From Clostridia bacterium (GTDB lineage Bacteria > Bacillota > Clostridia > Oscillospirales > QAMX01), in NCBI GenBank assembly GCA_017533425.1, contig JAFXIE010000123.1:1-39253 (forward strand): 39,253 bases of DNA, written 5' to 3'. Positions 1 to 39,253 of the stretch are shown piece after piece. The notes beneath the pieces were generated by a model, which was not told where the DNA came from, searched no databases, and saw only the letters and a list, made by a program, of their open reading frames with translations. Every line of letters starts with the position of its first letter. The first letter of the stretch is position 1. Position numbers and translations under genes: made by a program.

Positions 1-2
1 CC

Positions 3-257
3 CGGCAGCTACTCGGCATGGCACAGCAGCAGCAACAGCAGCAACAACATCTGGCAGCCCACGCCGCCGATGGCTGGAATTTCGCCTGCGGCAGCCTGAA
101 CCTCGGCAAATTCTGCCCCGAATGCGGCGCAAAGAAGCCCGCCGGCGCCCCCCTCTACCGCTGCGACAAGTGCGGCTGGCAGCCGGAGGATCCCCACAAC
201 CCGCCCAAGTTCTGCCCCGAGTGCGGCGACCGCTTTGATGACGGCGACCGTCTCTGA
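3..257 (+). CDS. C-terminal part of SPFH/zinc-ribbon protein (YdjI-like), 5' truncated
   Basis: The reading frame is open to the left edge of the window, so only the last 84 residues or so of the protein are present. What remains is a glutamine-rich linker (a run of CAG/CAA codons at about 24-47) followed by a cysteine-rich tail with CPECG, CDKCG and CPECG knuckles, i.e. one or two zinc ribbons. The two genes that follow encode a TFIIB-type zinc-ribbon protein and a TPM-domain protein. In B. subtilis the same pair (YdjG, YdjH) sits with the SPFH protein YdjI, whose family has this type of zinc-ribbon tail. The SPFH domain itself is outside the window, so the family name is an inference from tail and neighbours. 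The ATG at 18 is internal to the gene, not a start. Confidence 0.7.
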   Translation, partial: RQLLGMAQQQQQQQQHLAAHAADGWNFACGSLNLGKFCPECGAKKPAGAPLYRCDKCGWQPEDPHNPPKFCPECGDRFDDGDRL

Positions 258-283
258 TTCTCCCGCGAAAGGAAAGCTGAGCC

Positions 284-1369
284 ATGCGCGAGCTTCTGCA
301 ATATAAATGTCCCTGCTGCGACGGTGCCATCGAATTCGACAGCACCCTGCAGAAAATGAAGTGTCCCTGGTGCGGCACGGATTTCGATGTCGATACCCTG
401 CGCGCCTTCGATGAGGAGCTGCAAAAAGAGCCGGCCGACGCCATGAAATGGGATACCGCCGCCGGCACCGCCTGGCAGCAGGAGGAATGTGACGGCCTGC
501 GCCGCTACATCTGCAATTCCTGCGGCGGTGAAATTGTCGGCGATAAGACCCTTGCGGCCACCGCCTGTCCCTTCTGCGGAAACCCCACCGTCATCGCAGA
601 CCAGTTCCGGGGCGAGCTGCGGCCCGACTTTGTTATTCCCTTCAAGCTGGATAAAAAGGCCGCCGTAGCCGCCCTGCGCAAGCACTATCTCGGCAAGCGG
701 CTGCTGCCCCGCGCCTTTAAGGATGAAAACCACATCACCGAGGTCAAGGGCATCTACGTCCCCTTCTGGCTTTTTGATGCCGATGCCGATGCCTACATCC
801 GCTATAAGGCCACCCGCGTGCGCTTCTGGAGCGATGCAAGCTACGATTACACCGAAACCAGCCATTTTTCCGTGACCCGTGCCGGCAGCCTCGGCTTTGA
901 CCGGGTGCCGGTGGACGGCTCCGCCAAAATGGACGATGCGCTGATGGAATCCTTCGAGCCCTATGATTTCTCCGAGGCGGTGGATTTCCGCACCGCCTAT
1001 CTTTCCGGCTATCTGGCGGATATCTATGACATCGGCGCCGAGGAAAGCGCCGAGCGCGCAGGCGAGCGCATCCGCACCAGCACAGAGGCAGCCTTTGCCT
1101 CCACCGTGTCGGGCTATTCCTCCTGCGTTCCCGTTTCCACCCGCATCGCCCTGCAGAACAGCAGCGCAAAATATGCCCTCTTCCCCGTCTGGCTTCTCAA
1201 CACCAAATGGGAGGGCAAGGTCTACACCTTTGCCATGAATGGTCAGACCGGCCGCTTTGTCGGCGACCTGCCCATGGATAAAAAAGCCTTCTTCAAGTGG
1301 CTTTTCGGCATCACCGGCATCACCGCCGCCATTCTTTTCGCCCTCAGCTACCTGCTGTGGATGCTGTAA
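284..1369 (+). CDS. TFIIB-type zinc ribbon-containing membrane protein (YdjG-like)
   Basis: 361 residues. Two zinc ribbons lie at the N-terminus: CPCC and CPWCG near residues 9-32, then CNSCGG and CPFCG near 77-105. A long soluble middle region of unknown fold follows, and one hydrophobic helix closes the protein (about 338-360). The architecture matches the TFIIB-type zinc-ribbon family exemplified by B. subtilis YdjG, thought to act with SPFH and TPM proteins at the membrane; a biochemical role is not established. It begins 26 nt after the preceding stop, with a weak AAAGGAAAG ribosome binding site, and is followed 13 nt later by the TPM gene, so the three look like one operon. Confidence 0.8.
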   Translation: MRELLQYKCPCCDGAIEFDSTLQKMKCPWCGTDFDVDTLRAFDEELQKEPADAMKWDTAAGTAWQQEECDGLRRYICNSCGGEIVGDKTLAATACPFCGNPTVIADQFRGELRPDFVIPFKLDKKAAVAALRKHYLGKRLLPRAFKDENHITEVKGIYVPFWLFDADADAYIRYKATRVRFWSDASYDYTETSHFSVTRAGSLGFDRVPVDGSAKMDDALMESFEPYDFSEAVDFRTAYLSGYLADIYDIGAEESAERAGERIRTSTEAAFASTVSGYSSCVPVSTRIALQNSSAKYALFPVWLLNTKWEGKVYTFAMNGQTGRFVGDLPMDKKAFFKWLFGITGITAAILFALSYLLWML

Positions 1370-1382
1370 AGGAGGCTGCACC

Positions 1383-2147
1383 GTGAAAAAGACCCTTACC
1401 GCCCTTCTGCTCGGCATTGCGCTGCTTCTTTCCCTGCCTCTTCCCGCCGCAGCCGGAACGCTTTCCTGCACAGAGCTTCTCTGCGACGAGGCGGATCTTC
1501 TCACCCCGGCGGAGGAAGACTATATCTCCGGCCGGCTTTCCTCCCTCTCCGGGGAGTATGCCGCGGATATCGTCATCCTCACCCTTACCTCCCTCGACGG
1601 ATACTCCCCCGAGGCCTACGCCAACGCCTACTATGACGAAAACGCCTTCGGCCAGGGAAGCGAGAGGGACGGCGTGCTGCTGCTCATCGCCATGGACAGC
1701 CGTGACTGGCACATCATCGCAAACGGCGAGGCCTCCCTCGCCATCACAAACGGCGATATCTCCACCATCGGCGACAGCATCGTCCCCTACCTCTCCGAGG
1801 GTGACTACACGGCTGCCTTTGCGGAATTTGCCGATTGCTGCGAATACTATATCCACGGCCATATCTACGGCTTCCCCTTCCCGGCGGGCACCAGCCTCTG
1901 CATCTGCCTCGTGGTCGGGCTTGTGCTGGCCCTCATCGTCACCGGCGTCATGCGCGCAAAGCTCCGCAGCGTGCGCAGCCGCAATACCGCCGGCGATTAT
2001 ATCCGCACAGATTCCCTCGCCGTCACCACCGCCACCGATCTCTTTCTCTACCGCACCGTAAGCCGGCGCAAAAAGCCGGAGGCCACGTCCTCCTCCTCGC
2101 GCAGCTCCGGCGGCGGCTCCCGCAGCTCCGGCGGCGGAAAATTCTGA
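1383..2147 (+). CDS. TPM domain-containing exported membrane protein (YdjH-like)
   Basis: 254 residues from a GTG start at 1383. That start is chosen because a strong AAAGGAGG lies just before it and a clean signal peptide (MKKTL followed by a leucine/alanine-rich core ending near AAAG) follows directly. Residues of about 30-165 form a TPM domain (a 'DEADLL' start, then VLLLIAMDSRDWHI and a TIGDSIVPYL-type segment), a fold found in exported proteins tied to membrane quality control and some phosphatases. A transmembrane helix follows (about 170-195). The tail is serine/glycine-rich with a repeated SSGGGSR pattern typical of TPM proteins. It is probably the last gene of the operon; an intrinsic terminator follows at 2159-2193. 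Confidence 0.85.
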   Translation: MKKTLTALLLGIALLLSLPLPAAAGTLSCTELLCDEADLLTPAEEDYISGRLSSLSGEYAADIVILTLTSLDGYSPEAYANAYYDENAFGQGSERDGVLLLIAMDSRDWHIIANGEASLAITNGDISTIGDSIVPYLSEGDYTAAFAEFADCCEYYIHGHIYGFPFPAGTSLCICLVVGLVLALIVTGVMRAKLRSVRSRNTAGDYIRTDSLAVTTATDLFLYRTVSRRKKPEATSSSSRSSGGGSRSSGGGKF

Positions 2148-2158
2148 TCTGTCCCTTC

Positions 2159-2193
2159 TGCGGCGTCGAAACACGGCGCCGCACACTTTTTTT
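2159..2193 (+). terminator. Intrinsic terminator after TPM gene
   Basis: TGCGGCG (2159-2165) pairs with CGCCGCA (2177-2183), followed by a run of seven T (2187-2193), 12 nt after the stop codon of the TPM gene. Confidence 0.65.
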
Positions 2194-2276
2194 GCCTTTT
2201 TTGCGCTTTTTCGAGAAGTGAGTGTTTATTTTTATGAAACAAAGAAAAAATTTCATATTTTTTTGGAAAATAATGC

Positions 2277-2305
2277 TTGAAAAAGGCTTTTCCCTATGGT
2301 ACACT
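2277..2305 (+). promoter_or_regulatory. Promoter of the TetR gene
   Basis: TTGAAA (2277-2282), 17-nt spacer, TACACT (2300-2305) in an AT-rich gap. It fits a sigma-A promoter reading toward the TetR regulator and would give a leader of about 110 nt. AT-repeats (TATATATATA) directly follow; no clear operator palindrome was found. Confidence 0.55.
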
Positions 2306-2422
2306 ATGTATATATATATTTGCGTGTATTCGCTTGCTTTTTGTACTTTTTCGCGGACAGAATGTGTGCAAATACTCGCATATGTATCTCGCAAATGAAT
2401 TTAAGAGAAAGAGGCGATTGTT

Positions 2423-3004
2423 TTGAAGCACTACAACGTCAAAAGTACACTGATCGAACGCGTGATCACCGTCATCGCGGCCGAAGGTCTGGACAAGACC
2501 ACCACCAAATCCATCGTGGAGGGCACCGGCCTGAATGAGGCGTATATCTATCGTACTTTCGAAGACAAAGAAGATCTGATCGCCGCCACCTTTGAGTTCC
2601 TCGACAACGAGCTTTATACCGCGGTTTCCGCCGGTATCGATATCATGTACGACGAATCTCTCAGTTTTGAAGTCCGTTGCCGCGCCTATTACGATACCGT
2701 CTGGCAGTTCCTTCTTGGAAGCAAGGATCGCACCCTCGCCTACACCCGGTATTTCTATTCTCCCTATTTCCAGAAGCACTCTGCCGGCAAGCACACCGAG
2801 CTCTTCATTCCCCTGGTGCAGCGCTTTGCCCCGGCCTTCAAGAGTGATGCCCACGTCTGGATGCTCATGCATCACTGCCTGAATGTCCTCTTTGATTTCG
2901 CCATCCGCGTATTCGACGGCGACTGCCCCAACGATGCGGACACGGCCGAGCACGTTTTCCGCCTGATCTATTTCTCCCTGAAGCCCTATTTCGCCGAGAA
3001 GTAA
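2423..3004 (+). CDS. TetR/AcrR family transcriptional regulator
   Basis: 193 residues from a TTG start at 2423, preceded by a GAGG-type site about 9 nt upstream; no better in-frame start is available. Residues of about 8-55 form a TetR helix-turn-helix (alpha-1 'LIERVITVIAAEG', then 'TTTKSIVEGTGLNEAYIYRTFEDKEDLIAATF'). The C-terminal ligand-binding half is not recognisable beyond the fold. The gene stands alone: the upstream operon ends in a terminator and the next gene downstream is on the other strand beyond a repeat element. Its target is therefore unclear; self-regulation is plausible. Confidence 0.85.
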   Translation: MKHYNVKSTLIERVITVIAAEGLDKTTTKSIVEGTGLNEAYIYRTFEDKEDLIAATFEFLDNELYTAVSAGIDIMYDESLSFEVRCRAYYDTVWQFLLGSKDRTLAYTRYFYSPYFQKHSAGKHTELFIPLVQRFAPAFKSDAHVWMLMHHCLNVLFDFAIRVFDGDCPNDADTAEHVFRLIYFSLKPYFAEK

Positions 3005-3019
3005 GCCGGTTTATAACAT

Positions 3020-3411
3020 AAAAACATCGGATATCCGAAAGACTACTTCTCATAAGGATGATTAAAGCCTCGATGAATTTCATCGAGGCTTTTCTTATGC
3101 TTATCGGAAAGAACCGGCATCGCATTTGTAAGTACAAATGCTTCTTTTTGGGTGATACCCAAACCCTTTTAACAACAAACAAGAAAAATAAGTGATATTC
3201 TTTGCTGTGCAAAGAGTGATATTTTCACTTTGTGAAAGTGATATTACTCCCTCCGGTCGTAGTGATATTTTATTCGCCCTAAAAACTGTCCGTAGGACAA
3301 TATCACGATGCGAAAGCATCATATAACTGCGAAGCAATATCACTCGCCTTTGGCGAATAAAACTGCGAGACTTCCTTATGAGAAGTCTCGCAAGGGATAT
3401 CCGATGTTTTT
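3020..3411. repeat. Palindromic GTGATATT-repeat element (MITE-like or structured RNA)
   Basis: An AT-rich 392-bp block between convergent genes, bounded by a perfect 17-bp inverted repeat: AAAAACATCGGATATCC (3020-3036) and GGATATCCGATGTTTTT (3395-3411). Just inside is a second inverted pair, CTTCTCATAAGGA (3046-3058) and TCCTTATGAGAAG (3373-3385). The middle holds four direct GTGATATT units (3192, 3216, 3238, 3262), then inverted AATATCAC units (3299, 3336) with a degenerate one at 3321. Between units sit mini-hairpins: CTTTGC/GCAAAG (3200-3214), TTTCAC/GTGAAA (3223-3237), GATGC/GCATC (3307-3320) and TCGCC/GGCGA (3344-3356). Forward units can pair with inverted units, so the whole block can fold into a branched rod. 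No convincing reading frame is present. It may be a non-autonomous mobile element; no clear target-site duplication was found. Confidence 0.75.
3064..3094 (+). terminator. Intrinsic terminator after TetR gene
   Basis: AGCCTCGATGAA (3066-3077) pairs with TTCATCGAGGCT (3079-3090), followed by TTTTC. The hairpin lies inside the outer inverted repeat of the 3020-3411 element, so the element may have brought the terminator or inserted around it. Confidence 0.7.
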
Positions 3412-3421
3412 TCATGTTTCT

Positions 3422-4057
3422 TTACAGCTCGCGGGGACGGATGCCGTCCTCCAGCCGCACCGGCAGCACCGCGCCGGCGGTATGCTCCCGCACAGCCTCC
3501 GACAGGGCGTCAAATTCCCCCGTCTCCACATTGCCGCACAGGCAGATCTCCGCCCCGTAGTCGAGGCTCTCCTCCCGCACACCGTAGGTGGGCAGGATGC
3601 GGGAAATGCGCTGCCAGGCGGCATAGCTCACCGTCAGGGAAAAGCGCACGCAGGGCACCATCCGCACCCGGCAGGCCGCCGCCACGGCATCCCGCGCCGA
3701 GCGGGCATAGGCGCGCACAAGGCCGCCCGCTCCCAGAAGGATGCCGCCGAAATAGCGCACAACCACGCTGACCACGTCGGTGATCCCTTCCCGCACCAGC
3801 ACCTCCAGCGCCGGCTTGCCCGCCGTTCCGGAGGGCTCCCCGTCGTCGGCGAAGCGTAGGGTGTTGTTTTCCCGCAGCACATAGGCATGCACATAATGGG
3901 TCGCGCCGGGATATTTCTCCCGCTGCGCCGCGATAAATGCCAGAGCCTCCGCCTCGGTCTTCACAGGGGCAAGCAGACCGATAAAGCGGGACTTTTTCTC
4001 AATAAATTCCGCGCAAACCTCGCCGTCTACCGTTTCATAGGGAACAAATTCAGCCAT
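3422..4057 (-). CDS. yigZ: YigZ/IMPACT family protein
   Basis: 211 residues from the ATG at 4057, chosen because GGAGGAG lies directly upstream; an upstream in-frame ATG at 4111 would extend far into hflX. The N-terminal domain is the IMPACT/UPF0029 fold with the diagnostic DDGEPSGTAGKP segment (about residues 60-71), preceded by 'EKKSRFIG' and followed by 'VVRYFGGILLGAGGLVRAY'. The C-terminal part (about 135-211) matches the second YigZ domain. Eukaryotic IMPACT regulates Gcn2, but the bacterial function is unresolved. The start overlaps the end of hflX by 8 nt, suggesting translational coupling. The 3' end abuts the repeat element at 3020-3411. Confidence 0.9.
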   Translation of the reverse strand: MAEFVPYETVDGEVCAEFIEKKSRFIGLLAPVKTEAEALAFIAAQREKYPGATHYVHAYVLRENNTLRFADDGEPSGTAGKPALEVLVREGITDVVSVVVRYFGGILLGAGGLVRAYARSARDAVAAACRVRMVPCVRFSLTVSYAAWQRISRILPTYGVREESLDYGAEICLCGNVETGEFDALSEAVREHTAGAVLPVRLEDGIRPREL

Positions 4058-5318
4058 TTTGCGCTCCTCCGCGGGCATCGTATTTGCGTACGGCGGCGTA
4101 GAGCTTTGCATCGCACACCGCCCGCACGGTCATGCCCGTTTCGCCGTGCTCCACGCTCTCCACCCGGCCGTCCCGGTAAAGCAGGTTGAGCGCCGCGCCG
4201 TCGGAATAGGGAATGTGCAGCTCCACCGCCCGGCGGGAGCCCTTTAAGAGCTCCGCGATCCGCGCCAAAAGCTCCGGAATTCCCTCGCCCGTGGCCGCGG
4301 AGATATAAATGCCCTCCGGATCCCGGGGCAGATCGGCGGGGGCGAGATCCGCCTTGTTGTAAACCCGCAGAATGGGGGTGTCCTCCCGCGCCATATCGGC
4401 GGCAAGAGCCTCGGTGACGGCGATCTGCGCCGTCATTTCGCTATCCGAGCAGTCGATGACATGCAGCAGCAGCTCCGCATATTTCAGCTCCGAGAGGGTG
4501 GCCTCAAAGGAGGAGATCAGCGTATGGGGCAGGCGGCGGATGAAGCCGACGGTGTCGGTCATCAGCGCCGGCAGCCCCGGCTCTGCCTCAAAGGCACGGG
4601 TGGTCATGTCCAGCGTATCAAAAAGCCGGTTGTTTGCCGGGATGCCCGCATCGGTCACCCGGTTCATCAGGGTGGATTTTCCCGCGTTGGTATAGCCCAC
4701 CAGCGCCACCACCGGCACGCTGTTTTTCAGCCGCGCCCGGCGCTGCTGCTCCCGCACGGCGGAAAGGTGCTCCAGCTCCTCCTCCAGGCGGCGCATCCGG
4801 CTGCGGATGTGCCGGCGGTCGGTCTCCAGCTTGGTTTCGCCGGGGCCGCGGGTGCCGATGCCGCCGCCCAGGCGGGACATGGCCGTTCCCTGGCCGGCCA
4901 GCCGGGGCAGCAGATATTTGTACTGTGCCAGCTCCACCTGCAGCTTGCCCTCCGCCGTGCGCGCACGGCCGGCAAAGATATCCAGAATAATGCCGCTGCG
5001 GGTGAGCACCGCGCAGTCGCACAGCTCCGACAGGGCTCTGGTCTGGGCGGGAGAAATATCGTTATCCAGCACCAGCAGCTCTGCCTCATGGGCAGAAATG
5101 AGCTCCTTTAGCTCCTGTGCCTTTCCCTCCCCGAGGAAGGTTCGCACATCGGGGGTGCTGCGGTTCTGCAGCACCCGGGCAGCTACCGTGCCGCCCGCGG
5201 TTTCCACCAGAGCCGCCAGCTCGGAAAGGGAGGCCTCATCCGAGCTTTGTGCCTCTCCCAGGGCGGGCGAGGCAAGCCCCGCGATGACCGCGATCTGTTT
5301 TTTTGCATCTTCCGTCAT
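4050..5318 (-). CDS. hflX: GTPase HflX
   Basis: 422 residues, normal for HflX, a ribosome-associated GTPase that splits stalled or hibernating 70S ribosomes, notably under heat stress. The N-terminal HflX domain (about 1-195) contains the family signatures 'LDNDISPAQTRAL' and 'GGGIGTRGPGETKLE'. The G domain shows G1 GYTNAGKS (about 204-211), G3 DTVGFI and G4 NKADL. The ATG at 5318 has GGTAGGAA 3 nt upstream. An intrinsic terminator separates it from rpmE upstream, so transcription comes from read-through or from a promoter I could not identify. It overlaps yigZ by 8 nt. Confidence 0.96.
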   Translation of the reverse strand: MTEDAKKQIAVIAGLASPALGEAQSSDEASLSELAALVETAGGTVAARVLQNRSTPDVRTFLGEGKAQELKELISAHEAELLVLDNDISPAQTRALSELCDCAVLTRSGIILDIFAGRARTAEGKLQVELAQYKYLLPRLAGQGTAMSRLGGGIGTRGPGETKLETDRRHIRSRMRRLEEELEHLSAVREQQRRARLKNSVPVVALVGYTNAGKSTLMNRVTDAGIPANNRLFDTLDMTTRAFEAEPGLPALMTDTVGFIRRLPHTLISSFEATLSELKYAELLLHVIDCSDSEMTAQIAVTEALAADMAREDTPILRVYNKADLAPADLPRDPEGIYISAATGEGIPELLARIAELLKGSRRAVELHIPYSDGAALNLLYRDGRVESVEHGETGMTVRAVCDAKLYAAVRKYDARGGAQNG

Positions 5319-5346
5319 AGGTTCCTACCGCCTTTCGGAAATAACG

Positions 5347-5377
5347 AAAAAAAGCCCCTCCGCAGGCGTGGAGGGGC
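5347..5377 (-). terminator. Intrinsic terminator after rpmE
   Basis: On the minus strand GCCCCTCC (5377-5370) pairs with GGAGGGGC (5361-5354), followed by seven T (5353-5347). It lies between rpmE and hflX. Confidence 0.85.
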
Positions 5378-5404
5378 GCTTTCGTGAGTCATTGGCGCAA
5401 AGAA

Positions 5405-5608
5405 TCAGTCGGTGATACCGAAACGCTTCTTGAACTTGTCGACGCGTCCGCCGGTGTCAACCAGCTTCTGCTTGCCAGTGTAGAAAGGATGGCACTTGGA
5501 GCAGATATCGACACGGAGATTCTCCTTGGTCGAGCCGACCTCGATGACTTCACCGCAAGCGCAGCGAATCTGCGTCTGCTTGTACTGGGGATGGATATTG
5601 GCCTTCAT
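5405..5608 (-). CDS. rpmE: 50S ribosomal protein L31, zinc-binding type
   Basis: 67 residues from the ATG at 5608, chosen over an upstream in-frame Met at 5692 because the sequence then begins MKANIHPQY as in other L31 proteins and GAGGTGG precedes it at proper spacing. The four zinc ligands are present as CACGE and [10 protein letters not shown], so this is the C+ (type A) form, which acts as a zinc reservoir and is replaced by a C- paralogue under zinc limitation in some bacteria. No second L31 is seen here. It has its own promoter and terminator. Confidence 0.97.
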
Positions 5609-5650
5609 ATGTTTCCACCTCTTCCGGGGTAAATTTTCAGTGCGTTGCTT

Positions 5651-5679
5651 ATAATACCATATCCCGGCGAATTTTGCAA
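5651..5679 (-). promoter_or_regulatory. Promoter of rpmE
   Basis: On the minus strand TTGCAA (5679-5674), 17-nt spacer, TATTAT (5656-5651), about 43 nt before the rpmE start. Confidence 0.7.
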
Positions 5680-5760
5680 GAGATATTTTCAATTTTTATA
5701 AATTTTCCCAATTTTGGCGGGTGCATTTTTCTCTTCTCGGTAAATTAGGCCAAAAAACCG

Positions 5761-5789
5761 TTGTCTTATGCTGCAGATTTTGATATAAT
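5761..5789 (+). promoter_or_regulatory. Promoter of the SNF2 helicase gene
   Basis: TTGTCT (5761-5766), 17-nt spacer, TATAAT (5784-5789) with an extended -10 TG at 5781-5782. It lies 36 nt before the GTG start. Confidence 0.75.
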
Positions 5790-5825
5790 ATAGGGACGAT
5801 CTTATTTCATTTGGCGGAGGCAGAC

Positions 5826-8800
5826 GTGGATTCCTTCAAGCTGTCCTATACCCTGCAGGATGTGCGCGCGCGCATCCCCTACAAAACCATATATGCCCGC
5901 GGCGCCGACTGCTTCAAGGAGGGCCGCGTTCTCGGCATCCGCACGGAGACCGATGCCGACGGATGGCTGACCTTTGCCGAAGGAAGTGTGCGGGACGGCG
6001 AGCTTTACACCGTTTCGGCAAATTTCGACCGAAAATTCGGCATTGTCGGCTGCCGCTGCTCTGGAAAGGACTGCGCAAATCTCGACGGCGCCTGCAAGCA
6101 TGCCGCTGCCCTGCTTTTGGCTGTTCACAGCACCCGCACCACCGCAAAGCCCGCCGCGCCGGCACCGAGCCTGCCCGCCGATCCGCGGCAGGATGCCGAG
6201 GTGCTGGCAAACCTTGTCAACACCTGTCTGGAGGAATCCTCCTCTCATCTTTCCAGCATCTCCCTGCAGCCGGTGGTGGAGGAGCTTTCCCCCTCCCTCT
6301 GCCTTTCCTTCCGCATTTCCGAGAAAAACGCCTGCCAGCTGCGGGATATTTATGCCTTTGCCGATGCCCTGCGGGAGGGTCGCCGCGCTGCCTACGGCCG
6401 CTCCCTTTCCTTTGTCCACAGCCTCGGGGCCTTCACCCCGGAAAGCCGCCCGCTGGCGCAGTTTCTGCTGCAGGCGGCGGAGGAAAACCGCGATTTTCAC
6501 CGCCGGCTTTCCCCCTATGCCTCCGCCGGTGACACCCGGCAGCTCATTCTCTCCCCCCGCCAGCTGGATGAATTCTACGATATCATGGCCGACCGCACCG
6601 TCGCCGCCAGCGAGGCCGTCAGCGAAAGCGCCCGCATCAGCCTTTCCGGCGATCTTTCCGGCTTCCGCTTCTCGGTGGAGGGGGATCGCATCCTGCGCCT
6701 GTCGGCGGATTGCGAATTCCGGCTGCTGCACGGTGCCTCGTCCACCTATGTCTTCTTCCGGGACCGGATCTGCCGCGCCGGCGGGGATTTTGCCCGCTTT
6801 GCCCTGCCGCTGCTCTCCGAGCTTTCCCAGCAGAGCGACGGCGCCCTGCGCATCACCGGCCCCTCGGCACCCCTTTTTGTATCCTCGGTGCTTTCCCGTC
6901 TTTCCGCCTGCGTGCCCGTCCGGGGCGCAGAGCTTCTCCACAGCCGCTATCCCACCCTGCCCCTCCGGGCGGAGGTGGAGCTTTCCTACATCGGCGGCGC
7001 CGTCTTTGCCCGTCCCCGCTTTATCTACGGGGACGCCATCTACAATCCCCTGCGTCCCTCGCTGCCCGGCGAGGTGCGCGATCTTGTGGGCGAGAGCCAC
7101 GTGCTTTCCCTGCTCTATTCCTACGGCTTCCGCGCCTTTGCCGAAAAGCTCATTCTCGACCGGGAGGATATGCTCTTTGCCTTTGCCCGCACGGGGCTTT
7201 CCGAGCTCTGTGCGCGGGCGGAGGTCATCGGAGGCGATGGCTTTGATAAGCTCCGCCTGAAAAAGCAGCCGCCTCTCTCCCTCTCCCTTTCCCGGGCGGG
7301 AAGCCGCCTGAAGCTTGCGTTTGAAGGCTCGGAATTCTCCCTGGAGGAGCTTTTTCGCAGCGCCGAGGCCTATTCCCGGGGCGAAAAATTCGTCCGTCTG
7401 CAGGGCGGTGAGCTCTTTGAGCTGCATGAAGAGAGCATGCGCTTTGTGGCCGCCCTGCGGGAAAAATCCGGCAGCGAGACCGACATTCCCCTCTTCCGCG
7501 CCTTTTTCCTGCGCAACCTCCTGGGGGAGGATTCCTCCCTCACCCTTTCTGCCGATGCGGAGCTTTCCGGCCTCTTTGAGGCCATCCGCAGCACCGATAC
7601 CCAGTCCCTCTGTCCGCCGGACACCGTCCGCGCAGAGCTGCGCAATTATCAGCTGACCGGCTTCCGCTGGCTGGCCGGTCTTGCCGGGGCGGGGCTCGGC
7701 GGAATTCTTGCCGACGATATGGGTCTTGGCAAAACCCTGCAGATGCTCACCCTCATCGCCTCCGGCGGCGGGGGCTGCAGCCTCATCATCTGCCCCGCCT
7801 CCCTGCTCTACAACTGGAAGAGCGAGGCCGAGCGCTTCTGCCCGCATCTCACCGTGCGCGTCGCCGCCGGACTTCCGGAGGAGCGCACCGCCGCCATCGC
7901 CGCCGCGGAGGATACCGATATTCTCATCACCTCCTATGACCTTCTCCGCAACGATGAGGCTCTCTATCGGGATATCGAGTTCCGGCTGTGCGTCGCCGAC
8001 GAGGCGCAGTATATCAAGAATCCACAGACAAAAAACGCCCGCGCCGCAAAGCGCATTCGCGCCAGGGCGCGCTTTGCCCTGACCGGCACCCCCATCGAAA
8101 ATTCTCTCTCCGACCTGTGGAGCATCTTCGATTTCATTCTGCCGGGGCTTCTGCCCTCGCAGAACCGCTTCCACCGGTTGTATGAGCTGCCCGCCCAGCA
8201 CACCGGCGAGGTGGATCCCGAGCTGCGGCGCACCGTCGCCCCCTTTATACTGCGCCGGCTGAAGGAAACGGTGCTCTCCGAACTTCCGGAAAAGATCGAA
8301 AGCATCGTGCCCGCCGTTTTCTCCCGGGAGCAGCAGAAGCTCTACGATGCCACCCTGGCGGAGACCCGCAGCGAATTCCGCGAAATGCTCGCCGCCCGGG
8401 GACACGCCCCCGACGCCGTTCGTTTCCTTGCGCTGCTCACCCGCCTGCGGCAGATCTGCTGCCATCCCGCCCTCTGCGCGCCCGACTGGACGGGGGAAAG
8501 CGCCAAGCTGGAGCTTTGCATGGATCTGGTGCGCTCCTCCCTCGGCGGCGGCCACCGGGTGCTCATCTTCTCCCAGTTTACCTCCATGCTGGACATCCTC
8601 AAAGCCCGGCTCTCCGAGGAGGGCATCTCCCACTTCCTCCTCACGGGCGAAACCCGCACCTCCGAGCGCATGCAGCTTGTGGAGGCATTTAATGCCGGAG
8701 AGGCGGATGTTTTTCTCATCTCCCTGAAGGCCGGCGGCACCGGCCTCAACCTCACCGGCGCGGATGTCGTTATCCATTATGACCCCTGGTGGAACATCGC

Positions 8801-9017
8801 CGCCCAAAATCAGGCCACCGACCGCGCCCACCGCCTGGGACAGACCCGCCGCGTGCAGGTTTTCCGCCTCATCGCCGAAAAAACGGTGGAGGAGCAGATT
8901 CTTCGCCTGCAGGCCCACAAGGCCGGCCTTTCCGATGCCCTCATCCGGGAGGGCGCCACCTTCCTGTCCACCCTTTCCGAGGAGGAGCTCTTCTCCATTC
9001 TCGGCGAATCCATCTGA
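5826..9017 (+). CDS. SWIM zinc-finger SNF2-family DEAD/DEAH helicase
   Basis: 1063 residues from a GTG at 5826, chosen because GGAGG sits 5 nt upstream; a TTG at 5811 is possible but lacks a site. The N-terminus carries a SWIM zinc finger (CRC followed by CKH, about residues 73-95), then a long SNF2-associated region. The Swi2/Snf2 motor begins near residue 600: motif I DDMGLGKT (about 627-634), motif II DEAQ (about 723), motif III LTGTPIENS, motif IV VLIFSQFTSML, motif V GGTGLNLTGAD and motif VI QATDRAHRLGQTR (about 995). This is the common bacterial HepA-like/SNF2 architecture, a dsDNA translocase that remodels protein-DNA or RNA polymerase complexes. It is not next to methylase or nuclease genes, so it looks like a stand-alone chromosomal gene rather than part of a defence island. 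Confidence 0.95.
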   Translation: MDSFKLSYTLQDVRARIPYKTIYARGADCFKEGRVLGIRTETDADGWLTFAEGSVRDGELYTVSANFDRKFGIVGCRCSGKDCANLDGACKHAAALLLAVHSTRTTAKPAAPAPSLPADPRQDAEVLANLVNTCLEESSSHLSSISLQPVVEELSPSLCLSFRISEKNACQLRDIYAFADALREGRRAAYGRSLSFVHSLGAFTPESRPLAQFLLQAAEENRDFHRRLSPYASAGDTRQLILSPRQLDEFYDIMADRTVAASEAVSESARISLSGDLSGFRFSVEGDRILRLSADCEFRLLHGASSTYVFFRDRICRAGGDFARFALPLLSELSQQSDGALRITGPSAPLFVSSVLSRLSACVPVRGAELLHSRYPTLPLRAEVELSYIGGAVFARPRFIYGDAIYNPLRPSLPGEVRDLVGESHVLSLLYSYGFRAFAEKLILDREDMLFAFARTGLSELCARAEVIGGDGFDKLRLKKQPPLSLSLSRAGSRLKLAFEGSEFSLEELFRSAEAYSRGEKFVRLQGGELFELHEESMRFVAALREKSGSETDIPLFRAFFLRNLLGEDSSLTLSADAELSGLFEAIRSTDTQSLCPPDTVRAELRNYQLTGFRWLAGLAGAGLGGILADDMGLGKTLQMLTLIASGGGGCSLIICPASLLYNWKSEAERFCPHLTVRVAAGLPEERTAAIAAAEDTDILITSYDLLRNDEALYRDIEFRLCVADEAQYIKNPQTKNARAAKRIRARARFALTGTPIENSLSDLWSIFDFILPGLLPSQNRFHRLYELPAQHTGEVDPELRRTVAPFILRRLKETVLSELPEKIESIVPAVFSREQQKLYDATLAETRSEFREMLAARGHAPDAVRFLALLTRLRQICCHPALCAPDWTGESAKLELCMDLVRSSLGGGHRVLIFSQFTSMLDILKARLSEEGISHFLLTGETRTSERMQLVEAFNAGEADVFLISLKAGGTGLNLTGADVVIHYDPWWNIAAQNQATDRAHRLGQTRRVQVFRLIAEKTVEEQILRLQAHKAGLSDALIREGATFLSTLSEEELFSILGESI

Positions 9018-9043
9018 AAAACCATCAAAACGGAGGCTCAAAT

Positions 9044-10744
9044 ATGTTTGGTATCTCTCTGCCCCCCAAAATTCTCACCGGCCGTGCCGACGATCCCATT
9101 CAGCAGAAGCTGCTGGAGGAATTCGGTGGCATCGATCCCCTGCTGCGCTATCTGCGGGGGCTTGGCATCACCCATATCGAGTTGAGGAACATCGCGCCCC
9201 AGACCAACCCGGCCGACGCCCTCTTCTGCGCGGAAAAAATCTGGGCAGCCGGTCTCCGTCTCACCGTGCACGGCAGCCTTCCCGCCCAGCCGGGTCCCTT
9301 TTCCGAGGTCTATCCCTCCCTTTTGCCCCTCCTTGCGGCCATGCCCGGCCGACAGGCGGAGCTGATGCTCACCGTTCACTCCTATGCCTCCAAAACCGAG
9401 GCCTCCGTCGAGGCGCTTGCCCGCGAAACGGCGGAAATTCTCCGCCTTTGGGCTCAGGATGCCGAACAGCTGGGGCTGCGCATCGCGCTGGAGGTCAACC
9501 GCAGCAAGGGTGTCTGCGATCCCGGCGACAGCTGCGAGGGTGTGCTCGGGATGCTGGAAGGCTTCGAAGATGCCCCCGTCGGCGCCTGCTTTGATCTCGG
9601 CCACTTTTTCAGCAATATGTCCGTCACCGGCACAACCCCCGAGGCCCTTCCGCCCAAGGAATTTCTTTCCCGCTCCGTCCATACCCACATCCACGCCCTC
9701 AATGCGCGCGGCACCCACCAGCCCTTTACCGAGGGACGCACGCTGCCGCTGGATGCCTACATCACCGCGCTGACAGCGGCGGGCTACAAGGGCATTTTCA
9801 ACCTGGAGCTGGACTTCCCCCGCTTCCCGGAGCTTTCCTTCCGGGATGCCATCCGCGCCTCCGTGCGGGAGGTTCGCCGGGCGGTGCGCGCAGCGCGCCC
9901 CAAATATGACGATCTGCGCCACAATTACGGCGCCTGGGCGGATTCCGTCTATCCCGAAGAGCTTCGCCGCATCACCGCCGAGCTCTGCGACCCCGACCGG
10001 ACGGAGGATCGGGTCTACATGTTCGGCGCCACCGCCATGATCTTCAAGGTCGGCGGGGTGGTCTTTGCGGTGGATCCCGCCATCCGCTCCAAAACAGCTC
10101 GTTCTTCCTGCTGGGAGCCTCTGCAGGAGCTTTTCTCCCACATTCCCTATATTTTTATCACCCACGACCACATCGACCACCTGGATCCGGAGCTGCTTTA
10201 CCATATTCGCAACTGCGGCGCCACCCTCTTTGTCCCCGCGTCGGCCGATAAAAAGATGGTCGGCATGGCGCAGTACGATGCCGACCGGCTGCATGAGCTG
10301 CATCCCGGCGACCACCTCTCCCTGCCGGGGCTTACGCTGGAGGCCTTTGAGGGCTGCCATTTCGAGCAGACCGGCACCGGCGTTCCCTCCCTGATGTATC
10401 TCTTCCGCGTGGGCGGAAAGACCCTCTTCCTGCCAAACGATGTCCGCGACTACGGGCTGGATCGCATGCCCGACATTGCGCCGCCGGATATCATGTTTGC
10501 CAATGTGTGGCTGGGTCGCGGAGACGCAGAGCACGTACACCCCGCATTTTATGATGAATTCTGCGATTATGTGGCCGCCTTCCGTCCCCGGCGGGTCTAT
10601 CTCGGCCATATCTGCGAATGGCTGCGCAAAAGCACCGATATCTGGACCTGGGAGCACGCCGGCCGCGTCATCGACGGAATCCTTGAGCGCATGCCCGAGG
10701 CCGATGCCCAGGTGCTCCGCATCTTCCGCACCTACCGAATATAG
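9044..10744 (+). CDS. Fusion: sugar-phosphate isomerase-like TIM barrel + UlaG-like metallo-beta-lactamase
   Basis: 566 residues from the ATG at 9044, with CGGAGG 8 nt upstream and a start 27 nt after the helicase stop. Residues of about 1-285 resemble the xylose-isomerase/AP-endonuclease-2 TIM barrel, with likely metal ligands in 'LTVHGS', 'IALEVNR', 'CFDLGHFF', 'THIHA' and 'NLELDF'. After a linker, residues of about 320-566 are a metallo-beta-lactamase domain with THDHIDHLD (about 372), 'FEGCHFEQ', 'FLPNDVRDYG' and a late 'YLGHICEW' histidine. The second half resembles UlaG (L-ascorbate-6-phosphate lactonase); the first resembles UlaE-type epimerases. In E. coli those are separate enzymes of one pathway. 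The fusion suggests sequential steps on a sugar phosphate or lactone; the substrate is unknown, and no PTS or kinase lies nearby. Confidence 0.8.
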   Translation: MFGISLPPKILTGRADDPIQQKLLEEFGGIDPLLRYLRGLGITHIELRNIAPQTNPADALFCAEKIWAAGLRLTVHGSLPAQPGPFSEVYPSLLPLLAAMPGRQAELMLTVHSYASKTEASVEALARETAEILRLWAQDAEQLGLRIALEVNRSKGVCDPGDSCEGVLGMLEGFEDAPVGACFDLGHFFSNMSVTGTTPEALPPKEFLSRSVHTHIHALNARGTHQPFTEGRTLPLDAYITALTAAGYKGIFNLELDFPRFPELSFRDAIRASVREVRRAVRAARPKYDDLRHNYGAWADSVYPEELRRITAELCDPDRTEDRVYMFGATAMIFKVGGVVFAVDPAIRSKTARSSCWEPLQELFSHIPYIFITHDHIDHLDPELLYHIRNCGATLFVPASADKKMVGMAQYDADRLHELHPGDHLSLPGLTLEAFEGCHFEQTGTGVPSLMYLFRVGGKTLFLPNDVRDYGLDRMPDIAPPDIMFANVWLGRGDAEHVHPAFYDEFCDYVAAFRPRRVYLGHICEWLRKSTDIWTWEHAGRVIDGILERMPEADAQVLRIFRTYRI

Positions 10745-10767
10745 TCTGCCGCATTTCACATTTGCGG

Positions 10768-10796
10768 TTGCAGCAGCCGCCGCAATGTGGTAGAAT
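10768..10796 (+). promoter_or_regulatory. Promoter of the DUF1292 gene
   Basis: TTGCAG (10768-10773), 17-nt spacer, TAGAAT (10791-10796), about 41 nt before the ATG at 10838. Confidence 0.65.
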
Positions 10797-10837
10797 AGAA
10801 TTGTCCCCAAACGAACATGATAAGGAGTATGTACACC

Positions 10838-11131
10838 ATGTCTGAAGAATACGGAAGCGATTTTGTCGTCCTGGTGGACGAAGACGGCCTCGAGCAGGAA
10901 TTTGAGATCCTCGATACCCTCGAAACCGACGATGCCCGCTATGTTGCCTTCCTGCCCGTGCCCGCCGAAGGCGAGGAAGAGGACGAGGAGGCTGAAATTG
11001 TCATTCTCCGGGTCGAGCCCGGTGAGGATGGCGAGGATCTTCTGGCCTCCATTGAGGATGATGCGGAGCTTGAGCGCGTCTACGAGCTCTTTATGCGCCA
11101 CATCGAGGAAGAGGAACCCGAGGAAAACTGA
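10838..11131 (+). CDS. DUF1292 family acidic protein
   Basis: 97 residues. The ATG at 10838 is preferred over in-frame ATGs at 10829 and 10817 because AAGGAG (10822-10827) is then 10 nt away. The protein begins with the DUF1292 pattern ('FVVLVDEDGLEQEFEILDTLE...RYVAFLP') and continues as a very acidic strand-rich chain ending in EEEEPEEN. Such proteins are widespread in Firmicutes, often near yrrK/mreB-type housekeeping genes, and their function is not known. The 6S RNA candidate begins about 10 nt after the stop. Confidence 0.9.
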   Translation: MSEEYGSDFVVLVDEDGLEQEFEILDTLETDDARYVAFLPVPAEGEEEDEEAEIVILRVEPGEDGEDLLASIEDDAELERVYELFMRHIEEEEPEEN

Positions 11132-11142
11132 CCTTTTGCCAC

Positions 11143-11352
11143 CACAGCTCCCTGCATGATGCGTGATGCCGTTTGTTTTTAACCCACAAAAAACAAAACG
11201 GGAATCCGGGCTCCTTTTGCGGTTTGCAGGCCTCCCGCTGCTCCTTTGCGGCGGACGTTGGAAGCAATAAAGCACGAGGGAGGATTTTACCCACCCTACT
11301 ACACAGGTAGGTTATAACCCGCGGCACACGGTCAATGCGGGGAGTGTTTCAT
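11143..11352 (+). ncRNA. ssrS: Probable 6S RNA
   Basis: A roughly 210-nt structured segment between DUF1292 and tcdA with no reading frame. Its ends pair: CTCCC and GCAT (11148-11157) with ATGC and GGGAG (11335-11344). Inside, CGTG(a)TGCC (11162-11170) pairs with GGCACACG (11323-11330). The 3' side carries GGTTATAACCCGCGGCA, close to the conserved 3' arm of 6S RNA (E. coli has GGGTTACAGCCTGCGGCGGCA at the same place). The 5' side has GCCGTTTGTTTTTAACCCACAA, similar to the E. coli central-bubble strand. CCTCCC (11230-11235) can pair with GGGAGG further in. A T-run follows at 11352-11358. 6S RNA binds sigma-A RNA polymerase by mimicking an open promoter. The 5' and 3' ends given are approximate. 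Confidence 0.72.
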
Positions 11353-11377
11353 TTTTTTAGGAAAGGAGCGCACCGCC

Positions 11378-12094
11378 ATGTCCTTTACAGAGCGCACCGC
11401 CGCCCTTCTCGGCGACGAAGCCATCGCCCGCCTTCGGGATAGCCACGTCTGCATTGTCGGTCTGGGCGGTGTCGGCTCCTATGCGGCGGAGGCCGTCTGC
11501 CGGGCCGGTGTCGGCACGCTGACGCTGGTGGATTCCGACCGGGTGGAGCTCTCCAACCTCAACCGCCAGCTTTTTGCCCTGCGCTCCACCCTCGGTACAT
11601 ATAAAACCGATGCCGCCGCCGCCCGCTTTGCCGATATCAACCCCTCGGCAAGGCTCCTTCTGCATCCCATTTCCTATACGGCGGAAACGCGGGATCTCAT
11701 TCTCTCCCCGCAGCCGGATTATATTCTCGACTGCATCGATTCCGTCACCCATAAGCTTGATCTCATCCGCACGGCCCATGCCCGGGGCATTCCCATTCTT
11801 TCCGCCATGGGCACGGGAAACAAAACCGACCCCTCCGCCCTTCGGCTGGACACCCTGGATAAAACCAGCGGCTGTCCCCTGGCTCGGGTGATGCGCCGGG
11901 AGCTGCGCGGCACGGGCTGCGAGCGCACCCCCGTGGTCTGGAGCACCGAGCTTCCCCATGCCGCCCGCGAACCCAGCCCGGAGGAAGGTCGCCTCCCCCC
12001 CGCCAGCTGTGCCTGGGTTCCCTCCGCGGCGGGACTTCTCATGGCCGGCGCCTGTATCCGGGCGCTGTCGGCCGGAACCGGAGATACCAAATGA
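11378..12094 (+). CDS. tcdA: tRNA threonylcarbamoyladenosine dehydratase
   Basis: 238 residues, ThiF/E1-like fold. The nucleotide-binding segment GLGGVGSYAAEAVCRAGVG (about 28-46) and 'LVDSDRVELSNLNRQ' are intact, as is the typical 'GTGNKTDPSALR...DKTSGCPLARVMRRELR' region. TcdA uses ATP to cyclise t6A37 to ct6A37 in ANN-decoding tRNAs. The ATG has AAGGAG about 10 nt upstream. The flippase start overlaps the stop by 4 nt (ATGA), so tcdA heads a three-gene transcript with two surface-polysaccharide genes, which is probably an incidental pairing. Confidence 0.93.
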   Translation: MSFTERTAALLGDEAIARLRDSHVCIVGLGGVGSYAAEAVCRAGVGTLTLVDSDRVELSNLNRQLFALRSTLGTYKTDAAAARFADINPSARLLLHPISYTAETRDLILSPQPDYILDCIDSVTHKLDLIRTAHARGIPILSAMGTGNKTDPSALRLDTLDKTSGCPLARVMRRELRGTGCERTPVVWSTELPHAAREPSPEEGRLPPASCAWVPSAAGLLMAGACIRALSAGTGDTK

Positions 12095-13569
12095 ACGAAA
12101 GACAATCCGCAACCAACCGCCGCACCCTGCTCTTCCTGCCTGCCAAGGTGGTGGAGGGGCTGGTTTCGGTGGTCACCCTTTCCTACCTCACCGGCATTTA
12201 CGATACCGTTGTCAACAGCCGGTTCATCGAGGCCACCACCGCGATGAACCTTTCCTATATTATTCTTTTCGCCTGGCTGTCGAATTCTGCCAGCCGCTAC
12301 TGCGGCGAGTATCTGCTCGGCGGCGGAAAGGAGGCACGCCGCGCCTTCTTCTCCACGCTGCTCATACCCTTTCTCGGCATCAGCCTGCTTTGCGGGCTTT
12401 TGTGCGGCGGGCTGAGCCTTGCCCTGCGCGACAGCTTCTTCCTTCTCAATTTTGCCATGCTCTTTGGCTACGGCGCCTTTCAGATTTTCTCCATCGTGCT
12501 GGTGCAGACCATGCGGGCGCTGCCCTATGCCCTGCTCTCCGTGGCCGATGCCGCGGGAAAGCTCGGCCTCATCTGGCTTCTTTCCCGCCCCGGGCTCTTC
12601 CCGCCCTCTGCGCCGGGTGCCGCCATGGCCGCCTATGCCCTGACCGACCTTGCCGTTGCCCTCGCCGCCGCCGCCATCTGCGGGCTTTTTACCAATTTCT
12701 CCCTGCGTGCCTTCTCCCGTCCCCTCTTCCGCACTTTTTTTGCCTATGGCTATCCGCTGATCGGCGTTTCCTTCTCGGTGGCCATGCTCAATATGGCCTA
12801 CCGCTTCCTGCTTTCCGATCGGTATGCCGGCCCCGGCGCGCTGGCCATCTACAGCAATAACGCCACCCTGGCCACCACCGTCTTCACCATGCTTTCCGTC
12901 TCCCTCATGCGGGCGGCCTACCCCTCCATTCTGGAGGCCTGGCGCAAGGAGGGCGCCGCCGCCGCCCAGAAGAGCATCACCGGCGGCATGCGCAACTTCC
13001 TCCTCATCGGCATTCCCGCCGCCTTCGGTCTCACCGCCGTTTCCCGGGATCTTTCCGGGCTCATTCTGCAGGGCGAGGCCTATGAGGCCGGCGCCCCCGC
13101 CGTGGGCATCGTGGCCTTTGCCATGCTCTTTTCCGGCCTGACGGAATATGCCAACAAGGGCTGGGAGCTTTCCGGCAACACCCGTCCCATCCTCACAAAC
13201 AGCCTGTGCTGCGCCGCGGTCAATATTTTGCTCAACCTGCTGCTCATCCCCCGCATCGGCTTTATGAGCGCCGCCATCGTGCTGTTTGTCTCCTATCTGC
13301 TGTATTTTCTTCTCTCCTATTTCCGTTCCCGCCCCATTCTGCGGCTCATAATGCCGGGGGCAAGCCTTGCGCGCATCCTCACGGCGGGAATTCTCTGCGC
13401 GGCGGCTGCCTTCGCCCTTTCTCTTGTCCCTCTTTCCCCCGTGCTTCGTCTTGCGCTTTCCATCGCCGCCGGCGGTGCTGTCTATATCGGCGTGCTGGCT
13501 CTCTCCGGTGAGATCCGGGAGGAGCTTTCCGCCATTCATTCCATTCTTCGAAGGAGGAAATCCGCATGA
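12091..13569 (+). CDS. Oligosaccharide flippase family membrane protein (MOP superfamily)
   Basis: 492 residues, hydrophobic throughout with about 12-14 predicted membrane helices and short polar loops. The pattern fits polysaccharide-biosynthesis (Wzx/MurJ-type) transporters of the MOP superfamily, which flip lipid-linked sugars across the cytoplasmic membrane. Late segments such as 'GLTEYANKGWELSGNTRPIL' and 'NILLNLLLIPRIGFMSAAIVLFVSYLLYFLL' (split here for length) are typical of this family. It overlaps tcdA upstream (ATGA) and the glycosyltransferase downstream (ATGA), which suggests translational coupling with the latter and a shared role in a cell-surface glycan. Confidence 0.85.
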   Translation: MNERQSATNRRTLLFLPAKVVEGLVSVVTLSYLTGIYDTVVNSRFIEATTAMNLSYIILFAWLSNSASRYCGEYLLGGGKEARRAFFSTLLIPFLGISLLCGLLCGGLSLALRDSFFLLNFAMLFGYGAFQIFSIVLVQTMRALPYALLSVADAAGKLGLIWLLSRPGLFPPSAPGAAMAAYALTDLAVALAAAAICGLFTNFSLRAFSRPLFRTFFAYGYPLIGVSFSVAMLNMAYRFLLSDRYAGPGALAIYSNNATLATTVFTMLSVSLMRAAYPSILEAWRKEGAAAAQKSITGGMRNFLLIGIPAAFGLTAVSRDLSGLILQGEAYEAGAPAVGIVAFAMLFSGLTEYANKGWELSGNTRPILTNSLCCAAVNILLNLLLIPRIGFMSAAIVLFVSYLLYFLLSYFRSRPILRLIMPGASLARILTAGILCAAAAFALSLVPLSPVLRLALSIAAGGAVYIGVLALSGEIREELSAIHSILRRRKSA

Positions 13570-14765
13570 GCCTCACCAATCCCATCACCGACAAGGGCAA
13601 TCAGATCCTCTGCCTGGCCACCACCCCCTTTGAGCATCCCTTCACCCGCAAGCAGCAGGTCATGACCCGCCTGAAGGACTGCCGCATTGCCTATGTCAAT
13701 CCCCCCATCACCCTCATTGCCCCCTTAAAGGACAGGGAGATGCACTGGGAGCGCCTTTCCTGCTACCATCCCGAGGGATATCCCAATATCACCGTCTGGC
13801 ATCTGCCCCCCATTCTGCCCTTCTATTATAAGCTGCGCTGCATCAACCGCTTCAATATGCAGATGCTCATGCTCTCCTGGCTGCGAAAGATCTGCCTTGC
13901 GGAGAGCTTCTCCTCTCCCGTGGTCTGGTGCTATTCCCCCATGTATGCCGATGTGGTCAAATATATCGGCAAGGACGCCCTCGTCTACGACTGCGTGGAT
14001 CGCCACAGCGCCTACTCCGGCCACCTTTCCCCCAAGCTTGTGGATCGCATAGAGGAGGATCTCTGCCGCCGCAGCGACGCCGTTTTCGCCACGGCCAAGG
14101 GACTGCACGAGCGCCTGTCGCAGTTTAACGATTTTGCCCATTTCATCCCCAACGGTGTGGATTGTGAGCTCTTCGGCCGCGCCCTGGAGCCCCAGGATCC
14201 CCCGGCAGAGCTCGCGGATATCACCGGCCCCGTCTTCGGCTTTGTGGGGCACATCCGCAACTGGGTGGACCTCGGTCTCATCGCCGCCCTGGCCGATGCA
14301 CATCCCGAAGCCACCGTCGTCCTGGTGGGGCCCAAGGGGCCGGACATCGCCATCCCCGAGCGCAAAAATATCCGCTGGCTCGGCCCCAAGCCCCAGAAGG
14401 AGCTGCCCGCCTACATCTCCCGCTTTGATGTGTGCTTGAATCCCTTTGCCGATTCCGACCTCACCGCCGATGTCAGCCCCCTGAAGTTCTATGAGTATCT
14501 TGCCACCGGCAAGCCCATCGTTTCCACCCGAAATCCCGCCCAGGTGGCGGAATTTGCCGACGTTTCCTACGTCGCACGGGATGCCCGCGACTTCCTTGCG
14601 GGCTGCGAGGCCGCCCTGCAGCCCCGCAGCGAGGCGCAGATCGCCGCCCAGCTTGCGCGGGCACGCACCTGCTCCTGGGACGGCCGCATCGCCGATATCC
14701 GTGCCCGCCTTGCCGAGAAGGATATCCTCACCTTCCGGGAAAACCCCGAAGATTCCGAGGAGTAA
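13566..14765 (+). CDS. Glycosyltransferase, GT4-like (TuaH-type)
   Basis: 399 residues, GT-B fold. The N-terminal half starts 'ILCLATTPFEHPFTRKQQ' and contains 'LVYDCVDRHSAY', the pattern seen in TuaH-like glycosyltransferases. The C-terminal nucleotide-sugar domain has 'FIPNGVD', 'FGFVGHIRNWVDLGLI', 'VLVGPKG', 'IRWLGPKPQKELPAYISRFDVCLNPF' and 'PLKFYEYLATGKPIVST' (the EX7E-like region reads KFYEYLATGKP). No membrane helix is present, so it acts at the inner membrane face on cytosolic nucleotide sugars. AGGAGG precedes the ATG. It overlaps the flippase by 4 nt and is the last gene before a bidirectional terminator. Confidence 0.88.
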   Translation: MSLTNPITDKGNQILCLATTPFEHPFTRKQQVMTRLKDCRIAYVNPPITLIAPLKDREMHWERLSCYHPEGYPNITVWHLPPILPFYYKLRCINRFNMQMLMLSWLRKICLAESFSSPVVWCYSPMYADVVKYIGKDALVYDCVDRHSAYSGHLSPKLVDRIEEDLCRRSDAVFATAKGLHERLSQFNDFAHFIPNGVDCELFGRALEPQDPPAELADITGPVFGFVGHIRNWVDLGLIAALADAHPEATVVLVGPKGPDIAIPERKNIRWLGPKPQKELPAYISRFDVCLNPFADSDLTADVSPLKFYEYLATGKPIVSTRNPAQVAEFADVSYVARDARDFLAGCEAALQPRSEAQIAAQLARARTCSWDGRIADIRARLAEKDILTFRENPEDSEE

Positions 14766-14771
14766 AACCGC

Positions 14772-14802
14772 AAAAAAGAGCCTCTGAATCAGAGGCTCTT
14801 TT
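14772..14802. terminator. Bidirectional terminator between glycosyltransferase and exported-protein genes
   Basis: GAGCCTCT (14778-14785) and AGAGGCTC (14791-14798) flank a 5-nt loop, with A6 before and T4 plus CTTATTT after. It serves both convergent genes. Confidence 0.85.
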
Positions 14803-14803
14803 C

Positions 14804-16174
14804 TTATTTCCAGCGCACCGAAAGCTCGGGGCCGTAATTGTCCGGTCGGCACATATCCGACCAGTTGTTTCCGTCGCCGGCGCAAAGAAGGCTCGACTGG
14901 TAGATGCCGGCATAGCGAAGCCCCGCCGCATCGTAGACCACAAGACGGAAGCCGCTTCCCTCCACCCAGTTTTCCTGAACGGACAGGGTCTGGGCGATGA
15001 GCAGCCGCGCTCCGTCCCAGGCCATGGTCTCCCGGGAACCGAAATTGAAGCCCTTGAGCTCGGTGTGCGCATTCTTTACCTGCAGCTCCACCGCCGGGGT
15101 CTCGCCCAGGGTGACCACCGTCAGATATTCCTCGGAATCGGCCAGCACCATGAAGCCCTCAAAGCGGCGCAGCTCATACAGGCGCACCCCGCTGGTCATC
15201 ACAAGCCGGGAGAGCTCCCTGCCCGTTGCAAGCTCCAGAACCCGCAGCACCGTATCCTCGCCCTCGGTGAGCACAAGATAGATGCGCCCGCCCACGCAGA
15301 ACATTTCATACACATCGTCGGCGGGGTCCATCGCAAAGAAAAGCTCGCAGTCTGCGGCATCCACCTGCACCTTGCCCTCCGCGACGGCATAGGGAAGCCG
15401 ATAAATTCCGTAACCGCCGGGGATCTGCGAGGTGTCCACGATCTTCCCCTGCACCGTGCGGGTGCTGAAGGTAAAGAAGCAGGCCTCCTCCGTGACAAAG
15501 CCGCTGGTCTCCAGCCGGTAGGAATCGTTTTCCTCCTTGCTGCCGATGCCAATGCCGGTGCTGGCGCCGTCGGAGGAGCGATCCACATCCACCTCGATGA
15601 TCTCATCAGGCAGCACGGGAATGCGCAGAAAGCCCTCCAGGCGGGTGATGAATTGCACTGCCGTCTCATCAAAGGTGCTGAAGAAATTCATGCTCGCCCC
15701 CGGCAGCTCCAGGCGGCCTGCCAGGGGATAATAGTCCAGATAATCCGCGATCCGGAAGACAAATTGCTTCCTATCCCCCGGCTTGACGCTCTCATAGGCC
15801 TCCCGGTAGGCGCGGTCAAGATCGTTTTCCCGCTTTCCGGCATAGCCGCCGAAGTTCTCCGCCGGGCTGGAATACACCCGCAGCCCTCCGACGCTCTCGC
15901 TCTGCTCCGGATGCCGCTCAAAGAGGGAGAAACGGAATTCGGATGCGGCCACATCCCCCATTTCCGGGCTCCAGCGGTTTTCCCACAGGAGATGCTGGCC
16001 GTAAATGACGTTAAAATCCACCTCTGCGCCGGAAATTGCCGATACATCCCCATACACCGGGGTGACGGCAAGGCGCACTGCCTCCCGGCTCCCGCCGATT
16101 TTGCCCGCCGTCAGGCCGGCGGCAAGGGCAAATGCAAGGGCAAGGCAGAAAAAGACGCAAACCCGCTTTTTCAT
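14804..16174 (-). CDS. Hypothetical exported protein of a YtrA-type ABC operon
   Basis: 456 residues with an N-terminal signal peptide or membrane anchor (MKKRV then about 15 hydrophobic residues), the rest predicted extracytoplasmic. No known catalytic motif is recognisable. The second half (about 230-450) is rich in short beta-strand repeats such as 'VYEMFCVGGRIYLVLTEGEDTVLRVLELATGRELSRL', compatible with a beta-propeller-like fold, which I infer only from strand spacing. It overlaps the ABC ATPase gene by 4 nt (ATGA) and has GGGGAGG upstream, so it is the last gene of the GntR-permease-permease-ATPase operon. It may be an accessory sensor or substrate-binding part of that transporter. Confidence 0.75.
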   Translation of the reverse strand: MKKRVCVFFCLALAFALAAGLTAGKIGGSREAVRLAVTPVYGDVSAISGAEVDFNVIYGQHLLWENRWSPEMGDVAASEFRFSLFERHPEQSESVGGLRVYSSPAENFGGYAGKRENDLDRAYREAYESVKPGDRKQFVFRIADYLDYYPLAGRLELPGASMNFFSTFDETAVQFITRLEGFLRIPVLPDEIIEVDVDRSSDGASTGIGIGSKEENDSYRLETSGFVTEEACFFTFSTRTVQGKIVDTSQIPGGYGIYRLPYAVAEGKVQVDAADCELFFAMDPADDVYEMFCVGGRIYLVLTEGEDTVLRVLELATGRELSRLVMTSGVRLYELRRFEGFMVLADSEEYLTVVTLGETPAVELQVKNAHTELKGFNFGSRETMAWDGARLLIAQTLSVQENWVEGSGFRLVVYDAAGLRYAGIYQSSLLCAGDGNNWSDMCRPDNYGPELSVRWK

Positions 16175-16908
16175 GCCTCATCCTCCCCGCCAAGCTCCCG
16201 CAGGGCGCGGCTGACACGGTCGGAACGGTAGTGGTAGGTCTCCTTGATGTAGTCCATCAGGCTGAGACCGCGATCCTCCAGCTCCATCACAGAGGCATCC
16301 CCCACCAGCCGCCCGTGGCGCAGAAGCAGCGCCCGGCCGACAAAGTCCGAGACCTCCTCAATGAGGTGGGTGGAGAGGATGACCGTCTCGCGGGGCTCCA
16401 GAATGCCCAGCAGCACCCGGTAGAAATCCTCCCGGTTGAAAACATCGTTGCCCGCAAAGGGCTCATCCAGCAGGATGTAATCCGCCCCCTGGGAAAGCGC
16501 CATGATAACCTCAAACTGGTTCTTCTGTCCGGCGGAAAAGGTGCGCACAGGCCGATGACGCGGAAGCTCAAAGAAGTCCATCAGTCCGTTAAAGCGCTTT
16601 TCCGAGAAGGCGGGAAAGACCTCCGCATAGAAATCCCGGTGTCCCAGGGCGGTCAGATTGGGAATGAAGGAATGCTCGCAGGTGCCAAAGGAGAACTTTT
16701 CAATATTCCGGCGGGTGATGGCCTCGCCATCCAGCGTGATCTCTCCGCTGCTGGGAATGAGACCCAGAACGGATTTCATCAGGGTGGTCTTGCCGGCGCC
16801 GTTTTCTCCAAAGAGTCCGACGATCTCGCCCCGGGGCAGCTCCACCGATACGCCGCAGAGGGCGGCCTTGCCCCCGTATCTCTTTTGCAGGTTTTCGATC
16901 TTCAACAT
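16171..16908 (-). CDS. ABC transporter ATP-binding protein (YtrB-like)
   Basis: 245 residues, a single nucleotide-binding domain. Walker A GENGAGKTT (about 35-43), a signature-region segment 'TFSAGQKNQFEVIMALSQGADYILLDEP' containing FSAGQ and Walker B YILLDEPFAG, and an H-loop in 'VILSTHLIEEV' are all present. The C-terminal tail is short. With a YtrA-type regulator and two membrane proteins it resembles the ytrABCDEF-type transporters of Firmicutes, which respond to cell-wall-active compounds. Only 1 nt separates it from the preceding permease stop. A GGAG about 12 nt upstream serves the ATG. Confidence 0.92.
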   Translation of the reverse strand: MLKIENLQKRYGGKAALCGVSVELPRGEIVGLFGENGAGKTTLMKSVLGLIPSSGEITLDGEAITRRNIEKFSFGTCEHSFIPNLTALGHRDFYAEVFPAFSEKRFNGLMDFFELPRHRPVRTFSAGQKNQFEVIMALSQGADYILLDEPFAGNDVFNREDFYRVLLGILEPRETVILSTHLIEEVSDFVGRALLLRHGRLVGDASVMELEDRGLSLMDYIKETYHYRSDRVSRALRELGGEDEA

Positions 16909-16909
16909 T

Positions 16910-17434
16910 TTATATCACACTCCAGATCTTCATCCACTGTCCCGGCAGGAGGGCATCCCCCGGGGTGAAGAGCATATACATCCCAAAATACAAAAGCAGC
17001 ACCAGCATTGCCGCCGCCAGGGCAGCGAGGCCTGCCGCAACGGGCAGCACCACGCAGCGCCGGTGGTAGACCCATCGGTTGGGCAGCCGCCGCATGAGAT
17101 AATCGCTGCGGGCACCCTGCCGGTGGTAGAGGTAATGATAGATGATAAACAGCGGCATGAGCAGCGCCAGAGCCCAGAAGCAGACCAGCGCATTTGTTAC
17201 ATCCGCGCCTCCCATCAGGGCGGCAAAATCGGCCATCATCTCTCCGGGAATGCGCACGCGCCTTCCGCCCACCGTTTCATACAGCCGGGAGACGGCCAGC
17301 CCGTACCGCCACCAGAAGCTGAGGCTGCCCAGCGCCGATATGGAAAGCCCCGCAAGAAAGGTGCCGCAGAGCAGCTTCGGATCCATTCCCGGCGGAAGCA
17401 GCCCCTTAAGGCATTTCATCAGTCGTTCTTTCAT
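16910..17434 (-). CDS. ABC transporter membrane subunit (unnamed)
   Basis: 174 residues from the ATG at 17434, chosen because GAGGAGG (17447-17441) sits 6 nt upstream; the in-frame ATG at 17440 is too close to that site. Three to four membrane helices are visible: 'LLCGTFLAGLSISALGSL', 'ALVCFWALALLMPLFII' and 'AAGLAALAAAMLVLLLYFG'. The sequence matches no family I can name, but its place between another membrane protein and the ATPase makes a permease role likely. It overlaps the upstream membrane gene by 29 nt. Confidence 0.78.
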   Translation of the reverse strand: MKERLMKCLKGLLPPGMDPKLLCGTFLAGLSISALGSLSFWWRYGLAVSRLYETVGGRRVRIPGEMMADFAALMGGADVTNALVCFWALALLMPLFIIYHYLYHRQGARSDYLMRRLPNRWVYHRRCVVLPVAAGLAALAAAMLVLLLYFGMYMLFTPGDALLPGQWMKIWSVI

Positions 17435-18131
17435 CCTCATCCTCCTCTGCAAAAATACCCCACGCGGAAGAAACCGCCACCGTGCCGACAAAGACCGTGG
17501 CCAGAATATCCGCATCCAGGCTGCCTACCGGCCGTGTAAAGGAAAGCACCACGGCAAGGGCGGTAAAAATCAGCCCGATGCCAAATTTTCTCCGGCGCTG
17601 ACACCAGCCAAACTTTGCCGAAGAGATGCCCAGCGCCAGCAGGAATATCCCGTTGCGCGCCCAGACGGTCACATCCCCCATGGGCAGCAGGCTGTGCAGC
17701 AGCGGCGAGCGCCACGCGGCAAGAAATAGCGCCTGGGAAGAAAGCTCTCCCTCCGGCACAGCCGCAGCGCACAGGGCGGTCAGCACCAGCGCCTGCGAGA
17801 GCCAGAAAATGAGGTAGTACAGGGCGTTGATCCCCATCTGCCACAGGCAGATCCCCCGCTCGGAAAGGGGCAGCCGCGCCAGCGTATAGCCCTGCCGCCC
17901 GCCGCGGTCACAGCCCGCAGCGCAGAGCTGCACCGTCAGCAGGATAAAGGCCGCGCAAAGCACCCAGACGATGCCGCTCTTTTCCACAATGTCCTCCAGC
18001 CCGAGGTTTGGCTGCGCCGCCGCCCGGTCAAAGAGCAGAACCTCCGCGCAGACCGCCGCCGCAAGCACCGCCAGCGCCCGCAGGCCGCTCATGCGGATAT
18101 ACAAACCCGCCGCCGCAAAATGTTTACGCAT
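17406..18131 (-). CDS. ABC transporter membrane subunit (unnamed)
   Basis: 241 residues with about six membrane helices, e.g. 'LRALAVLAAAVCAEVLLF', 'IVWVLCAAFILLTVQLC', 'LYYLIFWLSQALVLTALC' and 'ILATVFVGTVAVSSAWGIF'. The C-terminus is acidic (EEDEDERTTDE). AGGAGG precedes the ATG. It starts 8 nt inside the regulator gene and ends 29 nt inside the next membrane gene, so all are co-translated. The family is not recognised; a permease of a YtrA-controlled exporter is the likely role. Confidence 0.78.
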   Translation of the reverse strand: MRKHFAAAGLYIRMSGLRALAVLAAAVCAEVLLFDRAAAQPNLGLEDIVEKSGIVWVLCAAFILLTVQLCAAGCDRGGRQGYTLARLPLSERGICLWQMGINALYYLIFWLSQALVLTALCAAAVPEGELSSQALFLAAWRSPLLHSLLPMGDVTVWARNGIFLLALGISSAKFGWCQRRRKFGIGLIFTALAVVLSFTRPVGSLDADILATVFVGTVAVSSAWGIFAEEDEDERTTDEMP

Positions 18132-18513
18132 CGCGCTCTCCTCCTTCCCAATACTTCACAATGAGTTCCGCCGCCTCTGCTGCCGTCATTCCAAGGCTTC
18201 TCAGCCGCTCCGCGCAGGCCCTGGCCTCCTCCTGCCGCAGCTCCCGGCGGATGCGCTCCCGGCGCTGATCATCCACGGAGATGCAGCTCTTTGCCCCCGC
18301 ATGGGAGCGAACCAGCCCCTCCTCCTCCAGCATCCGGCAGGCTCGCTGCACAGTGTTGGGGTTGACCCCCAGCAGGGCGGAAAGCACCCGCCGGGAGGGA
18401 AGCTCCTCCCCGTCGGCGATGGTTCCCGCCACAATTCCCCGCCGCACAAAGCCGAGAATCTGCATATAGATGGGCGCGCTGTCGTCCAGTACCAGATTTT
18501 CAAAGGATACCAT
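18124..18513 (-). CDS. GntR family transcriptional regulator, YtrA subfamily
   Basis: 129 residues, the short form typical of YtrA regulators. The winged helix (about 10-78) includes 'PIYMQILGFVRRGIVAGTIADGEELPSRR' (shown only as the recognised start PIYMQI and LPSRR), 'LLGVNPNTVQRACRMLEEEGLV' and a short C-terminal dimerisation helix ending 'LIVKYWEGGERD'. These regulators repress adjacent ABC transporter operons until a cell-envelope-active ligand appears. It is first in the operon and overlaps the next gene by 8 nt. A strong promoter with ACTGTAT repeats lies upstream. Confidence 0.92.
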   Translation of the reverse strand: MVSFENLVLDDSAPIYMQILGFVRRGIVAGTIADGEELPSRRVLSALLGVNPNTVQRACRMLEEEGLVRSHAGAKSCISVDDQRRERIRRELRQEEARACAERLRSLGMTAAEAAELIVKYWEGGERDA

Positions 18514-18529
18514 GGGTTTCCCTCACTTA

Positions 18530-18590
18530 AACTGTATTCATCGTTTGATACACTCTAACTGTATTATATCATTAACACAGTATTTGTCAA
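18530..18590 (-). promoter_or_regulatory. Promoter and candidate operator of the YtrA-type operon
   Basis: On the minus strand TTGACA (18590-18585), 16-nt spacer, TATAAT (18568-18563) with extended -10 TGA. ACTGT (18558-18562) and ACAGT (18577-18581) form an inverted repeat spanning the -10. A second copy of AACTGTATT lies at 18530-18538 (first copy 18557-18565). This is a plausible autoregulatory operator for the GntR protein. Confidence 0.75.
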
Positions 18591-18613
18591 GCCCTTTTTC
18601 ACATCTTTTTTCC

Positions 18614-18642
18614 TTGACTTTCTCCATGGGCTGTGGTATGCT
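18614..18642 (+). promoter_or_regulatory. Promoter of the MarR-exporter operon
   Basis: TTGACT (18614-18619), 17-nt spacer, TATGCT (18637-18642). The palindromic operator at 18650-18688 begins 8 nt downstream, so it would overlap the transcription start. Confidence 0.75.
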
Positions 18643-18649
18643 ATCCCCG

Positions 18650-18688
18650 GAATGGTTGCATACGCAACTGTCGCATATGCAACCATTC
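18650..18688. promoter_or_regulatory. Candidate MarR operator, two tandem palindromes
   Basis: GAATGGTTGCATA (18650-18662) is repeated inverted as TATGCAACCATTC (18676-18688). Within this, two 14-bp boxes lie 15 bp apart: GTTGCATACGCAAC (18655-18668) and GTCGCATATGCAAC (18670-18683). The TTGC-N4-GCAA pattern and its place at the start of transcription fit binding of two MarR dimers. Confidence 0.7.
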
Positions 18689-18722
18689 CGCATTTCATCC
18701 ATTCTCCGAGGAGGATTTGCGC

Positions 18723-19163
18723 ATGGCATCCACCTTTCACGGGGAGCTGACGGTGGTCTACCGCTGCGGCGTGCTCTATTGCGGCGAGCAGCTGGCGGAC
18801 ATCGGCCTTTCCAACTGGCAGCATACCTATATTCTGCATATCTGCAAAAATCCCGGCATCACCCAGGAGGGTCTCACCCGCCTGCTCTATGTCAACAAAA
18901 GCACCGTCGCCCGGCAGCTTGTGGCGCTGGAGAACGCCGGCTTTATCCGCCGGGAGCCCTCGGAGAGCGACGCCCGCGCCCTCTGCATCTATCCCACAGA
19001 GAAGGCCGAGGCCGCCCTGCCCCAGGTTCGCGCCGCCCTTTCCCGCTGGCGCGAATATCTCACCGAGGATTTCACCCCCGAGGAGCGGGAGATTCTCTCC
19101 TCCATGATGAAGCGCATGCGCGCCCGGGCCACCGCCTATGCGGAAGGGGAGGTGCAGCCGTGA
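18723..19163 (+). CDS. MarR family transcriptional regulator
   Basis: 146 residues from the ATG at 18723, with GAGGAGG 8 nt upstream. The winged helix spans about residues 30-100, with 'QEGLTRLLYVNKSTVARQLVALENAGFIRREPSESDARALCIYPTEK' recognisable by its NKSTV recognition helix and the SDAR wing. It is divergent from the YtrA-type operon and overlaps the first ABC exporter gene by 4 nt (GTGA). Such MarR proteins repress drug-exporter operons and themselves; the tandem palindrome upstream fits autoregulation. Confidence 0.93.
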   Translation: MASTFHGELTVVYRCGVLYCGEQLADIGLSNWQHTYILHICKNPGITQEGLTRLLYVNKSTVARQLVALENAGFIRREPSESDARALCIYPTEKAEAALPQVRAALSRWREYLTEDFTPEEREILSSMMKRMRARATAYAEGEVQP

Positions 19164-20884
19164 AATGCTTCCTGCGCTATGTGCGCCCCTCCACGCTGAT
19201 GATCTGCATCGGCCTCTTTATCAAATTTATTGCCACCATCTGCGACCTTGTCATCCCCTCCGTGCTCGCCACCCTCATTGACGATGTCGCTCCCACCGGA
19301 GACACCGCCGCCGTCTGGCGCTGGGGTCTTCTCATGCTGGGCGTGACGGTGCTGGCCGTCATCACCAACATCTCCGCAAACTTCATGGCCGCCCACACCG
19401 CCGGCCGCATCACCCGCGCCCTCCGCCGGGATCTCTTTGCCAAGATCTCCACCCTCTCCGCCCGCCGGATCGACGCCTTCACCGTCCCCTCTCTCATCTC
19501 CCGCATGACCTCGGACACCTACAACGTCAGCCAGATGGCCGCCAAGCTGCAGCGCATCGGCTTCCGCGCCCCGGTCATCCTCATCGGCGGCATCATCGTC
19601 ACCCTCTTTCTGGATCCCGTGCTGACGCTGATGCTGCTGGCCTGCCTGCCAGCCATCGCCATCATCGTCTTTCTCGTCACGAAATACGGCATCCCCATGT
19701 ACACCCGCGTGCAGGACACCGTGGATCGGCTGGTGCGCTGCGTGCAGGAAAATCTGACGGGCGTGCGCGTCATCAAGGCCCTCTCCCGGACGGAGCATGA
19801 GCGCGCCCGCTTCCGCAATATCAATGAAGACCTCGCCGGAAAGGAGCAGACCGCCGGCCTCATCATGAATGCCTCCAGCCCGGCCACCACCCTCATCCTG
19901 AACCTCGGTCTCTGCCTCATTGTCATCGTCGGTGCAAATCGCGTCCACGGCGGCATGACCGAGCCCGGCACCGTCATCGCCTTCCTTTCCTATTTCACCA
20001 TGATTCTCAACGGCATGATCGGCATCACCAACGTCTTTGCCTTTACCTCCAAGGGCATCGCCTCCGCAAACCGCATCTCCGAGGTGCTGGACTGCCCGGA
20101 GGATATGCTCACCCTTCCCCGCGAGGCACGGCAGGGCAGCGCCCACATCGCCTTTGAGGATGTTACCTTCTCCTATTCCCGCACGGAGACCCGCGAATCG
20201 GACAATATCAACTGCCTTTCCTTCCGTCTTGCCCGGGGCGAGACCCTCGGCATCATCGGCACCACCGGCTCGGGAAAATCCACCCTCATCTCCCTGCTTT
20301 TGCGGCTCTACGATCCCGATCAGGGCACCATCCGCATCGACGGCGAGGATATCCGCACCCTTCCCGCCGATGAGCTCCGCCCGAAGTTCGGCATGGTCTT
20401 CCAGAACGACTTTATTCTCGCCGACACCCTGCGGGAAAATGTCGCCTTCGGCCGCGACATTCCCGATGCGCGCATTCTGCAGGCTCTGCAGGACGCCCAG
20501 GCCACCGAGTTTGTCTCCCAGCTTGCCGACGGGCTGGATCACATGCTCACCGCCGGCGGCACCAACGTCAGCGGCGGCCAGCGCCAGCGCATTTTGCTGG
20601 CCCGCGCCCTGGCTGCCCGCCCGGAGATCCTCATTCTGGACGATTCCTCCTCCGCGCTGGATTATAAGACCGATGCAAACCTGCGCCGCGCCCTTTTTGA
20701 GAATTACCGCGAATCCACCAAGATCATCGTGGCCCAGCGGGTCAGCTCCATCATGCACGCCGATCTCATCCTCGTGATGGATGACGGCGAGGTCATCGCC
20801 CGCGGCAGGCATGAGGAGCTCATGGTTACCTCGGATGAATATCGCAACATTGCAGAAACCCAGCTGGGAGGTGAGGACAAATGA
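19160..20884 (+). CDS. ABC exporter half-transporter, degenerate-site subunit (BmrC/TM287-like)
   Basis: 574 residues from a GTG at 19160, with GGGGAGG upstream and a 4-nt overlap with marR. Six membrane helices (about 10-310) precede the nucleotide-binding domain. Walker A is GTTGSGKST (about 367), the signature is the canonical VSGGQRQR (about 470), Walker B is ILILDDSSSALD with Asp in place of the catalytic Glu, and the H-loop reads VAQRVSS with Gln for His (about 524). Those two changes mark the degenerate half of heterodimeric exporters such as BmrCD and TM287/288. Its partner is the next gene, overlapping by 4 nt. Confidence 0.93.
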   Translation: MKCFLRYVRPSTLMICIGLFIKFIATICDLVIPSVLATLIDDVAPTGDTAAVWRWGLLMLGVTVLAVITNISANFMAAHTAGRITRALRRDLFAKISTLSARRIDAFTVPSLISRMTSDTYNVSQMAAKLQRIGFRAPVILIGGIIVTLFLDPVLTLMLLACLPAIAIIVFLVTKYGIPMYTRVQDTVDRLVRCVQENLTGVRVIKALSRTEHERARFRNINEDLAGKEQTAGLIMNASSPATTLILNLGLCLIVIVGANRVHGGMTEPGTVIAFLSYFTMILNGMIGITNVFAFTSKGIASANRISEVLDCPEDMLTLPREARQGSAHIAFEDVTFSYSRTETRESDNINCLSFRLARGETLGIIGTTGSGKSTLISLLLRLYDPDQGTIRIDGEDIRTLPADELRPKFGMVFQNDFILADTLRENVAFGRDIPDARILQALQDAQATEFVSQLADGLDHMLTAGGTNVSGGQRQRILLARALAARPEILILDDSSSALDYKTDANLRRALFENYRESTKIIVAQRVSSIMHADLILVMDDGEVIARGRHEELMVTSDEYRNIAETQLGGEDK

Positions 20885-22727
20885 GAGCAAACCTTCCCGG
20901 AACCCCGAAGAACAACTATGCCGCCGCCGAAACCAGCGGAGACAAGCGCAAGCTCTCCAATGCCCCCGTGGAGAAAAAGCGCATCCTCCGCCGCCTCTGG
21001 AGCTATCTCTACCGCTACAAGCTGCTGCTGGTGCTGGCCTTCCTGCTGGTGATTGCCTCCGAGCTGCTGGCCCTTTGGGGACCCAATCTCTCCGGCAAGG
21101 CCATTGATGCCTTCGGCATCGGCCCCGGCCAGTGCGATTTCCCCGTGGTCATCCGCTATGTGCTGCAGATGGTGGTTTTCTATGTGTCCTCCGCCATTCT
21201 TGCCTATCTTCTCTCCATCGTGATGATCTTCCTCTCCCGCCGCATCGTCACCGCCATGCGCCGGGATGTCTTCCAGCGGCTTTCCGAGCTGCCGGTCTCC
21301 TATTTCGACCGGCGGCAGACGGGGGATATCATCTCCGTCATTTCCTACGATATCGACACCGTCAACGCCACCCTCTCCACAGATGTGGTCACCATCATGA
21401 AAAGCTCCATCACCGTCATCGGCGCCTTTGTCATGATGTTCTCCATCTCGCCGAAGCTGGTCATCGTGGTGCTGCTTACCACCCCCCTCTCCATGCTGAC
21501 CACCCGCTTCATCACAAAGAAGGTTCGTCCCCTCTTCCGCCGCCGCTCGGCAAAGCTCGGCGAGCTCAACGGCTTTGTGGAGGAAATGACCGGCGGTCAG
21601 AAGACCATCAAGGCCTACCGCCGGGAGGAGGTCATCCTCAACCGGTTTGATAAGAAAAACGAGGCGGCCATCTCCTCCTTCATCAAGGCGGAATGCTTCG
21701 GCACCGTCACCGGCCCCTCCATGAATTTCATCAACAACCTCTCCCTTTCCCTCGTCAGCCTCTTTGGCGCCCTGCTTTATATCTCCGGCGGCATCAGCCT
21801 TGGCAGCATCTCCTCCTTTGTGCTCTATTCCCGCAAATTTGCAGGCCCCATCAACGAATTTGCCAACGTCATCTCCGAGCTGCAGTCGGCCTTTGCCGCC
21901 GCAGAGCGTGTCTTCCGCCTGATTGATGAGGAGCCGGAGCCCCCCGATGCCCCCGATGCCGAGGTGCTTTGCGATCCCCGGGGCGAGGTGGTCTTTGACC
22001 ACGTCCGCTTTGGCTACACCGAGGATAAAACCATCCTCGGCGACTTCTCCCTCCGGGCAGAGCCCGGCAAGCTGGTGGCCATTGTCGGCCCACCGGCGCC
22101 GGAAAGACCACCGTCATCAACCTCTTGATGCGCTTCTATGATGTCAATTCCGGCTCCATCTCCATCGACGGCAAAAATATCACCTCCCTGACCCGGGAAA
22201 GCCTGCGTTCCGCCTTCACCATGGTGCTGCAGGATACCTGGCTCTTCCACGGCACCATCCTCGAAAACATCGCCTACGGCCGTCCCGGCGCCACCCGGGA
22301 GGAGATTATCGCCGCCGCCAAGGCCGCGAAGATCCATTCCTTCATCTCCCACCTGCCCCAGGGCTACGACACCGTCCTGAAGGACAACGCCATCAACATC
22401 TCCAAGGGACAAAAGCAGCTTTTGACCATCGCCCGCGCCATGCTTTCCGATTCCCGCATGCTCATCCTCGACGAGGCCACCTCCAACGTCGATACCCGCA
22501 CGGAGCAGCGCATTTCCGAGGCCATGCAGAATCTGATGCGCGGCCGCACCTGCTTTGTCATCGCCCACCGTCTCTCCACCATCCGCAACGCCGACACCAT
22601 CCTTGTCATTGCCGACGGCGATGTGGTGGAGCAGGGCACCCACGAGGAGCTGATGCGCAAGCGCGGCCGCTACCATGAGCTCTATATTTCCCAGTTTGAA
22701 TCCTTCGGCACCGAAGATAACGAATAA
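20881..22727 (+). pseudogene. ABC exporter half-transporter, catalytic partner, frameshifted in Walker A
   Basis: A full-length gene of about 615 residues split by one missing base. The first frame runs 20881-22128: a hydrophilic N-terminus, six membrane helices and the start of the nucleotide-binding domain up to 'KLVAIVGP'. It then shifts. Reading on in the other frame restores TGAGKTT and the rest of the domain to 22727. Adding one C to CCC at 22089-22091 gives GPTGAGKTT. Downstream, the signature is the non-canonical ISKGQKQ, Walker B is [11 protein letters not shown] with the catalytic Glu, and the H-loop IAHRLST is normal, so this would be the ATP-hydrolysing partner of the preceding subunit. 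The rest of the gene is undamaged. The defect is either a recent mutation or a sequencing error in a C-run. Confidence 0.85.
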
Positions 22728-22742
22728 AGGAGAGTTTTCACC

Positions 22743-23141
22743 ATGAACAAGATCATTCCGAACATCGGCATCCACCACATCGCCCTGCGCGCCTCCAACT
22801 TCAACCGTTCCCTGAAGTTCTACAAAGCCCTCGGCATGACCGTCAAGGCCGAATGGTTAGGAGCTGCCGGAAACATCGCCCTCATCGACATCGGCAACGG
22901 CATCTGCATCGAGCTCTTCGGCGGCGGAGATGAATACATCCCCGAGGGGCATTTCTCCCACCTCGCCATTGCCACCAGCGACGTGGACGCCGCCTTTGCC
23001 GCAGCCCTCGCCGCCGGCGCAAAGCCCACCCGTGAGCCCTGCGATATGGTTCTGCCCGCAAATCCTCCCATGCCCGTGCGTCTCTGCTTCGTGGAGGGGC
23101 CCGACGGCGAAAGCCTGGAGTTTTTCTGCCCCAAAAAATAG
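22743..23141 (+). CDS. VOC family (glyoxalase/bleomycin-resistance-like) protein
   Basis: 132 residues, one vicinal-oxygen-chelate unit made of two beta-alpha-beta-beta-beta modules. Likely metal ligands are His in 'IHHIALR' near the N-terminus, Glu in 'CIELFGG', His in 'SHLAIAT' and Glu in 'GESLEFF'. This sits between lactoylglutathione lyase-like and antibiotic-binding VOC proteins and cannot be assigned further. It follows the ABC exporter by 15 nt with AGGAGA, so it belongs to the MarR-controlled operon, which suggests detoxification. Confidence 0.88.
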   Translation: MNKIIPNIGIHHIALRASNFNRSLKFYKALGMTVKAEWLGAAGNIALIDIGNGICIELFGGGDEYIPEGHFSHLAIATSDVDAAFAAALAAGAKPTREPCDMVLPANPPMPVRLCFVEGPDGESLEFFCPKK

Positions 23142-23156
23142 TTTTTTCATAACCGC

Positions 23157-23203
23157 TTTACAAACCGGGCAAAATAGTGTATAATCATTATCAAGAATGA
23201 TTA
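23157..23203 (+). promoter_or_regulatory. Promoter with Fur/PerR-like palindrome for hrb-rbr
   Basis: TTTACA (23157-23162), 17-nt spacer, TATAAT (23180-23185). Overlapping the -10 is an inverted repeat TAATCATT (23182-23189) and AATGATTA (23196-23203). The stretch ATAATCATTATC (23181-23192) equals the right half of the classical Fur box. A PerR- or Fur-type repressor would block this promoter. Confidence 0.65.
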
Positions 23204-23221
23204 CTGTTTAAGAGGTGTCCT

Positions 23222-23833
23222 ATGGCCAGCGCCTATCACAGCATTACCTACGGTCTTTTTCTGCTCGCCGCCTCTGCCGGCGGACGGCACAATGCCTGCA
23301 TCATCAATACCGCCCAGCAGGTATCCTCCTCTCCGGCCACCGTGAGCATCACCGTGAGCAAGCAAAACCTCACCCATGATTTTATCCTTGCCTCCGGCCG
23401 CTTTTCCCTCTCCGTGCTGACGGAGGATGCGCCCTTTGCCCTCTTCCAGCACTTTGGCATGCAGTCCGGCCGGGATGGTGACAAGTTTTCCGGCTTTCCG
23501 GATGCCGTCGGCACCGGGGACGGGCTTTTGCGCCTGACAAAATATGCCAACGCCTATTTTACCTGCACCGTTACCGGCAGCTACGATGCAGGAACGCACA
23601 CGGTCTTTTTCGCAGCAGTGGACGAGGCCGTCTGTCTCGCCCCCGGCAGGAGCGTAAGCTACGGATACTATCAGAAGCACATCAAGGCCGCACAGCCGCC
23701 GGCCACATCCGGCTGGCGCTGCACCGTCTGCGGCCATCTTTACCCCGAGGATTCCCTCCCGGCCGATTACATCTGTCCCATCTGCAAGCATGGGGCAACA
23801 GATTTCGTCCGGGTCAAATCATCAAATTCATAA
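23222..23833 (+). CDS. hrb: Flavin reductase-rubredoxin fusion (high molecular weight rubredoxin)
   Basis: 203 residues. Residues of about 1-155 are a flavin-reductase-like FMN-binding domain ('[23 protein letters not shown]', recognised by the INTAQQV...P pattern, and '[12 protein letters not shown]'). Residues of about 160-200 are a rubredoxin with CTVCG and CPICKHG iron ligands. This matches high molecular weight rubredoxin, which passes electrons from NAD(P)H-linked donors to rubrerythrins and flavodiiron proteins in anaerobes. The ATG at 23222 has GAGGTG upstream. The rubrerythrin gene follows by 13 nt, supporting a joint peroxide/oxygen-reduction system. Confidence 0.93.
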
Positions 23834-23846
23834 GGAGATAACAGCT

Positions 23847-24386
23847 ATGGAACTCAAAGGATCCCGCACCGAAGCCAACCTCATGGCCGCCTTTGCCGGC
23901 GAATCCCAGGCCCGCAACAAGTATACCTACTATGCCTCCAAGGCAAAGAAGGACGGCTACGAGCAGATTGCCGCCATCTTCACCGAGACTGCCGATAACG
24001 AAAAGGAGCACGCCAAGCTCTGGTTTAAGCTGCTCCATGGCGGTTCCATCGCCGACACCCCCGTAAACCTTGCCGACGCTGCCGCCGGCGAGAACTATGA
24101 GTGGACGGAAATGTATGCCGAGTTTGCCCGCGTGGCCCGCGAGGAGGGCTTCCTTGACATCGCCCGCCAGTTTGAGGGCGTTGCAAAGATCGAGAAGGAG
24201 CACGAGGAGCGCTACCGCAAGCTGCTGGCAAACATCGAGCAGGGCATCGTCTTCTCCCGCGACGGCGACGTCGTCTGGACCTGCGCAAACTGCGGCCATA
24301 TCCACATCGGAAAGAACGCCCCCAAGCTTTGCCCCGTCTGCGCCCATCCCCAGGCCTATTTCAAGATCCGCGAAACCAATTATTAA
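23847..24386 (+). CDS. rbr: Rubrerythrin
   Basis: 179 residues from the ATG at 23847, chosen because TAAGGAG is 8 nt upstream and the protein begins with the family's start '[20 protein letters not shown]'. The diiron ferritin-like domain (about 1-140) has the ligand glutamates in '[15 protein letters not shown]', 'DNEKEH', 'FARVAREEG' and 'IEKEHEERY'. The C-terminal rubredoxin domain has CANCGH and CPVCAHP. It reduces hydrogen peroxide in anaerobes, drawing electrons from rubredoxin, which the adjacent fusion protein supplies. A terminator follows. Confidence 0.97.
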
Positions 24387-24409
24387 GTCCCTCTCCCCCA
24401 AAAAAACTG

Positions 24410-24440
24410 CCCCGCGCTTTCCATAAGCGCGGGGATTTTT
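24410..24440 (+). terminator. Intrinsic terminator after rubrerythrin
   Basis: CCCCGCGC (24410-24417) pairs with GCGCGGGG (24427-24434), followed by ATTTTT (24435-24440) and more T-rich sequence. Confidence 0.88.
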
Positions 24441-24482
24441 CTTATTTTTTCCTTACCTCTTCATTTTTTCTCTTTTTTGTGA

Positions 24483-24488
24483 TACAAT
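24483..24488 (+). promoter_or_regulatory. Extended -10 promoter of the structured leader
   Basis: TACAAT (24483-24488) with an upstream TG (24480-24481) makes an extended -10; the -35 region (about 24460-24465, TTCATT) is weak. The expected start, about 24494-24496, coincides with the first base of the first long stem of the leader. Confidence 0.6.
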
Positions 24489-24493
24489 ATAGC

Positions 24494-24638
24494 TGCCACA
24501 CAGATGAATATTTTTTCCCCAAGACAGACATACCTTTGGTAAAAACGTATGTCTGATCGTTCTCCTGTCTTGGGGTATCTGTGTGGCAACAGGATCGGCT
24601 GCGTTTTTCGTGCGCAGCCTCCGCTGCGCACTTTTTTT
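24494..24638 (+). ncRNA. Structured RNA leader with antiterminator/terminator switch
   Basis: The transcript would start on stem P1, TGCCACACAGAT (24494-24505) with ATCTGTGTGGCA (24577-24588). Inside is P2, CCCCAAGACAG (24517-24527) with CTGTCTTGGGG (24565-24575), capped by P3, ACATAC (24528-24533) with GTATGT (24547-24552), extendable to 9 bp at the expense of P2. After it come two competing stems: GGCTGCG (24597-24603) with CGCAGCC (24613-24619), or the terminator GTGCGCAGC (24610-24618) with GCTGCGCAC (24623-24631) followed by seven T (24632-24638). They share bases and cannot form together. This is the layout of a riboswitch or other attenuator before the 58-residue gene. I recognise no known riboswitch class. 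Confidence 0.65.
24610..24638 (+). terminator. Terminator (attenuator) of the structured leader
   Basis: GTGCGCAGC/GCTGCGCAC 9-bp stem with a CTCC loop, then seven T. Its 5' arm is also claimed by an alternative stem with 24597-24603. Confidence 0.85.
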
Positions 24639-24665
24639 ATTTTCTTTTTCAGGAGGCATTTCGTT

Positions 24666-24842
24666 ATGGATCATTCTGTGCGAGGCTATTTGCATCGGCT
24701 TCCTTTGGATCTCCTGGAAAAACTTTACGCGAGCGCGCTTGAGAGCCCCCCGGGCGAATACGTTCCCGAGATCGTGGAACTGATGGGCGAAGTGATCGCC
24801 GAGCGTCGAAAGGACGCGAAGGAAGCTCCGGAAGAAAAATAA
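24666..24842 (+). CDS. Small hypothetical protein, 58 residues
   Basis: Begins MDHSVRGYLHRLPLDLLEKLY, with AGGAGG (24651-24656) 9 nt before the ATG. It is predicted almost entirely alpha-helical and soluble, with a charged C-terminus (EERRKDAKEAPEEK-like). No family with known function is recognised. The clear ribosome binding site, the structured leader in front and the terminator behind show it is a real, separately regulated gene rather than a chance frame. Confidence 0.75.
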   Translation: MDHSVRGYLHRLPLDLLEKLYASALESPPGEYVPEIVELMGEVIAERRKDAKEAPEEK

Positions 24843-24855
24843 CCGAACAAAAAAA

Positions 24856-24897
24856 GCGTCCCTGCGTACCGTTGGTACCGCAGGGGCGCAGTTTTTT
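24856..24897. terminator. Bidirectional terminator between small ORF and amidohydrolase
   Basis: GCGTCCCTGCGTACC (24856-24870) pairs with GGTACCGCAGGGGCGC (24874-24889), with A-run 24849-24855 before and TTTTTT 24892-24897 after. It lies between convergent genes and partly overlaps the amidohydrolase stop. Confidence 0.85.
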
Positions 24898-25675
24898 ATT
24901 CTCCGAAGGCCCGGGGAAAGAGGCGCATCGCATTCTTAAAAAGGATATTTTCCTTATCTGAATGCGGGACATCCGCCAGCGCGATGCGGGAATACTGGGC
25001 GGCGAGGGCGTAGGTGTCCGTGCCGAAGAGGATCTTCTCCGACCCAACCTGCTCCACCGCATATTCGATAACACGGTTCAATACGGAAAGTCCGCCGGAA
25101 GTATCCGTATAGATATTTCCGTGCTTTGCGCCGCGGATGGCCTCAATATGCGCCTGCTCCGCAAGATGGGCAATGATCAGCCGCATCCGGGGATACTTAT
25201 CCGCAAAGCGGGGCATTTCCGTGATGGCGGCGGGATGCATAAGTACCGTCGCACCCAGTCGGTCGGCAAAGGAAAAGATGCGGTCCCCATGCTCGCAGAT
25301 ACGGTATCCGTGCAGTTGGGGATGGATTTTCAGTCCCAACACCCGCGGATGCTCCAGCAGCTCTTCCGCCTGCCGAAAGCTCTCCGGCTTTTCCGGATGA
25401 ATGACCACCCACTGGAAGAGCTGCGCATCCGCCCGGAGCATCTCGTGCAGAAAGGCATTTTCTTCCGGGATGCCTCTGTCGCTCATTACTGCCGCATAGG
25501 TCGAGGCGGCATAGGCGCCGATACCGAAGCGGGCGTATTCCCCTTTCAGAAAATCCAGTCCGTTTCTGTGGGTTCCGGCATACGCCGGCGTATCATACTC
25601 GCCCTCGGCCCCATGATTGAAATGGGTATGGATATCGATGGGGGCGCGATCAAACCCGGGAAATTCCATTTTCAT
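24896..25675 (-). CDS. Amidohydrolase family protein (COG2159-like TIM barrel)
   Basis: 259 residues. The metal-binding start is 'IDIHTHFNHG' (HxH, about residues 15-17), followed by 'LGLKIHPQLHGY' (KIHP, about 115), 'VLMHPA', 'LIIAHL' and a late 'ILFGTDTYA' with the catalytic Asp. This is the amidohydrolase-2 pattern of decarboxylase- or lactonase-like enzymes; the substrate is not evident. The ATG overlaps the stop of the glycosidase-like gene (ATGA), so the two are co-translated and probably act on one carbohydrate-derived compound. Confidence 0.88.
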   Translation of the reverse strand: MKMEFPGFDRAPIDIHTHFNHGAEGEYDTPAYAGTHRNGLDFLKGEYARFGIGAYAASTYAAVMSDRGIPEENAFLHEMLRADAQLFQWVVIHPEKPESFRQAEELLEHPRVLGLKIHPQLHGYRICEHGDRIFSFADRLGATVLMHPAAITEMPRFADKYPRMRLIIAHLAEQAHIEAIRGAKHGNIYTDTSGGLSVLNRVIEYAVEQVGSEKILFGTDTYALAAQYSRIALADVPHSDKENILFKNAMRLFPRAFGE

Positions 25676-27120
25676 TCCCCGGCCTCCCTCTCCGCAAACC
25701 GCAGGGCAAAAAGCTCTGCATCGGACAGCTCAAATTCAAAGATAACCGGCTTGCCGGAGAGCCTCCTTACGCTTTCCGCAAAGTCCACCTCTCTGTCCAC
25801 GCAGTCGCCGAAAAGTTCGCAGCTCTCAAAGCCGGGGATGGGAGCGCCCTCCCCATCCAGGATCCGCAGACGGATACCTCCCCGGGCAGAGGTGCGGAAA
25901 TTGATAAAAAGCGCATCTCCCGCAAATGCAAAGAGCTTTGTCCGCAGGGTCTTTCTGCGATAGGGCGCCTTTACGGAGGCAAAGCCCTCCCGCCGGCAGG
26001 TGTAACGCACAAGGCGCGTGGGTACATCCTGCCAATGGTTTTCAAACACGTAGAGGGAAAGCTCCTCCGGCTCTCCTTCGAAGGCGGAGGGGAGCCGCAA
26101 AAGCTCCCCGCAGGCGGGAAAACAGTCACCGTAGACCCAGTTACGGCCGTTTTCCGGCCCCGGCGTAATGATCGCCTCGTCAAACCGATGCCAGCGATAG
26201 CCGTCCCGGGAGGACATAAACACGCAGTCGGTCACCGCAAGCCCATACCTCGGCGAAGCCTCCCAGCGTTCCCGCCGCGCTTCTTTTCCGCCGAGACGGT
26301 CGTAATTTTCCGTCCATTCCTTCCGCTCCACATATCGGGAGGGAAAGCCCACGTAATATCTCCGGTCATAGGGATAGGCCGAAACCACATTGGTATACAG
26401 CGGATACTCCTCCGCATCCCCGAAATCCAGCGCCACCGGTTCGGACCAGTGTTCAAAATCCGCGGATTCCAGCACGCAGATCCCCCGGATCATCTTCTCC
26501 TGAAACCGCGGATCCGCAGAAAAGGCTTTTCGCTTCTGGTCGCGGATGAAGCAGAGGTATTTTCCCCGCGCTGCATCGTAATGCAGGGTATTCTGCGTAT
26601 CGTAGGCAAAACCCTCGGAAATCACTGAGTAGGGGGTAAAATGAATTCCGTCTGCAGAAACCAGACATTGCAGACTGTTTTTCCCGGCGCCCGGATCGGC
26701 GTTTTTCGCCATCAGCGCCTTATAGCGCAATTCCGGCGGGCAGTCGGGATTCGGATCCTTCATAACGGTGAAATTATCGGGGATGTTTTTCAGGATGATG
26801 TTGTTGTCCGTGCTGCCGTTGTATTCGCAGATGCCGAGATTCGGACGCTCCCATCGGATTCCGTCCCTGCTCTCTGCATAGCATACATTGATGCACATGG
26901 GACGATCCTTCCATCCCCATGCCTCATAGTACATCCGGAAAATATTTCCGTCCCGGAAAACGGTAAAAAAGTCGGTACAGTTACCCTCCCACGGGCAGTC
27001 AAGGGTCATGACCACCTCTTTCCTGCGCAGCCGGTTTGCCGACAGCTCCGCATCCGTGTGAGTCCAGTCGACCAACCGGTCATCCCAGAATGGGATCAGC
27101 CCCCGTTCGCATGCATCCAT
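25672..27120 (-). CDS. Glycoside hydrolase-like protein (five-bladed beta-propeller type)
   Basis: 482 residues, no signal peptide, so cytoplasmic. The first two thirds look like the five-bladed propeller of GH32/43/130-related proteins: 'FRMYYEAWG', 'CYAESRDGIRWERPNLG', 'VMKDPNPDCPPELRYKAL', 'SADGIHFTP' and 'SSRDGYRWHRF' are repeated 'seen-in-blade' motifs. A beta-rich C-terminal domain (about 375-480) follows. The catalytic residues cannot be assigned by eye, so hydrolase activity is inferred. AGGAGG precedes the ATG and an extended -10 (TGgTATAAT, minus strand) lies at 27156-27151. It is coupled to the amidohydrolase gene. Confidence 0.72.
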   Translation of the reverse strand: MDACERGLIPFWDDRLVDWTHTDAELSANRLRRKEVVMTLDCPWEGNCTDFFTVFRDGNIFRMYYEAWGWKDRPMCINVCYAESRDGIRWERPNLGICEYNGSTDNNIILKNIPDNFTVMKDPNPDCPPELRYKALMAKNADPGAGKNSLQCLVSADGIHFTPYSVISEGFAYDTQNTLHYDAARGKYLCFIRDQKRKAFSADPRFQEKMIRGICVLESADFEHWSEPVALDFGDAEEYPLYTNVVSAYPYDRRYYVGFPSRYVERKEWTENYDRLGGKEARRERWEASPRYGLAVTDCVFMSSRDGYRWHRFDEAIITPGPENGRNWVYGDCFPACGELLRLPSAFEGEPEELSLYVFENHWQDVPTRLVRYTCRREGFASVKAPYRRKTLRTKLFAFAGDALFINFRTSARGGIRLRILDGEGAPIPGFESCELFGDCVDREVDFAESVRRLSGKPVIFEFELSDAELFALRFAEREAGE

Positions 27121-27150
27121 CTATCTTGCCTCCTGTATCCCATTTTCCTT

Positions 27151-27159
27151 ATTATACCA
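27151..27159 (-). promoter_or_regulatory. Extended -10 element upstream of glycosidase-like gene
   Basis: TATAAT (27156-27151, minus strand) with an upstream TGG; no convincing -35 was found. Confidence 0.45.
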
Positions 27160-27255
27160 TATTCATTTTCCTTCGCCCACCCCGCGGTTGGGACAACTTT
27201 CGCTCCTGTCCGTGACCGTTTTGCGGAAATGTCCCTGCATTTCCGGGCGAACATC

Positions 27256-27282
27256 AAAAAAGCAGACCGGGCCCGGTCTGCT
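27256..27282 (-). terminator. Intrinsic terminator after plsY
   Basis: On the minus strand AGCAGACCGG (27282-27273) pairs with CCGGTCTGCT (27270-27261), followed by TTTTT (27260-27256). It closes the DUF512-der-plsY run. Confidence 0.82.
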
Positions 27283-27293
27283 TATCCTGCTTT

Positions 27294-27923
27294 TTATTTT
27301 TTCTGCTTGAAGTAGAATTTTGATTCGCAGCCCTTGACCAGTCTGCCGATATTGGTTCGGTGCAGCCAGATGACCAGACCGCCCACCAGCAGCGCCTCGC
27401 CAAACATCAGCCAGTGGCCGAAATGGAAGATGAGCATGCACACCGGCAGCGCAGCCGCCGCCATGATGGAGCCCAGGGAGATATACCGCGTGCTGACGGA
27501 AAAGACAAGGAAAACCAAAAACATCACGGCGATCACCCGCCAGTCAAAAACCAGCAGCATACCCGCCGCGGTGACCACGCCCTTGCCGCCCCGCAGACCG
27601 TGCCAGAGGGGGAAGGCATGGCCGAGCACGGCGCCGAGACCGCCGGCAAAGCGGCCATAGAGGCTGAGCTCCGCCCCTGCACCGCCGCAGAGGAAATGGC
27701 CGACCACGGCGGCCAGCACGCCCTTGAGCAAATCGCAGAGCAGCACCGCGAGGGCAAATTTCGGGCCGAGATTGCGGTAAACATTGGTGCTTCCGGCGTT
27801 TCCGCTGCCCATGGTGCGGATATCCTTGCCCGCAAAGAGGCGGGAGAAGAGAATGGCGGGGTTAAAGCTGCCGAAGACATAGCCGATAACCGCGGCAATG
27901 AGAAGCTTCATCCAATCCTGCAT
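27294..27923 (-). CDS. plsY: Glycerol-3-phosphate acyltransferase PlsY
   Basis: 209 residues with about five membrane helices, the normal PlsY length. The three conserved cytoplasmic motifs are present: GSGNAGSTNVYRN (about 41-53), 'GHAFPLWHGLRGGKGVVT' (about 100-117) and 'HRTNIGRLVKG' near the C-terminus. It transfers acyl groups from acyl-phosphate to glycerol-3-phosphate, the first step of phospholipid synthesis. GGGAGG precedes the ATG, 15 nt after the der stop; der-plsY linkage is common in Firmicutes. Confidence 0.97.
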   Translation of the reverse strand: MQDWMKLLIAAVIGYVFGSFNPAILFSRLFAGKDIRTMGSGNAGSTNVYRNLGPKFALAVLLCDLLKGVLAAVVGHFLCGGAGAELSLYGRFAGGLGAVLGHAFPLWHGLRGGKGVVTAAGMLLVFDWRVIAVMFLVFLVFSVSTRYISLGSIMAAAALPVCMLIFHFGHWLMFGEALLVGGLVIWLHRTNIGRLVKGCESKFYFKQKK

Positions 27924-27938
27924 GGTCTGTCCTCCCTG

Positions 27939-29282
27939 TCAGTTTCCGTGAATCTCCGGCGCGGTCTCTCCCTTTTCGCGGATGAGCAGCCGAACCGGCG
28001 TTCCCCGCAGGCCGAAGACCGTGCGGATCTGATTTTCGATATAGCGCTGGTAGGAAAAATGGAAAAGCTCCTTGGAATTGCAGAAAATGGCAAATGCCGG
28101 GGGCTTGACCGAAACCTGGGTGATGTAATAGAGCTTCAGGCGCTTGCCTTTGTCCGTCGGGGGAGAGACGCGGGCGGTGGCCTCGTTGAGAATGTCGTTG
28201 AGCACGCCGGTGGATATGCGCATGGCGTTCTGCTCCGCGACGGAATTGATGGTGTCAAAAAGCAGGGGAATGCGCTGACCCGTCATGGCGGAGATGAAGA
28301 TGATGGGCGCATAGCTCATAAAGGAGAAGGCCAGCTCCGCTTCCTTGCGGAACTTTTCCATGGTCTTGTCGTCCTTTTCGATGGCATCCCACTTGTTGAT
28401 GCAGATGACGGAGGCCTTTCCCGCCTCATGGGCGAGGCCGGCGATCTTGGTGTCCTGGTCGGTGACGCCCTCGGTGGCATCCACCATGATGACGCAGACA
28501 TCCGCCCGCTCCACCGCCATGTGGGCGCGCATGACGCTGTATTTTTCAATGACCTCCTCCACCTTGGACTTGCGGCGGATGCCCGCCGTGTCGATGAAGG
28601 TGTAGGCGCCGTGGGCATTGTCCACATCGGCGTCGATGGAGTCGCGGGTGGTGCCCGCCACATTGGAGACGATGACGCGCTTTTCGCCGAGCACATAGTT
28701 CATCAGGGAGCTTTTGCCGGAATTGGGCTTGCCGATGACGGCCACGCGGATGCGCTCGCTCTCCTGCTCCGTCTCCTCCTCCGGGGGGAAATGCACAAAG
28801 CAGGCATCCAAAAGATCGCCGGTGCCGTGGCCATGGAGGGCGGAAACCTCCACCGGGTCACCAAGCCCCAGGGCGTAAAACTCGTAAAATTCCGGCGGGG
28901 GCGCGCCCAGAGCGTCGGATTTGTTAACGCAGACCACCACGGGCTTTCTGGAACGGCGCAGCATCTCCGCCACCTCGCGGTCCTCCGCCGTGACGCCCGT
29001 CTGAATGTCGCAGACCAGCACCACCACATCCGCCCGCTCGATGGCGATCTCCGCCTGCAGGCGCATGAAGCGCAGGATCTCGCTGTTGTTTTTCGGCTCA
29101 ATACCGCCGGTATCCACCAGAGAGAACTTCCGGCTGCGCCATTCCGCATCGGCATAGATGCGGTCGCGGGTGACGCCGGGCGTCTCCTGCACGATGGAGA
29201 TGCGCTTGCCGGTGATCTTATTAAAAAGCATGGACTTGCCCACATTGGGCCGTCCGACGATGGCAATACAGGGCTTTGCCAT
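27939..29282 (-). CDS. der: Ribosome biogenesis GTPase Der (EngA)
   Basis: 447 residues from the ATG at 29282 (AGGAGG 8 nt upstream); an upstream in-frame Met at 29375 lies inside the previous gene. Two tandem G domains: first GRPNVGKS (about 10-17) with NKSD, second GKPNSGKSS (about 182) with 'DTAGIRRKSKVEEVIEKYSV' and NKWD, then a KH-like C-terminal domain. Der is needed for 50S subunit assembly. It starts 13 nt after the DUF512 stop. Confidence 0.97.
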   Translation of the reverse strand: MAKPCIAIVGRPNVGKSMLFNKITGKRISIVQETPGVTRDRIYADAEWRSRKFSLVDTGGIEPKNNSEILRFMRLQAEIAIERADVVVLVCDIQTGVTAEDREVAEMLRRSRKPVVVCVNKSDALGAPPPEFYEFYALGLGDPVEVSALHGHGTGDLLDACFVHFPPEEETEQESERIRVAVIGKPNSGKSSLMNYVLGEKRVIVSNVAGTTRDSIDADVDNAHGAYTFIDTAGIRRKSKVEEVIEKYSVMRAHMAVERADVCVIMVDATEGVTDQDTKIAGLAHEAGKASVICINKWDAIEKDDKTMEKFRKEAELAFSFMSYAPIIFISAMTGQRIPLLFDTINSVAEQNAMRISTGVLNDILNEATARVSPPTDKGKRLKLYYITQVSVKPPAFAIFCNSKELFHFSYQRYIENQIRTVFGLRGTPVRLLIREKGETAPEIHGN

Positions 29283-29295
29283 GGCTTTTACCTCC

Positions 29296-30615
29296 TTACT
29301 TTGCAAGGCGGCCGCCCCGAAGGGCCTCCGCAAGATCCCCGCCGTCGGTGCCGGAGGTGCAAACCGGCACCCCAAGCCGCCGGGAAAGCTCCGGCAGGGT
29401 CATATCGTCGAGGAAAATGTCCTCATCCCGCTTCATGGCGTTGCCGGGAAGGATGACAAATTCGCCAAGCTCCCTTCCGCCAAGCTGCGCGGCAATATCT
29501 CCGCCGGTCAGCAGGCCGGAGACATCCACCCCATGCCCGAAAAAGTCATTGCGCACGGGGATTACCTCGATCTCTATTCTATTATGGCATTTTTTTTGAA
29601 ATTCGTCAACCAATCCGCGCATAAAGCCTGCAGCGGCAAGGCCGGTGACGAGGCTTGCCCGCCGTTTGCGGGCAAAGAGGGGGAATCGCATCCGGGAAAG
29701 TGCCTCGCGGAATTCCAGCTCGGTGCGGCGGATCATGCCCACGCCGTTGTCCAGCTGGGGGAAATCCTCATAATATTCCGCCGGCGGAAGCGGCCGGCCT
29801 GCCTTGATATAGAGCTCATCGGCCGCGTATACCGTCCGCAGCCCGCGGGTTTTGAGGCACGCATCTCCAAAGCGGTTGCAGAGGGCAATCATCTTCTCCG
29901 CATCCGCCGCCCCCACCGGCTGCAGGGGAACAAGCCCCTCGCGGTGGTCGGTCATGCCCAGGGGGATAACGGCGATGGAATGGATGTTCTCGCCGAGACC
30001 GACGAGATCTGCAAGCGATTTTTCCAGCACCGCTCCATCATTATAACCGGGGCAGATGACCAGCTGGCAGTTGACCGAAAGGCCGGCCTCCGTAAAGCGG
30101 CGCAGCTGATCGAGCACAGGCCCCGCAAAGCGGTTGCACAGAAGCTTTTTGCGCACCTCGGGATCGGTGGCATGGACGGAAACATTGATGGGGGAAAGAT
30201 GCAGGTCGATGATGCGCTGAAATTCCCGGTCGGAGAGGTTGGTCAGCGTCACATAGTTTCCGAAAAGCAGGGAGAGCCGCTCATCGTCATCCTTAAAATA
30301 GAGGCTTTCGCGCATGCCCTCCGGCAGCTGATCAATAAAGCAGAAGATGCACTTGTTGCGGCAGGAGCGGTGCTTATCCATCAGATAGGTCTGAAAGGAC
30401 AGCCCAAGATCCTCATAGGGCTCGTTATCCAGCCGGAAGGTCAGCTCCTCGCCCTCCCGCAGAACGGTGACCTCGACCCCCGCCTCCGCGGCAAAAAAGC
30501 GGTAATCCAGGGCATCGAGGATATCCTCGCCGCCGATGCGCTTGAGCTCATCCCCCACCCGAAGTCCGGCACGGAAGGCAGGGCTTTCCGGGGCAATTTC
30601 CGTGATATGTTTCAT
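29296..30615 (-). CDS. DUF512 family PDZ/radical SAM protein
   Basis: 439 residues from the ATG at 30615, chosen because GGGAGG is upstream; a Met at 30663 lies in the terminator. An N-terminal PDZ-like domain ('APESPAFRAGLRVGDELKRIGG', about 5-27) is followed by a radical-SAM-like segment with CRNKCIFC (about 82-89, CX3CX2C), then the DUF512 domain with 'PEYYEDFPQLDNGVGM'-type sequence and 'TSGTDGGDLAEALRGG' (recognised by family pattern). Its function is unproven; it is regularly adjacent to der and plsY in Firmicutes, as here. Confidence 0.93.
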   Translation of the reverse strand: MKHITEIAPESPAFRAGLRVGDELKRIGGEDILDALDYRFFAAEAGVEVTVLREGEELTFRLDNEPYEDLGLSFQTYLMDKHRSCRNKCIFCFIDQLPEGMRESLYFKDDDERLSLLFGNYVTLTNLSDREFQRIIDLHLSPINVSVHATDPEVRKKLLCNRFAGPVLDQLRRFTEAGLSVNCQLVICPGYNDGAVLEKSLADLVGLGENIHSIAVIPLGMTDHREGLVPLQPVGAADAEKMIALCNRFGDACLKTRGLRTVYAADELYIKAGRPLPPAEYYEDFPQLDNGVGMIRRTELEFREALSRMRFPLFARKRRASLVTGLAAAGFMRGLVDEFQKKCHNRIEIEVIPVRNDFFGHGVDVSGLLTGGDIAAQLGGRELGEFVILPGNAMKRDEDIFLDDMTLPELSRRLGVPVCTSGTDGGDLAEALRGGRLAK

Positions 30616-30645
30616 TTCCGCGCCTCCCTTCGGGCATGGTTTTCT

Positions 30646-30688
30646 AAAAAAATACAGGGGCATAGCCGGATTTCCCGGCTGCCCCTGT
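30646..30688 (-). terminator. Intrinsic terminator after rpmF
   Basis: On the minus strand ACAGGGGC (30688-30681) pairs with GCCCCTGT (30661-30654), with an inner AGCCGG/CCGGCT stem, then seven T (30652-30646). Confidence 0.85.
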
Positions 30689-30702
30689 AACTTGGCTTTC
30701 GA

Positions 30703-30897
30703 TTACTCAGCTGCCTTTTCGGCGGTCTTGACGACCTCGCGGCCCTTGTAGTACCCGCACTTGGAGCAAGCTCTGTGGGGCAGGATCAAAGCACCGCACT
30801 GGGCACACTTGACCAAACCGGGAAGCGTCAGCTTCCAGGTGGAATTGCGTCTCTTGTCGCGTCTCGCCTTGGATGTCTTTCTCTTAGGAACTGCCAT
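30703..30897 (-). CDS. rpmF: 50S ribosomal protein L32
   Basis: 64 residues from the ATG at 30897, preceded by GGGAGGTG. Begins MAVPKRKTSKARRDKRR and carries a zinc ribbon CAQCG...CSKCG, the C+ form. It follows yceD with a 4-nt gap, the standard yceD-rpmF pair. Confidence 0.97.
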   Translation of the reverse strand: MAVPKRKTSKARRDKRRNSTWKLTLPGLVKCAQCGALILPHRACSKCGYYKGREVVKTAEKAAE

Positions 30898-30901
30898 TGT
30901 T

Positions 30902-31432
30902 CTACACCTCCCGATCAGTATCTTTTCTTTCCTGCTGCCGCTTGAGAAGCTCCGCCAGACCCGCAAGCCTCGGATCGATCTCATCGGCGGCGCAGTCGCA
31001 GTCGCCCGCGTTCAGGTTTTTGCCGCACCGCGAACACAGCCCGCGGCAATCCGGCTGACAGAGGATGACCATGTCGCAGGACAGGATCAGCTCGTCACGG
31101 ACGACTCCGTGTAAATCCAGCATATCGCCTTCAACATACACATAGTCTTCCAGCTCGGCGTTTTCCGCATTCTCCGTCACCGTCAGGTCCAGGGGAATGT
31201 CACAGACAAACTCCGCAGGCTCAAGGCAGCGCGCGCAGGAGGCACGGCCGACCGCATGAATATCGGCCTCCACCGTAACCAGACCGGCGCGGTTGCGAAT
31301 TTCGCCGGAGATGCGCACAGGATCCGGGAAAATCCGTTCCCCATACATTTCGATATCGCTCATATCCGCGAGAAACTCCAGCGGAAGGGCGGTACCGGGG
31401 TTTTTCATCACTTCGGCGACATTCTTCCTCAT
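30902..31432 (-). CDS. yceD: YceD family protein (DUF177)
   Basis: 176 residues. Conserved cysteines: CARCLEP (about 71-77) and the C-terminal CQPDCRGLCSRCGKNLN and DCDC cluster, typical of DUF177 proteins. YceD is co-transcribed with rpmF throughout bacteria and in plants the homologue is linked to 23S rRNA processing. GAGGTG precedes the ATG by 5 nt. It has a near-consensus promoter. Confidence 0.93.
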   Translation of the reverse strand: MRKNVAEVMKNPGTALPLEFLADMSDIEMYGERIFPDPVRISGEIRNRAGLVTVEADIHAVGRASCARCLEPAEFVCDIPLDLTVTENAENAELEDYVYVEGDMLDLHGVVRDELILSCDMVILCQPDCRGLCSRCGKNLNAGDCDCAADEIDPRLAGLAELLKRQQERKDTDREV

Positions 31433-31461
31433 CTTGCACCTCGGAAAACGCTGTAGAAGAG

Positions 31462-31490
31462 ATTATACATCAAATATGTTCTCTTGTCAA
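31462..31490 (-). promoter_or_regulatory. Promoter of yceD-rpmF
   Basis: On the minus strand TTGACA (31490-31485), 17-nt spacer, TATAAT (31467-31462): a perfect sigma-A consensus, as expected for a ribosomal-protein operon. Confidence 0.9.
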
Positions 31491-31627
31491 TGGATTTTCG
31501 CCGAAAAAAACCGTTCTTTCCCTGTGTTTTCCGTTACATCTGTTTATTTTTTCGCCGGGCGGGCAAAATGAGAGAGCTGAAAACTCCATTTCCTCCAAAA
31601 AACACAGAAAGGTGATGTGAATTCTCC

Positions 31628-33859
31628 ATGAAAGCAATTCTGCTCTGCGGCGGCGAGGGCACCCGTCTGCGCCCCCTTTCCTCCCGTGTGCCAAAACCCA
31701 TGGTGCAGCTCTTTGACCGCCCCATCCTCTGGCATACCCTGCGCTGGCTGTCCCTCCACGGCGTTACCGAAGCCGCCCTGACGCTGCGCTGCAAGCCCCA
31801 TGTCATCCGCGAATACTTTTCCGATGCCGCAGCCTCGCCGATCCCCCTCCGTTTTTTCACCGAGGCGGAGCCCCTCGGCACCGCCGGGGCGGTGCGAGCC
31901 TGCCGGGATTTCCTCTCCGGGGATGAGGAGGTCATTGTCGCCAGCGGCGACGGCATCTGCGATCTCGATCTTGGCGCCGCCCTGCGTTTTCACAGAGAAC
32001 GGGGCGCCGAGGCGACCATGCTGCTCTATTCCCATCCGGAGCCCCTTTCCTACGGCATTGTGCGCACCGATGTGCGCGACCGCGTCACCGGCTTTGCCGA
32101 AAAGCCCGGCTGGGGAGAGGTCTTTACCGACCGCATCAACACCGGCATCTACATTCTCTCCCCCGCCGCTATAGACCGCATTCCGCCGGGGGTATTCTAC
32201 GATTTTTCCGCCGATCTTTTCCCTGCCATGCTGGCCAACGACGCGCCCCTCTGCGCCCTTTGTCTGCCGGGCTACTGGCGCGATCTCGGCAATCCCGCAG
32301 AGCTGCTGGCCTGCGCCGCCGACTGCCTTGCGGGAAAGATCGAGCTTTCCCGGGGCAGGGAGGCGGCGGAGCTTCCCGAAGGGGTGGAAATCGAAGGCCC
32401 CGTCTATATTTCCGCCGAGGCAAAGCTTCTGCCGCCCTGCCATGTGGGACCCGGCACCCTGCTGCAGGAGGGCGCGTATCTTTCCCCCGGCAGCCGGGCG
32501 GCGGGCTCTCTCATCTCCGGCACCCTTGGCGCAGGCGCCGCGGCGGAGGGCGCCATTCTCGACCGAGGGGCGGTGCTCGGCCCCTCGGCGCGGGCAGAGC
32601 GGGGCTGCGTCATCGGCTGCGGGGCACGTATCGGCGCCGGGGCGGAAATTGCCCAGGGGGTGCATATCTACCCCGAGGCAACGGTGGAGCCCGGCTGCCG
32701 GGTGACCGAATCCCTTCCCGAAGGCGGCCGCCGAATGCCCCGCCCCGTGGCCCACGGCTTTTCCGGCATTGCGGGCAGCGAGCTCGATGCGGAATTCTTC
32801 CTGCGGTTGGGCAAAGCCCTCGGGAAGCCCGGCGACCGGGTTCTTCTCGCGGGGGAACCTGCCTGGACGCTGCCCGCCATGGCCGCCGGCGCCTCCGCCG
32901 CCGGCATATCCGCCCGGATCGCCGACTGCCCCTTCCCCGCCGTCACCGCCATGTGTTCCCGGCTCTACGGGGCAGGGCTTGCGGTGGATGTGCGCCCGGA
33001 GGGGGAGCTTCTGCGGCTGCGCATCTACAGCTCTGAGGGACTTCCTCTGTCGGACGGCGAAATCTCCCGCCTGACCGCCCGGCTGTCGGCGGGAAGCCTG
33101 CCCCTCTGCGGCGAAGGCTGCCCGCCGCCGGAAGAGATTTCCGGCACGGAGGGGCTTTATCTTGCCCTGGCCGCCCGGGCCTTTCCCCTGCGGGGCGTCC
33201 GCCTCTTTGCCGGGGAGGGAACTCCGCTTCGCCGGGCGCTGGAGCTTGCCGGGGCAAAAATCACCCCCGACGCGCCCCATGCAAGCCTTTCCCCGGACGG
33301 GTTTTCCTTTACCCTCCGGGATGAGACCGGCGCGGAGCTTGACTGCGCCCATGCCCGCGCCGCCCTCATTTCCGCCCATCTGCTGGGCGGACAGCACAGC
33401 CGGCTCGCCGTGCCGGAGGATGCCCCCGCGGTGCTGGACGGGCTGGCCGCCCGGGCAAAAGTTCCCCTCTTCCGCGCAGGCCGGGATGCCGAGGCGGCGC
33501 CGCTGCTTGCCCGGCACCCGGAATTTTCCCACGGCATCCACGGCATTCTCTGCCTTTTCGGCATTCTCAGCCGCCGCGGCATCCGTCTTTCCCATCTGGC
33601 GGGGCGGCTGCCCGATTTTCACACCCACAGCACGGAGATCCCCGTGCCCGAAGGGCGCGCCGCCGCCATGCGGCACATCTCGGAGCAGATCGCGCCGCAG
33701 AATATGCGCCTTCAGGACGACCGCGGCTCGGTCTCCCTGCGCCCCGCGGCCGACCGGGAGGCCATCGCCCTTTCCGCCGAGGCAAAAAATGCGGAATTTG
33801 CCGCAGAAATGTGCGCGGAAATCGAAAAGCTCCTGCGGGATCGACAAACTCTTGCATAA
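31628..33859 (+). CDS. Nucleotidyltransferase / degenerate phosphomannomutase-like fusion
   Basis: 743 residues. The N-terminal nucleotidyltransferase (about 1-235) has LLCGGEGTRLRP (5-16), 'PKPMVQL', 'FFTEAEPLGTAGA' and 'VIVASGDGICDLDL', so it should join a nucleotide to a sugar phosphate (mannose-1-phosphate guanylyltransferase-like). A left-handed beta-helix follows (about 250-350, with repeats such as 'GCVIGCGARIGAGAEI'). The last part (about 375-743) has the shape of phosphomannomutase, but the phosphoserine loop TxSHNP is missing: that place reads 'DVRPEGELLRLRIYS'. The third domain is probably inactive and structural. Such fusions occur in Firmicutes; the product nucleotide sugar is not determinable here. 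It may supply the flippase/glycosyltransferase pathway at 12091-14765. Confidence 0.87.
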   Translation: MKAILLCGGEGTRLRPLSSRVPKPMVQLFDRPILWHTLRWLSLHGVTEAALTLRCKPHVIREYFSDAAASPIPLRFFTEAEPLGTAGAVRACRDFLSGDEEVIVASGDGICDLDLGAALRFHRERGAEATMLLYSHPEPLSYGIVRTDVRDRVTGFAEKPGWGEVFTDRINTGIYILSPAAIDRIPPGVFYDFSADLFPAMLANDAPLCALCLPGYWRDLGNPAELLACAADCLAGKIELSRGREAAELPEGVEIEGPVYISAEAKLLPPCHVGPGTLLQEGAYLSPGSRAAGSLISGTLGAGAAAEGAILDRGAVLGPSARAERGCVIGCGARIGAGAEIAQGVHIYPEATVEPGCRVTESLPEGGRRMPRPVAHGFSGIAGSELDAEFFLRLGKALGKPGDRVLLAGEPAWTLPAMAAGASAAGISARIADCPFPAVTAMCSRLYGAGLAVDVRPEGELLRLRIYSSEGLPLSDGEISRLTARLSAGSLPLCGEGCPPPEEISGTEGLYLALAARAFPLRGVRLFAGEGTPLRRALELAGAKITPDAPHASLSPDGFSFTLRDETGAELDCAHARAALISAHLLGGQHSRLAVPEDAPAVLDGLAARAKVPLFRAGRDAEAAPLLARHPEFSHGIHGILCLFGILSRRGIRLSHLAGRLPDFHTHSTEIPVPEGRAAAMRHISEQIAPQNMRLQDDRGSVSLRPAADREAIALSAEAKNAEFAAEMCAEIEKLLRDRQTLA

Positions 33860-33901
33860 TGCCGCAAAAAGTACCTCTTGTGTTTTACCCCTCCCCTGTG
33901 G

Positions 33902-33907
33902 TATAAT
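33902..33907 (+). promoter_or_regulatory. Extended -10 promoter of RNase J
   Basis: TATAAT (33902-33907) with TG at 33899-33900; -35 TTGTGT lies about 18 nt upstream. It gives a leader of about 210 nt. Confidence 0.7.
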
Positions 33908-33920
33908 GACATTGATTTAT

Positions 33921-34018
33921 GATGCCGGCGTAAGGATACGGTGCCTTTTCCCCGTCCCTCCTTCCCGGATAACGGATTACAATCGGATAGCTTTGCAGCC
34001 TGTCTCCGGCATTTTTTT
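33921..34018 (+). ncRNA. Candidate structured leader upstream of RNase J
   Basis: ATGCCGG (33922-33928) pairs with CCGGCAT (34006-34012), followed directly by seven T (34012-34018), an intrinsic-terminator-like end over a large loop. The loop holds GGATACGG/CCGTCC pairing and three CGGAT repeats between about 33966 and 33988. Transcription should begin near 33914. An attenuated or autoregulated leader is possible; no known riboswitch is recognised. Confidence 0.45.
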
Positions 34019-34123
34019 GCCGCGGGGCCTCTTCTCTTTGTGCAAAAGAACCGGTTTTCTTCCATATTTTCCCTCTGACATTCAATTCTTTTTCCTTTTT
34101 TCACACATTTAGGAGGTACTTTT

Positions 34124-35782
34124 TTGGCACACAAACTCAAAATCATTCCCCTGGGCGGTCTGCTGGAGATCGGCAAGAATATGACGGTCATCGAGTACGG
34201 CAACGATATGATCATCATCGATGCCGGCCTCGCCTTTCCCGATGAGGAAATGCTCGGCGTGGATATGGTCATCCCCGATTTTTCCTACATCCGCGCCAGC
34301 AAAAAGAAGGTGCGCGCCCTCATCCTCACCCAAGGCCACGAGGATCACATCGGCGCCATCCCCTACCTGATGACCGAGGTCAACTGTCCCATCTACTGCA
34401 CGCCGCTGACCGCAGGCCTTGTGGAGCTTAAGCTTGCGGAGCATAAAATGCTCTCCCTGTGCAAGATCCACCGGGTGCATGCCGGGCAGAGCGTCGGCAT
34501 CGGCTGCTTCAATGTGGAATTTATCCACACCAATCATTCCATTCCCGATGCCGTGGCGCTGGCGGTCACCACCCCCCTCGGCGTCATCTTCCACACCGGC
34601 GACTTCAAGATCGACACCACCCCCTACCAGGGCGGCATGGCCGATCTGACCCGCATGGGCGAGCTGAGCAAGGAGGGCATCCTGCTGCTCATGAGCGACT
34701 CCACCAATGTGGAGCGCGAGGGCTCCACCATGTCGGAAATGCGGGTCGGCGAATCCATCGGCGCGCTTTTCAAGGGCTGCGACAAGCGCATCATCATCGC
34801 AACCTTCGCCTCCAACGTCAGCCGCATCCAGCAGATCATCGACGTGGCCATCAAAAACGGCCGCAAGGTGGCCGTCTCCGGCCGCAGCATGAACAACATT
34901 CTCAATCTCTCCCGGGAGCTCGGCTACATCACCGTGCCCGAGGAATCCCTGGTGGATATTTCCGCCATCAACCGCTATCCCCGCAACAAGATCTGCATCA
35001 TCAGCACCGGCAGCCAGGGCGAACCCATGAGTGCCCTGCACCGCATGGCCTTCTCCTCCCACAAGCAGGTGGAGATCTCCCAGGGCGACCGGGTCATTCT
35101 CTCGGCTTCCCCCATTCCCGGCAACGAAAAATCCGTTTCCCGCCTGGTCAACGAGCTTTTCCGCCAGGGTGCGGAGGTCATCTACGAGCGCCTGGCCGAG
35201 GTGCACACCTCCGGCCATGCCTGCCAGAATGAGCTCAAAATGATGCTCTCCCTGACACGTCCCCAGTATTTCATGCCCGTTCACGGCGAATACCGCCATC
35301 TGCGAGCCCATGCAAACCTCGCCGTCACCTGCGGCATTCCCCAGAAAAATGTTTTCATCAGTGAAAACGGCCGCATTCTTGAATTCTCCAAGGGTGCCGC
35401 CCCCAAGCTGCGGGGTACAGTTCCCTCCGGCCAGGTGCTGGTGGACGGCCTCGGCGTGGGAGATATCGGCAGCGTGGTCCTGCGGGACCGCAAGCTGCTC
35501 TCCGAGGAGGGTCTCATCGTCATCGCCGTCACCTTCGGCCCCGACGGCAGCGTGGTGGCCGGCCCCGATGTGGTCAGCCGCGGCTTTATCTATATGAAGG
35601 AGGCCGATGAGCTCATGGCGGAAATCCGCCGGGAGACCCTCGCCATTCTGGAGGCCTGCCGCTCCCGCGGCGCCACCGACTGGTCCTCCCTGCGCAATGC
35701 CATCCGCCGCGGCATTTCCGACAGTCTCTACCGCGACACCATGCGCACCCCCGTCATCCTTCCCATTCTGATGGAGCTGTAA
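34124..35782 (+). CDS. rnj: Ribonuclease J
   Basis: 552 residues from a TTG at 34124 with AGGAGG 7 nt upstream. The metallo-beta-lactamase/beta-CASP fold is complete: 'NHSIPDA' (about 135), 'FHTGDFKID' (about 156), 'MSDSTNVEREG' (about 192), 'TSGHACQNE' (about 361) and 'PVHGEYRHL' (about 385), with a C-terminal dimer domain. RNase J is a 5'-3' exo- and endoribonuclease in mRNA decay and rRNA maturation. The metal-binding motif normally HGHEDH reads QGHEDH: codon CAA (34331-34333) gives Gln70 where B. subtilis RNase J1 has His74, a metal ligand. All other ligands are present. A terminator hairpin follows. Confidence 0.95.
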   Translation: MAHKLKIIPLGGLLEIGKNMTVIEYGNDMIIIDAGLAFPDEEMLGVDMVIPDFSYIRASKKKVRALILTQGHEDHIGAIPYLMTEVNCPIYCTPLTAGLVELKLAEHKMLSLCKIHRVHAGQSVGIGCFNVEFIHTNHSIPDAVALAVTTPLGVIFHTGDFKIDTTPYQGGMADLTRMGELSKEGILLLMSDSTNVEREGSTMSEMRVGESIGALFKGCDKRIIIATFASNVSRIQQIIDVAIKNGRKVAVSGRSMNNILNLSRELGYITVPEESLVDISAINRYPRNKICIISTGSQGEPMSALHRMAFSSHKQVEISQGDRVILSASPIPGNEKSVSRLVNELFRQGAEVIYERLAEVHTSGHACQNELKMMLSLTRPQYFMPVHGEYRHLRAHANLAVTCGIPQKNVFISENGRILEFSKGAAPKLRGTVPSGQVLVDGLGVGDIGSVVLRDRKLLSEEGLIVIAVTFGPDGSVVAGPDVVSRGFIYMKEADELMAEIRRETLAILEACRSRGATDWSSLRNAIRRGISDSLYRDTMRTPVILPILMEL

Positions 35783-35789
35783 AAAAAGC

Positions 35790-35825
35790 CAAAGGGAACA
35801 CCCCGAAAAGGTGTTCCCTTTCGTT
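35790..35825 (+). terminator. Hairpin terminator after RNase J
   Basis: AAAGGGAACACC (35791-35802) pairs with GGTGTTCCCTTT (35810-35821). The T-run after it is short; on the minus strand it ends in a run of T. Confidence 0.7.
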
Positions 35826-35833
35826 ATTTTCCG

Positions 35834-35842
35834 TGGTATAAT
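35834..35842 (+). promoter_or_regulatory. Extended -10 promoter of esterase-like gene
   Basis: TGgTATAAT (35834-35842), 30 nt before the ATG; the -35 would fall in the terminator stem and is weak. Confidence 0.5.
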
Positions 35843-35871
35843 CAAAGAAAAACGGTCAAAGGAGCAGCGTC

Positions 35872-36873
35872 ATGATCACTGCCTACGAGCACAACATCCG
35901 CACCTTTGCGAAGGTCACACCCTCCATGTCCTATTCCGGCAGCCTTGCCGCATGGCAGCCCGCCGCCCGCAAAAAGCTTGCCGAGCTTCTCGGCATGGAT
36001 CGCTTTGTGGCTGCCGATCCGGAGCTTTCGGTGGAATTTGACCGCCGGCAGGCCGGCTTCCGGGAAATCCGCTTCACCTTTCAGAGCGAGGCCGGCTACC
36101 GCCTGCCCTGCCACCTTTGGCTGCCCGAGGGAGTCGAGCGTCCGCCGCTGATGATCTGCCTGCAGGGGCATTCCACCGGCATGCACATCTCCATGGGCCG
36201 TCCGAAATTCCCCGGAGATGCCGAAACCATCTCCGGCGGCGACCGGGATTTCTGCGTCCGCGCCGTGGCGGAGGGCTTTGCCGCCCTGGCGCTGGAGCAG
36301 CGCAGCTTCGGCGAGTGCGGCGGCACGGAAAAGGGTCCCGACTGCCTACCCTCCGCCCTGACCGCCCTGCTCTCCGGCCGGACGACCATCGGCGAGCGGG
36401 TGTGGGATATTTCCCGCGCCATCGATGTACTCTGCACCGAATTCTCCGGGCTTTTTGATGCCGGGCGCATCTGCTGCATGGGAAATTCCGGCGGCGGAAC
36501 GGCCACAGCCTATGCTGCTGCCCTGGAGGATCGCCTGGTGCTTGCCATGCCCTCCTGCGCCATGTGCACCTTCCGGGATTCCATCGGCGCCATGTTCCAC
36601 TGTGCCTGCAATTTCGTGCCGCACATCGGCGAATATTTCGATATGGGCGATCTTCTTGCCATGGCCTGCCCCAAATGCTTTGTGCAGGTCAGCGGTAAGG
36701 AGGACGGCATCTTCCCGATCGGCGGCGCAAGGGAGGTCTTTTCCGCCGGAAAGGCCGCCTACGACTCCCTCGGCCTCGGCCATCGCTGCCAGCTCGTTGA
36801 GGGAGAGGGCGGTCACCGCTTTTATGCCGATGCCGCCTGGCCGCAGGTTCACCGGCTCATGGAAAATCTATAA
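35872..36873 (+). CDS. Alpha/beta hydrolase (acetylxylan esterase / dienelactone hydrolase-like)
   Basis: 333 residues, no signal peptide. The alpha/beta-hydrolase triad is visible: nucleophile Ser in GNSGGG (about 203-208), Asp in 'SGKEDGIFP' (about 277) and His in 'GEGGHRFY' (about 315). 'PLMICLQGHSTGMH' is the oxyanion-hole strand. The sequence fits cytoplasmic acetyl esterase-like hydrolases of the COG3458/dienelactone group; the substrate is unknown. CAAAGGAG precedes the ATG. It appears monocistronic. Confidence 0.87.
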   Translation: MITAYEHNIRTFAKVTPSMSYSGSLAAWQPAARKKLAELLGMDRFVAADPELSVEFDRRQAGFREIRFTFQSEAGYRLPCHLWLPEGVERPPLMICLQGHSTGMHISMGRPKFPGDAETISGGDRDFCVRAVAEGFAALALEQRSFGECGGTEKGPDCLPSALTALLSGRTTIGERVWDISRAIDVLCTEFSGLFDAGRICCMGNSGGGTATAYAAALEDRLVLAMPSCAMCTFRDSIGAMFHCACNFVPHIGEYFDMGDLLAMACPKCFVQVSGKEDGIFPIGGAREVFSAGKAAYDSLGLGHRCQLVEGEGGHRFYADAAWPQVHRLMENL

Positions 36874-36895
36874 ATTTATCTGTGCAAATCAGCCG

Positions 36896-36918
36896 CCGCA
36901 TGGTATAATAATATGCGG
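36896..36918. promoter_or_regulatory. Inverted repeat around the -10 of the diguanylate cyclase gene
   Basis: CCGCAT (36896-36901) and ATGCGG (36913-36918) flank an extended -10 TGgTATAAT (36901-36909). This could be a repressor site, but the arms are short. Confidence 0.4.
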
Positions 36919-36947
36919 AAAGATTTGGGAAAGGAGGTATGTGCCGG

Positions 36948-38873
36948 ATGTCCTCGCTGCGTTCTATCATTATCAAGCGCCTTGTTGCCATCTCCGCCGC
37001 GCTGCTCATTGTCGTTCTCGCGCTGACCGTCGGTGTGCAGATTCACACCGAGCAGGCCCTTGCCTGCTCCCAGGCCGCCATCCGCTTCCGGCAGATCGAG
37101 CACCTCCTGACCGAAAATCAGGCTGCGCTGGAGGCCACCGTCGCCGCCTATCGCGACACCAGCCTGAACAATGCCCATGCCGTCGCGCATATTCTCGACC
37201 ATCTTCCCGAAATGCGCACAAACACCGCCGATCTCCGCCGCCTTTCCGATGAGCTGGAGATCGATGAGATCCATATTTTCGACCAAAACGGTGTCATCGT
37301 TGCCGGCACAAACCCCGAATACTACGGCTACTCCTTTGATTCCGGAGAGCAGATCGGCTTCTTCAAGCCCATGCTCGCGGACAAGACTCTGGAGCTCTGT
37401 CAGGACATTGTCCCCAACACCGCCGAGGGCAGGTATATGCAGTATTCCGCCGTGTGGAGTCCGGCGGGCGAGTACATTCTGCAGGTGGGCATGGATCCCA
37501 CCGCCATCCTGGAAATGACCGAGAAAAACGAGCTTTCCTACATCTTTACACTGCTGGGCGGCACAACAGGCGTCAGCCTTTATGCCATTGAGCCGAAAAG
37601 CGGCGAGATCGTCGGCGCCAGCATTGATGCCCACATGGGCAAAAACATGGCCGATATCGGCATCCGCGCCGAGCGCATCCGCACCGACGGCGGCGGCTTC
37701 CACGCCGTGGTGGACGGCACCCGCTCCTGGTGCGTTTTCAAGGAGTTCAACGGCTATCTGCTTGCCCGCATCGTCACCGCAGATGCCCTGTACGGCGACC
37801 TGCAGATGAAGGTGCTGGAAATTTTCTTCATCCTGCTCGTCGTGCTTATGTGCACGCTGTTTTCCATCTCCACCTTCATCAACCATTTCGTCATTAAAAA
37901 TATCCACCGCATCAACGACCGCCTGCAGCGCATTGCCGACGGAAATTTTGATGAAAAAATGGATGTGCACATCTGCCGGGAGTTTTCCTCCTTCTCCACC
38001 CATATCAACCACATGGTTCTCCATCTGCTTTCCTCCACGGATAAGCTTTCCTACATTCTCAACCGCACCAATCTGCGCATCGGCGTTTACGAATACTCCC
38101 CCAAGATGAAGGGCGTTCGTTTTACCGATTTCGTTCCCGTGCTTCTGGGCATCGGCCCGGACAAGACCCACGAGCTGCGGGCGGATCAGGCTCGCTTCCG
38201 GGAATATATCGACAGCCTTCGGGCAAATCCCCTGCCGGAGGATTCCTCCGTGCTCTGCATCGGCGATGACCGCTACATCATCCTCGATGAAATTGCCCGC
38301 AACAGCGAAACCTTCGGCATCATCAAGGATATGACCGAGGAGGTGCGCAACCGCCGCCGCATTGAGGCCGAGCGCGATACCGACCTGCTCACCGGCCTCT
38401 TCAACCGCCGCGCCATGGAAAAGCGGCTCTCCGAGCTCTTCGCCTTCCCCCAGAAGCTCGGCTGCGCCGCCCTGGTGATGATCGATGCCGACGGTCTCAA
38501 GGAGGTCAACGATCTCTACGGCCACGAAAAGGGCGATCTGTATCTGCGGGCCATCGCGGAGCTTTTCCGCACCTTCCCGCGGGAAAACTATCTTGCGGCC
38601 CGCCAGGGCGGCGACGAGTTCGTGCTGCTGCTCTACGGCTTTGAGAGCGATGCCGAGCTGCAGGATAGCATCAACGCCCTGAAATATATGCAGTCCCACC
38701 GCGCCGCAAACCTCGGCGACATCTCCGTTCCCCTGCGTTTTTCCTTCGGTTACAGCCTCATTCGCGACACCTCCGACCTGGCATGCGCCCTCAAGGAGGC
38801 GGACGACCGGATGTATCAGCAGAAAAAGCACCGCAAGGAAACCCTGCTCGGCGATGACCGTACGCTTTTGTAA
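36948..38873 (+). CDS. Membrane-bound GGDEF diguanylate cyclase
   Basis: 641 residues from the ATG at 36948, chosen because AAGGAGG (36931-36937) is then 10 nt away; an ATG at 36939 is too close. TM1 at about 8-30, an extracytoplasmic sensor domain (about 31-285), TM2 at about 287-310, a HAMP linker ('IHRINDRLQRIADGNFDEKMDV', about 318-340) and a GGDEF domain at the C-terminus. The active site is RQGGDEF (about 550-556) with 'DADGLKEVNDLYGHEKGD' upstream. The inhibitory I-site (RxxD) is absent: that position reads RENY. So it should make cyclic di-GMP in response to an external signal, without feedback inhibition at that site. Confidence 0.93.
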   Translation: MSSLRSIIIKRLVAISAALLIVVLALTVGVQIHTEQALACSQAAIRFRQIEHLLTENQAALEATVAAYRDTSLNNAHAVAHILDHLPEMRTNTADLRRLSDELEIDEIHIFDQNGVIVAGTNPEYYGYSFDSGEQIGFFKPMLADKTLELCQDIVPNTAEGRYMQYSAVWSPAGEYILQVGMDPTAILEMTEKNELSYIFTLLGGTTGVSLYAIEPKSGEIVGASIDAHMGKNMADIGIRAERIRTDGGGFHAVVDGTRSWCVFKEFNGYLLARIVTADALYGDLQMKVLEIFFILLVVLMCTLFSISTFINHFVIKNIHRINDRLQRIADGNFDEKMDVHICREFSSFSTHINHMVLHLLSSTDKLSYILNRTNLRIGVYEYSPKMKGVRFTDFVPVLLGIGPDKTHELRADQARFREYIDSLRANPLPEDSSVLCIGDDRYIILDEIARNSETFGIIKDMTEEVRNRRRIEAERDTDLLTGLFNRRAMEKRLSELFAFPQKLGCAALVMIDADGLKEVNDLYGHEKGDLYLRAIAELFRTFPRENYLAARQGGDEFVLLLYGFESDAELQDSINALKYMQSHRAANLGDISVPLRFSFGYSLIRDTSDLACALKEADDRMYQQKKHRKETLLGDDRTLL

Positions 38874-38882
38874 AATTTCCGC

Positions 38883-38911
38883 TTGACAAACCGCTCCCGG
38901 TGTGCTATTAT
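38883..38911 (+). promoter_or_regulatory. Promoter of tRNA-Leu
   Basis: TTGACA (38883-38888), 17-nt spacer, TATTAT (38906-38911), 19 nt before the tRNA. Confidence 0.85.
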
Positions 38912-38930
38912 ATTCGGGCATCAAAAATAT

Positions 38931-39017
38931 GCGGGTATGGCGGAATTGGCAGACGCGTAAGATTCAGGTTCTTATGGTCGCAAGGCTGTGCAGGTTCAAG
39001 TCCTGTTACCCGCACCA
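38931..39017 (+). tRNA. tRNA-Leu (anticodon CAG)
   Basis: 87 nt including an encoded CCA (39015-39017). Acceptor GCGGGTA pairs with TACCCGC; the anticodon stem TAAGA/TCTTA holds loop TTCAGGT, anticodon CAG. A variable arm of class II length and a T-arm with GTTCAAG are present. Confidence 0.97.
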
Positions 39018-39018
39018 A

Positions 39019-39050
39019 AAACTCCCGAATGAGATTCATTCGGGAGTTTT
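39019..39050 (+). terminator. Intrinsic terminator after tRNA-Leu
   Basis: AACTCCCGAATG (39020-39031) pairs with CATTCGGGAGTT (39037-39048), followed by TTTT. Confidence 0.85.
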
Positions 39051-39185
39051 CCATATGGTTTATTATTCAATAATTGCTGTAGTCAATTTATCGATAATTC
39101 AATTACCGCTTGCTGTTCTTTTTTTTAGAAGAGAATATACTGATTGTGCAAGACAAAAACAAGTCTGCGGAAAGGAAAGAAGTTT

Positions 39186-39253
39186 ATGTTTGACACGACA
39201 CAAATCGGGAAAAGGATTTCTGAATTTAGAAAAGCAAAGGATATGACGCAGTA
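39186..39253 (+). CDS. XRE-type helix-turn-helix regulator, N-terminus only (cut by window end)
   Basis: An AT-rich frame starting ATG at 39186 with AAGGAAAG about 9 nt upstream and open to the edge of the window. The first 22 residues are MFDTTQIGKRISEFRKAKDMTQ, the standard start of a Cro/C1-type (XRE) helix-turn-helix protein (IGKRI..FRKAK.MTQ). The base composition is far lower in GC than the rest of the window, suggesting recent acquisition; see the note on the tRNA boundary. Confidence 0.75.
   Translation, partial: MFDTTQIGKRISEFRKAKDMTQ

What the first reader, a model, noticed from the sequence alone, without database searches (positions are those of the whole stretch)
3020..3411. Palindromic GTGATATT element: possible undescribed mobile element or structured RNA
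A 392-bp AT-rich block with a perfect 17-bp outer inverted repeat, a second inner inverted pair, four direct GTGATATT and two to three inverted AATATCAC copies, each separated by its own mini-hairpin. The units are spaced 22-24 bp and the whole block can fold as a branched rod. The order (direct units first, inverted units after) is too regular for chance and is not a CRISPR or known terminator array. It contrasts with the GC-rich genome around it. I infer a non-autonomous (MITE-like) element or a folded RNA/DNA structure; no transposase is encoded.
Basis: partly seen in the sequence, partly recalled or inferred. Interest (0 to 1): 0.75.

Follow-up and report, generated by a model that had tools for sequence, protein, structure and literature searches.

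The report
Hairpin-array element inside terminator loops
The odd palindromic block is one copy of a mobile DNA element, widespread in gut Clostridia, that settles in the loop of the hairpins that end transcription; it contains a known "Gut-1 RNA" and often travels with a poorly understood small gene otherwise known from ribosomal RNA insertions.

Summary
That repeat is the stem of an ordinary bidirectional transcription terminator between two convergent genes (TetR-like and UPF0029). A ~358-bp element has replaced the terminator's loop.

The element consists of an end hairpin, a palindromic array of GTGATATT-hairpin units, and a right-end module. The array holds a gathering-level Rfam Gut-1 match (RF01706) and a second, sub-threshold one. 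Relatives fill gut Clostridia/Oscillospiraceae genomes (79/197 in the order, 1/248 elsewhere in the phylum).

Two independent sets show terminator arms embracing non-tRNA copies (13/36 vs 1.1% of mismatched pairs; 12/36 vs 0/422). Three orthologous junctions in sister species have plain terminators, one with the same 14-bp stem and a 9-nt loop. A second site class lies just after tRNA terminators.

Longer copies carry a PF05635 23S-rRNA-intervening-sequence protein (IVP, Avd-like) gene. Arrays lie within 1.5 kb of 16/56 IVP genes and of 0/60 control genes. Every array-bearing relative has IVP (15/15 vs 7/24). RT and Y1 transposase are often absent.

Best reading: an IVS-like, loop-replacing element, probably IVP-dependent. 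The catalytic step is unknown.

The parts
3020..3036 (.). one arm of the host's bidirectional intrinsic terminator (AAAAACATCGGATATCC)
   Evidence: 17-bp perfect inverted repeat with 3395-3411; A-run outside, as in other copies; outermost helix of the predicted fold
3395..3411 (.). other arm of the same terminator (GGATATCCGATGTTTTT), ending in a T-run
3037..3394 (-). the inserted element, about 358 bp, non-autonomous; left end on the - strand at 3394
   Evidence: boundaries by comparison with copies in other terminators
3363..3393 (-). left-end (LE) hairpin TTGCGAGACTTCTCATAAGGAAGTCTCGCAG
   Evidence: the same hairpin in G030 (L009) and G011 (L024), and with one base changed in G011 (L010) and G031 (L012), each in a different flank
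3295..3365 (-). left half of the array; Rfam Gut-1 RNA (RF01706)
   Evidence: 51.7 bits, gathering 50
3190..3273 (+). right half of the array, inverted; sub-threshold Gut-1 match; GTGATATT at 3192, 3216, 3238, 3262
   Evidence: 45.3 bits, E 7.9e-8
3270..3278 (+). one strand of the central stem (TTATTCGCC), pairing with GGCGAATAA at 3352-3360
   Evidence: consensus pairs 38-46/132-143 of alignment A1; one pair changes U-A/C-G/A-U across copies
3037..3191 (-). right-end module with hairpins 3064-3092, 3122-3141 and about 3151-3164; 3045-3058 repeats part of the LE hairpin inverted
   Evidence: similar modules end the other copies. Matching of left and right ends is not general
2423..3004 (+). 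convergent flanking gene, TetR-like regulator
   Evidence: PF00440, E 5.6e-8
3422..4111 (-). convergent flanking gene, UPF0029/DUF1949 (YigZ-like)
   Evidence: PF01205, E 1.5e-35

Best explanation
The block is a non-autonomous copy of a mobile element family of gut Clostridia that settles in the loop of intrinsic terminators. Shown: many copies; different flanks, each flank being the two arms of a terminator; plain terminators at the same junctions in sister species; compensatory pairing in the array. Shown by association: longer copies carry a PF05635 IVP gene just after the array, and all array-bearing relatives have IVP genes. Inferred: the terminator hairpin, extruded in single-stranded DNA or transcribed as RNA, is recognised by IVP (an Avd relative), and a copy of the element replaces its loop, much as IVSs have replaced tetraloops of 23S rRNA helices. 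Because the element folds on itself, the two arms and the T-run stay close, so termination should survive and the insertion is nearly harmless (inferred). The catalytic step is unknown.
For: Terminator arms: 13/36 copies score at least 11 against 1.1% of 355 mismatched pairs. In an independent set from named genomes, 12/36 score at least 12 against 0/422. A run of five A in the 30 nt upstream: 29/47 vs 9% and 29/51 vs 5%. Three near-identical copies in G035 lie in three different terminators. Unoccupied sites: L013/G002, same stem AAAAGGACTTCCCG with a 9-nt loop; L018/G001, stem AAGAGATCCC, GGGATCTCTT arm retained; L003/G001+G002, diverged but homologous terminator. Structure: 78% of 166 distinct array stems pair with their own arm, 9% after swapping arms. 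IVP: 16/56 IVP loci have an array within 1.5 kb vs 0/30 Y1 and 0/30 DUF559 loci, p 2e-6. Array-linked IVPs cluster on the tree, 10 changes vs 15 shuffled, 1/500. Genome level: IVP in 15/15 array genomes vs 7/24 others, p 7e-6; Y1, RT and DUF559 not associated. L016 is a 1234-nt copy between terminator arms with LE, array, IVP, a further ORF and right end.
Against: About half of the non-tRNA copies lack a clear second arm at strict thresholds, and tRNA-associated copies lie behind the terminator, not in its loop. The only IVP found in this genome (contig edge, G000:C21) belongs to a clade without arrays. Some copies carry other ORFs at the IVP position (DUF559-like in L329, a hypothetical in L298). 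No excision or transposition was observed, and strain-level polymorphism could not be tested. At the window's own junction the relatives have an extra gene, so that site is not a clean empty site.
Confidence: 0.72

Rival explanations
1. REP/RAYT-like element: a Y1 HUH transposase recognises GTGATATT plus hairpin and moves the units.
For: The anatomy resembles REP/BIME: a short conserved word 5' of each hairpin, direct and inverted orders, intergenic location.
Against: 0/30 Y1 loci lie near arrays. Y1 is not associated with array genomes, and G037 (estimated 100% complete), G038, G031, G007 and G004 have arrays but no Y1 hit.
Confidence: 0.06
2. Retroelement: an Avd-like IVP works with a reverse transcriptase, as in diversity-generating retroelements, and the folded Gut-1 RNA is copied into hairpin targets.
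For: PF05635 is homologous to Avd (PMC10053308). Stem wobbles lean towards the Gut-1 strand, 15 G-T vs 5 A-C, p 0.04.
Against: Only 9/40 genomes have PF00078, and array-rich G000, G011, G035, G037 and G038 have none. No general target duplication.
Confidence: 0.12
3. A functional structured sRNA or 3'-end stabiliser (Gut-1 as annotated) that the cell placed at terminators by selection, mobility being incidental.
For: Rfam lists Gut-1 as an sRNA gene; PMC2864571 rates it certainly an RNA. Strong compensatory pairing. Many copies follow tRNA genes.
Against: Many copies per genome in unrelated sites, absence in sister species at the same terminator, ORF-bearing longer copies and contig-breaking repeats are mobile-element traits.
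Confidence: 0.1

Closest known systems
Intervening sequences (IVS) of bacterial 23S rRNA with S23/IVP protein (PF05635)
   Same: Small selfish element that has replaced the short loop of a pre-existing hairpin; complementary flanks; sporadic occurrence; may encode IVP (PMC4990558)
   Different: Here the hosts are intrinsic terminators at many loci, not rRNA helices; a multi-hairpin Gut-1 array and an LE hairpin are present; most copies lack the ORF
Rfam Gut-1 RNA (RF01706)
   Same: The array is a member by covariance model
   Different: Rfam models one ~77-nt half as a free sRNA; here it is half of a palindromic array inside a ~320-400-nt (up to ~1.2-kb) element
MITEs
   Same: Short, non-autonomous, multi-copy, structured, intergenic
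   Different: No general terminal inverted repeats, no target duplication, no parent DDE transposase seen next to copies (not searched for systematically)
REP/BIME elements with RAYT (Y1)
   Same: Conserved word followed by hairpin, direct and inverted order
   Different: Y1 genes neither adjacent nor correlated; insertion into terminator loops
Group IIC introns
   Same: Prefer intrinsic terminators as targets (own knowledge)
   Different: They insert next to the stem and carry ribozyme and RT; no RT ORF is in the element, and many array-bearing genomes lack RT

Membership tests
Gut-1 RNA (RF01706) | covariance-model score at or above gathering (50 bits) | tested here: met
   51.7 bits at 3295-3365 -
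IVS (23S rRNA intervening sequence) | located in a hairpin loop of 23S (or 16S) rRNA | tested here: not met
   lies between convergent TetR-like and UPF0029 genes
IVS (23S rRNA intervening sequence) | replaces the loop of a pre-existing hairpin, arms kept | tested here: met
   terminator arms and unoccupied sites for the family; for the window copy, arms only
IVS (23S rRNA intervening sequence) | IVP (PF05635) ORF in at least some copies | tested here: met
   L016, L024, L049, L088, L089, L099, L101 and others; not in the window copy
IVS (23S rRNA intervening sequence) | excised from the transcript by RNase III | not testable with these tools
   needs RNA
MITE | terminal inverted repeats shared by copies | tested here: not met
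   left and right ends match no better than swapped ends overall, 6.0 vs 5.5 nt; 14-bp match in the window copy only partly shared
MITE | target-site duplication | tested here: not met
   only 2 of 44 copies show a long direct repeat
REP/RAYT | Y1 transposase linked to the repeats | tested here: not met
   0/30 loci; no genome association
CRISPR array | identical repeats with non-palindromic unique spacers | tested here: not met
   spacers are hairpins, 78% self-paired; unit order inverts

The most novel reading that the evidence does not exclude
PF05635 IVP proteins, functionally uncharacterised so far, are the core of a mobility system without reverse transcriptase or known transposase that recognises nucleic-acid hairpins and swaps their loops for the element. 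Gut-1 RNA is its folded substrate, intrinsic terminators are its main target, and rRNA IVSs are another branch of the same system.
Probability: 0.38. Interest if true: 0.88.

Novelty: new variant of a known kind. Interest (0 to 1): 0.72.

Why it matters
It turns an orphan "sRNA" (Gut-1) into part of a mobile element, shows an unusually benign target choice (the loop of a terminator, which stays closed), and gives the widespread but functionless PF05635 protein family a genomic context from which its activity can be tested. No paper describing this was found in the open-access library searched; most subscription papers are not in it.

Tried and rejected
CRISPR-like array: rejected, since spacers are hairpins and units invert. 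Y1/RAYT: no adjacency and no genome association. RT/DGR: RT missing in array-rich genomes. DUF559 nuclease as mover: found once at the IVP position (L329, recognised by eye) but 0/30 DUF559 loci lie near arrays and there is no genome association. Matched left/right ends: looked convincing by eye (a notebook checkpoint, says so) but failed the swap test. Target duplication of the left arm: seen in L308 and L317 only. IVP genes without arrays as terminator-loop elements: a few suggestive cases, inconclusive. Viral contigs: no exact hit. Right arm of the L013 site in G001: not in the assembly. Strand of the structure: weak lean to the Gut-1 strand only.

Full report
WHAT IS THERE. It is AT-rich (GC 0.39 against 0.52-0.69 around it) and folds far better than shuffles on either strand. 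Rfam adds a name: the inverted half on the - strand is Gut-1 RNA, RF01706, above gathering score; the other half is a weaker match on the + strand. Gut-1 itself is an array of GTGAAAT words and hairpins. It was published as a noncoding RNA found only in environmental sequences (PMC2864571).

IT IS A REPEATED ELEMENT. This genome has several further partial or complete relatives: matches in six other contigs to the window's DNA and 11 Gut-1 matches in all. The window's DNA finds copies in 16 of 40 related genomes, the window's own included. Gut-1 matches occur in 79 of 197 genomes of the order but only 1 of 248 other genomes of the phylum, the latter at a stricter cut-off. An exact 24-nt array pattern finds at least 115 stretches in public genomes; those listed are nearly all MAGs labelled Clostridia, Clostridiales or Oscillospiraceae, mostly from animal guts. 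It finds none in viral contigs.

WHERE IT SITS. Oriented copies fall into two site classes. In one (34 copies) the array starts directly behind a tRNA gene and its terminator (CCA-GAAAA...TTTTC-AAC). In the other, which includes the window, an element-specific LE hairpin comes first, and upstream of it lie 8-17 nt preceded by a run of A. Downstream of the element the same stretch returns as reverse complement, followed by a run of T: the two arms of an intrinsic terminator. The match of own arms against mismatched arms is 13/36 vs 1.1%. In a second, independently fetched set it is 12/36 vs 0/422, with element lengths mostly 305-396 nt.

UNOCCUPIED SITES. Left flanks were searched in sister species. 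At the L013 site, G001 has AAAAAAAGGACTTCCCG followed by the element; G002 has AAAAGGACTTCCCG, a 9-nt loop, CGGGAAGTCCTTTTT. At the L018 site, G002 is occupied and keeps a GGGATCTCTTTTT arm; G001 has AAGAGATCCC-GAGC-GGGATCTCTT. At the L003 site, G000 is occupied by a ~370-nt element and both sister species have a plain, diverged terminator at the same gene junction. In G035 three near-identical copies sit in three different terminators. At the window's own junction the sister species also have a plain terminator but an extra gene (NUDIX-like, read by eye), so this site is only consistent. The right flank of the L013 site is not assembled. There is no general target duplication (2 of 44): the loop is replaced or entered without one.

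STRUCTURE IS SELECTED. Without using pairing as a criterion, distinct inter-unit spacers were collected; of the 166 that are 12 nt or longer, 78% pair five of five positions with their own other arm, 9% when arms are swapped, with 97 different left 6-mers. RNAalifold on 25 cores shows double changes in 8 of 24 pairs. Internal wobbles favour G-T over A-C on the Gut-1 strand, 15 to 5 (p 0.04), a weak hint of strand.

A PROTEIN GOES WITH IT. Some longer copies have a PF05635 gene (23S_rRNA_IVP) immediately after the array. L016 is a complete 1234-nt version between terminator arms: LE hairpin, array, IVP, a second ORF without Pfam match, right end. Over 40 genomes 16 of 56 IVP loci have an array within 1.5 kb; none of 30 Y1-transposase loci and none of 30 DUF559 loci does (p 2e-6). 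On an IVP tree the array-linked genes cluster, mainly in three clades. IVP is present in 15 of 15 array-bearing relatives and 7 of 24 others (12/12 vs 4/15 among those at least 90% complete), while Y1, RT and DUF559 show no association. These counts are not corrected for phylogeny. The IVP of the window's own genome lies on a contig edge and belongs to a clade without arrays, so its role here is unproven. L298 and L329 carry other ORFs.

HOW IT MOST LIKELY WORKS. IVSs of rRNA have replaced small loops of 23S helices and may encode IVP (PMC4990558). PF05635 is called functionally uncharacterised (PMC11270868) and is homologous to the DGR protein Avd (PMC10053308). The simplest joint reading is that IVP binds a hairpin and helps a copy of the element replace its loop. 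With terminators as hosts the insertion is nearly neutral, because the element closes on itself and leaves arms and T-run in place. Loop location, unoccupied sites and IVP association are shown; IVP causality, the nucleic acid involved and the catalytic step are inferred. An RT is unlikely as a resident partner.

CLAIM WITHDRAWN ON TESTING. The end-matching of left and right hairpins that struck the eye (noted) did not survive swapping. The window's 14-bp inner repeat is therefore a feature of this and a few related copies, not of the family.

Noticed in passing
L040:880-1020, L054:1800-1950: Arrays of the same design but with TGATGT/ACATCA words instead of TGATAT or TGAAAT, suggesting further families of hairpin arrays.
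   Followed up: no
L329, L298: Elements with the same LE hairpin carry a DUF559-like endonuclease ORF (L329) or a 166-aa hypothetical ORF (L298) where others carry IVP; L298 is 930 nt between terminator arms.
   Followed up: partly
L072-L076, L138: IVP genes are bracketed by short tandem words (TGCAGAATGCAGAG, TTGACAATTG, ATTATGCATTATG), perhaps another kind of IVP element.
   Followed up: partly
L308, L317: Two copies show the left terminator arm and loop duplicated directly before the right arm, as a long target duplication would; not seen in 42 others.
   Followed up: partly
L004, L006, L011, L013: Several contigs of this genome and its relatives end inside these arrays, so the arrays probably break assemblies and are under-counted.
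   Followed up: no
window 11146-11347: 6S RNA (RF00013), + strand, above gathering score.
   Followed up: no
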